A program made the position numbers and the translations under genes. A stretch of DNA of 64,000 nucleotides. Source: Pseudomonadota bacterium (GTDB lineage: Bacteria; Pseudomonadota; Gammaproteobacteria; Ga0077536). Under the pieces are notes generated by a model, which made no database searches, was not told where the DNA came from, and worked only from the letters and a program-made list of their open reading frames with translations. Shown here in pieces: positions 1-64,000 of the stretch (position 1 is its first letter; each line of letters begins with the position of its first letter). The stretch lies in contig JABISZ010000101.1 in assembly GCA_018668255.1 (NCBI GenBank), positions 1-64,000 on the forward strand, read 5' to 3'.

Positions 1-692
1 AGTGTCTTCCAGCATTCTTGTGCAAAGAACTCAGTACAAAATCCCATTACAGACCATATCTTGGCATGTCTTTTAAGACCTTCTTTAACCTCGTGGTGGT
101 GAGAATACTCCCCATTTGCCCATCCACTATCGGAGGTAATAGCCTCAATAAGAGTTTGAGCATACAAATAATCGTGATCGGTGTTTTTGGCATATCCTGC
201 TATAGGAGCGGCACGTTTAACGATATCGGGATACCGCACTGCCCATTCATAAGTCTGCTGGGCGCCCATTGAGCCTCCAACCACTAGTGCGAGTTCTTGT
301 ATGTCCAGATGTTCGGTGATTAAGATGTGCTGAGCTCTTACATCGTCCCCAATACGAATCTTTGGAAAGGCGCTCATAGAGAAAGGCGCGCTCATGTTGT
401 GTGGGGAACTCGATATGCCGCTGCCTATTTGATTGACCACAATAATACAGTATTTCGATGGGTCTAACGCTCGGCCTTCTCCTATGAAAACGGTCTCCAT
501 TATTTTACTCGTGCCTGAGTACCAGGTTGGAACTAATATAGCGTTATCTTTTTTCAGGTTAAGTGACCCATGAATGGCGTAAACTATATTTAGTTCAGGA
601 AGTGTTATCCCTTCCTCCAACTCAAATGGCCCTATGTTTACAGTTTTGAATGGGCCGTGATCTGCCTCTGAATAATATGAATTTTGCACCAT
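1..692 (-). CDS. MetX-like alpha/beta hydrolase (homoserine O-acetyltransferase family), 3' end off window
   Basis: This gene is missing from the ORF track because it runs off the left edge. Translating the minus strand from ATG at 692 gives an open frame of 230 codons with no stop. The sequence matches the homoserine acyltransferase branch of alpha/beta hydrolases: an early oxyanion-side segment (LVPTWYSG, about residues 53-60), a VVNQIGSG strand-loop, and the nucleophile elbow GGSMG at residues 139-143 (Ser141). The following AQQTYEWAVRYPD is typical of MetX relatives. The Asp and His of the triad lie outside the window. It sits 20 bp downstream of the SDR gene and is probably co-transcribed. 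Real MetX is a methionine-pathway enzyme, but MetX-like hydrolases also occur in catabolic clusters. I infer the latter from context, without proof. Confidence 0.85.
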   Translation of the reverse strand, partial: MVQNSYYSEADHGPFKTVNIGPFELEEGITLPELNIVYAIHGSLNLKKDNAILVPTWYSGTSKIMETVFIGEGRALDPSKYCIIVVNQIGSGISSSPHNMSAPFSMSAFPKIRIGDDVRAQHILITEHLDIQELALVVGGSMGAQQTYEWAVRYPDIVKRAAPIAGYAKNTDHDYLYAQTLIEAITSDSGWANGEYSHHHEVKEGLKRHAKIWSVMGFCTEFFAQECWKT

Positions 693-712
693 GATCTTTA
701 CTCTAGTTTTTG

Positions 713-1468
713 TTAATAAATGCCTTTGTGCTGGACACCATCTACGACAAGTGTGGCGCCAGATGCCCACTGCGCGCGCGGTGAGGCCATGAAGGTTATT
801 ACATCAGCAATTTCCTCTGGAGTTCCCATTCTTCCAAAAGGGATACTAGCTATGATGGAGTCAAACATGTCTTTATCATTTTCTTGTACTACATCCCAAA
901 AGCCATCTTTAAAATATATCGAGCCAGGTGCCACGCAATTTACGCGTATATTCTTGCTCGCCACAAGGTTGGCAGTCGTCTTCGTGTAATTAAGGAGGGC
1001 AGCTTTGACGGCAGCATATGCTGGAGGAGAACCACTTTCTAAACCTGAGATAGAAGAGACATGGATGATACTTCCACCTCCAGATTCTTCCATCCACGGG
1101 ATGACCTGCTGTGTCGCACGGACCGTTGCCATTAGATCTACATCAATACTTACCTTCCATCCTGCTTCGTCGTCTGTCATGCCGAAACCTGAGGTGTTAT
1201 TTATTAGGATGTCTACGCTTCCGAGGCTTTCTCTCGATTCGTTTAAGAACGCTGTTAACTCTTCAGGGTTCGCAACATCAGTGGATCGAGAGAAAACGTT
1301 GATGCCTAATATTGCCAGCTCAGACGAGGTGGCTTGCAGGGCATCTTTACCACGGGCACATATGGCAACGTTGGCGCCTTCACTTGCCATGGCTAGAGCT
1401 GTCGCTCGCCCTATCCCTTTGCTTCCTCCAGTGATAACTACATTTCTCCCTTCTAGCTTTAAATCCAT
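713..1468 (-). CDS. SDR-family oxidoreductase (FabG-like)
   Basis: A 251-residue classical short-chain dehydrogenase. The cofactor motif TGGSKGIG is at residues 13-20, the NNxxG element reads NNTSG at 90-94 (usually NNAG), catalytic Ser is near 138-139, and YxxxK is Tyr151/Lys155. The C-terminal half carries the PG and GRMGTPEEIA segments typical of FabG-like enzymes. It should interconvert a hydroxyl and a carbonyl with NAD(P)H in the cytoplasm; the substrate cannot be told from sequence. It is the first gene of a minus-strand pair with the MetX-like hydrolase. The divergent hydrolase gene at 1688 is separated by about 220 bp that should hold promoters for both directions. Confidence 0.93.
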   Translation of the reverse strand: MDLKLEGRNVVITGGSKGIGRATALAMASEGANVAICARGKDALQATSSELAILGINVFSRSTDVANPEELTAFLNESRESLGSVDILINNTSGFGMTDDEAGWKVSIDVDLMATVRATQQVIPWMEESGGGSIIHVSSISGLESGSPPAYAAVKAALLNYTKTTANLVASKNIRVNCVAPGSIYFKDGFWDVVQENDKDMFDSIIASIPFGRMGTPEEIADVITFMASPRAQWASGATLVVDGVQHKGIY

Positions 1469-1687
1469 TCTAGTATGCCCCTTTTTTTGTGTCTAAAATA
1501 TAGTCCCATTTCTATCAGATCTTTTGTAGCGGTGGGTATTTAATGACTTTGGTTCTGAAAACAGTATAGCGATTAATAGCCTAGCAACGCTATTATCTAC
1601 AAGATCTAGAGGATACACTGTATTTCACCGCTGACTTGACTGGCAGGTTGAAGTCGAGATGGCGCAGTTATTACTTAGGTGGGTCTC

Positions 1688-2641
1688 ATGGTTATTATAA
1701 ATATATTGTTGCTGATTACTGGCTTGCTATGGGTCAGCTACCTCGCGTTCCCGAGTCGGTTCTATGACGGAGTTATCCTCCTGACCAGGATGTCTGCTGG
1801 ATTGAAACTTAAGGAGGCGAAAGTAGACGGGCATAGCATGCCGTACCTCGAAGGAGGTAAGGGGCCACCACTCGTTCTTTTGCATGGCTTTGGAGCGAAT
1901 AAAGATCATTGGCTTAAGGTGGCGCCTCAACTGGCCAAGCATTTCCATTTGTATCTTCCAGATCTAGCGGGCTTTGGTGATGCTAGTCGCCACGTTAGCA
2001 GCTCTTATGGTGTGGTGTCTCAAGTTAAGCGATTGCAGATTTTTTTGGAGCAAATCGGTGAGGCGAGAGTCGATGTCGGAGGCAACTCCATGGGTGGTTA
2101 TCTGGCAATCATGCTGGCACATAAAATACCCGCCCAAGTAAACAGTTTATGGCTGCTTGCCCCTGCTGGTATTGCTAACGCTGAGCCAAGTGATATGTTC
2201 CCTTCGACATCTCCATTCGAGCTTTCTAAAGCAGAGAACCCCTTGGTGATCGAGACATCTGAAGACTTTGATGCACTAGCCGGGTATTGTTTTCATAAGA
2301 TCCCGATGATGCCTAAAAAATTCCGAGATGTGTTGTTGGAACGGGCGATTCGTGACTCAGAATTCAATCATAAAATTTTCACTGAATTGAACTCTGACCG
2401 AATAACTATTGAAGACACGATAGCAGAGTTATCTATGCCAGCATTAGTCGTTTGGGGTGATCGTGACAGGGTGCTTCACTATTCAGGAATGGACACATTA
2501 AAGACAAAGTTGGTAAATGGGACTTTTGTTCTTATGCCTGATATCGGCCATTTACCTATGATCGAGGCATCAAGTGCATCAGCGATTGAATATCTCTCGT
2601 TCAGACAAAGAAAAAATGAATGGTCGGATTGGAGTATTTGA
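1688..2641 (+). CDS. Membrane-anchored alpha/beta hydrolase
   Basis: The ORF track starts at a GTG (1679). ATG at 1688 is preceded by AGGTGG (1677-1682) at a 5-nt distance, so I choose it; the product is 317 residues. Residues 1-21 form one hydrophobic helix (MVIINILLLITGLLWVSYLAF), probably an uncleaved anchor. The hydrolase core follows with HGFG (66-69, oxyanion region), nucleophile elbow GNSMG (132-136, Ser134), an Asp in WGDRDR near 252 and the His in PDIGHLP near 285. The complete triad argues for an active esterase, lipase or C-C hydrolase; the substrate is unknown. It ends 7 bp from the convergent metallo-hydrolase gene. Confidence 0.9.
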   Translation: MVIINILLLITGLLWVSYLAFPSRFYDGVILLTRMSAGLKLKEAKVDGHSMPYLEGGKGPPLVLLHGFGANKDHWLKVAPQLAKHFHLYLPDLAGFGDASRHVSSSYGVVSQVKRLQIFLEQIGEARVDVGGNSMGGYLAIMLAHKIPAQVNSLWLLAPAGIANAEPSDMFPSTSPFELSKAENPLVIETSEDFDALAGYCFHKIPMMPKKFRDVLLERAIRDSEFNHKIFTELNSDRITIEDTIAELSMPALVVWGDRDRVLHYSGMDTLKTKLVNGTFVLMPDIGHLPMIEASSASAIEYLSFRQRKNEWSDWSI

Positions 2642-2648
2642 GCCTAGA

Positions 2649-3515
2649 TCAAGTGTACTCAAAATGAAATGCATCTTTGCTTGTGATAATGCGCCCCGTA
2701 GAAGGCTGTGGGAAATGGCAAGTTAATACTTGAGTATTGCAGTCACTATATTTCTTTAAAAAGCCAAGTCGCGTTTTAGCGGCAAGCTCTTTGTCCGAGT
2801 CAAACTTAAAGTTCCATTCTGGAAATTGACATTGTATGGGGCTGTGTATTAAATCCCCGGTCACAACGGCATTGTGTCCGCGATTAGAAAGATGGATGGC
2901 GCAGTGCCCCGGCGTATGCCCTGGCGTTGGCTCTAGACGCACCGCCTCATCAATCTCGTAATCGTCGTCAACGAGCATGGCTTGCCCTGCCTCTATAATC
3001 GGAAGAACATTTTCATTGAATGTGGGATCGCCATACTTCGCGCTCAGCATTTCAGCATTTTTGCATTCTGTACGCGATAAAATATATTTTGCATTTTGGA
3101 AGGTTGGAACCCAGCGTTCATCTACAAGCTGTGTGTTCCAGCCACTATGATCAACATGTAGATGGGTACAAAGAACGACATCTATCTGATCCGGATGTAG
3201 ACCTAGCTTCTTAAAGCTATCAAAGTACTGGGTGTCGCTTTTATTATGCCAAGCAGGATACCAATCAACAGTTTTATGATTCCCTACGCAACTATCGATG
3301 AGGATAGTACTGGTAGGTGTTTTTACAACATAACTTTGGATAGGCATGTTGAGCATATGCGTACCCGAAGTTAATGCGTTGGGAGTCAGCCAAGAACGAT
3401 GAGGTTCTATTGCTTCCATGGTAGCGTCAGGGAAGAAGTCAAATACAGACATAAAAGGACCGTCTGACTCCACAATACGGCCGACTTCTATATTCCCGAT
3501 AGCGATCCACTTCAT
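2649..3515 (-). CDS. Metallo-beta-lactamase-fold hydrolase
   Basis: A 288-residue protein with the metal motif THLHVDHSGW at about 117-126 (HxHxDH). A later His lies in PTPGHTPGH, followed by an Asp in VTGDLIHS and a C-terminal HFPQPS, so the two-zinc site looks complete. The subfamily resembles quorum-quenching lactonase/methyl-parathion-hydrolase-like proteins (a bulky N-terminal strand region before the metal motif). No signal peptide is visible. It lies 33 bp downstream of another metallo-hydrolase gene on the same strand, and the two are probably co-transcribed. The likely role is opening a lactone or ester during catabolism; this is inference, since the fold is used for many reactions. 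Confidence 0.9.
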   Translation of the reverse strand: MKWIAIGNIEVGRIVESDGPFMSVFDFFPDATMEAIEPHRSWLTPNALTSGTHMLNMPIQSYVVKTPTSTILIDSCVGNHKTVDWYPAWHNKSDTQYFDSFKKLGLHPDQIDVVLCTHLHVDHSGWNTQLVDERWVPTFQNAKYILSRTECKNAEMLSAKYGDPTFNENVLPIIEAGQAMLVDDDYEIDEAVRLEPTPGHTPGHCAIHLSNRGHNAVVTGDLIHSPIQCQFPEWNFKFDSDKELAAKTRLGFLKKYSDCNTQVLTCHFPQPSTGRIITSKDAFHFEYT

Positions 3516-3548
3516 TCAAGTCTCCCAAATTTCATTGCGTTTAACTGG

Positions 3549-4385
3549 TCAAGTTAATGGCAGAGACCAAACACCTTCATTTTCAATGACTTTATCTTCA
3601 GCTTTTAATTTAATAAGGTGAGCGTCGAGCGATAGCGCCGCCCATCGATGCAGTGATGCATCAACGTCATCATAGACTATTGGCACCAGCTCTTTTAAGC
3701 GACATTGGCGGTTTTTTTCTAATGCCATGAAGACTTTTTTTTCTCTACCAAGCCTATGTTTGATCAGGCGTTTAATTTCTTTATGAGGGTCCGCTATTAG
3801 AGTACCGTGCCCTGGTGCTATAAAATCAACTGGATATTCCAGCATGCACCGCAAAGACTCGATATAGTGAGACATATTCCCAGCGGGAGGAATAATGACC
3901 ACGGTAGAACCTTGCATCATGTGATCTCCTGTTATAAGAATTTTATCTTCTTCAACAAGATAGCAAACGTGATTGCTCACGTGCCCCGGGGTTAGTAGAG
4001 CTCTGATAGTAAAGTCTTTTGCGTGAATACAATCGTCTTGCTTTACTGAAGTTGCACCAGTAAAAGTTTCATCCTGAAATCCATCATTCGCAATTACATT
4101 ACCTATTAGGGACGCACCTGTCGCTTCAGCAATAGGTCGCGCTGCGGGAGAGTGATCGCGATGGGTATGTGTCACTAGAATCCATTTAAGCCTCCCTGCA
4201 GCGTGTTCTACAATTGCGTCTATATGACTTGCGATTACTGGCCCAGGGTCAACTAAGGCTAATTCTTCTGTTCCGACAATGTACGAGTTTGTTCCAAGCC
4301 CTGTCATCGGTCCGGAATTAGGAGCGGTGACCCTGTGAATCAATGGGGACAACTTTACTGCCTTTCCGTGGATGATTTCTACCAT
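3549..4385 (-). CDS. Metallo-beta-lactamase-fold hydrolase, LACTB2-like
   Basis: A 278-residue protein. It opens with a GTNSYIVG strand, then THTHRDH at 72-78, TPGHVSNH near 133, ITGDHMM and a final APGHG. After about residue 195 comes a basic C-terminal helical segment (IKRLIKHRLGREKKV) and a winged-helix-like tail, the architecture of the LACTB2 branch of the fold. Human LACTB2 acts on RNA, whereas bacterial relatives are often annotated as MBL hydrolases of unknown substrate. It heads the two-gene minus-strand operon. The 185 bp upstream are shared with the divergent cupin gene and contain a palindrome. Confidence 0.9.
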   Translation of the reverse strand: MVEIIHGKAVKLSPLIHRVTAPNSGPMTGLGTNSYIVGTEELALVDPGPVIASHIDAIVEHAAGRLKWILVTHTHRDHSPAARPIAEATGASLIGNVIANDGFQDETFTGATSVKQDDCIHAKDFTIRALLTPGHVSNHVCYLVEEDKILITGDHMMQGSTVVIIPPAGNMSHYIESLRCMLEYPVDFIAPGHGTLIADPHKEIKRLIKHRLGREKKVFMALEKNRQCRLKELVPIVYDDVDASLHRWAALSLDAHLIKLKAEDKVIENEGVWSLPLT

Positions 4386-4507
4386 ATTTCACCTCTTTAG
4401 TTGCACTATTTTCTTAAAATGAGAATTCGTGCATCAGATTTATGGCGCGAAACCTTCTTAAAGTTCGCGAAATTCATAGCCAACGTTCTTTTTGGCTTAT
4501 GTTGATG

Positions 4508-4524
4508 ATATTGTTTTACAATAT
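4508..4524. promoter_or_regulatory. Palindromic operator candidate between divergent genes
   Basis: ATATTGT-TTT-ACAATAT is a perfect 7+7 inverted repeat with a 3-nt centre. It lies between the divergent LACTB2-like and cupin genes. A TATAGT hexamer overlaps its right end (about 4522-4527) and could be a -10 element for the cupin gene. A dimeric repressor site is the simplest reading, but the sequence is AT-rich and no regulator gene is adjacent. Confidence 0.4.
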
Positions 4525-4570
4525 AGTCCATTATTGATTTTTCACAAAGCAAAACTATAGGGGTAATGTT

Positions 4571-5002
4571 ATGAGCGCAGTTCTGAATGACGGCGGGGAA
4601 ATAAAAATATCTGCAGGGATGGCCAGCCAAAAATCATGGTTCGAATTAGATGAGAATTTTTCAGTAAAAGTTCTATCTATAGATGAAGCTAAGCATAGCG
4701 TTGAGGCTCTTTTTAAAATAAAAGGAGGCTATCGTTCAGGGAAACATAAACATACTTGCGAAACGCATATTTATATCGTTGAAGGAAAGGTTTGTAACCA
4801 CGCTATTGGTTGTACGTTTGGTCCAGGGGACTACTGCTTCCAAGCAGATAATGATATTCATGATGAAGAGTTCATGGAGGATACAGTTGCCTATGTCAGT
4901 TACCGCGGGAATAGCGAGCAGTTAGTAGAGTTTTATGATGACGATGAGAAAGTCTGTGGGCATTTTTCGGTAAAAGATTTTTTGCCTGCATTAAACGCGT
5001 AA
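4571..5002 (+). CDS. Cupin-domain protein
   Basis: A 143-residue single-domain cupin. The first cupin motif is visible as GKHKHTCETHIYIVEG, giving candidate metal ligands His59, His61 and Glu64; His97 in DNDIHDE is in the position of the second-motif histidine. The sheet-rich pattern and size fit small metal-binding cupins such as ChrR-like or acetylacetone-dioxygenase-like proteins. The reaction is unknown. It is transcribed away from the metallo-hydrolase pair and followed by a good intrinsic terminator, so it is probably a single-gene unit. Confidence 0.88.
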   Translation: MSAVLNDGGEIKISAGMASQKSWFELDENFSVKVLSIDEAKHSVEALFKIKGGYRSGKHKHTCETHIYIVEGKVCNHAIGCTFGPGDYCFQADNDIHDEEFMEDTVAYVSYRGNSEQLVEFYDDDEKVCGHFSVKDFLPALNA

Positions 5003-5033
5003 AAAAATCAGATTCTACTGTGCTTGTTATTTA

Positions 5034-5066
5034 GATCGCACGGGCTGAAACCGCGCGAGCTTTTTT
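5034..5066 (+). terminator. Rho-independent terminator after the cupin gene
   Basis: The arms GATCGCACGG and CCGCGCGAGC enclose the loop GCTGAAA. Eight of ten positions pair, and TTTTTT follows immediately. It lies 30 nt after the cupin stop and ahead of folD, so it should separate the two transcription units. Confidence 0.75.
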
Positions 5067-5093
5067 CACTGGCTGACGGTTTGGAGTTTTTCA

Positions 5094-5945
5094 ATGACTT
5101 GTATGATTCTTGATGGGAAAGCTGTTTCTATTGCAGCAGAAGCAACCTTCAAACAACGGGCTCTCGTGTTAGAGAAACTGTCGGGAGGCAAGAAGCCTAT
5201 TTTGGCAACGATACTTGTAGGTGCTGATCCTGCATCTGCAACGTACGTGCGGATGAAGGGGGAAGCCTGTAAGAGAGTTGGCATCGAGCCTTTAAAGATT
5301 GAGCTAGCGGAGTCGACAACAACCTCTGAATTGATGTCAAAAATAAAAGAACTTAACGACAATACAAATGTGCATGGGATCCTCTTACAACACCCAGTTC
5401 CCGGGCAGATTGACGAGAGGCTTTGCTTCGATTCCATTGAGACGAGCAAAGACGTTGATGGAGTTACTACTCATGGCTTTGGCCGTATGGCGATGAGAGA
5501 AAAAGCCTATGGTTCCGCAACCCCTGCAGGAATTATGCGGTTGCTGTCCCACTACAAGCTGGATATTGCTGGGAAGCTTGCAGTAGTTGTAGGTAGGAGC
5601 CCGATTCTTGGTAAACCAATGGCGATGATGCTGCTTAACTCCGATGCGACAGTGATCACGTGTCATTCAAAAACTCAGAACTTAGCTGCTTTGATTGGCC
5701 AAGCTGAAATTCTAGTGGGAGCCGTGGGTCGCCCGCATTTTATACAAAGTGACTGGATTAAAGATGATGCTGTAGTAGTGGATGCAGGATATCACCCAGG
5801 TGGAATTGGCGATGTTTGTTTGGACGGGATAAAGCATAGGGTAAAGGCTTACACGCCCGTACCCGGCGGCGTGGGGCCGATGACTATCAACACGCTCATC
5901 ATGCAAGCGATAGAAGCGGCTGAAAAAAAAGCAGGTATTAATTGA
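5094..5945 (+). CDS. folD: FolD-like methylenetetrahydrofolate dehydrogenase/cyclohydrolase, divergent variant
   Basis: A 283-residue protein of FolD length. Conserved catalytic positions are present: Tyr51 and Lys55 (YVRMK), Gln99, and Asp122 in KDVDG. The NAD(P) site is visible as [12 protein letters not shown] (164-175) and the C-terminal signature as [10 protein letters not shown]. It departs from the common form: the Q-L-P-L-P motif reads QHPVP (99-103), and the usual PCTP reads SATP (141-144). Known FolD interconverts methylene-, methenyl- and formyl-tetrahydrofolate in the cytoplasm. This copy sits beside CoA-transferase and acyl-CoA dehydrogenase genes, so it may be a second FolD dedicated to C1 units released in catabolism. 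That is inference; it could also be the only FolD of the cell. Confidence 0.9.
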
Positions 5946-6028
5946 GGCGAAGAGAAAAGTCCCATAACTATTGTGGTTTTTTGGAGAATTCGAATGGAGA
6001 GTAAAGTTGATTTTGGAACCAGCAAATC

Positions 6029-7249
6029 ATGAATGCTGGTGAAGAGCATCTTTTGTCAGGTATACGGGTATTGGATTTCACGCGCGCGCTAGCCGGACCA
6101 ACTTGTACCCGAATGTTTGCAGAACTAGGCGCTGAGGTTATAAAGATTGAAGCGGCACCGCTCGGAGATTTAACAAGAAAGATTTCTAAATTGCGCGCAG
6201 ATAGAAGTTTTTATCATATCCAACATAATCTGAATAAAAAAAGTGTTTGTATCAACTTGCGTGATCCTAGAGGTATGGCATTAGTCGGAGAATTGATTCC
6301 GAAATGTGATGTCGTCGTAGAAAACTTTAGGCCAGGAGTGATGGCTGACATGGGTCTTGATTATGACTCCTTAAAGCAAATGAAGAGTGACATCATCCTT
6401 TGCTCTATTTCAGCATTGGGACAAGAAGGTCCTTTAGCTAAGAAGCCTGGTTATGATTACATCGCCCAAGCGTATTCTGGAGTGACTAGTATGATTGGAC
6501 ACCCCGACGAGTCTCCATGCATCCCTTTAGTTGGAATAGGCGACGTGAGTACAGGGGTCCATGGGGCTTTTGGTATAGCAGCAGCATTACTCCATCGCGC
6601 TCGTACTGGGCGAGGACAACATCTCGACATTTCTTTATTGGACTGTTACTACCACAACCACGAGGTTAACGTACATCAACACTCGGGAAGTGGAGGGAAG
6701 ATTATGCCTACGCGTGGAGGGCGGCATGTTTCATACTTGTGTCCTGCTGGTGTATATCGGGCTAATGGGGGCGATATAATGTTGATGGCTTTTATGCATC
6801 ATTGGCCAGATTTGTGCGCGGCGATGGATAAAAATGAACTGCTAGAGAAAGAAGGTTGGCTGACCGATGCGGAACGGGTAGCGCGTCAGGACGAAGTTAT
6901 CGAGTTCATAGAAAAATGGTTAAAAACTTTTCCAGATGTTGCTAGCGCAATCAAAAAATTAGAAGAATACGATGTTCCATGCGCCCCTGTTTTGACTGTG
7001 GCAGAAACGATTGATCATCCTCATTTGGTAGAAAGAGGTACCGTGCGATCAGTAGTTGATCCTATAGCAGGGGAGTTCAAAATACCTGGTATGCCGATTA
7101 AAACATCAGAGTATGAAGCTAATCAAGATTATACGGCTCCTTGTCTTGGCGAACATAATGCTGATATTTTAAGTTCTTTACTGTCGAAAACTCCTGAGGA
7201 GATTGTTGAAATGGTTGAAGCGGGTATACTTCAATCTGGAGCTACCTGA
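6029..7249 (+). CDS. CaiB/BaiF family III CoA-transferase (1)
   Basis: A 406-residue family III CoA-transferase. The N-terminal GIRVLDFTRALAGP, the AELGAEVIKIE Rossmann-like strand and VVENFRPGV (97-104) are hallmark segments. The catalytic aspartate is expected at Asp172 in GIGDVSTG, the same spacing as the formyl-CoA transferase Asp169. Such enzymes move CoA between carboxylic acids through an aspartyl anhydride. The ATG has only a weak upstream ribosome site. It follows folD by 83 bp and precedes an acyl-CoA dehydrogenase, so it probably activates an acid that the dehydrogenase then oxidises. Confidence 0.92.
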   Translation: MNAGEEHLLSGIRVLDFTRALAGPTCTRMFAELGAEVIKIEAAPLGDLTRKISKLRADRSFYHIQHNLNKKSVCINLRDPRGMALVGELIPKCDVVVENFRPGVMADMGLDYDSLKQMKSDIILCSISALGQEGPLAKKPGYDYIAQAYSGVTSMIGHPDESPCIPLVGIGDVSTGVHGAFGIAAALLHRARTGRGQHLDISLLDCYYHNHEVNVHQHSGSGGKIMPTRGGRHVSYLCPAGVYRANGGDIMLMAFMHHWPDLCAAMDKNELLEKEGWLTDAERVARQDEVIEFIEKWLKTFPDVASAIKKLEEYDVPCAPVLTVAETIDHPHLVERGTVRSVVDPIAGEFKIPGMPIKTSEYEANQDYTAPCLGEHNADILSSLLSKTPEEIVEMVEAGILQSGAT

Positions 7250-7317
7250 ATTTCTCGCGGAGGTAATTCGCGATCTGCTAATAGTATTCTTTAAATAAAA
7301 AGATTAGAGGACTGTGT

Positions 7318-8490
7318 GTGACGGATAGCCTTTTGTTGAATGAAGAACGTCAAATGATTAGAGATACGGCCAGAGATTTCACTTTGAAAGAAGTATTGCC
7401 TGTGGCAAATAGACTCGATCCAGAGCAGGGTGAGATCCCACTTGAACTCAGACAAAAACTGACAGACATGGGTTATTTTGGCATTCGATTGCCTGAGAAG
7501 TACGGCGGGAGTGGTTTGGGCTGCTTCGAATATTGCCTTATTACTGAGCAACTCGCTCGGGGTTGGATGAGCGTGTCGAGCATCATAGCGCGTGGTAACG
7601 GTACTCTGACGATGGACCTTTTATCAGATGAGCAAAAGAATAGACTTATGCCCAAAGTGGTAGCTGGAGAATATCTAGGCGCGATGTCATTGTCAGAGCC
7701 CGACACCGGTTCTGATTTAGCATCTATCTCATGTCGGGCTGAGAAGACTATTGATGGATGGGAAATCACCGGGAATAAATACTGGTGCACATTTGCAGAT
7801 GGCGCTGATTATATTTTGTTATTTGCACGCACTGATGTTGATAAATCTGGGGAGAAGCCACATCTAGGGATCAGTGCTTTTTTGATTGAGAAACCTCGAG
7901 GAAAGCTTCCTTTGGGAGTCAGTGGGTCGACCATTCCCAAAATAGGCTACTTTGGTTGGAATACATGGGAACTTGCTTTTGATCACGTTAGATTGCCTCA
8001 CGATGCCTTAATTGGCGAGGAAGGTAAGGCTTTTTATGCCCTAGCGAAAGGTCTTGATGAAGCTCGTGCGCACACAGCTGCGCGATCGATCGGTTTGGCA
8101 CAAGGTGGACTGGAAGATGCCCTCGCATATGCACAAGAGAGGAAGCAATTCGGCAAACCAATTGCAGCTTTCCAGGATCTAAGATTTAAATTGGCTCGCA
8201 TGGCAACTGATATAGAAGCGGCAAGACAATTACTCTATTACGTGTGCTCTTGCATAGATACGGGCCAAAGATGCGATAAAGAAGCATCAATGGTTAAGTA
8301 TTTTGCAAGTGAGATGGCTGAAAGGGTGACAAGCGACGCGCTCCAAATACTTGGAGGCGCTGGTTATACAAAATTGTGTGCCGTCGAAAGACATTGGCGA
8401 GACGCAAGGTTAACAAAGATCTTCGAAGGTACTTCTGAGATACAGCTAAGGATTATCTCTGATGCTCTTTTGGGCAAAGAAGGACGATAG
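7318..8490 (+). CDS. Acyl-CoA dehydrogenase (1)
   Basis: A 390-residue flavoprotein starting at GTG. It has the FAD-contact segment AMSLSEPDTGSDL (122-134), the second flavin-binding strand near WCTFAD (156-161), and the YAQERKQFGKPIAAFQ helix (271-286). QILGGAGY precedes IFEGTSE, where Glu370 is the expected catalytic base. This matches short/branched-chain acyl-CoA dehydrogenases that form an alpha,beta double bond and pass electrons to ETF. It lies between two CoA-transferase genes on the same strand (gaps of 68 and 36 bp), so the three probably form one operon acting on one acyl-CoA. Confidence 0.95.
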   Translation: MTDSLLLNEERQMIRDTARDFTLKEVLPVANRLDPEQGEIPLELRQKLTDMGYFGIRLPEKYGGSGLGCFEYCLITEQLARGWMSVSSIIARGNGTLTMDLLSDEQKNRLMPKVVAGEYLGAMSLSEPDTGSDLASISCRAEKTIDGWEITGNKYWCTFADGADYILLFARTDVDKSGEKPHLGISAFLIEKPRGKLPLGVSGSTIPKIGYFGWNTWELAFDHVRLPHDALIGEEGKAFYALAKGLDEARAHTAARSIGLAQGGLEDALAYAQERKQFGKPIAAFQDLRFKLARMATDIEAARQLLYYVCSCIDTGQRCDKEASMVKYFASEMAERVTSDALQILGGAGYTKLCAVERHWRDARLTKIFEGTSEIQLRIISDALLGKEGR

Positions 8491-8526
8491 TGCAGTACAT
8501 ACATAAGAATAAGGTCTAACAATTAT

Positions 8527-9711
8527 ATGAGTAAACAGCTGAGTTTCGGAGTTCTTGAAGGGGTTGTGGTTTTAGACCTCACGCAAATGCTTGCGGGCCC
8601 CTATTGCACTATGGTTCTAGCGGATCACGGTGCTGATGTTATTAAAATTGAACCTCCTACTGGTGATATGTCCCGGGGGTTAGGGCCTTTCTCAGCAGAT
8701 GATATAGAGAAAGAACAAGGAGGATACTTCCATAGCATCAATCGTAACAAGCGCAGCATTGCATTGGATCTCAAAGACGAAAATGATAAAAGTACTTTCT
8801 TGCAGTTGGTCAAAACTGCAGACGTGGTGGTTGAGAATTTTCGAAGTGGGGTGATGGATCGACTCGGTTTGAGCTATGAAACTTTGCGAGAGGTCAATAA
8901 AAAGATTGTTTACGCGGCGATTCGTGGGTTTGGTGACCAACGGACGGGTGAGAGTCCCTACAACGAGTGGCCTGCTTTTGATATTGTAGCTCAGGCAATG
9001 GGAGGCTTTATGGCAATGACCGGGCCAGTAGGAATTCCGATGAAAGCTGGACCGGGGGTCGGTGACATTGTCCCAGGATTAATGGCAGCCTTCGGTATAG
9101 TCGCGGGCGTCAGATATGCTGAGAAGAAAGGAGAAGGACAGTTTGTAGATGTAGCTATGTATGACGCAATGCTCGCCCTTTGTGAAAGAAGCGTATATCG
9201 GTACTCAGTTGATGGAGCGATTTCGGAAGGGGCAGGAAATGAACATCCTTTAGTTAATCCGTTTTCAGTATATGAGTCTGCAGACGGTTGGGTCGCCTTG
9301 GGATGCCCAACTAATGTCCAGTGGCATGAGCTGGTTGAGGTTATGGATAACGCGAAATTGAGAAATGAAGAACGATTTAAAACCAATGAATTGCGAGTAG
9401 AAAATGCGGTAGAAGTTAGAGCGGAGATAACGGCTTGGACCTCATTATTCAATAAAAAAGAGCTGGCAGAAAAGCTAGGTGGCCGGGTTCCTTTTGGGCC
9501 TGTAAATAATATCGCAGACATATTTGACGATCCTCACGTAAGCGCCCGGGATATGTTGAGAACTGTATCTGTGCCGGATTCGAAAGTTGAGATAACGATG
9601 TCAGGTGTTCCTGTCCACTACTCGAACACGCCAGGTTCTGTGAGAACAGCAGGCCCCAGACTTGATGAGCATCGTGATGAAGTGTTACAACAATTTTTGG
9701 TACAGTCTTGA
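8527..9711 (+). CDS. CaiB/BaiF family III CoA-transferase (2)
   Basis: A 394-residue family III CoA-transferase with VVVLDLTQMLAGPYC near 13-27, ADVIKIEPP at 36-44, INRNKRS at 71-77 and VVENFRSGVM at 101-110. Catalytic Asp is predicted at 180 (GVGDIVPG). It is only distantly similar to the copy at 6029 by eye, so the pair is unlikely to be a recent duplication. Last gene of the CoA-transferase / dehydrogenase / CoA-transferase run. It could be the partner that returns CoA to another acid, or a racemase-like member of the family; sequence alone cannot decide. Confidence 0.93.
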   Translation: MSKQLSFGVLEGVVVLDLTQMLAGPYCTMVLADHGADVIKIEPPTGDMSRGLGPFSADDIEKEQGGYFHSINRNKRSIALDLKDENDKSTFLQLVKTADVVVENFRSGVMDRLGLSYETLREVNKKIVYAAIRGFGDQRTGESPYNEWPAFDIVAQAMGGFMAMTGPVGIPMKAGPGVGDIVPGLMAAFGIVAGVRYAEKKGEGQFVDVAMYDAMLALCERSVYRYSVDGAISEGAGNEHPLVNPFSVYESADGWVALGCPTNVQWHELVEVMDNAKLRNEERFKTNELRVENAVEVRAEITAWTSLFNKKELAEKLGGRVPFGPVNNIADIFDDPHVSARDMLRTVSVPDSKVEITMSGVPVHYSNTPGSVRTAGPRLDEHRDEVLQQFLVQS

Positions 9712-9738
9712 TAACAAGGTGCGAAAATTGGGATCTGT

Positions 9739-10311
9739 CTATCTAAAGGGCGAAACCATGTCTTCATTTAATGGTATTTCGAAAGCATTAAGCGTGTGAG
9801 ACACCAGGCAGTAATAACCCACGGTTGCGACTAATTCCATGATTTTTTCAGTTGTGAGAGAAATCAAGGCAGTTTCAAAAGTGCTTTGGGAAATCCGGTG
9901 CTGCTTTAGCATTTCAGTCGTCAATTGATGCGCAATTTTCTGAGCGCCGGAAAATTTTGGATCTAGCCCACTACACAATCTTTCTAGGGCTTGCACGCTG
10001 ACTCCCGCTTTAATCGCAATGTCTTTATGAACCGCGACCTCAAACTCAGATTGATAAAATGTCCCAACGGTACAAATCACTATCTCACGGATATCACTAG
10101 GTAGCGATGTTTTAAAACGGATAGTGGATCCAAGAGACTGAATGGCTTGGCCTAACACTGGAGTTCTGACCCAAACCCCGAATGGCCCCCCTAGAGGGTT
10201 GTCTCCAATGCCTCCTTTTCTCGGTCCACTTTGCATGGCTTCAAGCAGGCCAGATTGCTCTACAGACAGCTCTTCTGTTTTTATGTCGGGGAGCCGCATC
10301 TTTTTCTCCAT
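9739..10311 (-). CDS. Carboxymuconolactone decarboxylase (CMD/AhpD-fold) family protein
   Basis: A 190-residue all-helical protein. The CMD core is visible from about residue 70 (PSDIREIVICTVGTFYQSEFEV), with Glu91 and His95 in the E-x3-H arrangement. The AhpD CxxC pair is absent; the only nearby cysteine is Cys80, so peroxidase activity of the AhpD type is unlikely. Proteins of this type appear in aromatic and hydroxy-acid catabolism, but most members are uncharacterised. It converges with the CoA-transferase gene at 8527 and diverges from the GST gene at 10510. Confidence 0.85.
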   Translation of the reverse strand: MEKKMRLPDIKTEELSVEQSGLLEAMQSGPRKGGIGDNPLGGPFGVWVRTPVLGQAIQSLGSTIRFKTSLPSDIREIVICTVGTFYQSEFEVAVHKDIAIKAGVSVQALERLCSGLDPKFSGAQKIAHQLTTEMLKQHRISQSTFETALISLTTEKIMELVATVGYYCLVSHTLNAFEIPLNEDMVSPFR

Positions 10312-10509
10312 TTCTTTAAAAGGTTTCTTTGCAGGACTTCAATTCCTGAAGCTTAACTGTTAACTTAGCATTCTCGGTGCGAGATTGTTTGGAAAATCAT
10401 GAGGCTCATAGTATTGATTTATCTGAGTTCAACGTCACTGAGATCATAGGACTTTACGCACCCGCTTAGACTAATTTAGAAGATACCAGACTAACATAGG
10501 ACACATTAG

Positions 10510-11151
10510 ATGATTAAAGTTTACGGATATTCAGTAAGTAACTATTTCAATCAGGTCGAGTTTGCCTTGCTAGAGAAAGGAATTGATTTTCAATCTATTG
10601 ATACGCAACCGTCACAAGACGATGAGTTCAAAATTAAAAGCCCTATGGGGAAACTCCCTTGTGTTGATATCGATGGGCAATTTTTGTCTGAGGCAAGTGT
10701 AATCATCGAATATTTAGATGTGACTCATGATGGTATAGCACTAATCCCGAGAGAGGCTTTTAGAGCTGCGAGAGTGCGACAGGTAATGAAATGTCTAGAG
10801 TTATATATTGAACTCTCTTGCCGACGCCTTTATGGCGAAGTGTTCTTCAGCGGGCCCCGAGACGAAGCAGCTTTTGAACAAGTCAAACCTGTAATTGAAA
10901 ATGGGCTATCGGCTCTACGACACTTATGCACTTTTGATGAGTATTTGTGTGGCTCTTTTTCGGCTGCTGATATTGTTGCTGCTCACACTTTCATTTATGC
11001 TGCTCCTGTATGCCAAGCTATTTACGACTGGGACATTGTGGCGGAGGTTCCTGATTTAGGTGGTGCGTTAGACTTGATCAATCAGCGGCCCGCAGGAGCT
11101 GAAATTGCTAATAAACAAGCAATAGCGCTTAAAAAAGCATTTAGTACCTGA
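10510..11151 (+). CDS. Glutathione S-transferase family protein
   Basis: A 213-residue GST. The thioredoxin-like N-terminus reads IKVYGYSVSNYFNQVEF, with Ser8 or Ser10 as a candidate glutathione-activating residue. The cis-proline is in GKLPC (Pro50) and the glutathione-binding SEAS motif is at 60-63. A helical C-terminal domain follows. First of four or five closely spaced plus-strand genes (SCP2-like, hydrolase, DUF1329, Nudix). Members of this class conjugate or isomerise electrophiles, and in this context a glutathione-dependent isomerase or lyase of a catabolic route is plausible (inference). Confidence 0.9.
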   Translation: MIKVYGYSVSNYFNQVEFALLEKGIDFQSIDTQPSQDDEFKIKSPMGKLPCVDIDGQFLSEASVIIEYLDVTHDGIALIPREAFRAARVRQVMKCLELYIELSCRRLYGEVFFSGPRDEAAFEQVKPVIENGLSALRHLCTFDEYLCGSFSAADIVAAHTFIYAAPVCQAIYDWDIVAEVPDLGGALDLINQRPAGAEIANKQAIALKKAFST

Positions 11152-11183
11152 TTTTATTGAACTGAAAAAAAGGAGAAAATGAA

Positions 11184-11585
11184 ATGGAGCGCTCGGTTGT
11201 GTTACCAGTAGAAGCTATCTCAGAGAGGCTAAACAGCGATAAAGAATTCACACTTAGTGCTCGATTTTGGTATTGTGATTTAAGATTCTCTATTGGATCT
11301 GATCTATACTTTATGCGTATTGAAAACGGCAAAGTAGACACTTTTGTAAGCGGCACCGAGGGCTTCGATTCTTACACGATAAGTGTTTCAGCTCCGGAGA
11401 CGGTTTGGGTTGAGATGCTGCAAGAGAAACCAGAACCTTTTTATCATGATTGGTTTGCGGCTTCGTTTCATCACGAGCTCGAATTTGGAGGAGACCTAGA
11501 GTCGGCATACGCTTACTATTCCTCCATACGTAGAATCCACGCCTGTATGGCGGAATGTTATAACGCGCAAAAATTGGCAGCTTAA
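11184..11585 (+). CDS. Small protein, possibly SCP2-like lipid-binding
   Basis: A 133-residue protein starting at ATG with GGAG at 11171-11174 upstream. The central pattern (LSARFWYCDLRFSIGSDLYFMRIENGKVDTF) looks like the beta-sheet of the SCP2 sterol-carrier fold, in which short strands cradle a hydrophobic ligand, but I cannot confirm membership by eye. The C-terminal third is helical and aromatic. It lies 32 bp after the GST and 12 bp before the hydrolase, a tight operon position. A role as ligand carrier for the neighbouring hydrolase is inference. Confidence 0.72.
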   Translation: MERSVVLPVEAISERLNSDKEFTLSARFWYCDLRFSIGSDLYFMRIENGKVDTFVSGTEGFDSYTISVSAPETVWVEMLQEKPEPFYHDWFAASFHHELEFGGDLESAYAYYSSIRRIHACMAECYNAQKLAA

Positions 11586-11597
11586 AGGAGAATCAAA

Positions 11598-12470
11598 ATG
11601 GCTCGTTTTTCAAATATTGTCGGACGTTATGTATACCTTGATGTGGAAGGCATTGAATATCGTGTTTATTTTGAAGAGGCTGGAGAGGGTATACCTTTGG
11701 TCTGTCAGCACACCGCAGGCTCCGACGGTCGTCAATATCGACACTTATTAGAAGATAAAGATATTACGTCTCGCTATAGAGTCATCGCACTCGATCTTCC
11801 TCTGCACGGGAAGTCTTTGCCGCCGGTAGAAAACCGTTACTGGGAAGATGAGTATAAGTTGACGAAAGATTGGTTCATGAAATTTTGGATCAGTTTTGTG
11901 AAAGAGCTTGATTTATTTCAACCTGTTTTTATGGGGTGTTCTATGGGAGGTCATTTGGCAGCTGATTTAGCTTGTCATTATCCAGATGAGTTCAGAGCCT
12001 GCATTGGATTAGAATCTTCATGTCATAGTGGAGGATTCGATAAAATGTTCCAAAAATGGTGGAGGCACCCTAGGTTATCTAATGACACCAAGGCTGCCAT
12101 GATGTTGAGCCTTTGTTCACCTCACTCTCCAGAGACCAATATAAGAGAGACAGTCTGGGCTTACAGTCAGGGTGCGCCGCCAGTATTTTCCGGCGACTTA
12201 AATTATTATGGGATAGAACATGATCTTAGAGAGACCGCTGGCGAAATTGATACGGCAAAGTGTATGTTTTATGTGCTCAGCGGAACATATGACTGGTCTG
12301 CTTATCCAGAGGCATGCCAAGAGCTAGCAAACAAGGTGTCGGGAGCGCAATATACCTTGATGGAAGGTATGGGGCATTTCCCAATGTCTGAGAATCCTGT
12401 AGAGTTTAAAAAATATCTGATGCCCGTGCTTGCAGACATTGAACAAAAAGATCAGGTAGTAGCAGCTTAA
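11598..12470 (+). CDS. Alpha/beta hydrolase
   Basis: A 290-residue hydrolase with AAAGGAG just upstream of ATG. The oxyanion region reads CQHTAGSDGRQ (36-46) rather than HGxG. The nucleophile elbow is GCSMGG (113-118, Ser115) and the catalytic His lies in GMGHFPM near 270. There is an insertion rich in charged and aromatic residues around 75-95 (ENRYWEDEY). No signal peptide. Translationally close to the SCP2-like gene. The substrate is unknown; relatives cleave esters or C-C bonds in ring-degradation pathways. Confidence 0.9.
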   Translation: MARFSNIVGRYVYLDVEGIEYRVYFEEAGEGIPLVCQHTAGSDGRQYRHLLEDKDITSRYRVIALDLPLHGKSLPPVENRYWEDEYKLTKDWFMKFWISFVKELDLFQPVFMGCSMGGHLAADLACHYPDEFRACIGLESSCHSGGFDKMFQKWWRHPRLSNDTKAAMMLSLCSPHSPETNIRETVWAYSQGAPPVFSGDLNYYGIEHDLRETAGEIDTAKCMFYVLSGTYDWSAYPEACQELANKVSGAQYTLMEGMGHFPMSENPVEFKKYLMPVLADIEQKDQVVAA

Positions 12471-12501
12471 CTATTTGATGATGTAACTTCTTTACGCATT
12501 T

Positions 12502-12523
12502 ACCTGTCTAATTTTGGACAGGT
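12502..12523 (+). repeat. Hairpin upstream of the DUF1329 gene
   Basis: ACCTGTC-TAATTTTG-GACAGGT is a perfect 7-bp stem with an 8-nt loop in the 76-bp gap after the hydrolase. No T-run follows, so it is not a classical terminator. It may protect the mRNA end or adjust expression of the downstream secreted protein. Confidence 0.4.
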
Positions 12524-12546
12524 CCCATTTATGGAGTGGCTTTCGG

Positions 12547-13872
12547 ATGAAGGTATTATCTTTTTTTAGAATTTTTGGTTTTATTGGTGTCGCTTGTTTC
12601 GCTACACAAGGCGCTGCCGCCTCCGTGTCCCGAGCAGATATTACTACTTGGCTTAATCAGGTTGTCACTATGGATCCGCCAGCTGCAGGGACTGTGGTGA
12701 CTGACACCAATCTCGACCTAGTTCGCCCTTTTATGCCACCAGGTTACGTTGAAGAATTTTCTTATGCTGGTAGCTCTATCACTATACAAGAGACCAAAAA
12801 ATATCCGCTTTTTAAAGCTTATCAAGATGCGACAAATAAATATGCGGGGCAGCCAACACTCGGCGCTGGGGGAGAGCTTGAAGATTATCAAGCCGGGCAA
12901 CCTTTCTCTAACGAACAAATTGCAGCCGCATCTTCCGAGCATGCTGGTCTTATGGTAGCTTGGAATAATATCTATCGATGGCAGTTTACAGGATACCAAG
13001 TCTCGAAACTTGCAATGACATATATTGATCAAGGAGACGGAAAAAATGGAAAGAAAGAGTCTAGTTACGGCATCGAAGGTGACGGTCGTATCGAGCGACG
13101 GGTAATACAAGAGTTCCATCGAGTATATTTGAGTAATTTGGCTATGCTGCCTAAAGACGACTATAAGATGAAAGTACCTAGTGCCGCTGATAAATATTTT
13201 AAGGATTATATTGAGTTCTCTGACCCTTTTGATATAGCGGGCATGAAGTTTGTGGTTGAGCGCGCTCAGGATGCGCATGCGGATGACCAAGTGAATGTAT
13301 ATTCCCCTACTGAACGCCGAGTTCGTAGGTATTCGGCTAAAGAAAGGTCGGATAGCTTTATGGGGAGTGAAGTAACGTTAGATGATTTTGATGGCTTTGC
13401 CGGTCGGGTGTTAGATTATCAATGGGATTACTTAGGTACAAAAAAAGTATTGGACGTCATTGATACTGAAGGAGAACCGATTCGGTTTGGTGGTCCTTAT
13501 AGCCGAGCAATTATCGATCGCTGGCAATTGCGGAATTGTCATGTGGTGGAAGTTAAGTCTACGTGGGATGGGCACCCGTATAAGAGCAAAATAATATTTA
13601 TTGATGACGAAACCTTTGATATAGCGAATGCCCTTGTTTTTAATCAGAAGGACGAGTTGTGGAAAATATTTGATGCGATGTATCGATCGCCAAAAATCGG
13701 TGAAACAGAAGCGGAAAAATCTGTTGTCAGTTGGAGAGGGCAGTCAAACATTAATTTAATTACGAATCGAGCTACTTTGGTACATGCAATGTCAGACACA
13801 ATTCATCCGACCATGAAACCTTCAAAGATCAAGCGACTGTTTAGTGTATCCTCCCTAACCAGCGGACAGTAG
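12547..13872 (+). CDS. DUF1329 family exported protein
   Basis: The track starts at a TTG (12514). ATG at 12547 has GGAG at 12533-12536 and begins a clean signal peptide (MKVLSFFRIFGFIGVACFATQGAAA), so I start there; 441 residues. The mature part matches the DUF1329 family (outer-membrane-lipoprotein-sorting-like fold), with recognisable stretches such as FSDPFDIAGMKFV and RKVRRY-like VRRYSAKERSDSF. In many proteobacteria these proteins are encoded near RND/MMPL transporters and are suspected to serve transport of hydrophobic compounds; that function is not proven. An RND/MMPL gene occurs 45 kb away at 57987. Confidence 0.9.
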   Translation: MKVLSFFRIFGFIGVACFATQGAAASVSRADITTWLNQVVTMDPPAAGTVVTDTNLDLVRPFMPPGYVEEFSYAGSSITIQETKKYPLFKAYQDATNKYAGQPTLGAGGELEDYQAGQPFSNEQIAAASSEHAGLMVAWNNIYRWQFTGYQVSKLAMTYIDQGDGKNGKKESSYGIEGDGRIERRVIQEFHRVYLSNLAMLPKDDYKMKVPSAADKYFKDYIEFSDPFDIAGMKFVVERAQDAHADDQVNVYSPTERRVRRYSAKERSDSFMGSEVTLDDFDGFAGRVLDYQWDYLGTKKVLDVIDTEGEPIRFGGPYSRAIIDRWQLRNCHVVEVKSTWDGHPYKSKIIFIDDETFDIANALVFNQKDELWKIFDAMYRSPKIGETEAEKSVVSWRGQSNINLITNRATLVHAMSDTIHPTMKPSKIKRLFSVSSLTSGQ

Positions 13873-13917
13873 TTGACGTTCGGTCATGCGATTTGGTCTA
13901 GGTGAATGTGATGGTAA

Positions 13918-14532
13918 TTGTCTTTGCTAAGTCTTGAAGTTCTCAGAGCTGCTCTTGACGCTCAAAAGCTTGATAGGCGTGTATTTGAGCCAAATGCAAC
14001 TCATGCGTCTGTTGCTATGATCCTAACAAGACGAGACGGAGATCTAGAAGTCTGTTTTATCAGAAGAGCCGAGCGTGAAGGTGACCCTTGGTCTGGCCAG
14101 GTTGCATTCCCTGGAGGACGGGCTTCACCGTTAGATAAGAGTCCTGCTCATGTTGCGGAGAGAGAAACATCTGAAGAAGTCGGACTAGATATAAACGAAA
14201 GCGAGAGAATTGGTTCTCTGCCCCAGAGAGTAATAGAAAGAAAAGACTTGAAAGGCAATTTAACTTTATCGCCTATCGTTTACTATATTGAAAGTAAGAA
14301 AGCAGAGAAAGCTATCGCCCTTCAAAAAGCGGAAGTAGCCCACGTTTTCTGGGTTCCTCTATCGCACTTATTTAACGAGGATTTCGTAACTGAGATTGAA
14401 TACCCAATGGGGGGACAGTTACGAAATTTTCCTGGCATCACGCATGATGGCGAGGTGATCTGGGGCCTCACATTGAGAGTGTTACAAAGCTTCTCCGAAG
14501 CCGTAGGAGTGCCGATGCCAGCGACTTGCTGA
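13918..14532 (+). CDS. Nudix hydrolase, NudL-like CoA pyrophosphatase
   Basis: A 204-residue protein that must start at TTG (13918) or another non-ATG codon; no in-frame ATG lies close upstream. The Nudix box is GGRASPLDKS..AERETSEEVGL, with the RETSEEVG helix that binds the metal. The QVAFPGGRASPLD extension fits the CoA-diphosphatase branch (NudL/NUDT7), which cleaves CoA and its derivatives to phosphopantetheine and 3',5'-ADP. In a window rich in acyl-CoA enzymes a role in CoA turnover makes sense. It ends the plus-strand run and converges with the gene at 14563. Confidence 0.88.
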   Translation: MSLLSLEVLRAALDAQKLDRRVFEPNATHASVAMILTRRDGDLEVCFIRRAEREGDPWSGQVAFPGGRASPLDKSPAHVAERETSEEVGLDINESERIGSLPQRVIERKDLKGNLTLSPIVYYIESKKAEKAIALQKAEVAHVFWVPLSHLFNEDFVTEIEYPMGGQLRNFPGITHDGEVIWGLTLRVLQSFSEAVGVPMPATC

Positions 14533-14562
14533 TAGGTGGATGGTTTCTAACTCCTGCCCGTC

Positions 14563-15243
14563 TTACGGTTTTGCCATACCTATCCGTTCATAGTATTTCA
14601 ATGGTATTTTGTCTGGATCTTTGTAAATAAATAAAGAGCAGTCATCGCAGCCAAGGTTTTCTGCAGGTTCAACTACTATGAAAGGTTTTCCATTCTCTTC
14701 AATATCAATTTTTTCCATGGCATATTCATGGGCGCAGTAAACGGGATAATCATTGCGGTTGTAGGTCATTGCTTGAGGTTCTTTTATCTTTAGGAATGCA
14801 TTTTTCCCTTCATATTTCCCTTCCGAAATTAATCTTCCTCCGCTTCCACACGGTCGCAGCTTGATTTCTATTTTCTCTTCATCTTCTGTTATACCTAGTG
14901 GCTGAAGGTGTCCATGCAAGCCGGAGGCAAACATTTTCACTCTAGCGGCAAGAGTGTCTTCGCCTTTGGGTAAGTTTGATACAATAGGCTGCCACCAAGC
15001 TCGGACACCTTCAACCATGATTTCATCCAGCGCTTGGTCCCCATATCTCTGTCCTACTTCTGTGAGAGTAGCCGTGATCCAGTTGCGGTATAAGTCATGC
15101 ATGCTTAAGAACTCGTTGTACATTCGGCTAGCTATTTTTTTAGCCCCTTCCGAATCACCTGCATCTATAGCTTCAGTGAGTCTATCAACCGTGCGTTTCT
15201 CCATTTCCCGAAGCTCTTCGTCTGTGAAAAGTTTGGTCGTCAT
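14563..15243 (-). CDS. Unrecognised protein with conserved-looking Cys/His motifs
   Basis: I do not recognise this 226-residue protein. The first half is helical and charged (SMHDLYRNWITATLTEVGQRYG). The second half is strand-rich and holds PCGSGGRL (about 131-138), YPVYCAHE and GCDDCSLF, i.e. at least four cysteines and a histidine that could bind a metal or an Fe-S cluster, and it ends with DPDKIPLKYYERIG. No signal peptide or membrane helix. It lies 25 bp behind the TauD-type dioxygenase and is the last gene of a three-gene minus-strand operon with an LLM oxidoreductase. A redox partner or accessory factor for these oxygenases is one possibility (inference). Confidence 0.85.
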   Translation of the reverse strand: MTTKLFTDEELREMEKRTVDRLTEAIDAGDSEGAKKIASRMYNEFLSMHDLYRNWITATLTEVGQRYGDQALDEIMVEGVRAWWQPIVSNLPKGEDTLAARVKMFASGLHGHLQPLGITEDEEKIEIKLRPCGSGGRLISEGKYEGKNAFLKIKEPQAMTYNRNDYPVYCAHEYAMEKIDIEENGKPFIVVEPAENLGCDDCSLFIYKDPDKIPLKYYERIGMAKP

Positions 15244-15268
15244 TTTTTTCCCCTAGCAGTTGTTGTGT

Positions 15269-16108
15269 TTAAGCGGGTCGATCCCCTTTTAATGTCACAC
15301 GATACATCATCCGACGACACCCATGGTAGTCGTTGAGTGCATTGTGTTGCGCTGCGCGATTGTCCCAAAAAGCAAGTGAGCCTGGCTTCCAATGAAATCG
15401 GCACGTAAACTCCTCACGTTGTTGAAGACTATACAAATAATTAAGTATTGGAGCGCTTTCGGCCACAGTCATGCCTTCAATATTCATCGTATGAGCGGCA
15501 CTGCAGTAAAGTGCTTTTCGCCCTGTTTCAGGATGAGTTCTAACAAGTGGATGCGCCGAGGTGGTGATAATTTCAGCAGCTTGTTTGGGCTTCTCAGCTA
15601 TTCGGTGGGTCCGGCCTAATGCCGCATCCGGTTTTTCTGCGCTATTAACGCCCTTCAGATCGTTTAAAATATCTTTCATTTTGTTACTTAGCGCGTCGTA
15701 AGCTAAATACATGTTTGAAAATAGTGTATCGCCTCCTATAGGAGGGACATCAAGAGCATAGAGCAGCGATCCTAACGGGGGTTCTTGCAGGTAACTGGTA
15801 TCTGTGTGCCAGAGTCCCCCAAAATTAACTTTTTCTCCTTCTTTTTTTTCTACCTCTACCACTTCAGGGAAATCTCTCATTCCCTCTACGAAAGGGTAGT
15901 ATCCTATTTCGCCAAAACTGCGTGCTACTTGAACGAGGGTCTTTGGTGTTAAGTCTTGCTCATTGAAAAAGACTACTTGATGTTCTAAGAATGCGGCTCG
16001 GATCGTATTGACTATAGAAGGTGAGAGTTCATGACTTAGATCGACATGATCAATCACCGCACCAATTGCAGGGGTTAGTGGACGAACTGAAATCGTGGAA
16101 TCGATCAT
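15269..16108 (-). CDS. TauD/TfdA-family Fe(II)/2-oxoglutarate dioxygenase
   Basis: A 279-residue TauD/TfdA-type enzyme. The iron facial triad is visible: His101 and Asp103 in WHTDTSYL and a distal His near 255 in AAQHNAL. The 2-oxoglutarate-binding Arg is near 270 in MMYRVTL. N-terminal LTPAIGAVIDHVDLS is typical. These enzymes hydroxylate a substrate next to a heteroatom (sulfonate, ether, ester), causing cleavage. It is the middle gene of the LLM / TauD / unknown operon, which pairs two mono- or dioxygenation steps. The substrate is unknown. Confidence 0.93.
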   Translation of the reverse strand: MIDSTISVRPLTPAIGAVIDHVDLSHELSPSIVNTIRAAFLEHQVVFFNEQDLTPKTLVQVARSFGEIGYYPFVEGMRDFPEVVEVEKKEGEKVNFGGLWHTDTSYLQEPPLGSLLYALDVPPIGGDTLFSNMYLAYDALSNKMKDILNDLKGVNSAEKPDAALGRTHRIAEKPKQAAEIITTSAHPLVRTHPETGRKALYCSAAHTMNIEGMTVAESAPILNYLYSLQQREEFTCRFHWKPGSLAFWDNRAAQHNALNDYHGCRRMMYRVTLKGDRPA

Positions 16109-16143
16109 GGTGCACTCGCTCTTATTATTTGCTGTTATTTGTT

Positions 16144-16980
16144 TTAATGAACGGCTTGTCTAATAGTGCCATCGATTTGTTCAATAATCTCTTTATACTC
16201 ATCGAGTGTCTCATAACTTTGGGTGTGCACAAATTCTGTTACACCAGCCTCTTTGTATGCGGCTGCGAGATCTATTGCCTTGTTCTTTTCATTTAAAGGC
16301 AGCGTTTTCATCATCACTACTTCTAAACGTTTCAATCCGGATTCGTCAGTCTTTCTATTCCATTCGGTCATGGTAGATTTTATATTAGCGGGTGTCTGTC
16401 CAAATGCAGGTTGCCAGCCTGTTCCGAAGGCTATTGCTCTTGGTATGGCTATTTCAGCGATACCTCCAATGTAAATGGGTGGAAGTGATAGTTGAGGTTT
16501 GATGAGGAAATCTTGGCCATTTAAATTGTGGAGAGCTCCATTAGAGGCCTCATGTAAAAATTTTAATGTTTCATCGGTTATCTTGCCACGTTTCGTTTTG
16601 AGCACTCCAAGCGCCGTAAATTCTTCTTTGAGATATCCCGGGCCACAGCCAAGAAGGAATCTGTTTTTTGAAAGTACTTGTATACTAGCAATCAACTTAC
16701 CAGTCACGACGGCAGGCCTATATGGCAAGACCAAGACGCCCGTGCCAAATCTTATGCGGGCGGTAATCCCTGCTAGGTAACTTGCGACGGCCAAGGGATC
16801 AAGTATATCTCCCATACTGGGGTCAATTTGGTATTCATTATCAAACACAGGTGGCAGGCCAAGGTGATCATTTAACCAAATTGAGTCGAGAGCAGAGTCA
16901 TCAGCTGAACGCGCACAAGCGGCAAGAAAGTCTGGCTTTGCTGTTGGCCCCCAGTTTCGTATATTCATCCCTAACTTCAT
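16144..16980 (-). CDS. LLM-class flavin-dependent oxidoreductase (1)
   Basis: A 278-residue luciferase-like TIM-barrel protein. The sequence starts MKLGMNIRNWGP, then WLNDHLGLPP, ITARIRFGTGVLVLPYRPAV and FLLGCGPGYLKEEFTALGV, all typical of the family that is often annotated as F420-dependent. PIYIGGIAEIAIPRAIAFGTGW closes the flavin site. The cofactor (FMN or F420) cannot be read from the sequence. It is the first gene of the minus-strand operon with a TauD-type dioxygenase (35-bp gap) and the Cys/His protein, and diverges from the GFA gene. Confidence 0.92.
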   Translation of the reverse strand: MKLGMNIRNWGPTAKPDFLAACARSADDSALDSIWLNDHLGLPPVFDNEYQIDPSMGDILDPLAVASYLAGITARIRFGTGVLVLPYRPAVVTGKLIASIQVLSKNRFLLGCGPGYLKEEFTALGVLKTKRGKITDETLKFLHEASNGALHNLNGQDFLIKPQLSLPPIYIGGIAEIAIPRAIAFGTGWQPAFGQTPANIKSTMTEWNRKTDESGLKRLEVVMMKTLPLNEKNKAIDLAAAYKEAGVTEFVHTQSYETLDEYKEIIEQIDGTIRQAVH

Positions 16981-17087
16981 TTTTCCCCTCTTTGATTTTT
17001 TGATTTACTTTACAGTTAGTGTCATCGCGAAAGTGTACAATACTAATGCTTATTTTTTTTTATACCAAGTGATATCAGAGGTGCGTA

Positions 17088-17498
17088 ATGTCTAAATTAA
17101 AAGGTGGCTGCATGTGTGGGGATATACAATATGATGTAGAAGGTGATTCAAGCGTGACGGGTATTTGTCATTGCCCGGACTGTAAACGGCAGACAGGTTC
17201 AGCATTCTCGACGATTGTAGGAGTTGGTGCGGATCAGATCGTTGTCGAGGGAACTCCTCGCATCTATAAAACTAAAGGTATAAGTGGTGAGGGTGTTTTA
17301 AGACATTTTTGCGGAAACTGCGGTTCGCCTTTGTATTCAGTAGTCAACTCGATGCCGGGTGTCGCTTTTATTAAAGCTGGAACACTTGACGACACCTCTT
17401 GGCTAGTTCCTACTATTGAGTTCTTCTGCGATAATGCAGATATTTGGACAACTCAGGATGTTCAGAGGCAAAAGTTTGGTCTGATGCCCCCTGGCTGA
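17088..17498 (+). CDS. GFA-family zinc protein
   Basis: A 136-residue GFA-type protein (glutathione-dependent formaldehyde-activating fold). Zinc ligands are visible as CMC (Cys8, Cys10), CHCPDC (Cys27, Cys29, Cys32) and FCGNCG near 87-90. The RQTGSAFS stretch and GGCMCGDIQY start are diagnostic. The founding member binds glutathione and S-hydroxymethylglutathione, but most members have no proven activity. It is a single gene convergent with the acyl-CoA synthetase. Confidence 0.92.
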   Translation: MSKLKGGCMCGDIQYDVEGDSSVTGICHCPDCKRQTGSAFSTIVGVGADQIVVEGTPRIYKTKGISGEGVLRHFCGNCGSPLYSVVNSMPGVAFIKAGTLDDTSWLVPTIEFFCDNADIWTTQDVQRQKFGLMPPG

Positions 17499-17515
17499 TT
17501 TTCATTTTTCCGATC

Positions 17516-19072
17516 CTAGTTGACTGCTTTTTTAAGCCCTTTCCAGAAGGGCTTTCTTAATTCTGTTTTCAGTACTTTGCCTGCGCCGGATAAAGGTAAA
17601 GGTTCGGTGCGCAGGGTTATTGAACGCGGACATTTGAAATCAGCGATTAATGCACGGCAGTGCGACATTAACTCCTCTGGAGAAATTTTTTCGTCGTTCT
17701 CAGTAAGGACTATCGCATGGACTCTTTCACCCCATTTCTCATCGGGTACTCCTATGACGGCGCATTGTGCGACTTTGGGATGCTGATACATTGCATTTTC
17801 GACCTCTGCTGAGTAGACGTTTTCTCCACCAGATATAATCATGTCTTTGAGGCGGTCACTAATAAATATGAAGCCTTCTTCATCCATGTGCGCGGCATCA
17901 CCCGTATGAAGCCAGCCATTTCTGATAGTTTCTTGAGTAAGCTTTTCTTGTCCCCAATAGCCTTTCATGATGTTTGGACCTCTAGCTATGATTTCTCCAA
18001 TAGTCCCGCGAGGAACTTCGTTACCACCCTCGTCGATGATCTTTATCTCAACTGCAGGCATTGCTCTGCCGGCGGATCTCAAGCGGCCAGCCAAAGGACC
18101 AGTTGTGACGTGGTACGAGGGATCTAACGAAGTTAAAAGAGGGGCAGATTCAGTCTGCCCGTACAAATGGTATGCCTTTACATGCGGCAATTTTTCAATG
18201 AGTTCTCCTGCCACTGCTTCTGGCATAGGTGATGCACCATAGTACAAATGTTTGAGAGAACTAAAGTTGTAACTTGAGAACTCAGGGAGAGCGAGTAGCA
18301 TTTGAATCATCGTTGGCACGAGAATTATGTCGCTTATAGCATGTTTGCCTATAGCTTCTGCACATGTTTGGGGTTCAAACCGAGACACAAAAACATGGCA
18401 GCCAGCTAATTGAGTGATGGTATAAAAGAACTCAGCATCGGCAATATGAAAGGCTGGAGCGGCATGGAGATAGTTCATTCCATCACTTGTTTCCATTAGC
18501 GCCGCAGATTGAAAAGTATTAGACATATGGTTTTCATGGGTTAGCATTACGCCTTTCGACCTCCCAGTAGTACCACCGGTATAAAAAATACCCGAGATGT
18601 CGTCGCCATTGTTATGGAACTCAGGAACACTATCGGAAGCGGCGATTAGTTTCTCATGTGTGGCGTCAGACCCTAGGAATTCACTTTCCAATGCTATGAT
18701 AGTTAACTCATGATTGACTAGCTTTCTAAGGTCGCTTGCTAATCCGCCAAATTCATCATCGAGAAACACAAATTTTGTTCCTGAGTCATTTAATGCGAAT
18801 GCGATCTCAGGGGCAGACCATCTATAGTTTATCGGAACGATCACACCTCCTGCCCAGGGCGCAGCAAAAAGAGTTTCTAAATACTTGTCGGAGTTAAGAC
18901 TTACGATAGCAACTCTGTCTTGAGTTTGCAGGCCGCACTTGAGCAGGCCTGATGCGAGCTTTGAGATTCTTTCTACAAGTTCTTCCCACGTCGTACGGCG
19001 ATCTCCAAAGATAGTTGCAATAGCTTTGGGTTTTTGTTGAAGGTTTCTTATAAGTGCTTGCGTGACGCGCAT
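17516..19072 (-). CDS. AMP-dependent acyl-CoA synthetase/ligase
   Basis: A 518-residue adenylate-forming enzyme. The P-loop reads FYTGGTTGRSKG, the adenine motif is YHLYGQTESAP, the ATP-binding strand is GWLHTGDAAHMDEEGF and the hinge is RLKDMIISGGENV. The C-terminal PLSGAGKVLKTELRK contains the catalytic lysine. All core residues seem present. It should activate a free acid via an acyl-AMP to the CoA thioester; length and motifs fit medium/long-chain fatty-acid or aromatic-acid ligases. Downstream of the NMO-like gene by 43 bp on the same strand. Confidence 0.94.
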   Translation of the reverse strand: MRVTQALIRNLQQKPKAIATIFGDRRTTWEELVERISKLASGLLKCGLQTQDRVAIVSLNSDKYLETLFAAPWAGGVIVPINYRWSAPEIAFALNDSGTKFVFLDDEFGGLASDLRKLVNHELTIIALESEFLGSDATHEKLIAASDSVPEFHNNGDDISGIFYTGGTTGRSKGVMLTHENHMSNTFQSAALMETSDGMNYLHAAPAFHIADAEFFYTITQLAGCHVFVSRFEPQTCAEAIGKHAISDIILVPTMIQMLLALPEFSSYNFSSLKHLYYGASPMPEAVAGELIEKLPHVKAYHLYGQTESAPLLTSLDPSYHVTTGPLAGRLRSAGRAMPAVEIKIIDEGGNEVPRGTIGEIIARGPNIMKGYWGQEKLTQETIRNGWLHTGDAAHMDEEGFIFISDRLKDMIISGGENVYSAEVENAMYQHPKVAQCAVIGVPDEKWGERVHAIVLTENDEKISPEELMSHCRALIADFKCPRSITLRTEPLPLSGAGKVLKTELRKPFWKGLKKAVN

Positions 19073-19115
19073 TGTCTCTCCCCGTGATTGAGTTTGATGT
19101 GATTATACAAAACCG

Positions 19116-20114
19116 TTAGGCTTTTTCTAGTAGGGCTTTTTTGTATTCGATCGATAGTGTGCTCATTAACGTCGCCACTGAAATTACTTCGCGCACTTGA
19201 GACACCGAGGTGCCAGCATAGAGTGGCATTTCTTCTATATCACCATCGAAAGCGCTTGTTGGAGGGTAAGTTGTATAGCGAGTCAGAGGGACGAGGGTAT
19301 CTTCAATAGAGACAGTTCCGATTTGAGAACCTTCGCCTGGTCTTTGTCCCGGAGAGCGACTATCGTTGTCAACCCAGCGATTGTATGCATCGTTCATAAC
19401 CACTCGGTGGTTTGCATCGGCCCAACCTCCGTCAAAAAGCTTGGTGATAACCGTATCATCAGAATTAGCCAGAATGAGTCTCTCTTTGTACTCTTTGGCA
19501 GCAGATGACTCAGTTGTTGCAAGAAATCTAGTCCCCATAGAAACTGCCTCTGCGCCACTAGTTAACGCTTTTAATATGTCCTTTCCGGTACCAATCCCCC
19601 CAGAGGCTATTGTTGGGATAGCACCGAGCTCTCGAGCACAACTTTGTAGCGTTTCGAAAAGAGGCGATTTGGCTTTAACATGCCCTCCTGCCTCAGTACC
19701 CTGCATAATGATTCCACTCGCACCAGCATCTGCTGCGATTACCGCTTCTTCAACTGATCCGCATTGGCTGACGATATAGATCCCTTTTTTTTGTGCATCT
19801 TTAATATAGGGTTGTACGTCACCCCAAAAAAGAACTACAACTTTTACTCCTGCATCAAAGCAGGCGGCCACGTCGGATCCGTCCGACATCGGTATTATGA
19901 TATTTGCACCAAGAGGCTTTTTGGTTAGTTTTTTAGTTGCCTCGATCATGGATTTTATCGCCCCTGCCGGCATCGCCCCTGCACCTAAGACTCCAAATCC
20001 ACCTGCACCGCTTATGGCGGCGACGAGATCAGGCCCTGCTAAGCCCAGCCCCATGCCTGCGTTCCATATGGGCTCTTTATGGTTTAGATGATCAAGCATG
20101 TTTCTCTTTCTCAT
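19116..20114 (-). CDS. NAD(P)H-dependent flavin oxidoreductase, nitronate monooxygenase-like
   Basis: The track ORF begins at 20195, but the family normally starts shortly before the PIWNAGMG strand. ATG at 20114 has AAGAAGG at a 10-nt distance, so I choose it (332 residues). The barrel shows GLAGPDLVAAISGAGGFGVLG, GVKVVVLFWGD, QGTEAGGH (substrate/FMN loop) and IPTIASGGIGTG, which contacts FMN phosphate. NMO relatives oxidise nitronates or reduce enoyl-type substrates (FabK-like). Pairing with an acyl-CoA synthetase gene makes a lipid-type substrate plausible (inference). An upstream start giving 359 residues cannot be excluded. Confidence 0.88.
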   Translation of the reverse strand: MRKRNMLDHLNHKEPIWNAGMGLGLAGPDLVAAISGAGGFGVLGAGAMPAGAIKSMIEATKKLTKKPLGANIIIPMSDGSDVAACFDAGVKVVVLFWGDVQPYIKDAQKKGIYIVSQCGSVEEAVIAADAGASGIIMQGTEAGGHVKAKSPLFETLQSCARELGAIPTIASGGIGTGKDILKALTSGAEAVSMGTRFLATTESSAAKEYKERLILANSDDTVITKLFDGGWADANHRVVMNDAYNRWVDNDSRSPGQRPGEGSQIGTVSIEDTLVPLTRYTTYPPTSAFDGDIEEMPLYAGTSVSQVREVISVATLMSTLSIEYKKALLEKA

Positions 20115-20369
20115 TAGACATAGGCCTTCTTTGAACTTCCAGTGCATTATAGTCTTGATCATCCAAAAGTCGTTGGTCTTAATCTTTCGACTCACTTTTA
20201 CCTCTTAACGTAGGAGTGTTATTTTTAAGTACCTGACTAAGTAAAGACTTTTTGCTGTCTAGAGATGTGGGTAACGTTACGCAAAGTTAATCTGTTAGCA
20301 ACAATAAGATGCTGATCTAAGATATACACTATATCTATGTGTCATACGTTTCCCAATGGCACGTTTTGA

Positions 20370-20390
20370 AAGAAGGTACCCGTCCTTCTT
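20370..20390. repeat. Short inverted repeat next to the 26-bp palindrome
   Basis: AAGAAGG-TACCCGT-CCTTCTT is a perfect 7-bp stem with a 7-nt loop, ending 5 bp before the larger palindrome. No gene covers it. Its closeness to the second element suggests one structured region, but the function is unknown. Confidence 0.45.
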
Positions 20391-20395
20391 GGTTT

Positions 20396-20421
20396 GCTAC
20401 CCCGCACTAGTGCGGGGTAGC
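20396..20421. repeat. 26-bp perfect palindrome upstream of the TPP riboswitch
   Basis: GCTACCCCGCACT-AGTGCGGGGTAGC reads identically on both strands with no spacer. It lies between the divergent NMO-like gene and the thiC leader, in 507 bp without a gene. The sequence following on the plus strand (TATTTAATT) is only moderately T-rich. Possible readings are a dimeric regulator site, a terminator of an unseen upstream transcript, or a mobile-element scar. Confidence 0.6.
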
Positions 20422-20464
20422 TATTTAATTGCATTTATAACTGTTAGGATTCATAGTTACACAA

Positions 20465-20556
20465 GCGAGAGGCTAGGGGTGTTTTTGCGTTTAGCAAAGG
20501 CTGAGAGCAGACCCTTTGAACCTGAACACTGCTTTGGGCGTTTAGGAAAGCGATGA
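20465..20556 (+). promoter_or_regulatory. TPP riboswitch (THI element) controlling thiC
   Basis: The leader holds the conserved aptamer blocks: CTAGGGGTG on the 5' side, GGCTGAGA, ACCCTTTGAACCTGA, and a terminal TTTAGGAAAGCG. Spacing fits the thiamine-pyrophosphate aptamer. It ends about 65 nt before the thiC start. Binding of TPP is expected to lower ThiC synthesis; the downstream sequence indicates how (next entry). Confidence 0.93.
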
Positions 20557-20565
20557 TCCCTAGAA

Positions 20566-22505
<1,940 letters not shown>

Positions 22506-22536
22506 GAAATTTTAGATTATTAATGGGGCGACAAAG

Positions 22537-23280
22537 ATGACTAAAGAGAAACGAACTGCTCTGGTCACGGGTGGGAATCGAGGACTAGGCTTGGAGATAT
22601 GTCGGCAATTAGGAGCAAAGGATCATATAGTCTTCCTTGGGTGCCGAGATATTGAAAAAGGTACAATTGCTTCAGAAAACCTGAGAAAAGAGGGTTTTGA
22701 CGTGAGGCCAATTATTATCGATGCGTCAAAATCGAACACAATTATGGATGCTGTTAGTGCTGTCCAATCAGAAGTTGAGTGCTTGGATGTGCTGGTAAAC
22801 AATGCAGGCACTTTTGTCGAGGAATGGGGTACTATGCCTAGCGCTCTTAAGGTGTCGGAATTAAAAGAGACTTTCGAAACAAATTTCTTTGGTCCCTTTG
22901 AAATGATTCGTGAGTTTGTACCTTTGATGTTGAAAAGTTCGAGTGCTCGTATTGTGAATATTTCTTCGGACATGGGCTCGCTCGCTCACATTAACAATCC
23001 TGATTCTCATGTCTATGAAGTAATGGGGCCTGCTTATCAATCTTCCAAAGCTGCAATAAATGCGCTAACCGTTTTATTTGCGAAAGAGTTTACAGGTACA
23101 CACTTCAAAGTTAATTCGGCCTCACCTGGTTGGTGCCGAACGGATATGGGTACTGAGGACGCGCCCTTAAGTATTGTTGAAGGAGCTCAGACTCCGGTTA
23201 TGCTGGCGACTCTCCCTGACGATGGGCCGACCGGGCAATTTTTCTCCTCTACGCGAACCGGAGCTAAAATGGAATGGTAA
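22537..23280 (+). CDS. SDR-family oxidoreductase (carbonyl-reductase-like)
   Basis: A 247-residue SDR with TGGNRGLG at 11-18, NNAGTF near 88, and the YxxxK motif in AYQSSKAAINALT near 168-172. The insertion around VFIN/HINNPDSHVYEVMG before the catalytic Tyr and the RTDMG after the PGW resemble carbonyl-reductase-type SDRs that use NADPH. It follows thiC closely, so part of its expression may be governed by the TPP riboswitch. The substrate is unknown. Confidence 0.92.
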   Translation: MTKEKRTALVTGGNRGLGLEICRQLGAKDHIVFLGCRDIEKGTIASENLRKEGFDVRPIIIDASKSNTIMDAVSAVQSEVECLDVLVNNAGTFVEEWGTMPSALKVSELKETFETNFFGPFEMIREFVPLMLKSSSARIVNISSDMGSLAHINNPDSHVYEVMGPAYQSSKAAINALTVLFAKEFTGTHFKVNSASPGWCRTDMGTEDAPLSIVEGAQTPVMLATLPDDGPTGQFFSSTRTGAKMEW

Positions 23281-23403
23281 TACCCAAATTTGTTTCATTA
23301 TAGACAAAGGATGGGTCTAGCTCTTGGCATGAAATATGGTTTACTAAGAAGGCTTTGGCAATACAATTAGTTAGATAAAATTTTTCAGTATGAAGGAACA
23401 CCG

Positions 23404-24249
23404 ATGGTAGCTAGTGGAGTAATTATTTTTGCAACTGATCAATCTATACAACCAGTAGAATTGGCACGTGAAGTAGAGTCTAGGGGATTAGATTCGTTGT
23501 TTTTGCCTGAACATACACATATTCCTCTTGATACGACGTCTCCTTTTTTTCCGAATGGGGAAGTTCCTCCTATGTATTTGAGAACTTACGATCCCTTCGT
23601 GGCTCTTGGGGCCTGCGCGGCAGTGACAGATAGGATTAAATTGGGTACAGGGATATGTTTGGTGTCCCAGCGGCACCCTATAACTTTGGCGAAAGAAGTC
23701 GCAACCATTGATCAATTATCCGATGGAAGATTTATTTTCGGTGTGGGAGCAGGGTGGAATAAGCCAGAGGTAGAAAATCATGGAACAGAGTTTTCAGAAC
23801 GTTGGCGAGTACTGCGTGAGAGGATTTTAGCTATGAAAACTATCTGGACTGAGGAAGAGCCGGAGTTTCATGGTGAGTTTATCAATTTTGAGAAAATGTG
23901 GTCATTTCCAAAACCCATTCAGAAAGGAGGACCACCTATTTGGATAGGTTCCAATTCGAAATATGTTGGCGAACGTGTAGCTGAATATGGTGATGGCTGG
24001 CTGCCTATCGGCGGTCGACCCGGCGACGGTACTGTGGAATCTGTGAAGGCGGCTTGCACGAAACGGGGTCGTTCGTATCAGGACCTTGATTTAGCATTGT
24101 TTCTAGCGCCATTGAATGAGCGAGAATTAGAGGAGCAACTAGCTTTTGGCTATAATCACGTGGTTTTTGGCCTGCCTTCTGATAGTAGGGAGGTCGTGTT
24201 ACCGGTATTAGATAAAATTATGGCATTAAAAGAAAAAGTTCTCCGATAA
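23404..24249 (+). CDS. LLM-class flavin-dependent oxidoreductase (2)
   Basis: A 281-residue luciferase-like barrel: FLPEHTHIPLD near 36, TDRIKLGTGICLVSQRHPITLAKEVATID in the middle, and GRFIFGVGAGWNKPEVENHG. PIWIGSNSKYVGERVAEYGDGWLP ends the flavin site. Closest in style to the group often called probable F420-dependent oxidoreductases. Its stop is 10 bp before the srkA start, so the two genes are likely co-transcribed although functionally unrelated. Upstream, a 123-bp gap separates it from the SDR gene. Confidence 0.92.
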   Translation: MVASGVIIFATDQSIQPVELAREVESRGLDSLFLPEHTHIPLDTTSPFFPNGEVPPMYLRTYDPFVALGACAAVTDRIKLGTGICLVSQRHPITLAKEVATIDQLSDGRFIFGVGAGWNKPEVENHGTEFSERWRVLRERILAMKTIWTEEEPEFHGEFINFEKMWSFPKPIQKGGPPIWIGSNSKYVGERVAEYGDGWLPIGGRPGDGTVESVKAACTKRGRSYQDLDLALFLAPLNERELEEQLAFGYNHVVFGLPSDSREVVLPVLDKIMALKEKVLR

Positions 24250-24259
24250 AGAATCAACC

Positions 24260-25234
24260 ATGTCTCATGCTTTCGAGTTTCTGACACCTGATTTTATTCT
24301 TGGTGTCATAGATGATTGTGGTTATAGGACTGATGGTCATCTCATGCCTTTAAATAGCTATGAGAACCGAGTGTATCAAGTTGGTATTGAGGATGCTGAA
24401 CCAATTATTGCAAAATTCTATAGACCAGACAGGTGGTGCGACGAGGCTATACAAGAAGAACACGACTACTGCGCAGATCTGGCTTTTGCGGAACTGCCTG
24501 TAGTTCCCCCTATTAAGCATTCGCTTGGCTTAACTCTTCACAAGAAAAAAGGCTTTCGAATCGCACTTTTTGAAAGAAAAGGCGGTCGGGCGCCGGAGCT
24601 GGACAAGGAGGAGCATCTTAGAAAATTAGGGCGTTTCTTAGGACGAATACATGTCGCAGGTGGAGGAAGAACCTTTCTACATAGGCCTTCTATTTCTAAT
24701 CTCGACTACGCGCGTGAGAGCATAAGTATAGTCAGGACAGCATTCATCCCCGACGATCTTCAGTTAGCCTATGATTCGCTAATCACGGACGTTGATACTG
24801 TGCTTGGCAACCGCCTAGAAGAATCAAGTTCATCTAAAGAAATTAAAATCCATGGTGACTGTCATCTTGGTAACATTTTATGGAGAGACGATGCCCCTCA
24901 TTTTGTAGATTTTGACGATGCTCGCATGGGACCTTCAGTCCAAGATCTTTGGATGTTACTGTCTGGAGATATCGCAGAACAGAATATTCAACTAGATTGG
25001 ATTCTTGAAGAATACACTGAATTTCGAGATTTTGACTATCGTGAAATCAGTCTCATAGAACCTTTGAGGACGCTTCGGCTCATAGGATATGCCGGCTGGA
25101 TGGCAAAAAGATGGACTGATCCAGCCTTTCCGCTGGCCTTTCCGTGGTTTAATAGTCAGGCATACTGGGAGAAACATATTCTTGAGCTTCGTGAGCAACT
25201 TTCGGCACTGCAGGAGCCTGAGTTTAGAAACTAG
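24260..25234 (+). CDS. srkA: Stress-response kinase SrkA (YihE/RdoA)
   Basis: A 324-residue aminoglycoside-phosphotransferase-fold kinase. The catalytic loop is HGDCHLGNILW and the metal-binding strand is FVDFDDARMGP. N-terminal SYENRVYQVG and AKFYRPDRW are the typical SrkA nucleotide-binding and lysine segments, and the C-terminal PLRTLRLIGYAGWMAKRW is also characteristic. E. coli SrkA is a Ser/Thr kinase that counters stress-induced death. Found here between two LLM genes rather than next to dsbA as in enterobacteria. Confidence 0.93.
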   Translation: MSHAFEFLTPDFILGVIDDCGYRTDGHLMPLNSYENRVYQVGIEDAEPIIAKFYRPDRWCDEAIQEEHDYCADLAFAELPVVPPIKHSLGLTLHKKKGFRIALFERKGGRAPELDKEEHLRKLGRFLGRIHVAGGGRTFLHRPSISNLDYARESISIVRTAFIPDDLQLAYDSLITDVDTVLGNRLEESSSSKEIKIHGDCHLGNILWRDDAPHFVDFDDARMGPSVQDLWMLLSGDIAEQNIQLDWILEEYTEFRDFDYREISLIEPLRTLRLIGYAGWMAKRWTDPAFPLAFPWFNSQAYWEKHILELREQLSALQEPEFRN

Positions 25235-25243
25235 AGAGAAATA

Positions 25244-25265
25244 AGCGTTATAATTAGCGTTATAA
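25244..25265 (+). repeat. Tandem 12-bp-spaced direct repeat
   Basis: AGCGTTATAA occurs at 25244-25253 and again at 25256-25265, separated by TT, just after srkA and before the LLM gene. Each copy contains a TTATAA that could serve as a -10-like or regulator half-site. The function is not known. Confidence 0.4.
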
Positions 25266-25338
25266 AAATGTCTGCTTAATTGGTTTGGAATTTAAACCAT
25301 ATAAGCTTAAAGTTAGAGAAACAAAATGAGGTTGAGCT

Positions 25339-26352
25339 ATGTTGCCAGTAGGATATTTTCCGTGTACCCAAGATGTTTCTGAAGAAGGAAATGTATCTGG
25401 ATTAATTGATGAACTTATGGAGCAAGCTGAGTTGTGTGAAGAAGTAGGCTTCGATGGCTTCTTTTTTACAGAGCATCATCAACAAGAAGACAATTATTTA
25501 CCTTCTCCTGTTTTATTGTCAGGGATGGTTGGAGCCCGAACCAAAAGAATTAAAGTAGGTACTTGTGTCCTCCTCGCTCCGCTGTATCACCCTATTCGTC
25601 TTGCAGAAGATATCGCAGTAATTGATCAGGCTACTAAAGGCCGGATGATTGCAGCAGTTGGTATTGGCTATCAACCGCCTGACTTCGATGCATTTGGTGT
25701 GTCGCTCAAGCAAAGAGCGGGAAGGACTGAAGAGTGTGTAGACGTTCTGCGAAAGGCATGGACTGGGGAGGCGTTTAGTTATGACAGCAAGTACCACAAG
25801 ATAGAGAATGTTAGGGTTACACCAGCTGCTTACCAAGATGGAGGGCCACCTATTTGGTTAGCCGGTTGGGTCCCGGTTGGGTTGGAACGTGCGGGCCGGA
25901 TGGGTGATGGCTGGATAGCTGATCCGATTCAATCTCTCGATGTCATCAAAGATTATGCGGCGCAGTATCGAGCAGAGGCAGAAAAGCATGGGCGTAAGCC
26001 ATATATTGTGCTGATGCGTGATTGTGTTGTTGGAGAGAGTTGGGATGCGTGCGTGGCAAAGAGTGAGCCAACAATGATAACTCACCGCTATTACTACGAG
26101 GGCGGGGCCTATGTTCAAGATAAACATCTTGAAGCTGTAAAAACGTCCGACGATCTCACGTTTGAGCTGCTTGCTAAAGAGCGGTTGATAGCTGGTTCAC
26201 CGGAGCAATGTTTGGAACAGCTGCAGATGTGGAAAGAAGCTATCCAACCGGATTACGTTATGCTTCGAATGAGACAGCCTGGTGGGCCAGCTCAAAAAGA
26301 AGCTTTAGAAGACATACGCATGTTTGGCGAAAAAGTTATTCCTAATTTATAA
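25339..26352 (+). CDS. LLM-class flavin-dependent oxidoreductase (3)
   Basis: A 337-residue luciferase-like protein. Motifs in order: [12 protein letters not shown] near 42-53, [48 protein letters not shown] and [23 protein letters not shown]. The long C-terminal part (ISH-like [13 protein letters not shown]) is an insertion of the monooxygenase-type members. GAGG lies upstream of ATG (ATGAGGTTGAGCTATG). The product probably uses reduced flavin and O2; no flavin reductase is adjacent. Followed 26 bp later by cysK. Confidence 0.9.
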
Positions 26353-26378
26353 AATTTTGTTTTTTTATCAGGAGAATA

Positions 26379-27338
26379 GTGGTGACCTACTTTGAAGACA
26401 ACTCACTAGCTATCGGAGATACTCCGATGGTGCGTCTAAATCGTGTTGTTGAAAATGGAGGCGCTACGATACTTGCTAAAATCGAAGGCCGTAATCCAGC
26501 CTACTCTGTAAAGTGCCGTATAGGAGCGGCGATGATTTGGGATGCAGAAGAAAAAGGCTTGTTAGGATCAAATATAGAGATTATTGAGCCGACCAGTGGT
26601 AACACTGGCATAGCTTTGGCATACGTGTGCGCCGCCAAAGGTTACAAATTGACACTCACTATGCCTGAAACAATGAGTATGGAGCGTCGAAAGGTGCTTA
26701 AGGCTTTTGGAGCCAATTTAGTACTGACTGATGGAAGTCAAGGGATGAAGGGAGCGATTGCTAAGGCGGAAGAATTAGTCGCTAGAGACCCGAGTAGGTA
26801 CCATATGCCGCAACAATTCGATAACCCAGCTAATCCTGCTATTCATGAGAAGACAACCGGCCCAGAAATTTGGGATCAGACAGACGGGCAAGTTGATGTG
26901 TTAGTTGCAGGGGTCGGGACGGGTGGGACGATCACCGGTATTAGTAGATATATAAAGCAAACGCGCGGCAAGTCGATGGAAACTGTAGCAGTAGAGCCTT
27001 TCGATAGTCCGGTGATTAGTCAAACATTAGGCAACCAGATAGTGAAACCTGGCCCCCATAAAATTCAAGGAATTGGAGCAGGGTTTATTCCTGGGGCACT
27101 AGATTTGTCTATGATTGATAAGGTTGAGACTGTTACTAACGAAGAAGCTGTCGTTATGGGTCGGCGGCTGGCGAAAGAAGAAGGTTTGTTGTGCGGCATA
27201 TCTTGTGGTGCTGCAGCTCACGTTGCGGTTGAGCTTGGCAAGTTGAAAAGTTATGCAGGTAAGACCATAGTAGTTGTATTGCCAGACGCAGGGGAGAGGT
27301 ATTTGTCGAGTATCTTGTTTGAAGATATTTCTGAATAA
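26379..27338 (+). CDS. cysK: Cysteine synthase A
   Basis: A 319-residue PLP enzyme very like E. coli Cys[12 protein letters not shown] at the start, [11 protein letters not shown] with the PLP lysine at about 45 (the SVKCRIG spelling is the same in E. coli), [12 protein letters not shown], the phosphate loop [10 protein letters not shown] and a C-terminal GISCGAAA. It makes cysteine from O-acetylserine and sulfide. The start is GTG at 26379 or GTG at 26382; GGAGA at 26371-26375 fits the second slightly better. Possibly co-transcribed with the LLM gene. A large imperfect inverted repeat follows the stop. Confidence 0.96.
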
Positions 27339-27351
27339 GCAACATAGAAAG

Positions 27352-27393
27352 CTCCGTTCTTTGAGACAACATTGCCATCAGCAAAGAACAGAG
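27352..27393. repeat. Imperfect inverted repeat after cysK
   Basis: CTCCGTTCTTTG and CAAAGAACAGAG are complementary except for one pair and enclose an 18-nt loop. It starts 13 bp after the cysK stop. There is no T-run, so it may be a mRNA 3'-end structure or an operator for the two-component genes downstream. Confidence 0.4.
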
Positions 27394-27579
27394 TAGAGAT
27401 CTGTAGGACAGAGAGACTATGCACATAGGTCTTGCGTTGCGGGAGATATCTTCTCCACAGGTGCAGTGCTCCCTGCCTGGTCCATTAAATATTTTTAATA
27501 GTGTTTTAAATCACTGGTCATCTAGTCGAGAGATCTGGATACTAGTTTGGTATATTTTGCATTTGTACTGAGGATCCAC

Positions 27580-28254
27580 ATGAAGTTACTTGTGATAGAG
27601 GACGATGACGAGACTGGCGAGTTCATCAAGAACGGCCTAGTGCAAGCAGGTCACAAGGTAGACTTAACTGATAATGGCCAAGACGGACTGTATCTTGCTA
27701 CAACAGGAAACTTTGACCTTATTGTAATTGACCGGATGCTGCCGTTGGTCGACGGTTTGACTATAGTTCGAACCTTGAGAGCCTCGGATAACCGGATCCC
27801 GATAGTCGTTTTAAGTGCGTTAGGCGAAATTGACCATAGAGTGGCGGGATTGAACGCAGGCGCTGATGATTATTTGGTGAAGCCGTTTGCTTTTAGCGAA
27901 TTGGAAGCTAGGGTAGGTGCTCTTCTTCGAAGAGTTACGCCAGAAGGGCCAGAGACCTCGCTATGCGTTGGTGATCTAGAAATGAATCTGATTACACGAG
28001 AGGTTGGACGGAATGGAAAATCGATTGACCTACAGCCACGAGAGTTCCGGTTGCTGGAGTATTTAATGCGTCATGCAGGTCAAGTCCTTACTCGAACCAT
28101 GCTTTTAGAACATGTATGGGACTATCACTTCGATCCACAAACCAATGTAATCGATGTCCATGTGAGCCGTTTGAGATCGAAAATCGATAAAGGTTTTGAA
28201 GTACAGTTGTTGCACACGGTAAGAGGGGCTGGCTATAAGCTTGCCTCTCTTTAA
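27580..28254 (+). CDS. OmpR-family response regulator
   Basis: The track ORF starts earlier, but ATG at 27580 with GAGG upstream begins the receiver exactly (MKLLVIEDD), giving 224 residues. The acidic pair is Asp8/Asp9 region, the phospho-acceptor is Asp51 in LIVIDRMLP, and Lys near 101 lies in LVKPFAF. The C-terminal winged helix (LNLI..VGRNGKSIDLQPREFRLLEYL, then NVIDVHVSRLRSKID) binds DNA. It pairs with the sensor kinase encoded directly downstream. No target operon can be named from the sequence; the 240 bp upstream may include its own promoter. Confidence 0.95.
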   Translation: MKLLVIEDDDETGEFIKNGLVQAGHKVDLTDNGQDGLYLATTGNFDLIVIDRMLPLVDGLTIVRTLRASDNRIPIVVLSALGEIDHRVAGLNAGADDYLVKPFAFSELEARVGALLRRVTPEGPETSLCVGDLEMNLITREVGRNGKSIDLQPREFRLLEYLMRHAGQVLTRTMLLEHVWDYHFDPQTNVIDVHVSRLRSKIDKGFEVQLLHTVRGAGYKLASL

Positions 28255-28290
28255 TTAGGAGTCAAGACGATCATATCTAAATTAAGGTCG

Positions 28291-29634
28291 TTGGCACGTA
28301 CTACGACTTTCCGGTTGACGCTCTCTTATAGCTTTATCTTTGCTGTATCTCTAGGGTTGCTCGCTTTCTATTTTTACTGGTCAACGATAGGTTTGGTGCT
28401 CCGAGAGACAGATGAAATTCTTTACTCACAGACACAAGCTCTTTCTAAAGTTTATAGAAAAAGAGGGATTGATTGGCTAGCAAAATCGTTGTCAGTTCGG
28501 GCAAAAGTTAACCAAAAAATGTTATATCAATTTTCGACTCTCGATAACAGACCTCTGGCTGGGAATTTACGTATGTGGCCGTCAGTTAGCCCGAGTGAAG
28601 AAGGGTGGGTAGAGTTCGATTATCTCTTGCCTGGAACAGAGGAATATGCTCCAGCAAGAGGTCGAGTGTACCCATTGCCTGATGGAGTCCAGCTTTTAGT
28701 TGCGAGGAATGTAGAAGAAATCACGCAAATTAAAAAGGTTTTTAACCGGTCTCTACAGGTAGGATTAGCTCTGACGCTTCTTTTTGCTTTAGTAGGCGGT
28801 ATATTTATGAGTCGACGCGTGCTTCGTCGAGTTTCAGAGTTTACGGCTAGTACAGGACAAATTGTTGATGGCCGTTTGGGCGAGCGACTGACGTCGCGTG
28901 AAACAGGAGATGAGTTTGATGTTCTAGCGCGTCATGTGAATGAGATGCTTGACCGGCTGGAAACATTAGTTGGAGCGGTTAGACATGTCTCAGATAATAT
29001 TGCACATGACTTAAGAACACCTCTAACAAGACTGCGCAACCGAATTGAAACTGCTTCTTTGGGCGCTACTGATTCAGTTAAAGGAGAATTAGAAGCTAGT
29101 GTTGCAGACGCAGATGAATTACTTCGCACTTTTTCTTCCTTATTGAAAATAGCTCGAATTGAGTCGGGGTCTTATAAACCAAGCTTTGAACGAATTGACT
29201 TTGCACCGTTGATTTTTGATGCTGCGGATCTATACCAAGGTCTAGCTCAGGAAAAAGGCTTAGTTTTAATGACTGACTGTGATCCCGTTATTTTCATTTA
29301 CGGAGACAGAAATTTGTTGTTTCAAGCGATATCAAATCTTGTAGACAATGCTATCAAGTATTCTCCTGATGGTGGCGCAGTTAGCCTGATCGGACGAAGA
29401 GATGGTGACTACGCTACAGTCATTGTAACCGATGCAGGAAGTGGTATTCCAGAAAATGAATGGGAAAACGTGCTCGAAAGATTTTCTAGGCTCGACCAGA
29501 GTCGCTCATTACCTGGCAGTGGTCTTGGTTTAAGTGTTGTGAATGCTGTTGTTAAAGCACATGAGGCGCAACTTATCTTTGAAGATAACAGCCCCGGTCT
29601 TAAAGCCGTGGTTAAGTTTTCTTTAGTAGGCTGA
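28291..29634 (+). CDS. Sensor histidine kinase
   Basis: About 447 residues from the TTG at 28291. A first membrane helix (FIFAVSLGLLAFYFYW), a periplasmic domain of about 110 residues, a second helix near 150-170 (LALTLLFALVGGIFM), a HAMP segment, the H-box DNIAHDLRTPLTRLR, N-box SNLVDNAIKYSP and G-boxes DAGSGIP and GSGLGLS are all present. It resembles the QseC/TctE-type kinases that partner OmpR regulators. The start is odd: AGGAG (28257-28261) is ideally placed for an ATC (28270) or ATA (28273), not for the TTG, which has only AAGG 3 nt away. Same frame as the regulator stop, 15-36 bp apart. Confidence 0.93.
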   Translation: MARTTTFRLTLSYSFIFAVSLGLLAFYFYWSTIGLVLRETDEILYSQTQALSKVYRKRGIDWLAKSLSVRAKVNQKMLYQFSTLDNRPLAGNLRMWPSVSPSEEGWVEFDYLLPGTEEYAPARGRVYPLPDGVQLLVARNVEEITQIKKVFNRSLQVGLALTLLFALVGGIFMSRRVLRRVSEFTASTGQIVDGRLGERLTSRETGDEFDVLARHVNEMLDRLETLVGAVRHVSDNIAHDLRTPLTRLRNRIETASLGATDSVKGELEASVADADELLRTFSSLLKIARIESGSYKPSFERIDFAPLIFDAADLYQGLAQEKGLVLMTDCDPVIFIYGDRNLLFQAISNLVDNAIKYSPDGGAVSLIGRRDGDYATVIVTDAGSGIPENEWENVLERFSRLDQSRSLPGSGLGLSVVNAVVKAHEAQLIFEDNSPGLKAVVKFSLVG

Positions 29635-29635
29635 G

Positions 29636-30394
29636 TTAGGTATTTTCCATCTGTTTAGTTAGAAACTTAGTGATCGCCTTCCGGATGAGCTGATTATCAG
29701 GAGCATTTCTTTTTGATTGTAACGCGATGGAATACTCTTGTGGGGTAAGATGAGTTTTAGCTTCCACAATGAGTGCTGAGATGTAGGCGGGTTCAAATTC
29801 TGGATGTCCTTGGAAGCCAACCATCTTTGGTGTGAATTGAATCAAGAAGTTGTTGCAGTGTGGGGCGCTCCCGATGTTGGTTGCTCCTGTGGGCAGTTTA
29901 ACCACTTGGTCGCGATGGCAGACGCCGACTGTTAGTTCCTCCGGGAGAGCAAGTTGGTTTTTAGAACTATCTGAATTGACAGAGCATCTAGCGAACCCTA
30001 TTCCCCAGCCTTCTGGCGCACAAGCAACCTTGCCTCCAAGTGCTTTAGCCATGATCTGGTGACCAAAGCAGAGACCAACTGTGGGTTTGTTTTTGCGATT
30101 TAATTTGTTGATAAAACCTTCGAGAGACAGCATCCATTTTTTTTCCTCATAGACACTCGACCGGCTGCCAGAAATTAAATAGCCATCACACACATCAAGA
30201 TCTATGGGAAATTCTCCAGTAACAGCATCAAATGTCTTCCATGCGAATACTGATGTTTTTCCCTCGAAAGCGGTTTTAAACATTGTTTCATACTCAGGAA
30301 AATCACCGCTGAATTGGTCTCGAAGTTGATCACATAAAATCAAACCTATTGTGAATCCAGTACTGTTTTTCTGCCGTAAGCTGTCCTTAATCAT
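29636..30394 (-). CDS. Class I glutamine amidotransferase-like protein
   Basis: A 252-residue protein with the class I nucleophile elbow VGLCFGHQIMA and the catalytic His in GFQGHPEFEP; the triad Glu follows within that segment. It has a GuaA-type amidotransferase fold without a synthetase domain. Free-standing members hydrolyse glutamine or act on gamma-glutamyl compounds. It is divergently oriented from the RutA-like gene across about 60 bp, and converges with the histidine-kinase gene with one base between the stop codons. Confidence 0.9.
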   Translation of the reverse strand: MIKDSLRQKNSTGFTIGLILCDQLRDQFSGDFPEYETMFKTAFEGKTSVFAWKTFDAVTGEFPIDLDVCDGYLISGSRSSVYEEKKWMLSLEGFINKLNRKNKPTVGLCFGHQIMAKALGGKVACAPEGWGIGFARCSVNSDSSKNQLALPEELTVGVCHRDQVVKLPTGATNIGSAPHCNNFLIQFTPKMVGFQGHPEFEPAYISALIVEAKTHLTPQEYSIALQSKRNAPDNQLIRKAITKFLTKQMENT

Positions 30395-30458
30395 TTTCTC
30401 TCCGGACGGAATACCTATGGGCTATAATGTTACAATATTAACAATTTGAGTGTCGAAT

Positions 30459-31520
30459 ATGAAATTTGGAGTTTTTTTACCAAATGGCAGCAATGGATAT
30501 ATCCCATCGGCGGGGAGCCCCGTTTACCTGCCTACTTTCGAGCATAACAAACATTGTGCTATAGAAGCAGAAAAACAAGGCTTAGATTTTGTGCTTTCAA
30601 TGATGAAACACAAAGGGTTCGGAGGTGAAACTGGCTACTGGGATTCGTGTCTTGAGTCTTTTACCCTAATGGCAGCCATAGCTGCAGTTACCAAAGAGAT
30701 AGGACTTTTCCCATCCATTTCTCTTCTGACTCAGCATCCAGCGATAGTTGCACGAATGATAGCTACTTTGGATGATATATCCGCCGGACGGTGCGGCTTG
30801 AACGTGGTCACGGGTTGGAATCGGGCTGAGTATTCGCAAATGGATATGTGGCCAGGTGAAAGCCACTATGAAAGGCGCTATGAATTAGCCTCGGAGTATA
30901 TTTCCATCCTGAAGACACTTTGGAACACTGGACGGTGTACCCATAAAAGTGATTTTTTCAAGCTAGACGATTGTTCTGTTTTGCCACAGCCTAAAGGAGA
31001 AATTCCCATAGTTTGCGCTGGACAATCGCCGCTTGGAAGGCAGTTTGTCGCTGAAAGCGCCGATCATCAGTTTGTTTTGACAAGCAAATCAAAATTGGTG
31101 GCAGGTGTGAAAGATATAAAAGACAGAGCAAAAAAATGTGGAAGATCGGTGGGGATATATGCCTTGTACCATCTGATTGTTGAAGATAGTGACGATGAAG
31201 CCGTTCGCATCGCGGAGCATATCGTCCAAAGAGCGGATAAGGGTGCCATATCTAACATAATTGCTAGCGCCAGTCTTGACACTAATACCGGTGGTACTAG
31301 CGGTCAGCTTAAAGCTGCGTTGGAGCAAAATATTGAAGAAGGAAACATGGCCTTTATGGGGATCCCTGTCATTCTTGGATCTCCTCAAACTGTGATAAAG
31401 CACATTCAAGAGATACGAGATGATTCAGGTATAGATGGTATGCTGTTCAGTTGGCCCGACTTCGTTCCGGGTATTCGCCGTTTCGGCCAAGAGATCAAAC
31501 CGTTTATATCGAATGGTTGA
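30459..31520 (+). CDS. RutA-like flavin monooxygenase (LLM class, 4)
   Basis: The product is 353 residues from ATG 30459 (the track begins at GTG 30450). It matches E. coli RutA over most of its length: GVFLPNGSNGY, YLPTFEHNKHCAIEAE, GFGGETGYWD, LESFTLMAAIAAVT, PAIVARMIATLDDIS, GRCGLNVVTGWNRAEYSQM and CAGQSPLGRQF. RutA opens the uracil ring between N3 and C4 with flavin and O2. The C-terminal region differs more, and no rutB-G genes are nearby, so the ring it opens may be another pyrimidine or amide heterocycle. Divergent from a glutamine amidotransferase-like gene. Confidence 0.88.
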   Translation: MKFGVFLPNGSNGYIPSAGSPVYLPTFEHNKHCAIEAEKQGLDFVLSMMKHKGFGGETGYWDSCLESFTLMAAIAAVTKEIGLFPSISLLTQHPAIVARMIATLDDISAGRCGLNVVTGWNRAEYSQMDMWPGESHYERRYELASEYISILKTLWNTGRCTHKSDFFKLDDCSVLPQPKGEIPIVCAGQSPLGRQFVAESADHQFVLTSKSKLVAGVKDIKDRAKKCGRSVGIYALYHLIVEDSDDEAVRIAEHIVQRADKGAISNIIASASLDTNTGGTSGQLKAALEQNIEEGNMAFMGIPVILGSPQTVIKHIQEIRDDSGIDGMLFSWPDFVPGIRRFGQEIKPFISNG

Positions 31521-31537
31521 TGGTAGCTACTAGAAAA

Positions 31538-31888
31538 TCAGCTAGTTTCTACTCTCTTTACTGCCTTCTCATAGGGTTCTCTGTCGCCAGATTTTTGGCC
31601 TTCTAGCTCACTTTCTATTATACGCAAGATTTCGCTAAGGTAATTCTTTCGCCAGCTTGCTCTTTCCCCTTGGACTTGGATACTGGGTTCGAAGCTATCT
31701 ATTTCAGATTGCTTAACTAAACCTTTTGTTTGTAAGAGGCGCTCCAGAGTGTCACTGCGATCATGCAACACGGCTACTTCCCCAGCTAGCCCCATGATCA
31801 TAGAGATGAGCTTATCCACATTCGGATCTTCGAAAAAAACAGGTCTTTCTCCTCGAGCTTTACGCTGTAGCTTTTTTATATCATTCAT
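31538..31888 (-). CDS. Unrecognised small protein, coupled to the methyltransferase
   Basis: I do not recognise this 116-residue protein. It has a helical heptad-like region (VDKLISMIMGLAGEVAVLHDRSDTLERLLQ) and a charged C-terminal helix (SEILRIIESELEGQKSGDREPYEKAVKRVE), so a coiled-coil dimer is likely. Its ATG is 4 bp after the methyltransferase stop on the same strand, a spacing typical of translational coupling. This suggests a partner protein or a chaperone for the methyltransferase (inference). Convergent with the RutA-like gene. Confidence 0.8.
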   Translation of the reverse strand: MNDIKKLQRKARGERPVFFEDPNVDKLISMIMGLAGEVAVLHDRSDTLERLLQTKGLVKQSEIDSFEPSIQVQGERASWRKNYLSEILRIIESELEGQKSGDREPYEKAVKRVETS

Positions 31889-31892
31889 TCGC

Positions 31893-33074
31893 TTATCTCA
31901 TGTTTCCATAAATAAACCAGAGACCTCCCCCACCGAAGTCTCCTCCTTGGAACACCTTTGATCTTTTTGCCTCGGCGACTTGCAGCGCACTGGGTATGAG
32001 CGTCTCAAATTGATTTTTTGGATCAAAACCACCTTTTTTGGATAACTTTTCTAGATCGATTTCGTGAGAACGAGCCCAGAACGGTTCGTTGTTGTTTCGT
32101 GTGTCCCAGTCCAGCATAAAAGCGTCAAATGGCCCCATGTTTTTATAAGGAGGAGTTTCCCCATGAACCATTAATCCGCCAGGCTTCAAGAGTCTATGGC
32201 ATTCTTTAACTATGTTATGGATCGCTTTTTGTGATGTTTCGTGCAGAAGGATATGCGATACGATTAGATCGAAAGTTCCTGATTTAAAGTTCGTTTGCTC
32301 AGCATTTTGTTGGGAAAAGTGTACCTTTTCCCCAAGTTCCTCGGCGCGGGCGTGCGCATATCTAAGCATCGGTGCAGCCACATCGATACCATGAACTTCT
32401 GCATCCGGGAACGCTTGCGCATAAGGGACAGTGCTGTGCCCAACGGAGCAGCCCATATCTAAAATCTTTCTTGGAGCCATCGTAGGATGATTATTTTTAA
32501 GCCAAAGAAGGATGCTTGCTCCAATATCGTCGTTGTAGGGTCCGAGTTGTCCCATCGCATATATATGCACGGCGCGGTCATAAACTAGTCCAGCTGATGC
32601 ATCATCCTCAGTGACCTCACTGTGGTAGCCACCAGGCTGGCAGTGAATATCCACCGCTGTGTGATATCGCGGGATCTTCAGCTTTGTATCGAGCTTAAGA
32701 GAACCTAGAGTCTTTGTACCTTTAGGGATCTTGATTTTTTCATTGAGGTTTTCTAGGTCACGATTGACGGGCACTTGACATGACGACCACATCATTTCTT
32801 GACTGGTTCTAAGCAGAGAGCTGAACATCTGATAATACGGATCATGTACCATTTCTTTTCCGACCTCAAATCTATCTTTCGGGGCTCGGTTATGGGTTTT
32901 TTCGAACTTCGGCTTTATGATTTTTTCGTAACGAGTTTGGTTGCCGGAGTGTACGTTCTGAACTAGATAGTTCTTATACGATCGCACGAACTCCTGCCTA
33001 GAAAATTCGTCATGCGTTGGCGTAGCCATTACTGCGTGTTTAGTTTGTGGGTGTACTTGGTTTTCCGCGCTCAT
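31893..33074 (-). CDS. Class I SAM-dependent methyltransferase
   Basis: A 393-residue protein. The SAM-binding loop is ILDMGCSVGHSTVPYAQAFPDAEVHGIDVA near 195-225, followed by MLRYAHARAEELG and SQQNAEQTNFKSGTFDLIVSHILLHE, the usual post-I, II and III motifs. The first about 160 residues (EKIIKPKFEKTHNRAPKDRFEVGKEM) are a long extension not seen in minimal methyltransferases. It heads a two-gene minus-strand operon with the 116-residue protein. The substrate is not identifiable. Confidence 0.9.
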   Translation of the reverse strand: MSAENQVHPQTKHAVMATPTHDEFSRQEFVRSYKNYLVQNVHSGNQTRYEKIIKPKFEKTHNRAPKDRFEVGKEMVHDPYYQMFSSLLRTSQEMMWSSCQVPVNRDLENLNEKIKIPKGTKTLGSLKLDTKLKIPRYHTAVDIHCQPGGYHSEVTEDDASAGLVYDRAVHIYAMGQLGPYNDDIGASILLWLKNNHPTMAPRKILDMGCSVGHSTVPYAQAFPDAEVHGIDVAAPMLRYAHARAEELGEKVHFSQQNAEQTNFKSGTFDLIVSHILLHETSQKAIHNIVKECHRLLKPGGLMVHGETPPYKNMGPFDAFMLDWDTRNNNEPFWARSHEIDLEKLSKKGGFDPKNQFETLIPSALQVAEAKRSKVFQGGDFGGGGLWFIYGNMR

Positions 33075-33221
33075 TATGGCTCCCCTAATTCTTTTTAGTT
33101 GCGGTTCTTTTACTATTTAGAGACTATCATGAACCAGTTCGACTAGCTATATTGTATAGTACTAGAGCTTGCAAGACGCGCTTGCTTGAAAGGTCAAACA
33201 TTAGGTTAAGGGGCAAAAAGG

Positions 33222-35282
33222 TTGAAAAATTCGTATAGGTTAGGGGTCGACGTTGGTGGGACGTTTACAGATGTACTATTGCTGAATGAGCAGAATGGTG
33301 AAATGTCTACGGCAAAAGTTCCATCAACGCCCCACGACTCTTCTATTGGGGTACTGAACGGTATTGCTCGGGTTTGTGAAGAGTCAAGGGTCGACTTATC
33401 TGAAATTACTCATGTCATGCATGGGACGACGGTTGCAACGAACACGGTTCTGACCGGGACAGGGGCGAGAGTTGGTTTGGTGACTACAAAAGGCTACCGG
33501 CAAGTGCTTCAGATTGCCAGGTCGTTTGTTCCTGGGGGACTGGGGGGCTGGGTTATTTATCAGAAATCTGAGCCTATGGCTCCGCTAGAACTCACGATTG
33601 AAGCAGATGAACGTGTTAGTGCGAAGGGGGAAATTGTTTCCGTTCTGAACGAGTCTAGTCTTCGAGAATCATTAAAGAATCTTGCTAAGGAAAAGATCGA
33701 AGCGCTCACCGTTTGCTTAATTAACTCTTTCACGAACAAAATTCATGAAGAAAAAGTTCGTGATATCGCACTAGAGATTATGCCCGAAGTGCCAGTTTCA
33801 ATTTCCTCCGAAGTGATCCCCGAGCTTCAAGAATATGAGAGGGCTGTGACGACAGTGACAAATTCTTATGTCAGACCGAAAGTTGAGACATACATCAATA
33901 ATCTAGAATCCGAGCTACTAGAAAAGATGAAAGAGGTCAAACTCAGTATATTAAGATCAGATGGGGGGCTTGCATCGGCACAATCAGCAGCTAAATATCC
34001 TGTAAATATGCTCATGAGTGGCCCAGCTGGTGGGGTAGCAGGTGCTATTTGGGTCGCAGGAAATGCGGGTTTCAAAAACTTACTTACCTTGGATATCGGA
34101 GGTACATCGACAGATGTAGCTCTGGTACAGAACGGTCATGCTCAGCTGAGGCGCGAGACAACAGTAGGGGACGTGACTGTGAGAGCTTCATCAGTTGATG
34201 TCAGAACCGTCGGTGCGGGAGGTGGGTCGATTGCACACGTGCCTGCTGTTACCAAAGCACTTCGTGTGGGGCCTCAAAGCGCCGGCGCGGAGCCTGGACC
34301 TGCGGCGTACGGAAATGGTGGATTAGAACCTACAGTGACAGATGCGAACATAGTGCTTGGTTATATTCCAAGTCGAGCTCGTCTTGGAGGTGATATGGCT
34401 ATTGATGTGGACGCGGCCCAACTTGCGGTTGGTCGTATTGCCAGTGACCTTGGTCTTTCGGTAGAGGCGGCGGCTGAGGGCATCTATAATATCGTTAATG
34501 AAAACATGTTTGGGGCTTTGAGATTAGTTTCTGTTGAGCAAGGGCATGACCCACGGGAATTTGCGCTGATTGCTTTTGGGGGTGCTGGTCCTTTACATGC
34601 GAACGCATTAGGCAAGTTGATGGGTTCATGGCCTGTGATAATCCCTCCCGGTCCTGGGGTATTGTGCGCTTATGGAGATGCTACGACAAGACTTCGAAAT
34701 GAAGCATCTAGAACCTTCATACGGAAGTTTAGCGCGACAAGTAATGAAGAATTACGGCTAGAGCTTGAGAAGCTGGCAACATCGGCTCTTAGCGCCTTAG
34801 TTGAAGAAAAAGCTACGTCTGAAGGTTCAGAAATCACCTATCAGTTGGATCTACGATATCAGGGGCAAGGTCTTTCTTTGACAGTAGACGTTAGTCTAGC
34901 GGAGGGAGAAGATGTTTTGACGGCGATAGGAACTCAGTTCGATTTAATGCATGAACAGTTATTTACTTTTTCTCTGCCTGCAGAGAAAGAAATAGTCAAT
35001 CTCCGGTCGATTGCTCTTGGTGAAGAAGCACGAGTGGAGGTTCCCTCTGTGACTATCGATCCTGACTTTGTGAATAAGAGTGAAGGAAATCAGAGAATGT
35101 TTGCTGAGGGTCAGTGGTGGGATGCTTCTATATATGACAGATCAAAGGTCGGCCGAGGTACGGCGATTAATGGGCCGGCTATTGTCACAGAAATGGACTC
35201 TACTACTATGATTTTGCCAGAACATGTAGGTCGAATTGATTCATTCGGCAACATACTTATTACTCCCATTACTCAGGACTGA
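33222..35282 (+). CDS. Hydantoinase/oxoprolinase, A subunit
   Basis: A 686-residue HyuA-type protein, starting at TTG (AAAAAGG just before). The ATPase-fold signatures LGVDVGGTFTDVLLL at the N-terminus and LTLDIGGTSTDVAL in the middle bind nucleotide. HGTTVATNTVL and GAGGGSIAHV follow as expected. With HyuB it should open a five-membered lactam or hydantoin in an ATP-dependent way; relatives include N-methylhydantoinase and acetone carboxylase. The B-subunit gene begins 4 bp after the stop. Confidence 0.93.
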   Translation: MKNSYRLGVDVGGTFTDVLLLNEQNGEMSTAKVPSTPHDSSIGVLNGIARVCEESRVDLSEITHVMHGTTVATNTVLTGTGARVGLVTTKGYRQVLQIARSFVPGGLGGWVIYQKSEPMAPLELTIEADERVSAKGEIVSVLNESSLRESLKNLAKEKIEALTVCLINSFTNKIHEEKVRDIALEIMPEVPVSISSEVIPELQEYERAVTTVTNSYVRPKVETYINNLESELLEKMKEVKLSILRSDGGLASAQSAAKYPVNMLMSGPAGGVAGAIWVAGNAGFKNLLTLDIGGTSTDVALVQNGHAQLRRETTVGDVTVRASSVDVRTVGAGGGSIAHVPAVTKALRVGPQSAGAEPGPAAYGNGGLEPTVTDANIVLGYIPSRARLGGDMAIDVDAAQLAVGRIASDLGLSVEAAAEGIYNIVNENMFGALRLVSVEQGHDPREFALIAFGGAGPLHANALGKLMGSWPVIIPPGPGVLCAYGDATTRLRNEASRTFIRKFSATSNEELRLELEKLATSALSALVEEKATSEGSEITYQLDLRYQGQGLSLTVDVSLAEGEDVLTAIGTQFDLMHEQLFTFSLPAEKEIVNLRSIALGEEARVEVPSVTIDPDFVNKSEGNQRMFAEGQWWDASIYDRSKVGRGTAINGPAIVTEMDSTTMILPEHVGRIDSFGNILITPITQD

Positions 35283-35286
35283 TGCC

Positions 35287-37149
35287 ATGACTGCAATACT
35301 GATAGAAGAAAATACTGAGCCGTTGAAAAAAGTGACAGTCGATTCGGTTACGTTAGATATCATTGAAAATGCTTTGAAGAATGCCCGGTTTGAAATGGAT
35401 GCCGTCCTTTTCCGAACCGCTATGTCTCCCGGGATAAGAGAACAGGGTGATGCATTTCCGTTAATCGCTAATCGCGATGGCAAGATGGTTGTAGGACAGT
35501 TCGGGTCATTTATCCATGGATTCATGAGTCTTTATGACGGGACTATTGAAGAAGGAGACATCTTTCTAACTACAGACCCATATTCCTGTAATGGCGCTAT
35601 AAGCCATGCCAACGATTGGTTGGTGCTTATCCCTATCTACAAAGATCACAGACATATTGCTTGGAGCGCTATGTTTGGCCACATGACAGATATAGGCGGT
35701 AAAGTGCCGGGTAGCTTGCCAACAGATGCTCGACAAATTTATGAAGAAGGGATCGTTGTTCCTCCTATAAAAATCTATAAGAAGGGAGAGTTACAGGAAG
35801 ACATTTTGAAGTTAATTCTACATAACTGTAGGTTGCCGCATTGGAATCATAGTGATTTCAATGCGATTGTGGCAGCGTGCCGCACTGCGGCGAAACGTTG
35901 TGCGGAATTGAGTGAGCGTTTTGGAGATGACATATTTTATTCGGCTATGGATGAATTATTGGCCCGCAATAAAAAAGCAATGGCGCACCTTATCCTTAAC
36001 GCCGTTCCAACAGAGAAAAGATATTTTGAGGATTATATCTGCGACGACGGAATGGGTATGGGTCCGTATAAATTGGCTTGCACAATGTGGCGAGAAAATG
36101 ACAAGGTCATTTTCGACTTTTCTGGGACAGATCCGCAGTCAATTGGTTCAATAAATTTCTACCTCAACGAAGAAATGTTTAAAATGTTTTGTGGGGTTTT
36201 CATGATAATGGTCTTTGATCCACAGATTATGTTCAACGATGGTTTTTATGACTTAATGGAGGTTCGTATTCCTGATGGCTCTTTGCTTAAGCCCAAACAT
36301 CCGGCAGCACTGTCTTGTCGAACTCATGCTTTAGGTCGAGTCTTTGATATTATCAGCGGACTACTTGGACAAGGGGCGCCAGATTTAATGTGCGCCGCGG
36401 GATTTTCAGATAGTCCTCATTTTATGTATTCAGGCTATGACCAGAAAGGAGATTGGTATCAGCTTTACCAAATCGGATTTGGTGGCATCCCTGGTCGTCC
36501 ATTTGGTGATGGGCCTGACGGACATTCCCTCTGGCCAAGTTTTACCAACGTACCTAATGAATTTCTAGAAAGCTATTTCCCGTTGAGAATAGAGATCTAT
36601 GAAACCATAACAAACTCAGGAGGTGCGGGCTATCATCGCGGCGGTAATGGCGTACGTGTGGGTTATCGATTTTTGGAACCGGGAGAGATTTCTGTGCACG
36701 ATGACCGCTGGCTGACTTATCCATGGGGTGTGAATGGAGGTAACCCGGGGGCTAGAAGTAAGAAAATTTTGGTTAAATCCGACGGAAGTGAACAGTTAGT
36801 TCCTTCAAAGTGTGACCGCGTAAAGGTAATGCATGGAGACCTGCTGCTGTTCGAAACTTGGGGCGGCGGCGGTTGGGGCGATCCGCTTACTCGAGAAGTT
36901 GAGCGCGTTGGTTCCGATGTAAAGAAAGGATTAGTCAGTGTTTCTGGAGCTCTAAACTATGGCGTCATCACGGATAGCGATGGTGTTGTTGCGATCAAAG
37001 AAACACAAGAGTTGCGTCAAGAAATGAATGTCGCTCGTGGTGGGATTGAGCTGTTCGACAAAGGTGGGTCGATTGAAGAGCTGAAAGCACAGTGTTTAGC
37101 CGAGACTGGTTTTAACCCGCCAATAGCCCCTAGCTTTGCACCGCACTAG
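35287..37149 (+). CDS. Hydantoinase/oxoprolinase, B subunit
   Basis: The track starts at 35236, inside hyuA. ATG at 35287, 4 bp after the HyuA stop, gives 620 residues and matches the family N-terminus (ITLDIIENALKNARFEMDAVLFRTAMSP). Later features: FPLIANRDGKMVVGQ, DIFLTTDPYSCNGAISHANDW, HMTDIGGKVPG, and the C-terminal SGGAGYHRGGNGVRVGYRFL. HyuB forms a tight complex with HyuA. The 55-bp gap to the FAD-linked oxidase suggests that the oxidase works on the same pathway. Confidence 0.93.
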   Translation: MTAILIEENTEPLKKVTVDSVTLDIIENALKNARFEMDAVLFRTAMSPGIREQGDAFPLIANRDGKMVVGQFGSFIHGFMSLYDGTIEEGDIFLTTDPYSCNGAISHANDWLVLIPIYKDHRHIAWSAMFGHMTDIGGKVPGSLPTDARQIYEEGIVVPPIKIYKKGELQEDILKLILHNCRLPHWNHSDFNAIVAACRTAAKRCAELSERFGDDIFYSAMDELLARNKKAMAHLILNAVPTEKRYFEDYICDDGMGMGPYKLACTMWRENDKVIFDFSGTDPQSIGSINFYLNEEMFKMFCGVFMIMVFDPQIMFNDGFYDLMEVRIPDGSLLKPKHPAALSCRTHALGRVFDIISGLLGQGAPDLMCAAGFSDSPHFMYSGYDQKGDWYQLYQIGFGGIPGRPFGDGPDGHSLWPSFTNVPNEFLESYFPLRIEIYETITNSGGAGYHRGGNGVRVGYRFLEPGEISVHDDRWLTYPWGVNGGNPGARSKKILVKSDGSEQLVPSKCDRVKVMHGDLLLFETWGGGGWGDPLTREVERVGSDVKKGLVSVSGALNYGVITDSDGVVAIKETQELRQEMNVARGGIELFDKGGSIEELKAQCLAETGFNPPIAPSFAPH

Positions 37150-37204
37150 GGTAAAGAGGTAAGCGTATTAATGCGATGCTTGTGTAACAAAAGGAGAGAA
37201 AGCT

Positions 37205-38809
37205 ATGTCTGTGATTTCAAAGGACTCATCTAACAGTTCTATCGTAAGTCAGCTCGTGTCGATTGTGGGCGCGGACTACGTGCAAGATGACGAGAAGGCT
37301 AGGGAATTCTACTCCACAGATTTGAGTTACACGGATGGAGAGGTTGCTGATGTTGTGGTAAGCCCAGGCAACACGGATCAGCTATCTCAGTGCTTGGCAA
37401 CTGCGGCCGCTTCGGGATTGCCTATTGTTCCTCGTGGAGGAGGGATGTCCTACACAATGGGTTATCAACCGGAGCAACCTTCTTCTGTATTAATAGATAT
37501 GCGTCGCATGAACAAAATCATTGATTTAAACACGGAAGATATGTACGTAACAGTTGAGGCGGGGTGTACTTGGAAAGATCTTTATGAGCAGCTTATGGAC
37601 GGAGATGTCCCCGTACGGACGCCCTACTTTGGGCCACTTTCTGGCATGTATGCGACTATTGGAGGGGCGGTTTCTCAGAATAGCCTTTTTTTAGGTTCGG
37701 GTATTTATAACACTGTTGCAGAAAGTGTCCTCGGTATGAAAGTGGTTTTGGCGGATGGCAATATCCTTCAGACGGGGTCGGCAGCGCATAAAAACGGCTC
37801 TCCTTTTTTTCGGCACTTTGGGCCTGACTTGACTGGAATCTTTACGGCAGACACTGGCGCTTTCGGTATCAAATCAGAGATAACTTTGCGATTGATAGAG
37901 GCACCATCTGTGACCTTGTTTATGTCTTTCGGTTTTAACACGATAGAAGAGATGTTAGCCACCCAAACTGTGCTCGCCCGGAAGCGGATCTGCGCTGAAT
38001 GTTATGGCTTTGACCCTTATTACAATTCTAGTTTTGAAAAACAAGGCTTTAGTTTTGGGGAAGGCCTGGCCGTTCTGCGTGATGTGGCAACCTCTGAAGG
38101 TGGCATAAAAGGATTATGGACCTCGTTTAAAGTAGCGGCTAGCGGGAAAAAATTTCTTAGAAAAGTGAAATATTCGCTTCATATGACTTTTGACAGCTAT
38201 GATAAGGATGTGGCCTACAAAGCTTTAGAAACTGCCAGAGAGGTCTGTGTCGAGCATCAAGGGAGCGAAATTGACAACAGTTTACCGACTGTCTTCCGCG
38301 CACATCCTTTTGGTGGAGTGAGAACAGTACTGCTCGGTTCCGATGGCGAAATTTGGCTACCTGTTCATGGGTTTATGCCTTTATCTAAAGCAGTAGCGAT
38401 GGGAACGGCGACCGAAGCTTACTTTGAAGAAAATAAAGCACTAATGGATAAGTACAACATTCATAGTTCTTACTTAACTTGCTTTGCAGGGACTGAGTTC
38501 GTCATCGAGCCAAGTATCTATTGGCATGATGAACTTGGTAATTTTCGCCTCAGTCTGATAGAAGATGAATTTGCTGAGAAGTGGAAATCGATACCTGCTG
38601 ATGAGGAAAAGAGAAAAGTTGCATTAAAGTTGCGGGATGGATTGCGTGATCTGTATGATCAAAACGGTTGCTGCCACTTACAGTTAGGCAAATACTATCC
38701 GTATCAAGAACTCATCGACAATGACCCACTAAAGAGCTTGCTAGAGAGTCTAAAAAAAGCATTAGATCCAGAAGGACGAATGAACCCCGGGGCGCTTGGA
38801 CTAAGGTAG
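37205..38809 (+). CDS. FAD-linked oxidase, VAO/GlcD type
   Basis: A 534-residue protein with an N-terminal FAD domain of PCMH type: PGNTDQLSQCLATAAASGLPIVPRGGG, SYTMGYQP, NTEDMYVTVEAGCTWKDLYEQL, GGAVSQNSLFLGSGIYNTVAESVLGM and a terminal DPEGRMNPGALG. The layout fits vanillyl-alcohol oxidase / GlcD relatives. It should oxidise an alcohol, phenol or hydroxy acid; no histidine or cysteine for a covalent FAD link can be assigned by eye. It lies directly downstream of hyuAB and upstream of a DUF2461 gene. Confidence 0.9.
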   Translation: MSVISKDSSNSSIVSQLVSIVGADYVQDDEKAREFYSTDLSYTDGEVADVVVSPGNTDQLSQCLATAAASGLPIVPRGGGMSYTMGYQPEQPSSVLIDMRRMNKIIDLNTEDMYVTVEAGCTWKDLYEQLMDGDVPVRTPYFGPLSGMYATIGGAVSQNSLFLGSGIYNTVAESVLGMKVVLADGNILQTGSAAHKNGSPFFRHFGPDLTGIFTADTGAFGIKSEITLRLIEAPSVTLFMSFGFNTIEEMLATQTVLARKRICAECYGFDPYYNSSFEKQGFSFGEGLAVLRDVATSEGGIKGLWTSFKVAASGKKFLRKVKYSLHMTFDSYDKDVAYKALETAREVCVEHQGSEIDNSLPTVFRAHPFGGVRTVLLGSDGEIWLPVHGFMPLSKAVAMGTATEAYFEENKALMDKYNIHSSYLTCFAGTEFVIEPSIYWHDELGNFRLSLIEDEFAEKWKSIPADEEKRKVALKLRDGLRDLYDQNGCCHLQLGKYYPYQELIDNDPLKSLLESLKKALDPEGRMNPGALGLR

Positions 38810-38861
38810 TAACTCTCAAGGGAGTCTCAAGAAGTAATGTATTTGAAGAGGTGTTGCTAAC

Positions 38862-39551
38862 ATGACTTTCCATGGATTTCCTAAGACCTGTTTTCCTTTC
38901 TTGAGACAGCTGCAAAAAAATAATAATAGAGAGTGGTTTAACGGAAACAAACAACGATATGAGGACAGTATAAGAACGCCGGCATTAGCGTTGATTGAAG
39001 ACATTGGTCCCGAGATAGCCGAGAAACTATCACCTCATTTTGTGGCAATCCCCAAGAAAGTGGGCGGCTCTTTGATGCGAGTATACCGTGACACCCGGTT
39101 TGCAAAAGATAAAACCCCTTACAAAACTAACATTGGTATTCAGTTTAGGCACGAGTTAGGAAAAGATGTTCACGCGCCGGGATTCTATCTTCATATTGAG
39201 CCAGGAAATTGTTTTATAGGGACAGGAATTTGGCGGCCCGAAAGCCAGTTTTTAAATAAAATAAGGGAATTCATTGTTGACAACCCGCGCTCTTGGAGTA
39301 CGTTGATGTCTGATGAACCTTTTTGTAGCCAGTGGTCTCTGATCGGTGCAACTTTGATCCGACCTCCTAGAGGCTTTGTGAAAGAGCATCCCTTAATGAA
39401 GGATTTAAAGAGGAAAGATTTTATCGCTCATAAAAATTTTTCTCATGAGCTGATTCTAGATTCAGACTTTATTAAGTACTTGATTGAGAGCTATCAAGAG
39501 TGCGAAGCTTATATGGCGTACCTGTGTATGGCATTAGAAGTTGACTATTAA
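38862..39551 (+). CDS. DUF2461 family protein
   Basis: A 229-residue protein of the DUF2461/TIGR02453 type. Diagnostic pieces are FPKTCFPFLRQLQKNNNREWFNGNKQRYE at the N-terminus, MRVYRDTRFAKDKTPYKTNIGI and GFYLHIEPG. Function of the family is unknown. Its TAA and the TAA of the opposite surE gene share the four bases TTAA at 39548-39551. The only ORF in the strand segment after the FAD oxidase, so it may ride on that operon. Confidence 0.9.
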   Translation: MTFHGFPKTCFPFLRQLQKNNNREWFNGNKQRYEDSIRTPALALIEDIGPEIAEKLSPHFVAIPKKVGGSLMRVYRDTRFAKDKTPYKTNIGIQFRHELGKDVHAPGFYLHIEPGNCFIGTGIWRPESQFLNKIREFIVDNPRSWSTLMSDEPFCSQWSLIGATLIRPPRGFVKEHPLMKDLKRKDFIAHKNFSHELILDSDFIKYLIESYQECEAYMAYLCMALEVDY

Positions 39552-40330
39552 GCTTTAGTTATTTGTCCGCCAAAACTTCTGAGATCAAGAAGCGACGCGC
39601 TGATGTTACCTTCCTGCAGGGTTTTGTCATCAGTTAATGGTGTCTGGTCAATTGTGGCTTCCTTAAAAGAAAATTTATAGCCTTTCTCTTCTTTGCTGAA
39701 GCAATTTCCGTAATAGCTCTGACCTGTTTTTGTGTAGACAATTTTCGGGTCGGTGAAGGACATTTCGGGGAAATTTATATTCCAAGTGGTTCTCGGATCG
39801 ATCGAGTGTAAAGGAAATTGTTGCCAAACTGCTGGAATATTCTTTTGGAGCGTGTTCTTCAATTTGAGAATGGTTTCAGGTCGAAAAGAGCGATTTTCAT
39901 ACCAATGTATAAAATCATCTTTAGCCAGCTCCTGAGACAACGCGATAGCTGGAATGCCTGAGATATTTGCTTCCAGACACGCACCGATCGTGCCCGAGGA
40001 AAATACGAATCCGGCACCTACGTTTTTCCCTATGTTCGTCCCAGATACTACGATATCTGGCATACAGGGCATCAGTTGGTGCATCGCTAGATTAGTACAG
40101 TCAGCTGGGGTCCCTGTTATTTTCCAACCGACGGCACCCTTAAGGCTTAATGGAGAAACCTCAATAGGATTTAGGCGTGTCATCGACTTTCCTTTCCAGC
40201 TTTGTTCTTCCTCTGGAACAGCGACATATAAATTGCCCATATTTTTTAAGACTTCAAGGGTGATGTCTAGTATCGGAGAATCGAAGCTATCGTCGTTACT
40301 AAGTAAGATATTAGGGATTGGATTGTTCAT
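39548..40330 (-). CDS. SurE-like 5'/3'-nucleotidase with altered NDDG motif
   Basis: The track ORF continues far upstream, but the SurE fold begins at ATG 40330 (MNNPIPNILLSNDDSFDSP), giving 260 residues. Motifs of SurE are present: VAVPEEEQSWKGKSM, VSGTNIGKNVGAGFVFSSGTIGACLEAN, PAIALSQ and WNINFP. The metal motif, normally LLTNDDG, is LLSNDDS: the glycine is replaced by Ser. SurE removes phosphate from nucleotides; the changed loop might shift activity. It is last in a minus-strand series behind the MEKHLA gene (92-bp gap). Confidence 0.88.
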   Translation of the reverse strand: MNNPIPNILLSNDDSFDSPILDITLEVLKNMGNLYVAVPEEEQSWKGKSMTRLNPIEVSPLSLKGAVGWKITGTPADCTNLAMHQLMPCMPDIVVSGTNIGKNVGAGFVFSSGTIGACLEANISGIPAIALSQELAKDDFIHWYENRSFRPETILKLKNTLQKNIPAVWQQFPLHSIDPRTTWNINFPEMSFTDPKIVYTKTGQSYYGNCFSKEEKGYKFSFKEATIDQTPLTDDKTLQEGNISASLLDLRSFGGQITKA

Positions 40331-40422
40331 AGTAAAATCTTCATAATGCGTTGTTTCTGGAAAGATACTTATAATTAAGCTTATCGATGATAAGCGATTA
40401 ATTGTTGCTCTAGCAGGTTTTT

Positions 40423-40890
40423 CTAAATATTTTTCCATTTCATGAATGCAGCAGCTTGACCGACAATAACTTTTCTGTCGTCCAGAATATTCCAAATTGA
40501 TGCGTTTAGGATTTTGAATTTTTTTCCGGTTGAAGAAACCCTGATGCCTGAATAACCTTCAGCATAGCCTTTCTCTTTGACACTTTGCATGAATTTGCCG
40601 CGAGACGCTTGATCATTTTTTTCTGCCGATGTCCTTGAAGGAGTGCATAGTATTTGTTCATCCGTTAGTTCAAAAAGGCTTAAAGCCGTTTGGTTGCCAT
40701 AAGTGAATAAAGGATCTTTTCCAAGTCCGTGGCTCAATAATGCGTAAGGTGCACGGTGCAGTTCTTCTATGGCATCGTCGTTATTGGAAGAGGTGTTGTA
40801 AAGAGGCCTTCCAAACAGAGCACAGTGACTTGCAAGTATTCTGCAGATGAGCAATCTTGACTCTTCTTTGCGTCTAGTACAGACAGACAT
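40423..40890 (-). CDS. MEKHLA-domain protein
   Basis: A 155-residue protein matching the MEKHLA domain, a PAS-like fold: LSHGLGKDPLFTYGNQTALSLFELTDEQ, PSRTSAEKNDQASRGKFM, GYSGIRVSSTGKKFKILNASIWN, and GQAAAF. The domain is known from plant HD-ZIP III factors and as stand-alone bacterial proteins of unknown function. Start overlaps the end of the upstream DsbA-type gene by one base, so the two are translationally coupled. The coupling suggests a redox or sensing partner. Confidence 0.88.
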   Translation of the reverse strand: MSVCTRRKEESRLLICRILASHCALFGRPLYNTSSNNDDAIEELHRAPYALLSHGLGKDPLFTYGNQTALSLFELTDEQILCTPSRTSAEKNDQASRGKFMQSVKEKGYAEGYSGIRVSSTGKKFKILNASIWNILDDRKVIVGQAAAFMKWKNI

Positions 40891-41540
40891 TATACCGTTT
40901 CTTGAATATTATTTTTGATTGCTCGTTCAAGGGATAGGGCTATAGTTTCAGGAGATTGAGCTCCGCAAAACAGCAATTGTCCATTATATACAAAGCCTGG
41001 CACACCCGACACTCCCATTTCCAAGGCTGTGTTTTCCTGCTGTTTTATTGTCTGGTTGGCTAGTTCGCTGCCCAGGACTGTTTGGGTTCCTTCTGATGAT
41101 AAGCCACAGACCATTGCTATCTCCAACAAAACATCTAGTTTTCCGATGTCTTTTCCAGCGCAAAAATAACTGCTAAACAAAAGGTCAATCACGTCGTTTT
41201 GCTTACCATGTTGACCACTATAATGGATGAGCTTATGAGCTAATCGAGTATTTGGTGTTGTTGTGATAGATTCAAAGTCAATTGGTAACCCTTCCGAGCG
41301 AGCTTCTGATTCAATACGTGAATAAATTGACAACGCTTGCTGGGCACTACCAAATTTTTGTGCGAGATACTCCGCTCTGTTGATGCCTTGAGGGGGCAGG
41401 GCAGGATTGAGTTCAAATGGGCGCCAGACAACTTCTATTGGGTACACGTCGCCCATTATTTCTATAGCTTTTTCTAGTCTATTTTTGCCGATGTAACACC
41501 ATGGACAGATGACATCAGATATTACTTCTAGGCTATACAT
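40890..41540 (-). CDS. DsbA-family oxidoreductase, FrnE-like
   Basis: A 216-residue thioredoxin-fold protein without a signal peptide. Active site CPWCYIGKNRLE is at residues 12-23, giving a CPWC redox pair. A helical insertion follows, then cis-Pro in GVSGVPGFVYNG. It belongs to the FrnE/2-hydroxychromene-2-carboxylate isomerase group. Such proteins catalyse thiol exchange or glutathione-dependent isomerisation; CPWC favours a redox role. It is encoded 50 bp after the LLM gene and overlaps the MEKHLA gene. Confidence 0.93.
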   Translation of the reverse strand: MYSLEVISDVICPWCYIGKNRLEKAIEIMGDVYPIEVVWRPFELNPALPPQGINRAEYLAQKFGSAQQALSIYSRIESEARSEGLPIDFESITTTPNTRLAHKLIHYSGQHGKQNDVIDLLFSSYFCAGKDIGKLDVLLEIAMVCGLSSEGTQTVLGSELANQTIKQQENTALEMGVSGVPGFVYNGQLLFCGAQSPETIALSLERAIKNNIQETV

Positions 41541-41590
41541 GTTGGACTTCTAACAGTACTCCTGATTGACGAAGACACGATAAGTTTATA

Positions 41591-42661
41591 TTAGCTGAAA
41601 CGGCTAATGATCTCCTTGGCTACTTGATCGACCACTTCTCTGGTATCTCTGATAGGTTGAATAGCTACTTGATTCACTCCAGCATCTCTCATTTCTTCAA
41701 TCATTCCGATTACTTGGTTCTTCGTTCCTGTCAGAGTCGTGGCTTGTATAATTTTTTTCGTCATCAAAGGAACATGTTCTTCTTTGAGTTGCTGGAGGTA
41801 ACCCTCATATAGTTTTAAATGGCGTGTTTCAATAGGCGCATCCGGCTCCTTATAGACACCAGAAAAACCTAACATCTCCGCTCGTAAAGTAGCAGGGATG
41901 GCATCAGGGTTATCGCGTGAGGACAGGGCGAAAATATTACTACTTGACGCTACCATCGGACCAACAGCTTCCTTAACGGCTCGCGACTCAATTTCTTCTT
42001 CGGACTCAGTGAGATAAAGAGCGGTCATTGAGACGATGTAAATGTCATCAGGGTTCCTACCTGCTTCTTCAGCCCCTTTTCGTACGTTGCTGACCATCCA
42101 TTTGACGAGATCTGGGTGGACAGCCCCGAACAAAATGATTCCGTCTGCTATACGTCCAGCCAGTTGTGCGACCTTGGGTCCGCTGGCTGCAATATAGATT
42201 GGAATATAGTCTTTAACGTTGATGTAACCATAGTCAGGGTTAAGGAATTTAATTTTTCGGTGGCGTTTCCCCTCTGTATAATCTGTAGTTTTGTTGTCGA
42301 ATAAGTCGCGACATATACGGACATGCTCTTCTAATTCAGCTACTTTCGCAGCAGGCATTCCCATCGTTCGCCTAGTGGTATTCCCCGTACCAATACCCAT
42401 AACTGCTCGTCCAGGTGCTAGAGAATTTATTGTTGCCATTCCACATGCTGAAAGTGGCGCAATTCTCGATGCTGGATTAGTGACTCCAGGTCCGATTTTT
42501 ATTTTACTTGTTCTGTCCGCGCATAACGCCATAGTGGCATATACTTCGCTACCCAGCATTTGCGTGTCATATAACCAAGCATGGCTAAAGCCATTATCTT
42601 CAGCATATTTGACATCTCCATGAATATGACAGTCACCCATAAAAACGAAACCAAAATCCAT
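41591..42661 (-). CDS. LLM-class flavin-dependent oxidoreductase (5)
   Basis: A 356-residue luciferase-like protein of the methylenetetrahydromethanopterin-reductase style: FGFVFMGDCHIH, ADRTSKIKIGPGVTNPASRIAP, RAVMGIGTGNTTRRTMGMP, IPIYIAASGPKVAQLAGRIADGIILFG, and a C-terminal TGTKNQVIGMIEEMRDAGVNQVAIQP. Substrate and cofactor unknown. It is encoded at the head of a minus-strand series with DsbA-type and MEKHLA genes, 79 bp downstream of the esterase gene. Confidence 0.92.
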   Translation of the reverse strand: MDFGFVFMGDCHIHGDVKYAEDNGFSHAWLYDTQMLGSEVYATMALCADRTSKIKIGPGVTNPASRIAPLSACGMATINSLAPGRAVMGIGTGNTTRRTMGMPAAKVAELEEHVRICRDLFDNKTTDYTEGKRHRKIKFLNPDYGYINVKDYIPIYIAASGPKVAQLAGRIADGIILFGAVHPDLVKWMVSNVRKGAEEAGRNPDDIYIVSMTALYLTESEEEIESRAVKEAVGPMVASSSNIFALSSRDNPDAIPATLRAEMLGFSGVYKEPDAPIETRHLKLYEGYLQQLKEEHVPLMTKKIIQATTLTGTKNQVIGMIEEMRDAGVNQVAIQPIRDTREVVDQVAKEIISRFS

Positions 42662-42740
42662 TATGTCTTTCTCCTGTTGTAGTATTCTTACTTAAGAGTA
42701 TTGTAAAACTAATAGCAATAGAAACACTATTCCTAAGATA

Positions 42741-43412
42741 CTATTTTCCTCTGTTAAATGCCCTGTTAATCCAAGTTCCTATTTCTTTGACTTCATCCAT
42801 ATCAACGCCATGAGCAACTTCGTACTCATGGTGCTCTACAGGGTAATTCTGGTCTTCCAGAAAGTCATAAGCTTCTTTCCCCATTTTAGGTAAGACCATT
42901 TGATCCTGTCGGCCGTGCCCAATAAAAACAGGAAGTTTACGATTGGCAGGAGAAAGTTTAATCGTTTTTTGTGTGGCAAAATAAGTTGATAGGGCAATAA
43001 GGCCGGCTAGTTTATTTGGATAGCTTAGAGCAAGTTCATACCCTACGGCTCCTCCCTGTGAAAACCCGGCTATGATGATATTTTCTGTTTTTATACCACG
43101 CTCATTTTCTCTTGCGATCAGACCGCTGATTTCAATTGCTGAATTTCGTAATTGCGTTGCGTCGATTTCTCGTCCTAAGTCAAGATTGATGATGTCATAC
43201 CAAGCGGGCATTTCCATGCCGTTGTTTATTGACACTGGTATGTGGGGCGCGTGCGGAAAGACAAAACGTACCTGCAAGGTTGGATCGATCCTTAGAGAGG
43301 GGACTATTGGTTCGAAGTCATGCCCATTCGCCCCCAAACCATGCAGCCATATGACTGTGAATTCAGCTGCGCCATGAGGTTCTATTTCAACACATTTTAA
43401 AAGATCCACCAC
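42741..43412 (-). CDS. Carboxylesterase/phospholipase-type alpha/beta hydrolase
   Basis: A 223-residue small hydrolase. VIWLHGLGANGHDFEPIVP carries the oxyanion loop, GFSQGGAVGYE is the nucleophile elbow with Ser near 117, FIGHGRQDQMV has the Asp and YEVAHGVDMDE the His. It is close to bacterial carboxylesterases and acyl-protein-thioesterase-like enzymes (EstB type). No signal peptide, so cytoplasmic. It might free acids or thioesters for the CoA-dependent routes around it. Confidence 0.93.
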   Translation of the reverse strand: MVDLLKCVEIEPHGAAEFTVIWLHGLGANGHDFEPIVPSLRIDPTLQVRFVFPHAPHIPVSINNGMEMPAWYDIINLDLGREIDATQLRNSAIEISGLIARENERGIKTENIIIAGFSQGGAVGYELALSYPNKLAGLIALSTYFATQKTIKLSPANRKLPVFIGHGRQDQMVLPKMGKEAYDFLEDQNYPVEHHEYEVAHGVDMDEVKEIGTWINRAFNRGK

Positions 43413-43564
43413 TATAATCCCTTGTTATTTTTATTCTTATACACGACTATTATACGAAGTTAATTAATATATCTAAACTTTTGTATGTCTGAACCACGGT
43501 CAATGTAAGATATGCTTTTATTAGCGCAATTATGGCTTTGTTGCTGTTCTATGGAGGACTAAAA

Positions 43565-44386
43565 ATGGACGGGAAAGTTTGTGTGATCACCGGAGCAGCC
43601 TCGGGCATTGGTCTTGAATTGGCCAGACAGCTGGCTTTGTCTGGAGCAATCGTTGTTTTGAGTGATAACAACGTTCCTGCATTAGACGCCGCAGTTGCGT
43701 CTATTGTATCAATGGATAATTGTGTAGCTACAGGGCAGCAGTTAGATGTTACTGATAAAAAAGCTTTTTCATTTTTTGTTTCAGAGGTGTTAGCGCAGCA
43801 TGGCAAGATAGACTATTTCTTCAACAATGCGGGAATAGCAGTCTCCGGTGAATCTAGAGATCTCGAACTTGAACACTGGGAGCGTGTTATAGCAGTTAAT
43901 CTAATGGGTGTTATTTATGGGTGTGAACTTGTTTATAAAGTAATGGTATCGCAGGGGTTTGGACATATTATTAACACCGCTTCGTTGGCCGGTCTCATAC
44001 CTTTTGCAATGAACGCCCCTTACTGCGCTTCTAAGCATGCCGTTGTTGGGCTTTCGCAGACTCTTCGGCTTGAAGGAGAAGAGCTAGGAGTTAAGGTCAG
44101 TGCAGTATGTCCTGGATTTATCGATACAAATATCTATGCTGCAACTGAGGCAGTCGGTATCATCCATGACGACCTAGTGAAAGGGATCCCATTCAAATTG
44201 GTTTCTGTAGATGTAGCGGCTAAAAATATATTAAATGGTATCGCAAAAAACAAAGGACTGATTATTTTTCCTTTTTACGCAAAATTTATCTGGTGGCTTC
44301 AACGGATATCCGCAGTTTTCGGTTTGCCGCTAGCCAGATCTATGGTGCGTGACTTTAGAAGATTAAGATCTTCAAACAAAAGTTAA
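43565..44386 (+). CDS. SDR-family oxidoreductase
   Basis: The track ORF starts at 43532; ATG 43565 with GGAGG at 43553-43557 begins the fold (MDGKVCVITGAASGIG), 273 residues. TGAASGIG is at 9-16, NNAGIA near 87, and YCASKHAVVGL contains YxxxK. The C-terminal tail (FIWWLQRISAVFGLPLARSMVRDFRRLR) is a hydrophobic plus basic extension that could associate with membranes. It heads a compact four-gene unit with two dehydratase genes, consistent with hydroxyacyl or ketone chemistry. Confidence 0.92.
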   Translation: MDGKVCVITGAASGIGLELARQLALSGAIVVLSDNNVPALDAAVASIVSMDNCVATGQQLDVTDKKAFSFFVSEVLAQHGKIDYFFNNAGIAVSGESRDLELEHWERVIAVNLMGVIYGCELVYKVMVSQGFGHIINTASLAGLIPFAMNAPYCASKHAVVGLSQTLRLEGEELGVKVSAVCPGFIDTNIYAATEAVGIIHDDLVKGIPFKLVSVDVAAKNILNGIAKNKGLIIFPFYAKFIWWLQRISAVFGLPLARSMVRDFRRLRSSNKS

Positions 44387-44398
44387 GGAGCTTTGTCG

Positions 44399-44860
44399 AT
44401 GAAAATATTTGGCAAGGAGCTGATTGGTTACCAGACTCCAAAATTTCAAGTTGAGATAGAGAAAGGTCGGTTGAAGCTTTTTTCGAAAGCAATAGGTGAA
44501 ACGGCTGCAGTATATGTAGATGAGGAGGTAGCAAAGTCTCTCGGGTACAGATCTTTGCCGGTGCCTCCGACTTTTCTTTTTTGTTTGGAAATGGAGAGAG
44601 TAGACCCATATGACTGGATGTTGGAGTTAGAAATTCCCCTGGCCAATGTGCTTCATGCTGGCCAGTCGTTTACTTATCATCAAACTGCATGCGCGGGAGA
44701 TATTTTGCAATTTAGAGGAGAAATTATTGACGTGTATGGTAAAAAAAATAACGAACTACAGTTTATTGTTCATAGAAACTACGTATGTTTTATAGAAGGT
44801 GCTGCTGTAGCAGAGTTTGATAGAACTATCGTTATTCAGACAAGGGGAAAGGGAAATTAA
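44399..44860 (+). CDS. FAS1-like dehydratase (N-terminal MaoC-type) subunit
   Basis: ATG 44399 has AAGGAG at 44385-44390 eight bases upstream, so I prefer it to the TTG of the track; 153 residues. The sequence (ELIGYQTPKFQVEIEKGRLKLFSKAIGET, PVPPTFLFCLEM, NVLHAGQSFTYHQTACAGDIL) resembles the catalytically silent N-terminal half of hydratase 2 enzymes. It needs a partner with the catalytic Asp/His, encoded next. In actinobacterial HadA/HadB-type pairs two small subunits act together. The next gene begins one base after this stop. Confidence 0.88.
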   Translation: MKIFGKELIGYQTPKFQVEIEKGRLKLFSKAIGETAAVYVDEEVAKSLGYRSLPVPPTFLFCLEMERVDPYDWMLELEIPLANVLHAGQSFTYHQTACAGDILQFRGEIIDVYGKKNNELQFIVHRNYVCFIEGAAVAEFDRTIVIQTRGKGN

Positions 44861-44861
44861 T

Positions 44862-45281
44862 ATGAACGAAGAACTGTATGAAGAAATTCAAGTGGGCTTT
44901 CATCTCCCTGCCTTCCAGGCACCTCCGGTTTCCAGACAGGCACTGGCGATTTATTGCGGAGCTTCTGGTGATCATAATCCTATCCATGTTGATATTGACT
45001 TTGCTAAATCCGCAGGATTAGACGACGTGATTGCTCATGGTATGTTGGTTATGGCTTATGCTGGTCGGATGTTGACTAACTGGATGCCTCAAAGCTCTAT
45101 TAAAAATTTCGATATCCGATTTCTGAATATGACAGAGATAGGGGAGAAAATCTGTTCAAATGGTGTCGTTCGAGAAAAATTTATTGAAGCTAACCAGAAA
45201 TTCCTGGTAGTTGAGGTCTTGGCTAAAGGACAAGATGGCCTTAGCAAATTGTCAGGCTCTGCGACTCTCTCATTTCCGTGA
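44862..45281 (+). CDS. MaoC-family dehydratase/hydratase subunit
   Basis: The track extends into the preceding gene; ATG 44862 gives 139 residues. The hydratase-2 motif is visible as YCGASGDHNPIHVDIDFAKSAG, with catalytic Asp and His in GDHNPIH, followed by VIAHGMLVMAY. It would add water to an enoyl-CoA (R-specific), or remove it. The paired non-catalytic subunit is encoded just upstream with one base between. The end overlaps the membrane-protein gene (GTGA). Confidence 0.93.
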   Translation: MNEELYEEIQVGFHLPAFQAPPVSRQALAIYCGASGDHNPIHVDIDFAKSAGLDDVIAHGMLVMAYAGRMLTNWMPQSSIKNFDIRFLNMTEIGEKICSNGVVREKFIEANQKFLVVEVLAKGQDGLSKLSGSATLSFP

Positions 45282-45934
45282 CGCGCGAAGACGGTTCGAG
45301 TCTATTCACTGATTTCTTATTCTACTTCCAGCTAGTCGCGGCAACAGTAGTTGTTGTCAATCAAGTGGAGACGATGAAAGTTTCTATTGATGGTGTTAGT
45401 GTGACTTGGTTTGGTTTTTGGCTAGCTTTTCTCTCAATAAATCTAGTTTTGGCCTTTAATGTCTTGAAAACACATCAGGATCGGGTCTCTAAACAAACAT
45501 TCTTTATTTACGTGGTTTGGACATTAGCGATAGGGGCTATTTTTATTAATCTGTTGCGGCAAAATGTTCAGTGGACAGAGGTAGATTATTGGACGACAGT
45601 GATTACGGGCAGCGGAATTTTCACATCTCTTTGTGTTGCACGGTTGATTGGCATTGCTTACTCTGACCCTCTCGTGAGATCGTCATTTGCCGTATTCCTG
45701 AAAGCCGTGCCTCAGCTGACCCTTGCTTGGAACATCTTTTTGTATGGAGGAGATGGGCTTTCGGTTTCACTTGTGATAGCGGGACACTTAACCATAGCGA
45801 CCCGTCTTATACAGGTCTGGTACTCTGCTAAGATAGGTGGGTGGGATCGCAATCGTATTGGGATTGCAGTTGGCGAACTGGCAAATCAAATTAGCTGGGC
45901 GGTTGCGACAGTCGTTTGGATTTTTGTCGATTAA
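45278..45934 (+). CDS. Predicted integral membrane protein
   Basis: A 218-residue hydrophobic protein with about six membrane helices (e.g. LFYFQLVAATVVVVNQV, FGFWLAFLSINLVLAFNVL, FFIYVVWTLAIGAIFINLL, ISWAVATVVWIFV). It begins at a GTG that overlaps the MaoC stop codon (GTGA), with no separate ribosome site, so translation is probably coupled. I do not recognise a family. Its link to the dehydratase pair suggests a membrane role in the same pathway. Confidence 0.82.
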   Translation: MTREDGSSLFTDFLFYFQLVAATVVVVNQVETMKVSIDGVSVTWFGFWLAFLSINLVLAFNVLKTHQDRVSKQTFFIYVVWTLAIGAIFINLLRQNVQWTEVDYWTTVITGSGIFTSLCVARLIGIAYSDPLVRSSFAVFLKAVPQLTLAWNIFLYGGDGLSVSLVIAGHLTIATRLIQVWYSAKIGGWDRNRIGIAVGELANQISWAVATVVWIFVD

Positions 45935-45938
45935 TTCG

Positions 45939-47063
45939 TTACCCTCCAATTGGCAAAGTTAGGATTGGAGCATTGTTGATGTCACCTTTTGACTGCAACG
46001 CGAATAGCTGACCAAGTAATTGTAAGGTCGATTTTGACTGCAAATCGGAGTCGTCTACGTAAAACCAGCTACCGCGATACTCAACTGCTGCAGCTGCTTT
46101 CGTCGGACGGAATGAGGTTGATTTAATGCTCATTAAGTCTCCAGTAACATTGCTCCATGAAAAAGCATTTCCGCTGTCATCCAAGGTTACTCTTACTTTC
46201 CCCAACTCTATGTCCGAAGGTGGAATTTCGACGGATTGAGATAAGAAGTACATAACTCCCATAAATGAGCGGGTCTCAAGTCTTATTCGGCCTTGGTTGT
46301 CGTCCCCAGAGGAGAGTAGGACCTCGTATTCAAGCGAATCAGAATTAAGGTTAAGGAGAGATGCCAGTTTAATGAAGTTTTCATTTTTTTCACTTGGCGA
46401 CTTGAATCGCATAATGTGTCTGTATCCGCGATTTTCGCTTGTGCTTCTCAGGCGCCACTGGCCAGCATCCTGCAGGATGTTCAGCAGATGAACAGATCGT
46501 CTGAATTTAGAAATATCTGGAGCGAGCATAGGTGTCGGACCAGAAGCTTTGGAGGCATTGTCCAATCCGTTCATGCTCTCTACGCAAAGATTCAATACTC
46601 GCGCAGTGCTCCAACCGCTACTATCAAGCAAAACAATAGTTTCTAAAGAGATCCTCGATAGCATTTGTCGAACAAAATCCTGCCCTTTTAATGGGGTATA
46701 AGTTACGGTCGGTTTTTCTTCGTAGGCAAGTTTTCCTGAGAATCCATAACTGTTGTTACCATTAAAGTCGAGAACTGAACTGGCAGCGACGGTAGGAGCC
46801 AATAAAAACTGGGTGTTCAATGCAGTAGCTTCAAGGAAATAGGGAGAGTCTCCATAGCGCAGTCGCACAAGATTGAGCAGCATTTGTTCAGTCTCAGTGT
46901 AGCTCATAGCTATATTATATTCAGTTCTACTTCCTTCTATGAACTTAGGGCCGAGCTGCGTACATGCTAAGATCTGAGATGTGGCGAACAGAAGGAAAAT
47001 TGATTTCTTTTTGATGGAAGAAATTGCTTTTTTGGCACGATAACATATTGTCATTTTTTGCAT
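45939..47063 (-). CDS. Predicted lipoprotein, function unknown
   Basis: A 374-residue protein. A basic start (RAKKAISSIKKK) and hydrophobic core end in ILAC, a lipobox with Cys34, so it should be lipidated and probably sits in the outer membrane. The recognisable repeat-like stretch MLLNLVRLRYGDSPYFLEATALNTQ occurs in a widespread uncharacterised lipoprotein family. It lies 68 bp downstream of selO on the same strand and converges with the membrane-protein gene. Confidence 0.85.
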   Translation of the reverse strand: MQKMTICYRAKKAISSIKKKSIFLLFATSQILACTQLGPKFIEGSRTEYNIAMSYTETEQMLLNLVRLRYGDSPYFLEATALNTQFLLAPTVAASSVLDFNGNNSYGFSGKLAYEEKPTVTYTPLKGQDFVRQMLSRISLETIVLLDSSGWSTARVLNLCVESMNGLDNASKASGPTPMLAPDISKFRRSVHLLNILQDAGQWRLRSTSENRGYRHIMRFKSPSEKNENFIKLASLLNLNSDSLEYEVLLSSGDDNQGRIRLETRSFMGVMYFLSQSVEIPPSDIELGKVRVTLDDSGNAFSWSNVTGDLMSIKSTSFRPTKAAAAVEYRGSWFYVDDSDLQSKSTLQLLGQLFALQSKGDINNAPILTLPIGG

Positions 47064-47131
47064 GGCAGTATTCTAACGCAATTTAGCTCGTGTAGTACTT
47101 GTGCTTTAAGGGATAGAAGTCTGAAAGCTTG

Positions 47132-48796
47132 CTAGGAGCTGCAAGAAAGCATTGAGCATCCAGCTCGATGTCTGGCCCACTCAGGCCGTCGAGCAGCATA
47201 TTGTTCTTGCTCAGGTTGCTCGTTATAAGGATTTTTTAGTACATCTAGTAATTTCTGAATAGTCGAAAAATTTCCAGCCGCAGCATCATCTATCCCCAAT
47301 TGCGCTAAGTAGTTCCTAATTACATATTTTGGGTTAGCATTGTTCATCATCTCTTTTCTCACGGCGGGCGCTAATCCATCAGATTCGATGCGCGTCTTAT
47401 AGCGAGTAAGCCATGAAGACAGTTTTTGGTTGTAGCTGTCATCTATTTGACTCTCTACATAGAATGCGGTTCCCAAAGGGCAATGAAGAGCCGAGGTCGC
47501 TAGCCAATCTGATGTTGAGCTAAACTCACTGAGTTTTCTGAAAAAAATTGTCATATCTGTTTCTACTTCGCTTAGTAATTGAAACAGATCATCAGAGAGA
47601 GAGACATCTGTGCTGTTAACGAAACTTTTTAGTCCTAGTTTTCTAGTAAGTGCGCTGTGCCACTGGTGCTCATAAGTCTTTTGATAGCTTGCTAGCCCAT
47701 CTTCCAAAGGTTTTAGATCATTAATTAACGGATATAAAGCATTTGCTAGCTGGACTAGATTCCATAAGGCTACCTGCGATTGTTGCTCGTATCTGTATCT
47801 TTTCCCTCCCGCATCTGTAGTGTTGGGTGTCCAGTTGGGGTCGTAATTCTCGAGCCAACCATATGGTCCATAGTCAATGGTCAGCCCCAAAATCGACATA
47901 TTATCGGTATTCATTACGCCATGTACAAAGCCCACTCGCATCCATTCAGATATCATCGTAGCCGTTCGGTCACATACTTCTTTAAACCAGAGACCATAGT
48001 CCGGGGCTGTCAGGCCAGCATTTTTTTGATGGCGTAGTTCCAGATCGGGGAAGTCCGTTGTAATAGTGTAATCAAGGAATTTTTTCAGCAGTGCATGGTT
48101 CTCTTGAGCTGCAAGCAGTTGAAAGTGACCAAAGCGAGTAAAAGAAGGAGCTACACGACATACGACTGCTCCTGGCTCATATATAGCATTTCCATCATAA
48201 AACATGTCGCGCATCACTTCGTCTCCAGTCAGAACAAGACTAAGTGCTCGAGTAGTGGGGACCCCCAAGTGATGCATTGCTTCGCTGCAAAGGAACTCTC
48301 TTACCGATGATCTTAGGACGGCTCGTCCATCGGCAGTGCGGGAGTAGGGTGTCATTCCTGAACCTTTCAATTGTAATGAGTACCTGTTCTTCTGACTGGT
48401 AACGATCTCGCCCAAAGTTATTGCTCGTCCGTCTCCTAGCTGTCCCGCCCAGTTGCCAAATTGATGGCCGCCGTAGCAGGTTGCATGAGGCTGCATGCCT
48501 GGAAGAGTTTCGTTGCCAGAAAATATCTGGGTAAACTCTTCTGTTCTAAAAACCGATGGTGATAGCTCCAAAAGCTTTCCGACTTCATCCGAGTGAATTA
48601 GTAACGCCGGTTTAGAGCAAGGAGTTGAATTTGTCAGTGAATAACAGGCACCTGACACTTGCCTGCAGTAGTTTTCTTTGATCGGATCGGCGGGTAGCTG
48701 TGTAACAAACGAATTGTCAAACGTGAGATCCGAGAGTTGTAAAGAAGGGGTGCTCATTGGATTTATTTTGCGCTTTTTTTTTACAGGTGTAATCAT
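47132..48796 (-). CDS. selO: SelO/YdiU protein adenylyltransferase
   Basis: A 554-residue protein (541 if ATG 48757 is used; neither start has a clear ribosome site). It has the SelO pseudokinase fold features: LTFDNSFVTQLPADP near the start, CYGGHQFGNWAGQLGDGRAI, LKGSGMTPYSRTADGRAVLRSS, GVMNTDNMSILGLTIDYGPYGWLENYDP, and the C-terminal SCSS. SelO AMPylates proteins in redox stress responses. The glycine-rich substrate motif and Asp of DYGP are intact, so activity is plausible. Confidence 0.96.
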   Translation of the reverse strand: MITPVKKKRKINPMSTPSLQLSDLTFDNSFVTQLPADPIKENYCRQVSGACYSLTNSTPCSKPALLIHSDEVGKLLELSPSVFRTEEFTQIFSGNETLPGMQPHATCYGGHQFGNWAGQLGDGRAITLGEIVTSQKNRYSLQLKGSGMTPYSRTADGRAVLRSSVREFLCSEAMHHLGVPTTRALSLVLTGDEVMRDMFYDGNAIYEPGAVVCRVAPSFTRFGHFQLLAAQENHALLKKFLDYTITTDFPDLELRHQKNAGLTAPDYGLWFKEVCDRTATMISEWMRVGFVHGVMNTDNMSILGLTIDYGPYGWLENYDPNWTPNTTDAGGKRYRYEQQSQVALWNLVQLANALYPLINDLKPLEDGLASYQKTYEHQWHSALTRKLGLKSFVNSTDVSLSDDLFQLLSEVETDMTIFFRKLSEFSSTSDWLATSALHCPLGTAFYVESQIDDSYNQKLSSWLTRYKTRIESDGLAPAVRKEMMNNANPKYVIRNYLAQLGIDDAAAGNFSTIQKLLDVLKNPYNEQPEQEQYAARRPEWARHRAGCSMLSCSS

Positions 48797-48829
48797 ATAT
48801 TTTAAATGGACTAGAGGGTACTGAATTCG

Positions 48830-48846
48830 AGGCTTAAGATAAGCCT
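48830..48846. repeat. Hairpin in the selO/PQQ dehydrogenase intergenic region
   Basis: AGGCTTA-AGA-TAAGCCT is a perfect 7-bp inverted repeat. It is in the 233-bp AT-rich region between the divergent selO and PQQ-dehydrogenase genes and may be a regulator site. Nothing else is clearly recognisable in that region. Confidence 0.35.
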
Positions 48847-49029
48847 ATTCGGTCTCTTATTTAACTGCATTATAGCAATAATATAGATTATATTTGTCTA
48901 GCAAATAACTGATTATAAAGAGTTTAAAATAAATTATTTTAGCTAAAGTTTTTATAGCTGAGATCCCGTAGAATTAGGTTGAGAATCTTTAAAAAGTATA
49001 AGTACTTGTAATCTATTTCGGGGGATGGA

Positions 49030-51108
49030 GTGATGATTTTTTTTCGTTTATGTGTGTATTCATTAATGTGGGTTTTCTTTGGACCACATTTATATGCCGC
49101 AACAGTTGTTGATGATAAGTCGTTGACTGCTATAGGCGACGGTTCGAACTGGCTTGGCTTTGGCCGCAATTATAGTGAGCAGCGCTACAGCCCACTTGAT
49201 CAAATAAATACTAAAACAGTCTCTGACCTTGGTATTGAATGGGTGATGGAACTTCCTAAGGACAAGTCATTACTTGCGACACCTTTAGTTGTCGACGGTG
49301 TGATTTACTTCACTGCTAGTTACTCGGTTACTCGCGCGGTTGAAGCGAAATCGGGAAAGCTATTATGGGAATTTGATCCCGAATCAATAAAAAATGCGGG
49401 CGACCGTTTGGTCAACATGTGGGATCAGAATAAAGGCCCGGCGTTCTGGAATGGGAAGGTAATCATATCAACTATTGATGGTCGTTTAATTGGTTTAGAT
49501 GCTAAGACGGGCGAAAAAATTTGGGAAAAAATGACTATAGACCCAAGGAAAGCGTATTACATTACGGGCGCTCCTAAAGTTTTCAAGGGTAAAGTGATTA
49601 TTGGTAACGGCGGCACCGAGCATACTGCAGCAAGAGGCTACGTGACAGCGTATAACGCCGACACAGGAGAGCAAGAATGGCGCTTTTGGGTAGTACCAGG
49701 TAATCCTGCTGACGGATTTGAATCCGATGCAATGGAAATGGCTGCGAAGACCTGGAATGGGGAATGGTGGAAGTATGGTGGTGGCGGGAATACTTGGCAT
49801 GGAATTACTTACGATCCAGAATTTGATCAGCTGCTAATTGGAACTGGCAATGGGTCTCCCTGGAATCAAAAAGTTAGATCGCCCGGAGGAGGAGACAACT
49901 TATTTCTCTGCTCTATTGTTGCGCTAGACGCTGATACTGGTGACTACAAGTGGCATTATCAGACTGTTCCAGGAGAGACTTGGGATTACAATTCCAATAT
50001 GGATATTATACTGGCCGATCTTAAATATGGCGGCCAAGAAATAAAGGCGCTAATGCATGCCCCTAAAAACGGCTTTTTTTATGTTTTAAACCGTGAAAAT
50101 GGCGAGTTGCTTTCGGCAGAGAAAATTGCAAAAGCGACTTGGGCATCACACATTGATTTGAAGACTGGCCGCCCGGTAGAAATCGCGGGCGCTCGATATG
50201 AAGATGGTGAACAAGTGGTTTGGCCGAGTCCTTTTGGTGCGCATAGTTGGCATGCAATGTCGTATAACCCGGACACAGGGTTAGTGTATATTCCGACGAT
50301 TGAGATGGCTGGTACTTTTAGGGATAGCGGAATCAATCTCAAAGCTTTTGAATCACCGAAAAGTCACGTTGAAGTCGGTGTGGAATTTGGTATGGAGGAT
50401 ACGCCAGAAGATTGGGGGACAGCGAAGTTACAGGCATGGGACCCCATCAAACAAGAGAGAGTATGGGAGCACAAGTTGCCGGCATCTTGGAATCCGGGGA
50501 CGATGACTAGCAAGGGTAATTTAGTGTTTGAGGGACGAGCTGATGGGCGTTTTGTGGCCTACCATGCAGAGACTGGAGAACCGCTTTGGTCAATCGAATT
50601 GGGTCTTGGAATTTCAGCCCCTCCTGTGACTTACGCAGTCGATGGAAAGCAGTATATCTCGCTGTTGGTTGGATGGGGCGGAGCCGGTACTATAGCTGGG
50701 TCGCATGCGGCACAGCATGGCTGGAAGTACAAAGTGCATCCGAGAAGGCTATATACTTTTTCCCTAGATGGAAATGTTCCTCTGCCTTACTCTCCTCCAC
50801 CTGCGTTTGCAGTACCATTGGATCCGCCTGATTTTGAGGTTGACGAGGTACTGGCCGCTCAAGGGTTGAAAACTTATTCGCAGTCGTGTTTCTTATGCCA
50901 TGGAGGGAGCGCAGTGTCTGGAGGCATGGCTCCTGATCTGAGAGAGTCTGCAATCCCTTTGTCTGCGACTGCATTTTCTGAAGTTCTAATTAAGGGCGCT
51001 CTTGTCGAAAATGGTATGCCGCGGTTCAAAGACTTTAATAGTGAGCACGTCGTGGCATTGACACACTATATACGTAAGATGGCTCGAAAGCAGGGTTCAG
51101 TTCAATAA
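49030..51108 (+). CDS. PQQ-dependent quinohaemoprotein dehydrogenase without the adjacent Cys pair
   Basis: A 692-residue protein; a signal peptide is expected at MMIFFRLCVYSLMWVFFGPHLYAA. The eight-blade propeller shows repeated W-motifs (e.g. GRLIGLDAKTGEKIWE, VALDADTGDYKWHYQ, FVAYHAETGEPLW) and catalytic Asp region TWDYNSNMDI. The C-terminal cytochrome c has CFLCH and a Met in NGMPRF. So it is a type I-like quinohaemoprotein alcohol dehydrogenase. The vicinal cysteine pair near the PQQ in most relatives is missing; the region reads LVNMWDQNKGPAFWNG and only three cysteines occur in the mature part. Located alone, upstream of a strong hairpin. Confidence 0.94.
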   Translation: MMIFFRLCVYSLMWVFFGPHLYAATVVDDKSLTAIGDGSNWLGFGRNYSEQRYSPLDQINTKTVSDLGIEWVMELPKDKSLLATPLVVDGVIYFTASYSVTRAVEAKSGKLLWEFDPESIKNAGDRLVNMWDQNKGPAFWNGKVIISTIDGRLIGLDAKTGEKIWEKMTIDPRKAYYITGAPKVFKGKVIIGNGGTEHTAARGYVTAYNADTGEQEWRFWVVPGNPADGFESDAMEMAAKTWNGEWWKYGGGGNTWHGITYDPEFDQLLIGTGNGSPWNQKVRSPGGGDNLFLCSIVALDADTGDYKWHYQTVPGETWDYNSNMDIILADLKYGGQEIKALMHAPKNGFFYVLNRENGELLSAEKIAKATWASHIDLKTGRPVEIAGARYEDGEQVVWPSPFGAHSWHAMSYNPDTGLVYIPTIEMAGTFRDSGINLKAFESPKSHVEVGVEFGMEDTPEDWGTAKLQAWDPIKQERVWEHKLPASWNPGTMTSKGNLVFEGRADGRFVAYHAETGEPLWSIELGLGISAPPVTYAVDGKQYISLLVGWGGAGTIAGSHAAQHGWKYKVHPRRLYTFSLDGNVPLPYSPPPAFAVPLDPPDFEVDEVLAAQGLKTYSQSCFLCHGGSAVSGGMAPDLRESAIPLSATAFSEVLIKGALVENGMPRFKDFNSEHVVALTHYIRKMARKQGSVQ

Positions 51109-51175
51109 TGCCCAGTTGAGTTAACCGCGGTCCTCGCGATTCCGCACTTGAAAAGGTAGAATGCCGTCGAATATT

Positions 51176-51204
51176 TTGAAGGCTAGCTAGTTGCTAGCCT
51201 TCAA
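51176..51204 (+). terminator. Strong hairpin after the PQQ dehydrogenase gene
   Basis: TTGAAGGCTAGC-TAGTT-GCTAGCCTTCAA is a perfect 12-bp stem with a 5-nt loop, 68 bp after the stop. The tail is TCGTTAATTAG rather than a clean T-run, so intrinsic termination is likely but not certain. It separates the PQQ enzyme from ettA. Confidence 0.6.
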
Positions 51205-51244
51205 TCGTTAATTAGTATTTTCCCCTTAGGAAGTTTTATTCGAC

Positions 51245-52918
51245 ATGGCTCAATACGTATTTCAGATGCAGAAAGTAGGTAAGATAGTACCTCCTCAGAA
51301 AAAGATTCTAAGTAATGTATCCCTCAGTTTTTTCCCTGGAGCAAAGATTGGGGTATTAGGACTTAATGGCTCAGGGAAAACTACTTTACTTCGGATAATG
51401 GCCGGAGTTGATACAGAAATAGAGGGAGAAGCCATCCCGCTGAAAGGGCTTAAAATAGGATATCTCGCCCAGGAGCCCGCCCTAGATCCGGATAAAGATG
51501 TGCGGGGAAATGTTGAAGATGGCCTTGGTGAAATCAAAGGTGTGCTTAATCGCTTTAATGAGATTAGTATGGCGTTTGCAGAACCTATGGATGACGACAC
51601 GATGACAGCTCTATTGGAAGAGCAAGGTGAATTACAAAGTCAAATAGATGCTTCTGACGGATGGGAAATCGATAGGAAGCTAGAGATTGCCGCCGATGCT
51701 CTGAGGCTACCAGATTGGGATGCAGACGTGACTAGCTTGTCAGGAGGGGAGAGACGACGTGTAGCATTGTGCCGTTTGCTGTTATCTGAGCCAGAAATGT
51801 TGCTGCTTGATGAGCCAACGAATCATCTAGATGCTCAATCTGTCGCGTGGTTGGAGAGGTACCTTGAAAGCTATGCAGGTACTGTCGTAGCAGTAACGCA
51901 TGACAGGTATTTTTTAGACAATGTAGCTGGATGGATTTTAGAGTTGGACCGTGGCTCAGGTATCCCCTACGAAGGAAATTATTCTGCTTGGCTTGAACAG
52001 AAACAAAGCCGGCTACTACAAGAGCAGAGAGAGGAAGCTGCTCACCATAAAACTGTTGCGTCGGAACTTAGCTGGGTAAGGCAAAATGCGAAAGGTCGGC
52101 AATCTAAAAGTCGCGCCCGATTAGCTCGCTTTGAAGAGCTTCAGTCACGAGAGTTTCAGCAACGAAATGAAACAAATGAGTTATACATTCCACCTGGGCC
52201 GCGCCTTGGTGATATTGCTATTGAAGTGAAAAATATCTCTAAGGCATATGGTGACAAAGCGCTGATCCAGGAATTGTCTTTCAGCTTGCCGCCTGGAGGA
52301 ATTGTCGGTGTAATTGGGGCGAATGGTGCAGGTAAAACTACTTTGTTTAATATGTTAACGGGGACTGAAAAGCCAGACGCTGGTGAAATCACGATTGGCA
52401 AGACTGTAGAAATAGCCTATGTTGATCAGAGTCGCGAAACGCTTAACGATGCAAACACAGTGTGGCAAGAGATTTCGGGTGGGCAGGATATTTTGACTAT
52501 TGGAGACTACGAGCTGCAGTCCAGAGCCTATTGCGGGCGATTTAATTTTAAAGGGACGGAACAACAAAAGCATATAGGTCAGCTGTCCGGTGGAGAGCGA
52601 AATCGTGTTCATTTAGCCAAGGTCTTGCTGCGGGGAGGAAATGTTCTCTTCTTAGATGAGCCTACAAACGATCTAGACGTTGAGACTCTGCGAGCACTTG
52701 AGGAGGCTATGCTGAACTTTCCTGGTTGCGCTATCGTGATTTCTCATGATAGATGGTTTCTAGACCGCGTAGCGACTCATATCTTAGCGTTCGAAGGCGA
52801 CAGTCATGTTGAGTGGTTTCCTGGTAATTATGCAGATTACGAAGCTGACAGACGGAAACGTATGGGCGAGGACGCAGACAAACCACAGCGAATTAAATTC
52901 AAACCTGTTACTCGTTAA
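51245..52918 (+). CDS. ettA: Energy-dependent translational throttle protein EttA
   Basis: A 557-residue ABC-F protein. Two nucleotide domains have Walker A GLNGSGKTT and GANGAGKTT, signatures LSGGERRRVA and LSGGERNRVH, and Walker B LLLDEPTNHLD and LFLDEPTNDLD. The N-terminal KVGKIVPPQKKILSNVSLSFFPGAKIGVLG and the linker FEELQSREFQQRNETNELYIPPGPRLGD mark the EttA subgroup. It gates translation elongation according to ATP/ADP level on the ribosome E site. A single gene, convergent with the molybdopterin enzyme. Confidence 0.97.
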   Translation: MAQYVFQMQKVGKIVPPQKKILSNVSLSFFPGAKIGVLGLNGSGKTTLLRIMAGVDTEIEGEAIPLKGLKIGYLAQEPALDPDKDVRGNVEDGLGEIKGVLNRFNEISMAFAEPMDDDTMTALLEEQGELQSQIDASDGWEIDRKLEIAADALRLPDWDADVTSLSGGERRRVALCRLLLSEPEMLLLDEPTNHLDAQSVAWLERYLESYAGTVVAVTHDRYFLDNVAGWILELDRGSGIPYEGNYSAWLEQKQSRLLQEQREEAAHHKTVASELSWVRQNAKGRQSKSRARLARFEELQSREFQQRNETNELYIPPGPRLGDIAIEVKNISKAYGDKALIQELSFSLPPGGIVGVIGANGAGKTTLFNMLTGTEKPDAGEITIGKTVEIAYVDQSRETLNDANTVWQEISGGQDILTIGDYELQSRAYCGRFNFKGTEQQKHIGQLSGGERNRVHLAKVLLRGGNVLFLDEPTNDLDVETLRALEEAMLNFPGCAIVISHDRWFLDRVATHILAFEGDSHVEWFPGNYADYEADRRKRMGEDADKPQRIKFKPVTR

Positions 52919-52935
52919 CTTGTCATCTCATTAAA

Positions 52936-55200
52936 TTAAAATGCTTGCGACAAGTTCGCAGGCACTTGCTTATGCCTAGGTGTTCCTGCTAAAAAGTCTC
53001 GATCTGCAGCTGCTGTCAGCTCATTAGTTGCGATGCCGGCACGTTTAAAGGAATCTTTGCCTGTAGCACTGTCCAGTCCGAAACCGTTGGGTAATGATAT
53101 ATGCCCGCGGGCCATTCGGGTCGATATCTCAACTACGACGCTTACCGAGCCGCTTGCTGTAGTTAAAATTCTGTAGTCGCCCGAATCCAGCCCTAAGTCA
53201 CTAGCATCCTCTGGAGAGATCCTTAAGGCTCCTTCTGCATCTTTCTTTCGCCAGTCTTTCCCTCTGAGAATTGTATTAGCCGTGTATGGTCGCCTTTCTC
53301 CTGCAGAGAGAATGAAAGGAAATTGTTCAGAAGTTAATTCGTTCGGGCCATCTGACAGAGCATGTAGCTCTGGCAGTAAAACGGGGATAGTTGCATTTAT
53401 AAGGCCACTTCCAGTTCGCACTCTATCCCAGCTACTATGTTCAGCATCTATCGAATAGACGAACCCATGAGGGCTCGCAATAATCCGATTGAACAAGGAC
53501 ACCGCGATTTCTTCAGTATCATGTCCCGAAATACCCGCGCGCTCTAAACATGCCGGTTCATTTTGGGCTACAAAAAGTGTCACCGGAAGTAAAGTGGCAG
53601 CAGTTTCGCTACCGGATGGCAGTATGTTTTCCATTACTCTGTATAACGCTACTGGCGCTAGACGGTTTAGCATAGGGTTGTCACGGCCAAACTGGGTGAA
53701 GGCTTTTGTTAACGCGAGTAGCCCATCGGATCTCATAATCTCTTTAAGTTCAGCAACTTCTGCGGGCATTTCACCTATGGCTTCCACGAGCCTTGCATGA
53801 ATCTCGGCTTCAGACAAAACATTCGCATCAGATGGGGGTTCTAATATTGGTTGACGCAACTGAAAATAATTAGCTGGATGTTCGAAATTGAAAAACGTTG
53901 CCTCAGCTTTTTCGTATTGTGTTTTGGCGGGTAGCACGTAGTCAGCATTTCTAGCGGTCTCTGTCATCGCGACATCGATGACAACAGTCAGCTCTAAAGC
54001 AGCCATAGCTTTCACAAACGATTTGGTATCTGCTAGGGAATGGGCAGGATTAGCACTTTCTATTAACATTGCCCGATAGCGTTCAGGATGGTCAGACAGG
54101 ATTTCTTCAGCAATGACATTGCAAGGTACCATTCCTCCAAGCAAAGGCGCCCCGGCGACCGGCGACCGCTTAGCTAGGCTTGGGTTGCTTCCCATCAGCG
54201 GGCGCATAGTATTTGGAATATATTGTGATCCTTTTTTCCCAAAGCTTCCTGTTACTAGCCAGCAAAGTCTATGAAGATAGCTTACCAAGGTTGAATTACG
54301 GCTCATTTGCACACCTAGGTCTTCAAACCAAGCAATCTTGTCTGAAGCGAATAATACCTTAGCTAGCTGTCTCATTTGTTCCTGATCTACGCCGGCCCAG
54401 ACACAGTATTTATCTATGTTGAGCTGACCGAAGATATCTCGTATTTCTTCGAAATCTGACACATGTTCCTTGATCCAATCACTTTTTTCCAAATTTTCTT
54501 GAAGCATAATTGCGATGAGAGCAGCCAATGCCCAAGCATCACCACCTGGTTTTACTCGTACATGGATATTTGCAATTTCTGCAGTTTCAGATACCCTCGG
54601 ATCGAATACGACAAGAGTCCGTTTGGGATCTTTGGCTATTTCTCGCAGTGTTACTCTGCTTCTTTGCAGGCCATGGGAATGCCAGGGATTCTTCCCTAGA
54701 AAGACGGCAACATCGCAATTTTCAAAATCGCCACGTTGTGCATATGCTCCAAACATTGATGCAGAGACCCATCCTTCACCTGTTTTCTCTTGCGCTAGGG
54801 CATTCGATCGGTATCTCCCTCCAAGCGCACTAATTGTGCTCATTCCATATGATGCAGGGAGATGGTTCCCTTGTCCCCCACCACCATAGTAAAAAACTTT
54901 ATCACCTCCAAAACTATTTTTTACTGCAACAAATTTTTCGGCGATTTCTGTGATAGCCGTGTCCCAGCTGATTTCTTCGTAGCTGCCTGAAGTTGTGCGC
55001 TTTAGCGGTTGTTTTATCCTGTCTATTCCATTTTGATAGAAGTCGATACGCGACGCTTTTTGGCAGACATACCCTTGTGAGGCGGGATGTAGATTATCCC
55101 CTCGAATTTTGGCAATAGACTGGCCATCATCGCTGATTTTTGCTTCGATGCCACAGTTGTTCTCACAAAGCATGCATGCCGTAGGTTTCCATTCCTGCAT
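52936..55200 (-). CDS. Molybdopterin-dependent oxidoreductase
   Basis: A 754-residue enzyme of the DMSO-reductase superfamily. The 4Fe-4S motif is CxxCxxxC at 9-16 (CMLCENNC) and the fourth Cys46 in GYVCQKAS. Cofactor-binding segments are GGGGQGNH, RYRSNALAQEKTGEGW, VAVFLGKNPWHSHG and IESANPAHS. No Tat signal is visible, so it is probably cytoplasmic. In the usual Mo-ligand region I see no Cys or Sec. The sequence RSNALAQEKTGEGWV may define a subgroup of unknown substrate. It is 88 bp downstream of a DUF1015 gene on the same strand. Confidence 0.92.
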   Translation of the reverse strand: MQEWKPTACMLCENNCGIEAKISDDGQSIAKIRGDNLHPASQGYVCQKASRIDFYQNGIDRIKQPLKRTTSGSYEEISWDTAITEIAEKFVAVKNSFGGDKVFYYGGGGQGNHLPASYGMSTISALGGRYRSNALAQEKTGEGWVSASMFGAYAQRGDFENCDVAVFLGKNPWHSHGLQRSRVTLREIAKDPKRTLVVFDPRVSETAEIANIHVRVKPGGDAWALAALIAIMLQENLEKSDWIKEHVSDFEEIRDIFGQLNIDKYCVWAGVDQEQMRQLAKVLFASDKIAWFEDLGVQMSRNSTLVSYLHRLCWLVTGSFGKKGSQYIPNTMRPLMGSNPSLAKRSPVAGAPLLGGMVPCNVIAEEILSDHPERYRAMLIESANPAHSLADTKSFVKAMAALELTVVIDVAMTETARNADYVLPAKTQYEKAEATFFNFEHPANYFQLRQPILEPPSDANVLSEAEIHARLVEAIGEMPAEVAELKEIMRSDGLLALTKAFTQFGRDNPMLNRLAPVALYRVMENILPSGSETAATLLPVTLFVAQNEPACLERAGISGHDTEEIAVSLFNRIIASPHGFVYSIDAEHSSWDRVRTGSGLINATIPVLLPELHALSDGPNELTSEQFPFILSAGERRPYTANTILRGKDWRKKDAEGALRISPEDASDLGLDSGDYRILTTASGSVSVVVEISTRMARGHISLPNGFGLDSATGKDSFKRAGIATNELTAAADRDFLAGTPRHKQVPANLSQAF

Positions 55201-55288
55201 GTCTATTTCCTATTGTTGTAACAATGCGTTCAATATATCGGACTACGCAACTGGAATCTAGATTTGATCCTGTATAGGTAAAAGATAA

Positions 55289-56536
55289 CTACTCTAAAAC
55301 CAGACTGAGCAAGCCATCGGCAAGTTTGGGTTCAAACCAAGTTGATTTGGGCGGCATGATTAATCCGGCATCAGCAACCGCCATAAGTTCCGACATTTTT
55401 GTAGGAAACAATGTAAATCCTACCGCCATACTGCCTGAATTTACCACGTGTTCAATTGCTTCTGTGCCTCTTGACCCCCCTATGAAGTCTATACGTTGGT
55501 CGGTTCGGCTATCTTCTATTCCTAGAATAGAAGAAAGTATAGTGTCATTTAGAACACTCACATCCAGCATGCTTACTGAATCTTCTCCAGCCCATTGATT
55601 TTTCAATCTCAGCAAATACCAGGAACCTCCCAGATACATTCCGAATTCCTTTGGCTCTTGAGGTTTGATGGCTCTATCACTCTTACAAACTATAAAATCC
55701 CGGTCTATCAGTTTGAGGAACTCCTCAGCACTTCGACCATTCAAATCTGTTATCACTCGGTTATAATCTAGTATCCTCATTGCGTTCTGGGAAAAGCTGA
55801 CTGCGAGAAAGCCATGGCAAGGGTTGTCATCCGCAAGATCAGAGTTTTCTTCTAAGCGTCGTTTGGCTACTCGGGACGCGGCGGCTGATCTGTGGTGCCC
55901 ATCTGCTATGTACAATGCAGGCATTGAATTGATATACGAGGATATCTGGCCAACAAGGTTTTCGGCTTTTACAACCCATATTTCATGCAACCAACCGTCG
56001 ACCATCCCTTCATAATCAGAAGCTTCGTTTGAGCTGATTGCCAACAACAATTGATCCAATGCAGGCTGTTCACGGTGAGCCAGAAGCACTGGCCCTGTAA
56101 TCGCCTTGACTGTACTTATTTGATTAGTTCTATCCGTTTCTTTGGCATGGCGAGTTAGCTCATGTTTGCGAATTTTATTTTTATCATAGGCATCGACTGA
56201 TGCGGATAATGCCACACCAATCTGAGTATGATTGGCATTGCTTATCTGGTAGACATAGTAAGCTGGCTTGTCGTCTTGTATCAGAATCTTTTCCTGCTTT
56301 AGCAGCTGAAGGTTTTTTGCAGCTCTCTTATAGACTTCTGGGGCATATGGAGCCGTGGAATTTGGCATTTCGAGTTCAGCTCTTGAAACACGCAAGAATG
56401 AGAAAGGCTTGCCTTCGGCTAATTCTTTAGCTTCTTTTAAATTAATAACATCATAAGGTGGAGCTATGACGGATGTGGCCGATTCTTTGGTTGGCCTTAA
56501 AGCGGGGAAAGGTCTAGCCAGAAATTCTTTGTTCAT
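55289..56536 (-). CDS. DUF1015 family protein
   Basis: A 415-residue cytoplasmic protein of the DUF1015 type: FPALRPTKESATSVIAPPYDVINLKEAKELA at the start, YVYQISNANHTQIGVALSASVDAYDKNKIRKHELT, and the diagnostic LYIADGHHRSAAASRVAKRR. Function is unknown, although members are often found near amino acid or dehydrogenase genes. It is the first gene of a two-gene minus-strand unit with the molybdopterin enzyme. Starts at ATG 56536. Confidence 0.92.
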   Translation of the reverse strand: MNKEFLARPFPALRPTKESATSVIAPPYDVINLKEAKELAEGKPFSFLRVSRAELEMPNSTAPYAPEVYKRAAKNLQLLKQEKILIQDDKPAYYVYQISNANHTQIGVALSASVDAYDKNKIRKHELTRHAKETDRTNQISTVKAITGPVLLAHREQPALDQLLLAISSNEASDYEGMVDGWLHEIWVVKAENLVGQISSYINSMPALYIADGHHRSAAASRVAKRRLEENSDLADDNPCHGFLAVSFSQNAMRILDYNRVITDLNGRSAEEFLKLIDRDFIVCKSDRAIKPQEPKEFGMYLGGSWYLLRLKNQWAGEDSVSMLDVSVLNDTILSSILGIEDSRTDQRIDFIGGSRGTEAIEHVVNSGSMAVGFTLFPTKMSELMAVADAGLIMPPKSTWFEPKLADGLLSLVLE

Positions 56537-56727
56537 TTTATATCTCGGAAGGTTGTAATCTGATGTGTTCTCTTATGGAATGATAACAAGTCTTTGTGTG
56601 AAAGACTCAAAATTTGCATACAAGCTAGACCGTAAATGAAAAACATTACTCTGCCTCTGGATTTTGATCCCCTTTGAATCTAAGGTGTTTAATGTCAACT
56701 GATCAAGTGAGCAAACAGGAGCGGGGA

Positions 56728-57939
56728 ATGAAGAAAAACGATTTCTATAAAGATGCACTAGAAGGTATTGCTGGTCCGTTAGAAGGGGTTCGAGTGGTAG
56801 AAGCTACCACCACATGGGCAGGCCCTATGGCCGGATGCCTACTAGCTGATTTTGGAGCGACAGTGATTAAAGTTGAGCATCCTGACGGAGAGATAATACG
56901 TAAGCTTCCCCCTGTCTTGCCTGACTCTAACCTGACTTTACCAAATGAGACAGTGAACCGTAACAAAAAAAGTGTGACGATTGACTTACATGAGCCTTCA
57001 GGGAGAGAGCTGTTCTTAAAGCTGGCGCAAACAGCCGATATCGTTATTGAAAATTTTAAACCCGGAACCTTGGCTGGCTGGGGCGTTGGCTATGACGACG
57101 TAAAAAAAGTTAAGGAAGACATAATATATGCCTCAGTCAGTGGCTATGGCCAATTTGGTCCATATTCGGCTCGTGCATGTTACGATCCTATTGCTCAGAA
57201 TTACACAGGTTGGAGTTCGCTTAACGGTGAGCCGGATGGAGGTCCGATTAAGGCTCCCACATTTTTGGGAGACGACCTTGCCGGCATGAATGCGGCTTTA
57301 GGCGCATTGGCCGCTTTGCATTATCGCAACAGAACTGGTGAGGGCCAACACATAGATGTGGCATTGGTGGATGGGATATGGTTTCAAAGTAATGGACTTC
57401 TTACAGCAGGGGCGATTGATATACCTACTCCTAAAATGGCAAACCAATTTGCTATTGCAGCCCCGGTAAATGTTTATAGTTGCAAGGGTGGACAGATATA
57501 TGGCGGCGTGTTGCTGGATTCTCACTGGGTTTCTTTTTGCAAGCTAATGAAGAGAGATGACATTGCTCACTACAACGGTTCGGAACGGATCAAGCGTAGG
57601 GATGAGGTAGATAGGGTTGTCAAAGATTGGTGTGCGGAGCGTACTGTTGGGGAGGTCGTAGATTCTATGTTAGGCATAGGTTTGACGGTGACAAAGGTTA
57701 ACACCTTTTCTGAAGTATCAACGGATGAGAATGTCGGTGCTCGCGATATGTTACAGGAGACGACGCTGTCCGATGGGAGTGTCGTCCCTCTAACAGGGCC
57801 AACTGCCAAATTTTCAAGAACACCGACTAAGATACGAAATCCTGCTCCTACTTTGGGGCAAGATAATCTCGAAATATATCGAGAGCTCGGCTTGAGCGAG
57901 GGAGACATTGAGAAATTGAGAAAAGACTTAATCGTCTGA
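56728..57939 (+). CDS. CaiB/BaiF family III CoA-transferase (3)
   Basis: ATG 56728 has AGGAG at 56717-56721, so I use it (403 residues); ATG 56692 with AAGG is a second choice and gives 415. It begins with EGVRVVEATTTWAGPMAG, then LADFGATVIKVEHPDGE, VNRNKKSVTIDLHEP, VIENFKPGTLAGWG and GDDLAGMNAALGALAAL, where the Asp in LGDDLAG is the catalytic candidate. A family III CoA-transferase with no dehydrogenase directly adjacent; the second acyl-CoA dehydrogenase gene lies beyond the convergent RND gene. Confidence 0.92.
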   Translation: MKKNDFYKDALEGIAGPLEGVRVVEATTTWAGPMAGCLLADFGATVIKVEHPDGEIIRKLPPVLPDSNLTLPNETVNRNKKSVTIDLHEPSGRELFLKLAQTADIVIENFKPGTLAGWGVGYDDVKKVKEDIIYASVSGYGQFGPYSARACYDPIAQNYTGWSSLNGEPDGGPIKAPTFLGDDLAGMNAALGALAALHYRNRTGEGQHIDVALVDGIWFQSNGLLTAGAIDIPTPKMANQFAIAAPVNVYSCKGGQIYGGVLLDSHWVSFCKLMKRDDIAHYNGSERIKRRDEVDRVVKDWCAERTVGEVVDSMLGIGLTVTKVNTFSEVSTDENVGARDMLQETTLSDGSVVPLTGPTAKFSRTPTKIRNPAPTLGQDNLEIYRELGLSEGDIEKLRKDLIV

Positions 57940-57986
57940 ATTGCAAACCATTAGCTGCCTCGTTTTGATATGAGGCTGTCTACCTA

Positions 57987-60395
57987 TTAGTTAGTCACTT
58001 TGCGCAATTTCTGAATATCAATACTTTCTCCGATTATTAGATCCTGCCTCGCCAAAAATTTAGGCTTTATATACCAAACGAGTAAAGGAAGTACGACTAG
58101 AGACAACAACATATTAATCAGCATAACCAGTATAAGGAGTAATCCCATGTCCGCCATGAATTTCAGATCGGACAAAAAGTACCATGGTGTTATTCCCAGC
58201 AACATAATAGTCGCCGTAAACATAATGGCCTTCCCTGTTGTAGTTAATGCAGCTTCAATAGCTTTCGTTAGATCGTGATTTTTAGCTGAGTATTCTTCGC
58301 AGATACGAGACAGGAGATAGATACCATAGTCTATTCCTACTCCCACCCCTATTACGGCGACTATGCCGGCATTCATGTCCAAGCCGACACCTACAAGATG
58401 CATACAGGCTACCAACAATAGGTTAGCAAGATTTACTGGAATGAGCAGGATAAAAGCTGCGACGATTGAGCGATAGGCAAATCCAGCTAATAGCATAACT
58501 GCAACATTTACCATTCCGATAATGATCCAATGATACCTTGAGATCACGTTGTTCATTGCCTGTTGAAGCGCTATCACTCCAGTCCCTAATTTTACGTGAA
58601 AGTCTGGATGTTCTAGTCCTACTTCCTCTACCGCCTTAGCGGCGGCGGCAAGCGCATGGTCAACTGTTTCTTGTTTGTTGTCTTTGTACCAGAAAGATAC
58701 TGTGGAGTTTTGGAACTCAAAATCTGCTACATGTCCAAAGTTAACCGCATTACTTCCTAATAGGGCGGCAAAGCCGGCAGCGCTGATGGCTTCATCGGTC
58801 AAGTCCAGAGGAGCCCACTTAGGGTTTCCTCCTGAAAACAAGCGGTTTATATCACTCATATAATCGGCAAAGGTTAAGCTCGCCCGAGGAGGGAGCACCT
58901 CATCCATTTCGAGTTTTCTCTGCAGAGCCTGTGCAACTTCGACGACCTTCGGCGTGTTAGCAACGCGATGTGTTATGTCTCTCGTTTTTGACTCAAGCAC
59001 TATTTCGAGTGTATTCGTCCCTGGGAAATGGGCATTTATTGCTCTAACACCTATATTGAATTCCGAGTCAGGCCAAAGAATGTTACTTCCCTCAACAGGA
59101 TTTCCTATTTTTATCTGAGTGTTCAGATAAATTCCAGCGATTCCAATTATGATTACTAGTACGCTAGTGCGCTTTGCTTTAGTGCCTACACTTAATGTAG
59201 CAAGGCGCTGCAACAATCTACCTTGGCTTGCGTGTAGCCCATTTTTCGACTCACTGCTTACGAGCATTTGTTGCATGTTTTTTGGTACTGGGAGATATGA
59301 CAATAAAATCGAGCAGAGAAAAGTGCCCGTCGGGATGATCCATAAGGCCCACATGCCACAGAAAATAGCATGGTTATCCATCGCTTTTATTGGTGCGATT
59401 GCAATGAAGATAATCCCGCAAACGTCCGTAAGAATGCCTAGGATCGAAGGCGCCATCATGATATTCATCGTGTGCTCAGCAGCTTCTTTTCGGTCTTTCA
59501 CATGGGATAGTATTTCGTAATATCTCTCTGTGTATTGCACACAGTGCGAAAAAGATCTGGCTACTAGCAGCAAAGGTACAATCATTAATAAAGGCTCAAT
59601 GGGCTTCCCGAGCAACCCTATGAAACCAAAACCCCAAACACCGGCCACAGCGGCACAGGTGATGGGTGTGACAACACCAGCAATATTTTTCATATAGAAA
59701 ACCAGAGCGATCACCAAAAGGAGCAGGGTAATAGCAAAGATTCCATAAGTTTGTTTCTGTAGTTTGTATACCCAGCCAGTGAGGACAGGGTGCCCGGTCA
59801 AGTGCACTTCGTGGCTACTGTCACGAGCGTTCAAAACTAAGTTTTGCGCATAGTCGAAAGCTTCACCATAATCTACATGGTCAAGGAAAGCGGCCGTTAT
59901 CAGGGCTGCTGTCTCGTCTCTGGACACAAAAAAAGTTTGAGCGCTAGGAGAAAGTAGCACACGACGTTTGAACTCAGTTATTTCAGCGACCGTTTCAGGG
60001 GGATGATCATCCATAAGTGGCTTAGTATCAATACCCTCTACTGTAGCGGTGGCATATCGGATTTTCTCAGTGGCCACAGAGAGAATTTGATCATGATCGA
60101 CAGCAGGGGCCAGGTCAATATCTCTCGTAATGTCCCAGACCTTAGCCAAGGTATCGGGATTGTATATATCGCCGTTCTTATTCTTGACCATGATAGCCAT
60201 AGTCATAGGGTTGCCGAAATTCTTGTTGTCGTAGTAGATCTGAACAAAGGGATCGTCTAGGGGCAGTAGGTCGTTAAATACCGTTCTAATATCTACTTTT
60301 GGAAGACCTAAAGAGAAAAGCAAAGTAGCCAGAATAAACAAGCAGGTAACCAGAAAGCGTTTATCCATTACCCAGTAAGCGATTTTTGCACGCAT
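57987..60395 (-). CDS. RND/MMPL-family transporter
   Basis: An 802-residue protein with about 12 membrane helices in two related halves: one helix near 10-30, a periplasmic domain, and a block of five near 220-400 (FAITLLLLVIALVFYM), then the same again from about 425 to 780. A sterol-sensing-like helix cluster is visible in each half. It fits the MMPL/RND exporter superfamily of hydrophobic compounds that is often found with DUF1329 proteins. It is 112 bp downstream of the acyl-CoA dehydrogenase gene on the same strand. Confidence 0.94.
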   Translation of the reverse strand: MRAKIAYWVMDKRFLVTCLFILATLLFSLGLPKVDIRTVFNDLLPLDDPFVQIYYDNKNFGNPMTMAIMVKNKNGDIYNPDTLAKVWDITRDIDLAPAVDHDQILSVATEKIRYATATVEGIDTKPLMDDHPPETVAEITEFKRRVLLSPSAQTFFVSRDETAALITAAFLDHVDYGEAFDYAQNLVLNARDSSHEVHLTGHPVLTGWVYKLQKQTYGIFAITLLLLVIALVFYMKNIAGVVTPITCAAVAGVWGFGFIGLLGKPIEPLLMIVPLLLVARSFSHCVQYTERYYEILSHVKDRKEAAEHTMNIMMAPSILGILTDVCGIIFIAIAPIKAMDNHAIFCGMWALWIIPTGTFLCSILLSYLPVPKNMQQMLVSSESKNGLHASQGRLLQRLATLSVGTKAKRTSVLVIIIGIAGIYLNTQIKIGNPVEGSNILWPDSEFNIGVRAINAHFPGTNTLEIVLESKTRDITHRVANTPKVVEVAQALQRKLEMDEVLPPRASLTFADYMSDINRLFSGGNPKWAPLDLTDEAISAAGFAALLGSNAVNFGHVADFEFQNSTVSFWYKDNKQETVDHALAAAAKAVEEVGLEHPDFHVKLGTGVIALQQAMNNVISRYHWIIIGMVNVAVMLLAGFAYRSIVAAFILLIPVNLANLLLVACMHLVGVGLDMNAGIVAVIGVGVGIDYGIYLLSRICEEYSAKNHDLTKAIEAALTTTGKAIMFTATIMLLGITPWYFLSDLKFMADMGLLLILVMLINMLLSLVVLPLLVWYIKPKFLARQDLIIGESIDIQKLRKVTN

Positions 60396-60473
60396 ATTTT
60401 ATATTTTCCTTTTTGCGAGTTCTCACGGCTGCTAGAATTAGCTTGGAAGGATCATGTAATTCTAGGGGAAGTA

Positions 60474-60500
60474 CGCCCAACCAGCATCACTGGTTGAGCG
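60474..60500. repeat. Hairpin between the acyl-CoA dehydrogenase and RND genes
   Basis: CGCCCAACCAG-CATCA-CTGGTTGAGCG forms an 11-bp stem with one mismatch. No T-run on either strand. On the minus transcript it lies just after the dehydrogenase stop and may separate or stabilise the two reading frames. Confidence 0.45.
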
Positions 60501-60507
60501 TGGATAT

Positions 60508-61725
60508 TTAGCCTTCTAATACCTGTTTAATAACTAGCTTACCCAGTTGCGACATGTGCACTTCGTCAGGACCATCCGCTAATCTGCAAAGCCTTGCATA
60601 GGCGAATATTTCTGGAAGAGGAGTATCTTGCGCGACGCCAATGCCGCCAAAGCTCTGCATTGCTCTATCAGCAACCTCTTGGCACATTCTCGGAACTGTG
60701 ATCTTTATCATGGCGAGAGCGTCTTTAGAAGTTTTGTTCCCTTCTTTGTCAAGCCGGTCCGATGCCCATTGTGTTAGTAACCGAGCTTGTTGTATCTCGC
60801 TTACTGACTTGGCAATGTCTTGTCTTATGCTAGAATTTTCTGAAATTTTTCTACCAAAAGCAATCCGACTTTCTACACGAGCACACATCAATTCCAACGC
60901 TCTTTGGGCTCCACCAATGAGTCGCATACAATGATGTATTCGTCCTGGACCCAGTCTCCCTTGAGCTATTTCAAACCCTCGACCTTCTCCTAATAGCAGA
61001 TGGTCGGCCGGCACCCTCACATTTGTTAGCTTGACCTCGCCATGGCCGTGCGGAGAATGGGGATCATTCAATACCCGCAAAGATCTAATAATTTCAAACC
61101 CTTCAGAGCCTGCGGGGACAAGTATCATAGACTGTTGGGAGTGACGCGCTGCTGATGGGTCAGTTTTTCCCATAACGATATAAATTCTGTTGCGTGGGTC
61201 ATAGACACACGAGCTCCACCACTTTCGACCGTTTATTACGTACTCGTCTCCATCTCTCACAATTGAGGTTTCAACGTTCGTAGCGTCGCTTGATGCTACC
61301 TGAGGTTCAGTCATTAAGTATGATGAGCGTATCTCACCTTCCAGTAAGGGTTCGAGCCACTTTTTTTTGTGCTCTTCCGTACCGTAACGGGCCAAAACTT
61401 CCATGTTTCCTGTGTCAGGAGCGCTACAGTTGAATATTTCTGCCGCCCAAATGACTCTTCCCATTTCCTCTGCCAGCGGCGCATATTCAAGATTAGTTAA
61501 TCCTGCTCCATACGGCTCATATTCTTCAGGGAGAAACAAGTTCCACAGACCTTTATCTTTCGCCTTCTGTTTCAATTCCTCTATTTGTGGTGGGACAATC
61601 CAAAGATTAGCGGGATCGTGAGTAAAGTTATAAACATCCTCTTCTATCGGATATACAAACTCGTTCATGAAGTTGCGAACTTCTCCTAGAAGCTGAATAC
61701 TTTTCTCACTGTGGTTGAAATCCAT
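60508..61725 (-). CDS. Acyl-CoA dehydrogenase (2), ACAD10/11-like
   Basis: A 405-residue protein. Flavin contact YLMTEPQVASSDATN, RKWWSSCVYDPRNRIYIVMGKTD, and RIAFGRKISENSSIRQDIAKSV are typical. The C-terminus shows FGGIGVAQDTPLPEIFAYARLCRLADGPDEVH, the DGPDEVH pattern of the ACAD10/11 branch, where an Asp near that loop is the probable base. This differs from the Glu-based copy at 7318. It probably oxidises longer or branched acyl-CoA. It forms a minus-strand pair with the RND gene. Confidence 0.94.
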   Translation of the reverse strand: MDFNHSEKSIQLLGEVRNFMNEFVYPIEEDVYNFTHDPANLWIVPPQIEELKQKAKDKGLWNLFLPEEYEPYGAGLTNLEYAPLAEEMGRVIWAAEIFNCSAPDTGNMEVLARYGTEEHKKKWLEPLLEGEIRSSYLMTEPQVASSDATNVETSIVRDGDEYVINGRKWWSSCVYDPRNRIYIVMGKTDPSAARHSQQSMILVPAGSEGFEIIRSLRVLNDPHSPHGHGEVKLTNVRVPADHLLLGEGRGFEIAQGRLGPGRIHHCMRLIGGAQRALELMCARVESRIAFGRKISENSSIRQDIAKSVSEIQQARLLTQWASDRLDKEGNKTSKDALAMIKITVPRMCQEVADRAMQSFGGIGVAQDTPLPEIFAYARLCRLADGPDEVHMSQLGKLVIKQVLEG

Positions 61726-62027
61726 TTTTAATGTCCTTTTTAAATTTAGTGATTGGCTCCTTTTCTTCCGATATCGAAAAGAATGCCTGATGCCTAACGT
61801 TATTACAGATCAGTTTTGTCGCGTTATTAAGTAGACTCAGAGAGAGTGCACGAACATCGATGGAGCCCAGGCTTCTTTCAACTGGCTCCACTGAGTTTTA
61901 GTAATACAAACAAAATTCTGTCACACGTCATTAAAGCAAATACGCAGTCCATACGCTAGTATCTTTGCACCAGGATTGTGCCATTATAGCTAACCATACG
62001 AGTATAAAAATATTTGGACCCTTCATT
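61726..62027. other. Intergenic region between divergent dehydrogenase and SurE-like genes
   Basis: About 300 bp between the minus-strand acyl-CoA dehydrogenase and the plus-strand SurE-like gene. I see no convincing gene, RNA or terminator. A short ORF on the minus strand (61706-61891) has no visible domain. It should hold promoters for both directions, but no clear -35/-10 pair stands out. Confidence 0.5.
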
Positions 62028-62921
62028 ATGCGCACCATATCTTTTTTCATATGTCTTTCAAGTGTATTTTTTTCACATTCTCTTCGTAGCACTTCGGGGC
62101 TTAATATTTTGCTTACTAACGATGACGGCTATACCTCTGAAGGTATTAAAGCTGCGTCATTTGCGCTGGTTGAAGCAGGGCATCGGGTTACGATTGTGGC
62201 TCCCAAGACCCAGCAGAGTGCTACTGGAATGAAGATTACGCTAGGTAGCCTGTCTGCGGAACAGCATGCGGCTGAAGTTTGGTCAGTGAGCGGTAGCCCT
62301 GCAGATGCTGTCATGATTGGTTTAAATAATGTTTTTGGTAAAGAAGTACCTGACTTAGTGATTTCCGGAGCAAACTTTGGTCAAAATTTAGGCTCTAATG
62401 TGATGCTTTCAGGGACTGTCGGGGCCGCTTCTATGGCCGTATTTATGGGGGTTCCAGCTATCGCGCTCTCAGTAGGCCTAGATCTGGGAGAGTCAACGGG
62501 GAGTCCTGAGCCCTACGTCAGCACGATTGCTGCATTCCCTGAGGCGGCAGAATTTTTAGTTGCTGTAGTAGAACAATATACGAATAATCCCGCTGTGATT
62601 CCTAAGGGCGAGTTGTTGAACATCAACTACCCAGTGCGAGCACCCGCTAGACCTGCGATTTTGGCAAGCAGGGTAAGTAATATCGGAGGCTTTGTAGTAA
62701 ATCATGAATTCAGGACGGAAGGCAGCAGCACCATTAACACTATAGTGTCATTGGCAAATGGGAGCGATGGACTCGAAAACTCTGATGTTGCGGCCTTTTC
62801 AAAGGGCAATATCACCATTTCTTTTCTTAAGCCAGATTGGAATGGCAGCCAGAAAAACTTCGCTAGGCTAGTTGAACTAGCTACTGCTATTCAGAAGTCT
62901 AGGAAGCCAGAAGCGCGTTAA
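62028..62921 (+). CDS. Exported SurE-family protein
   Basis: The track begins at 61965, but ATG 62028 starts a hydrophobic signal (MRTISFFICLSSVFFSHSLRSTS), so the product is 297 residues and probably periplasmic. The SurE core follows: NILLTNDDGYTSEGI (intact NDDG), PKTQQSATGM, SGANFGQNLGSNVMLSGTVGAASMA, PAIALSVG and LNINYP. Unlike the homologue at 39548, the motif is canonical. An exported SurE may release phosphate from extracellular nucleotides. It overlaps the convergent AcoC-like gene by 23 bp. Confidence 0.9.
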   Translation: MRTISFFICLSSVFFSHSLRSTSGLNILLTNDDGYTSEGIKAASFALVEAGHRVTIVAPKTQQSATGMKITLGSLSAEQHAAEVWSVSGSPADAVMIGLNNVFGKEVPDLVISGANFGQNLGSNVMLSGTVGAASMAVFMGVPAIALSVGLDLGESTGSPEPYVSTIAAFPEAAEFLVAVVEQYTNNPAVIPKGELLNINYPVRAPARPAILASRVSNIGGFVVNHEFRTEGSSTINTIVSLANGSDGLENSDVAAFSKGNITISFLKPDWNGSQKNFARLVELATAIQKSRKPEAR

Positions 62922-64000
62922 CTTCTGACGCGGCTTCTAGCTGAACTAAGTGCCCATATCCGTCTAACAATTTGACCTCAACATTGGGAGGTAATGACTC
63001 CGCGTGAGCAGATGGAATAATCTCGTCCTTATTGCCCCAAATGACTCGTACAGGCATAGGTAACTGATGAAGCTCTTCCTTCATGATGTCGCTCTGGCTA
63101 CCATCGGCTCCAATAAAACCCGTGCTAATAGTTTTTAAAGCAGCATTAACGCCGTCAGTTCTCTTGAACTGGAGCATGTCATTCACAAGGGAACGGTTTA
63201 CTAAGTCTGGGTCGGCAACCAGTTTTTGAAGGAGTTTTTTCATTTCCTTACGGCTGTCTGTTGAGATAAATCCTTGGATGTACTCATTGTTGATCTCCGG
63301 GCCAAGCCCAGCTGATGCTATCAGATCTAGTCTCGATACAAGCTCAGGTTCTATAAGAGCGATTTTTAAAGCAATAGCTCCTCCCAAAGAGTGGCCTACT
63401 AACTGCGCTGAATCAATGTCCAGGGCTTTCATAAACGCGATGACTGTTTTGGCTAAACTTTCTACCGAGCCATCCTGAATGTTTTTTGTAGACTGGCCAT
63501 GACCGGGAAGGTCAAGGGCGTAGACTGTTGCATTTGATGAGAGGGGTTGTTGTGTAAATAGCCATCGATCAGCGTCTCCCCCAAACCCATGAACTAATAA
63601 AATGACTTTGTCACCGGTTCCCATTTTTGAATATCTCAAATGATACCCGTTGGCTTCTAATTCTTCGTATCCGCCAGACCCCTCTTCCTGCTCTTCTTCA
63701 GGTTCTGGTGGCACATAGTTGGCCAGAAATGTCACTATGAAAGCCTCAATCTCGTCCTCTGTTATTTCTGGAGGAGCAATGACGCCTAATAGCGCGCCGA
63801 TAGGAAGGACGTCTTCAGGGTCAGCAACTTGTCGGCGGAGTATTCCAGCATCTAGTGCTTCGAAAGTATTAGCGATTTTTTCAGTTTCTATATCCAAAAC
63901 GTCATCGCCAAGACTTAGGTCGGTGCCTTCTTCAACAAGCCATTCCATGACTTTGCCTTCTGTCATGGATAGACCCCATTTAGGCATAGTCAGTGCTACT
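62899..64000 (-). CDS. Lipoyl-domain / alpha-beta hydrolase fusion, AcoC-like, 5' end off window
   Basis: The track starts at an internal ATG at 63987, but the frame stays open to the right edge (reading VALTMPKWGLSM), so the true start lies outside. Order: an N-terminal lipoyl domain with MPKWGLSMTEGK and the lipoyl Lys in DIETEKIAN, a linker rich in Glu/Pro, then a hydrolase with VLLVHGFGGDADRW, GHSLGGAIAL (Ser nucleophile), GNKDEIIP (Asp) and GYGHLVQLE (His). This is the layout of the acetoin dehydrogenase E2-like AcoC. AcoA/AcoB are expected beyond the window. Confidence 0.92.
   Translation of the reverse strand, partial: VALTMPKWGLSMTEGKVMEWLVEEGTDLSLGDDVLDIETEKIANTFEALDAGILRRQVADPEDVLPIGALLGVIAPPEITEDEIEAFIVTFLANYVPPEPEEEQEEGSGGYEELEANGYHLRYSKMGTGDKVILLVHGFGGDADRWLFTQQPLSSNATVYALDLPGHGQSTKNIQDGSVESLAKTVIAFMKALDIDSAQLVGHSLGGAIALKIALIEPELVSRLDLIASAGLGPEINNEYIQGFISTDSRKEMKKLLQKLVADPDLVNRSLVNDMLQFKRTDGVNAALKTISTGFIGADGSQSDIMKEELHQLPMPVRVIWGNKDEIIPSAHAESLPPNVEVKLLDGYGHLVQLEAASEVNALLAS

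Follow-up and report, generated by a model that had tools for sequence, protein, structure and literature searches.

The window, the whole 64,000-nucleotide stretch of DNA that was analysed, carries three adjacent genes on its reverse strand:

14563..15243, reverse strand: a 226-residue protein, here named X226 (orthologues, AlphaFold2 model, Foldseek and profile comparisons)
15269..16108, reverse strand: TauD/TfdA-family Fe(II)/2-oxoglutarate dioxygenase (TauD), 279 residues (PF02668 and alignment to E. coli TauD)
16144..16980, reverse strand: luciferase-like (LLM/LLHT) flavin or F420 oxidoreductase (LLM), 278 residues (PF00296; TIGR03619 below cut-off)

The intergenic gaps are exactly 35 bp between LLM and TauD and 25 bp between TauD and X226, in agreement with a preliminary description of this DNA, and all three open reading frames are present. 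Because the frames are conserved across related genomes, the three are real genes. A gene for a GFA-domain protein begins 107 bp upstream of LLM and runs in the opposite direction, so that LLM, TauD and X226 look like a separate unit of transcription. Their close spacing suggests that this unit is a single one. A promoter and terminator scan returned nothing above chance, and no promoter was identified.

LLM and TauD are both unremarkable members of their families. TauD is homologous to PF02668 over its full length (E 1.1e-66, Pfam). Alignment to E. coli TauD identifies the iron ligands H101, D103 and H255, the 2-oxoglutarate arginine R266, and T128, each invariant in 15 orthologues; the HxD...H iron triad and the 2-oxoglutarate-binding Arg/Thr of the TauD/TfdA family are therefore all in place. 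These residues point to a Fe(II)/2-oxoglutarate hydroxylase. R270 is likewise kept in the 15 orthologues. By homology along the full length, iron and 2-oxoglutarate ligands, and R270, the protein resembles both taurine dioxygenase TauD and (R)-phenoxypropionate dioxygenase (PF02668), and the PDB relatives ranking highest by E-value are (R)-phenoxypropionate dioxygenases and their variants. In contrast to the E. coli taurine dioxygenase, however, the window protein and its orthologues have replaced or deleted H70, N95, F159 and F206, the taurine-contacting positions of that enzyme. Moreover, its score of 239.1 bits does not reach the curated equivalog cut-off of 313 for taurine dioxygenase (NCBIfam). 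Assignment as a taurine dioxygenase proper was rejected on these two grounds. As R270 is retained and the taurine residues are lost, the substrate is likely to be anionic but not taurine.

LLM matches PF00296 (E 6.9e-31, Pfam), and its best NCBIfam model is the F420 subfamily TIGR03619, with 144.4 bits against a curated cut-off of 166.9. Among the 25 host-family genomes searched, a CofH-type FO synthase exceeds its family cut-off in 22, the window's own being one of these, and CofD is found in 24. The relatives' loci that were read have the order cofE-cofD-cofC-fbiC; CofH and CofD were identified by family search, and cofE and cofC were recognised directly from sequence. As these genomes encode F420 biosynthesis, F420 is a possible cofactor of LLM, and the enzyme is not necessarily an oxygenase. 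LLM is probably a luciferase-fold redox enzyme for which F420 is a likelier cofactor than FMN, and an F420-linked reaction appears at least as likely as flavin monooxygenation. Its best NCBIfam model and the F420 genes of its host liken it to the F420-dependent luciferase-like hydride transferases (TIGR03619), but it falls under their curated cut-off, and F420 use is predicted from genome content. The earlier designation of LLM as an oxygenase is not upheld by this evidence, and the proposed order of a flavin step followed by an Fe/2-oxoglutarate step finds no support. The reason for F420 production in Proteobacteria has been listed among open questions (PMC8498797).

F420 biosynthesis genes, including at least an FO synthase fusion and cofD, lie outside the window in the same genome (G000:C51:236-4075), whose gammaproteobacterial family is uncultured. 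A first look at the host family gives dozens of LLM-family candidates per genome. The window itself holds a second, stronger LLM-family gene (183.8 bits) at 23404-24249, near ThiC and an SDR gene.

The third product, X226, represents a coherent family without a name in Pfam or NCBIfam, as had been proposed, save for one doubtful partial match to B12-binding_2 (PF02607; residues 20-70, E 2e-5). An NCBIfam search returned nothing credible, and a single search of the literature on the motif was likewise without a relevant result. Orthologues occur in 26 of 36 host-family genomes, namely the window's own and 25 others at 56-96% identity, and in 12 Binatia-type MAGs at 58-65% identity; the latter are titled Binatota, Binatia, Deltaproteobacteria or Proteobacteria and form one clade in the tree. 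A 299-genome sample of the phylum yielded only one remote extra match, which indicates that the close family is lineage-restricted. More remote relatives are longer (337-434 residues) and have one- and two-domain forms. One of them, at L073:129-1433, carries the CGSGG/CxxC domain twice, complete and in tandem, as if an X226-like domain had been duplicated. A relative on plasmid pRHL3 of R. jostii RHA1 is 34% identical over the full length and sits among genes for acyl-CoA dehydrogenase, 2-oxoacid dehydrogenase, alcohol dehydrogenase and AMP-ligase. In the Rhodococcus plasmid operons L081 and L082, longer X226-like proteins are found beside AllG (DUF1116), two glutamine-synthetase-like genes and SDRs, in what forms an unassigned catabolic cluster.

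Alignments of X226 with all relatives leave H49, C132-GSG-R137, C170, G185, C202 and K208 invariant, and position 192 is Glu or Asp in every relative. The patterns PCGSGG, YCAHE and CDDC, singled out in the preliminary description, do all occur in the 226-residue product. Within them, conservation falls on C132 of the first, C170 and H172 of the second, and C202, the last Cys of the third. C199, the first Cys of CDDC, is limited to the host genus, and CDDC was rejected as a motif for this reason. At position 173, a Glu in X226, an additional Cys is present in most of the relatives that fall outside the orthologue group. Four of the conserved positions are candidate metal ligands:

14848..14850, reverse strand: Cys132 codon (PCGSGGR), invariant in the alignments
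14734..14736, reverse strand: Cys170 codon (YCxH), invariant in the alignments
14668..14670, reverse strand: Glu192 codon, acidic (E/D) in all relatives; compare Glu172 of DmpR
14638..14640, reverse strand: Cys202 codon, invariant in the alignments

An AlphaFold2 model of X226, built from a 26-row alignment (pLDDT 90, pTM 0.85), has the element order beta-beta-alpha...alpha-beta-beta. Foldseek with this model gave no PDB match at E<=0.001 and no match among viral structures. The best natural matches are BcsD proteins and the phenol-binding V4R-fold domain of MopR (7vqf; E 0.09, prob 0.72, TM-scores only 0.36-0.41). PDB sequence searches with X226, its alignment and ATC_hydrolase sequences gave nothing useful, and the Pfam V4R (PF02830) and ATC_hydrolase (PF14196) HMMs matched none of 18 X226 members at E<=10. 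In hhalign, the broad X226 alignment scores 37 against ATC_hydrolase (P 1.1e-4, probability 57%), a value reached by none of 300 column shuffles (maximum 22.1); the alignment spans residues 34-134 only and pairs Cys132 with an ATC Cys. Against V4R the score is 27.5 (P 0.003, probability 10%), reached by none of 200 shuffles; subsets of V4R are weaker, with the score reached by 3 of 150. DUF6125 (P 0.004) was not relied on as a relative, since one sequence and only 37 columns are involved.

V4R, ATC hydrolase, HNOB and MetOD1 have already been grouped, with three Cys common to V4R, ATC and MetOD1 (PMC5847659), and the zinc ligands of DmpR are Cys151, Glu172, Cys177 and Cys185 (PMC7264223). In the profile match, X226 shares with the ring-opening L-2-amino-thiazoline-4-carboxylate hydrolases of PF14196 the Cys after the beta hairpin; the later Cys, Glu and Cys come in similar order, a correspondence made by eye beyond aligned residues 34-134. 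It differs from them in the GSGGR after the first Cys, the YCxH motif, the N-terminal helices and the lack of a direct HMM match. With the V4R/XylR_N domains of DmpR and MopR it shares, in the predicted structure and the alignments, the order of structural elements, PVxC at a helix start, Glu before the last Cys and a candidate zinc-type ligand set. Cys170, Glu192 and Cys202 follow the same order as in DmpR at similar spacing, while Cys132 is near the position of DmpR Trp128, which lies between the ligand pocket and the zinc. Unlike these regulators, X226 has no AAA+ or DNA-binding parts, and the statistics of the comparison are weak. C132, C170, E/D192 and C202 are conserved in X226 and its relatives and, judged by alignment, may correspond to the V4R zinc site of three Cys and one Glu.

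Because several weak lines agree, namely fold, profiles, literature grouping and ligand order, residues ~96-210 of X226 are predicted to form a metal-binding V4R/ATC-hydrolase-like domain behind an N-terminal helical part. Each of the fold, the profiles and the Cys/Glu pattern is a weak indication, but they agree with one another in favouring the V4R/ATC superfamily, and X226 is probably a new branch of it. The profile and structure searches that had been suggested for the 226-residue protein thus gave this lead, though no clear match to a named family.

The operon sits in a conserved CoA-dependent catabolic island that is common to five genera, with gains and losses:

6029..9711, forward strand: CoA-transferase III, acyl-CoA dehydrogenase and CoA-transferase III; far end of the island
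10510..11151, forward strand: glutathione S-transferase (GST); conserved island member
11184..11585, forward strand: 133-residue protein with no Pfam match; conserved island member
11598..12470, forward strand: alpha/beta hydrolase; conserved island member
12514..13872, forward strand: DUF1329 protein; island member in g1
13918..14532, forward strand: NUDIX hydrolase, convergent; conserved island member
17088..17498, forward strand: GFA-domain protein, divergent from LLM; gene order kept in g1, g4 and g6
17516..19072, reverse strand: acyl-CoA ligase; conserved island member
19116..20195, reverse strand: nitronate-monooxygenase-like (NMO) FMN enzyme; conserved island member, start codon uncertain

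The set of genes retained varies among the five genera and is drawn from NMO, acyl-CoA ligase, GFA, NUDIX, alpha/beta hydrolase, the 133-residue protein, GST, the two CoA-transferases III and the acyl-CoA dehydrogenase. The degradation role suggested for the operon fits these surroundings. The 133-residue protein stays beside the alpha/beta hydrolase in five genera. The listed GTG start of the NMO gene gives 359 residues as compared to 328-336 in relatives, and the true start is therefore probably downstream.

The distribution of the island genes was followed by tblastn. LLM, TauD and X226 are together in two genera (g1 and g6), and their order is kept beyond the species. Genera g5 and g7 have TauD-X226 without LLM, g4 has TauD-LLM without X226 beside the pair, g3 has X226 without TauD and LLM, and in g10 the genes are dispersed. 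The three genes, whose co-occurrence the preliminary description had proposed to check, accordingly stand side by side in two genera, while others keep pairs or X226 alone. The operon is a lineage-specific combination within the conserved island. TauD directly precedes X226 in 11 genomes, which belong to four genera. X226 is present in 17/17 host-family genomes with a TauD orthologue and in 9/19 without one; the associated p of 4e-4 is too optimistic, since shared descent within one lineage makes these genomes non-independent. In the X226-bearing genomes of Binatia type, no TauD exceeds 40% identity.

Elsewhere the neighbours of X226 are different: in g3 a PTE-family gene precedes it by 26-112 bp, and other copies adjoin a P450 (g4), an amidohydrolase (g8) or a FIST protein (Binatia). 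Because X226 is found without TauD and beside P450, PTE-type hydrolases and FIST proteins, it is a modular accessory. The proposal that it is tied to two enzymes does not hold, as it is widespread without LLM and TauD. In the tree, the g4 copies of X226 that lie outside the island (L061, L062, L047) fall together with those of Binatia (92/79, not decisive), which hints at horizontal transfer.

From the observed gene order, residues and distribution, we infer the following steps. The three genes would form the core of a CoA-dependent catabolic island for an anionic organic substrate. TauD would hydroxylate this substrate, and LLM, leaning towards F420, would perform a further redox step. The C-terminal domain of X226 probably holds one metal ion via C132, C170, E192 and C202, and X226 would bind or hydrolyse a small organic intermediate from whichever enzyme it is paired with. 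The CoA-ligase, CoA-transferases and acyl-CoA dehydrogenase would then carry the carboxylate onward. The pairing would be modular, with TauD in the host lineage and P450, PTE-type or amidohydrolase enzymes in others. Taken as a whole, this model is put forward tentatively, with confidence a little short of even.

A rival view, of lower probability, holds that X226 does no catalysis and instead senses or carries a small molecule: binding a ligand as V4R domains do, it would tune the expression of catabolic genes or pass an intermediate on. The V4R domains of DmpR and MopR sense aromatic compounds, and at two Binatia loci X226 is followed, after 32-40 bp and on the same strand, by a gene belonging to one cluster, which in L043 encodes a FIST sensory-domain protein. 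However, X226 has no fused DNA-binding or output domain, its neighbours are mostly enzymes, and its best profile match, ATC_hydrolase, is an enzyme family. It is unlikely that the three genes are neighbours through island history alone, with a function of X226 unrelated to TauD and LLM. The mosaic losses (the g4 island without X226, g5 and g7 without LLM) and the different neighbours of X226 elsewhere are consistent with such a history, but TauD-X226 spacing is kept at 26-49 bp over four genera despite divergence to ~67-75% identity, and the co-occurrence in all TauD-bearing genomes, albeit of one lineage, also argues against it.

The preliminary description had hinted at a redox or iron-sulfur protein passing electrons to LLM or TauD, and the three invariant Cys and conserved His of X226 would suit this role. 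It is nevertheless improbable: Cys 132, 170 and 202 are far apart, the CxxC is gone outside the host genus, X226 is found without either partner, and TauD enzymes are not known to need an electron-donor protein. Least probable is a corrinoid (B12) cap-domain protein, as implied by the sole Pfam match. PF02607 does match 11 of 18 members (best 2.9e-6), with the window protein above cut-off, but the match takes in a helical hairpin and just 50 of the profile's 74 positions. X226 has neither a Rossmann B12-binding domain by Pfam nor a DxHxxG motif, and most of the remote relatives have no PF02607 match; B12 binding was rejected.

A bolder form of the preferred reading, in which X226 is a V4R/ATC-like metal domain acting on the intermediate of its partner, would make it one branch of an unrecognised family that uses the V4R scaffold (CGSGG...YCxH...E...C) for metal-dependent hydrolase or lyase chemistry. 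Its members would plug in as second enzymes and resolve what TauD, P450 and other oxidative enzymes produce, and the island would constitute a new F420/2-oxoglutarate-linked degradation pathway; we regard this extension as speculative and quite doubtful.

If the preferred reading is right, it would provide a superfamily and a testable metal site for a family that is now called hypothetical or is liable to a B12-binding label, and that ranges over uncultured Gammaproteobacteria, Binatia and the catabolic plasmids of Rhodococcus. It would also draw attention to a degradation island conserved among Gammaproteobacteria with F420 biosynthesis genes.
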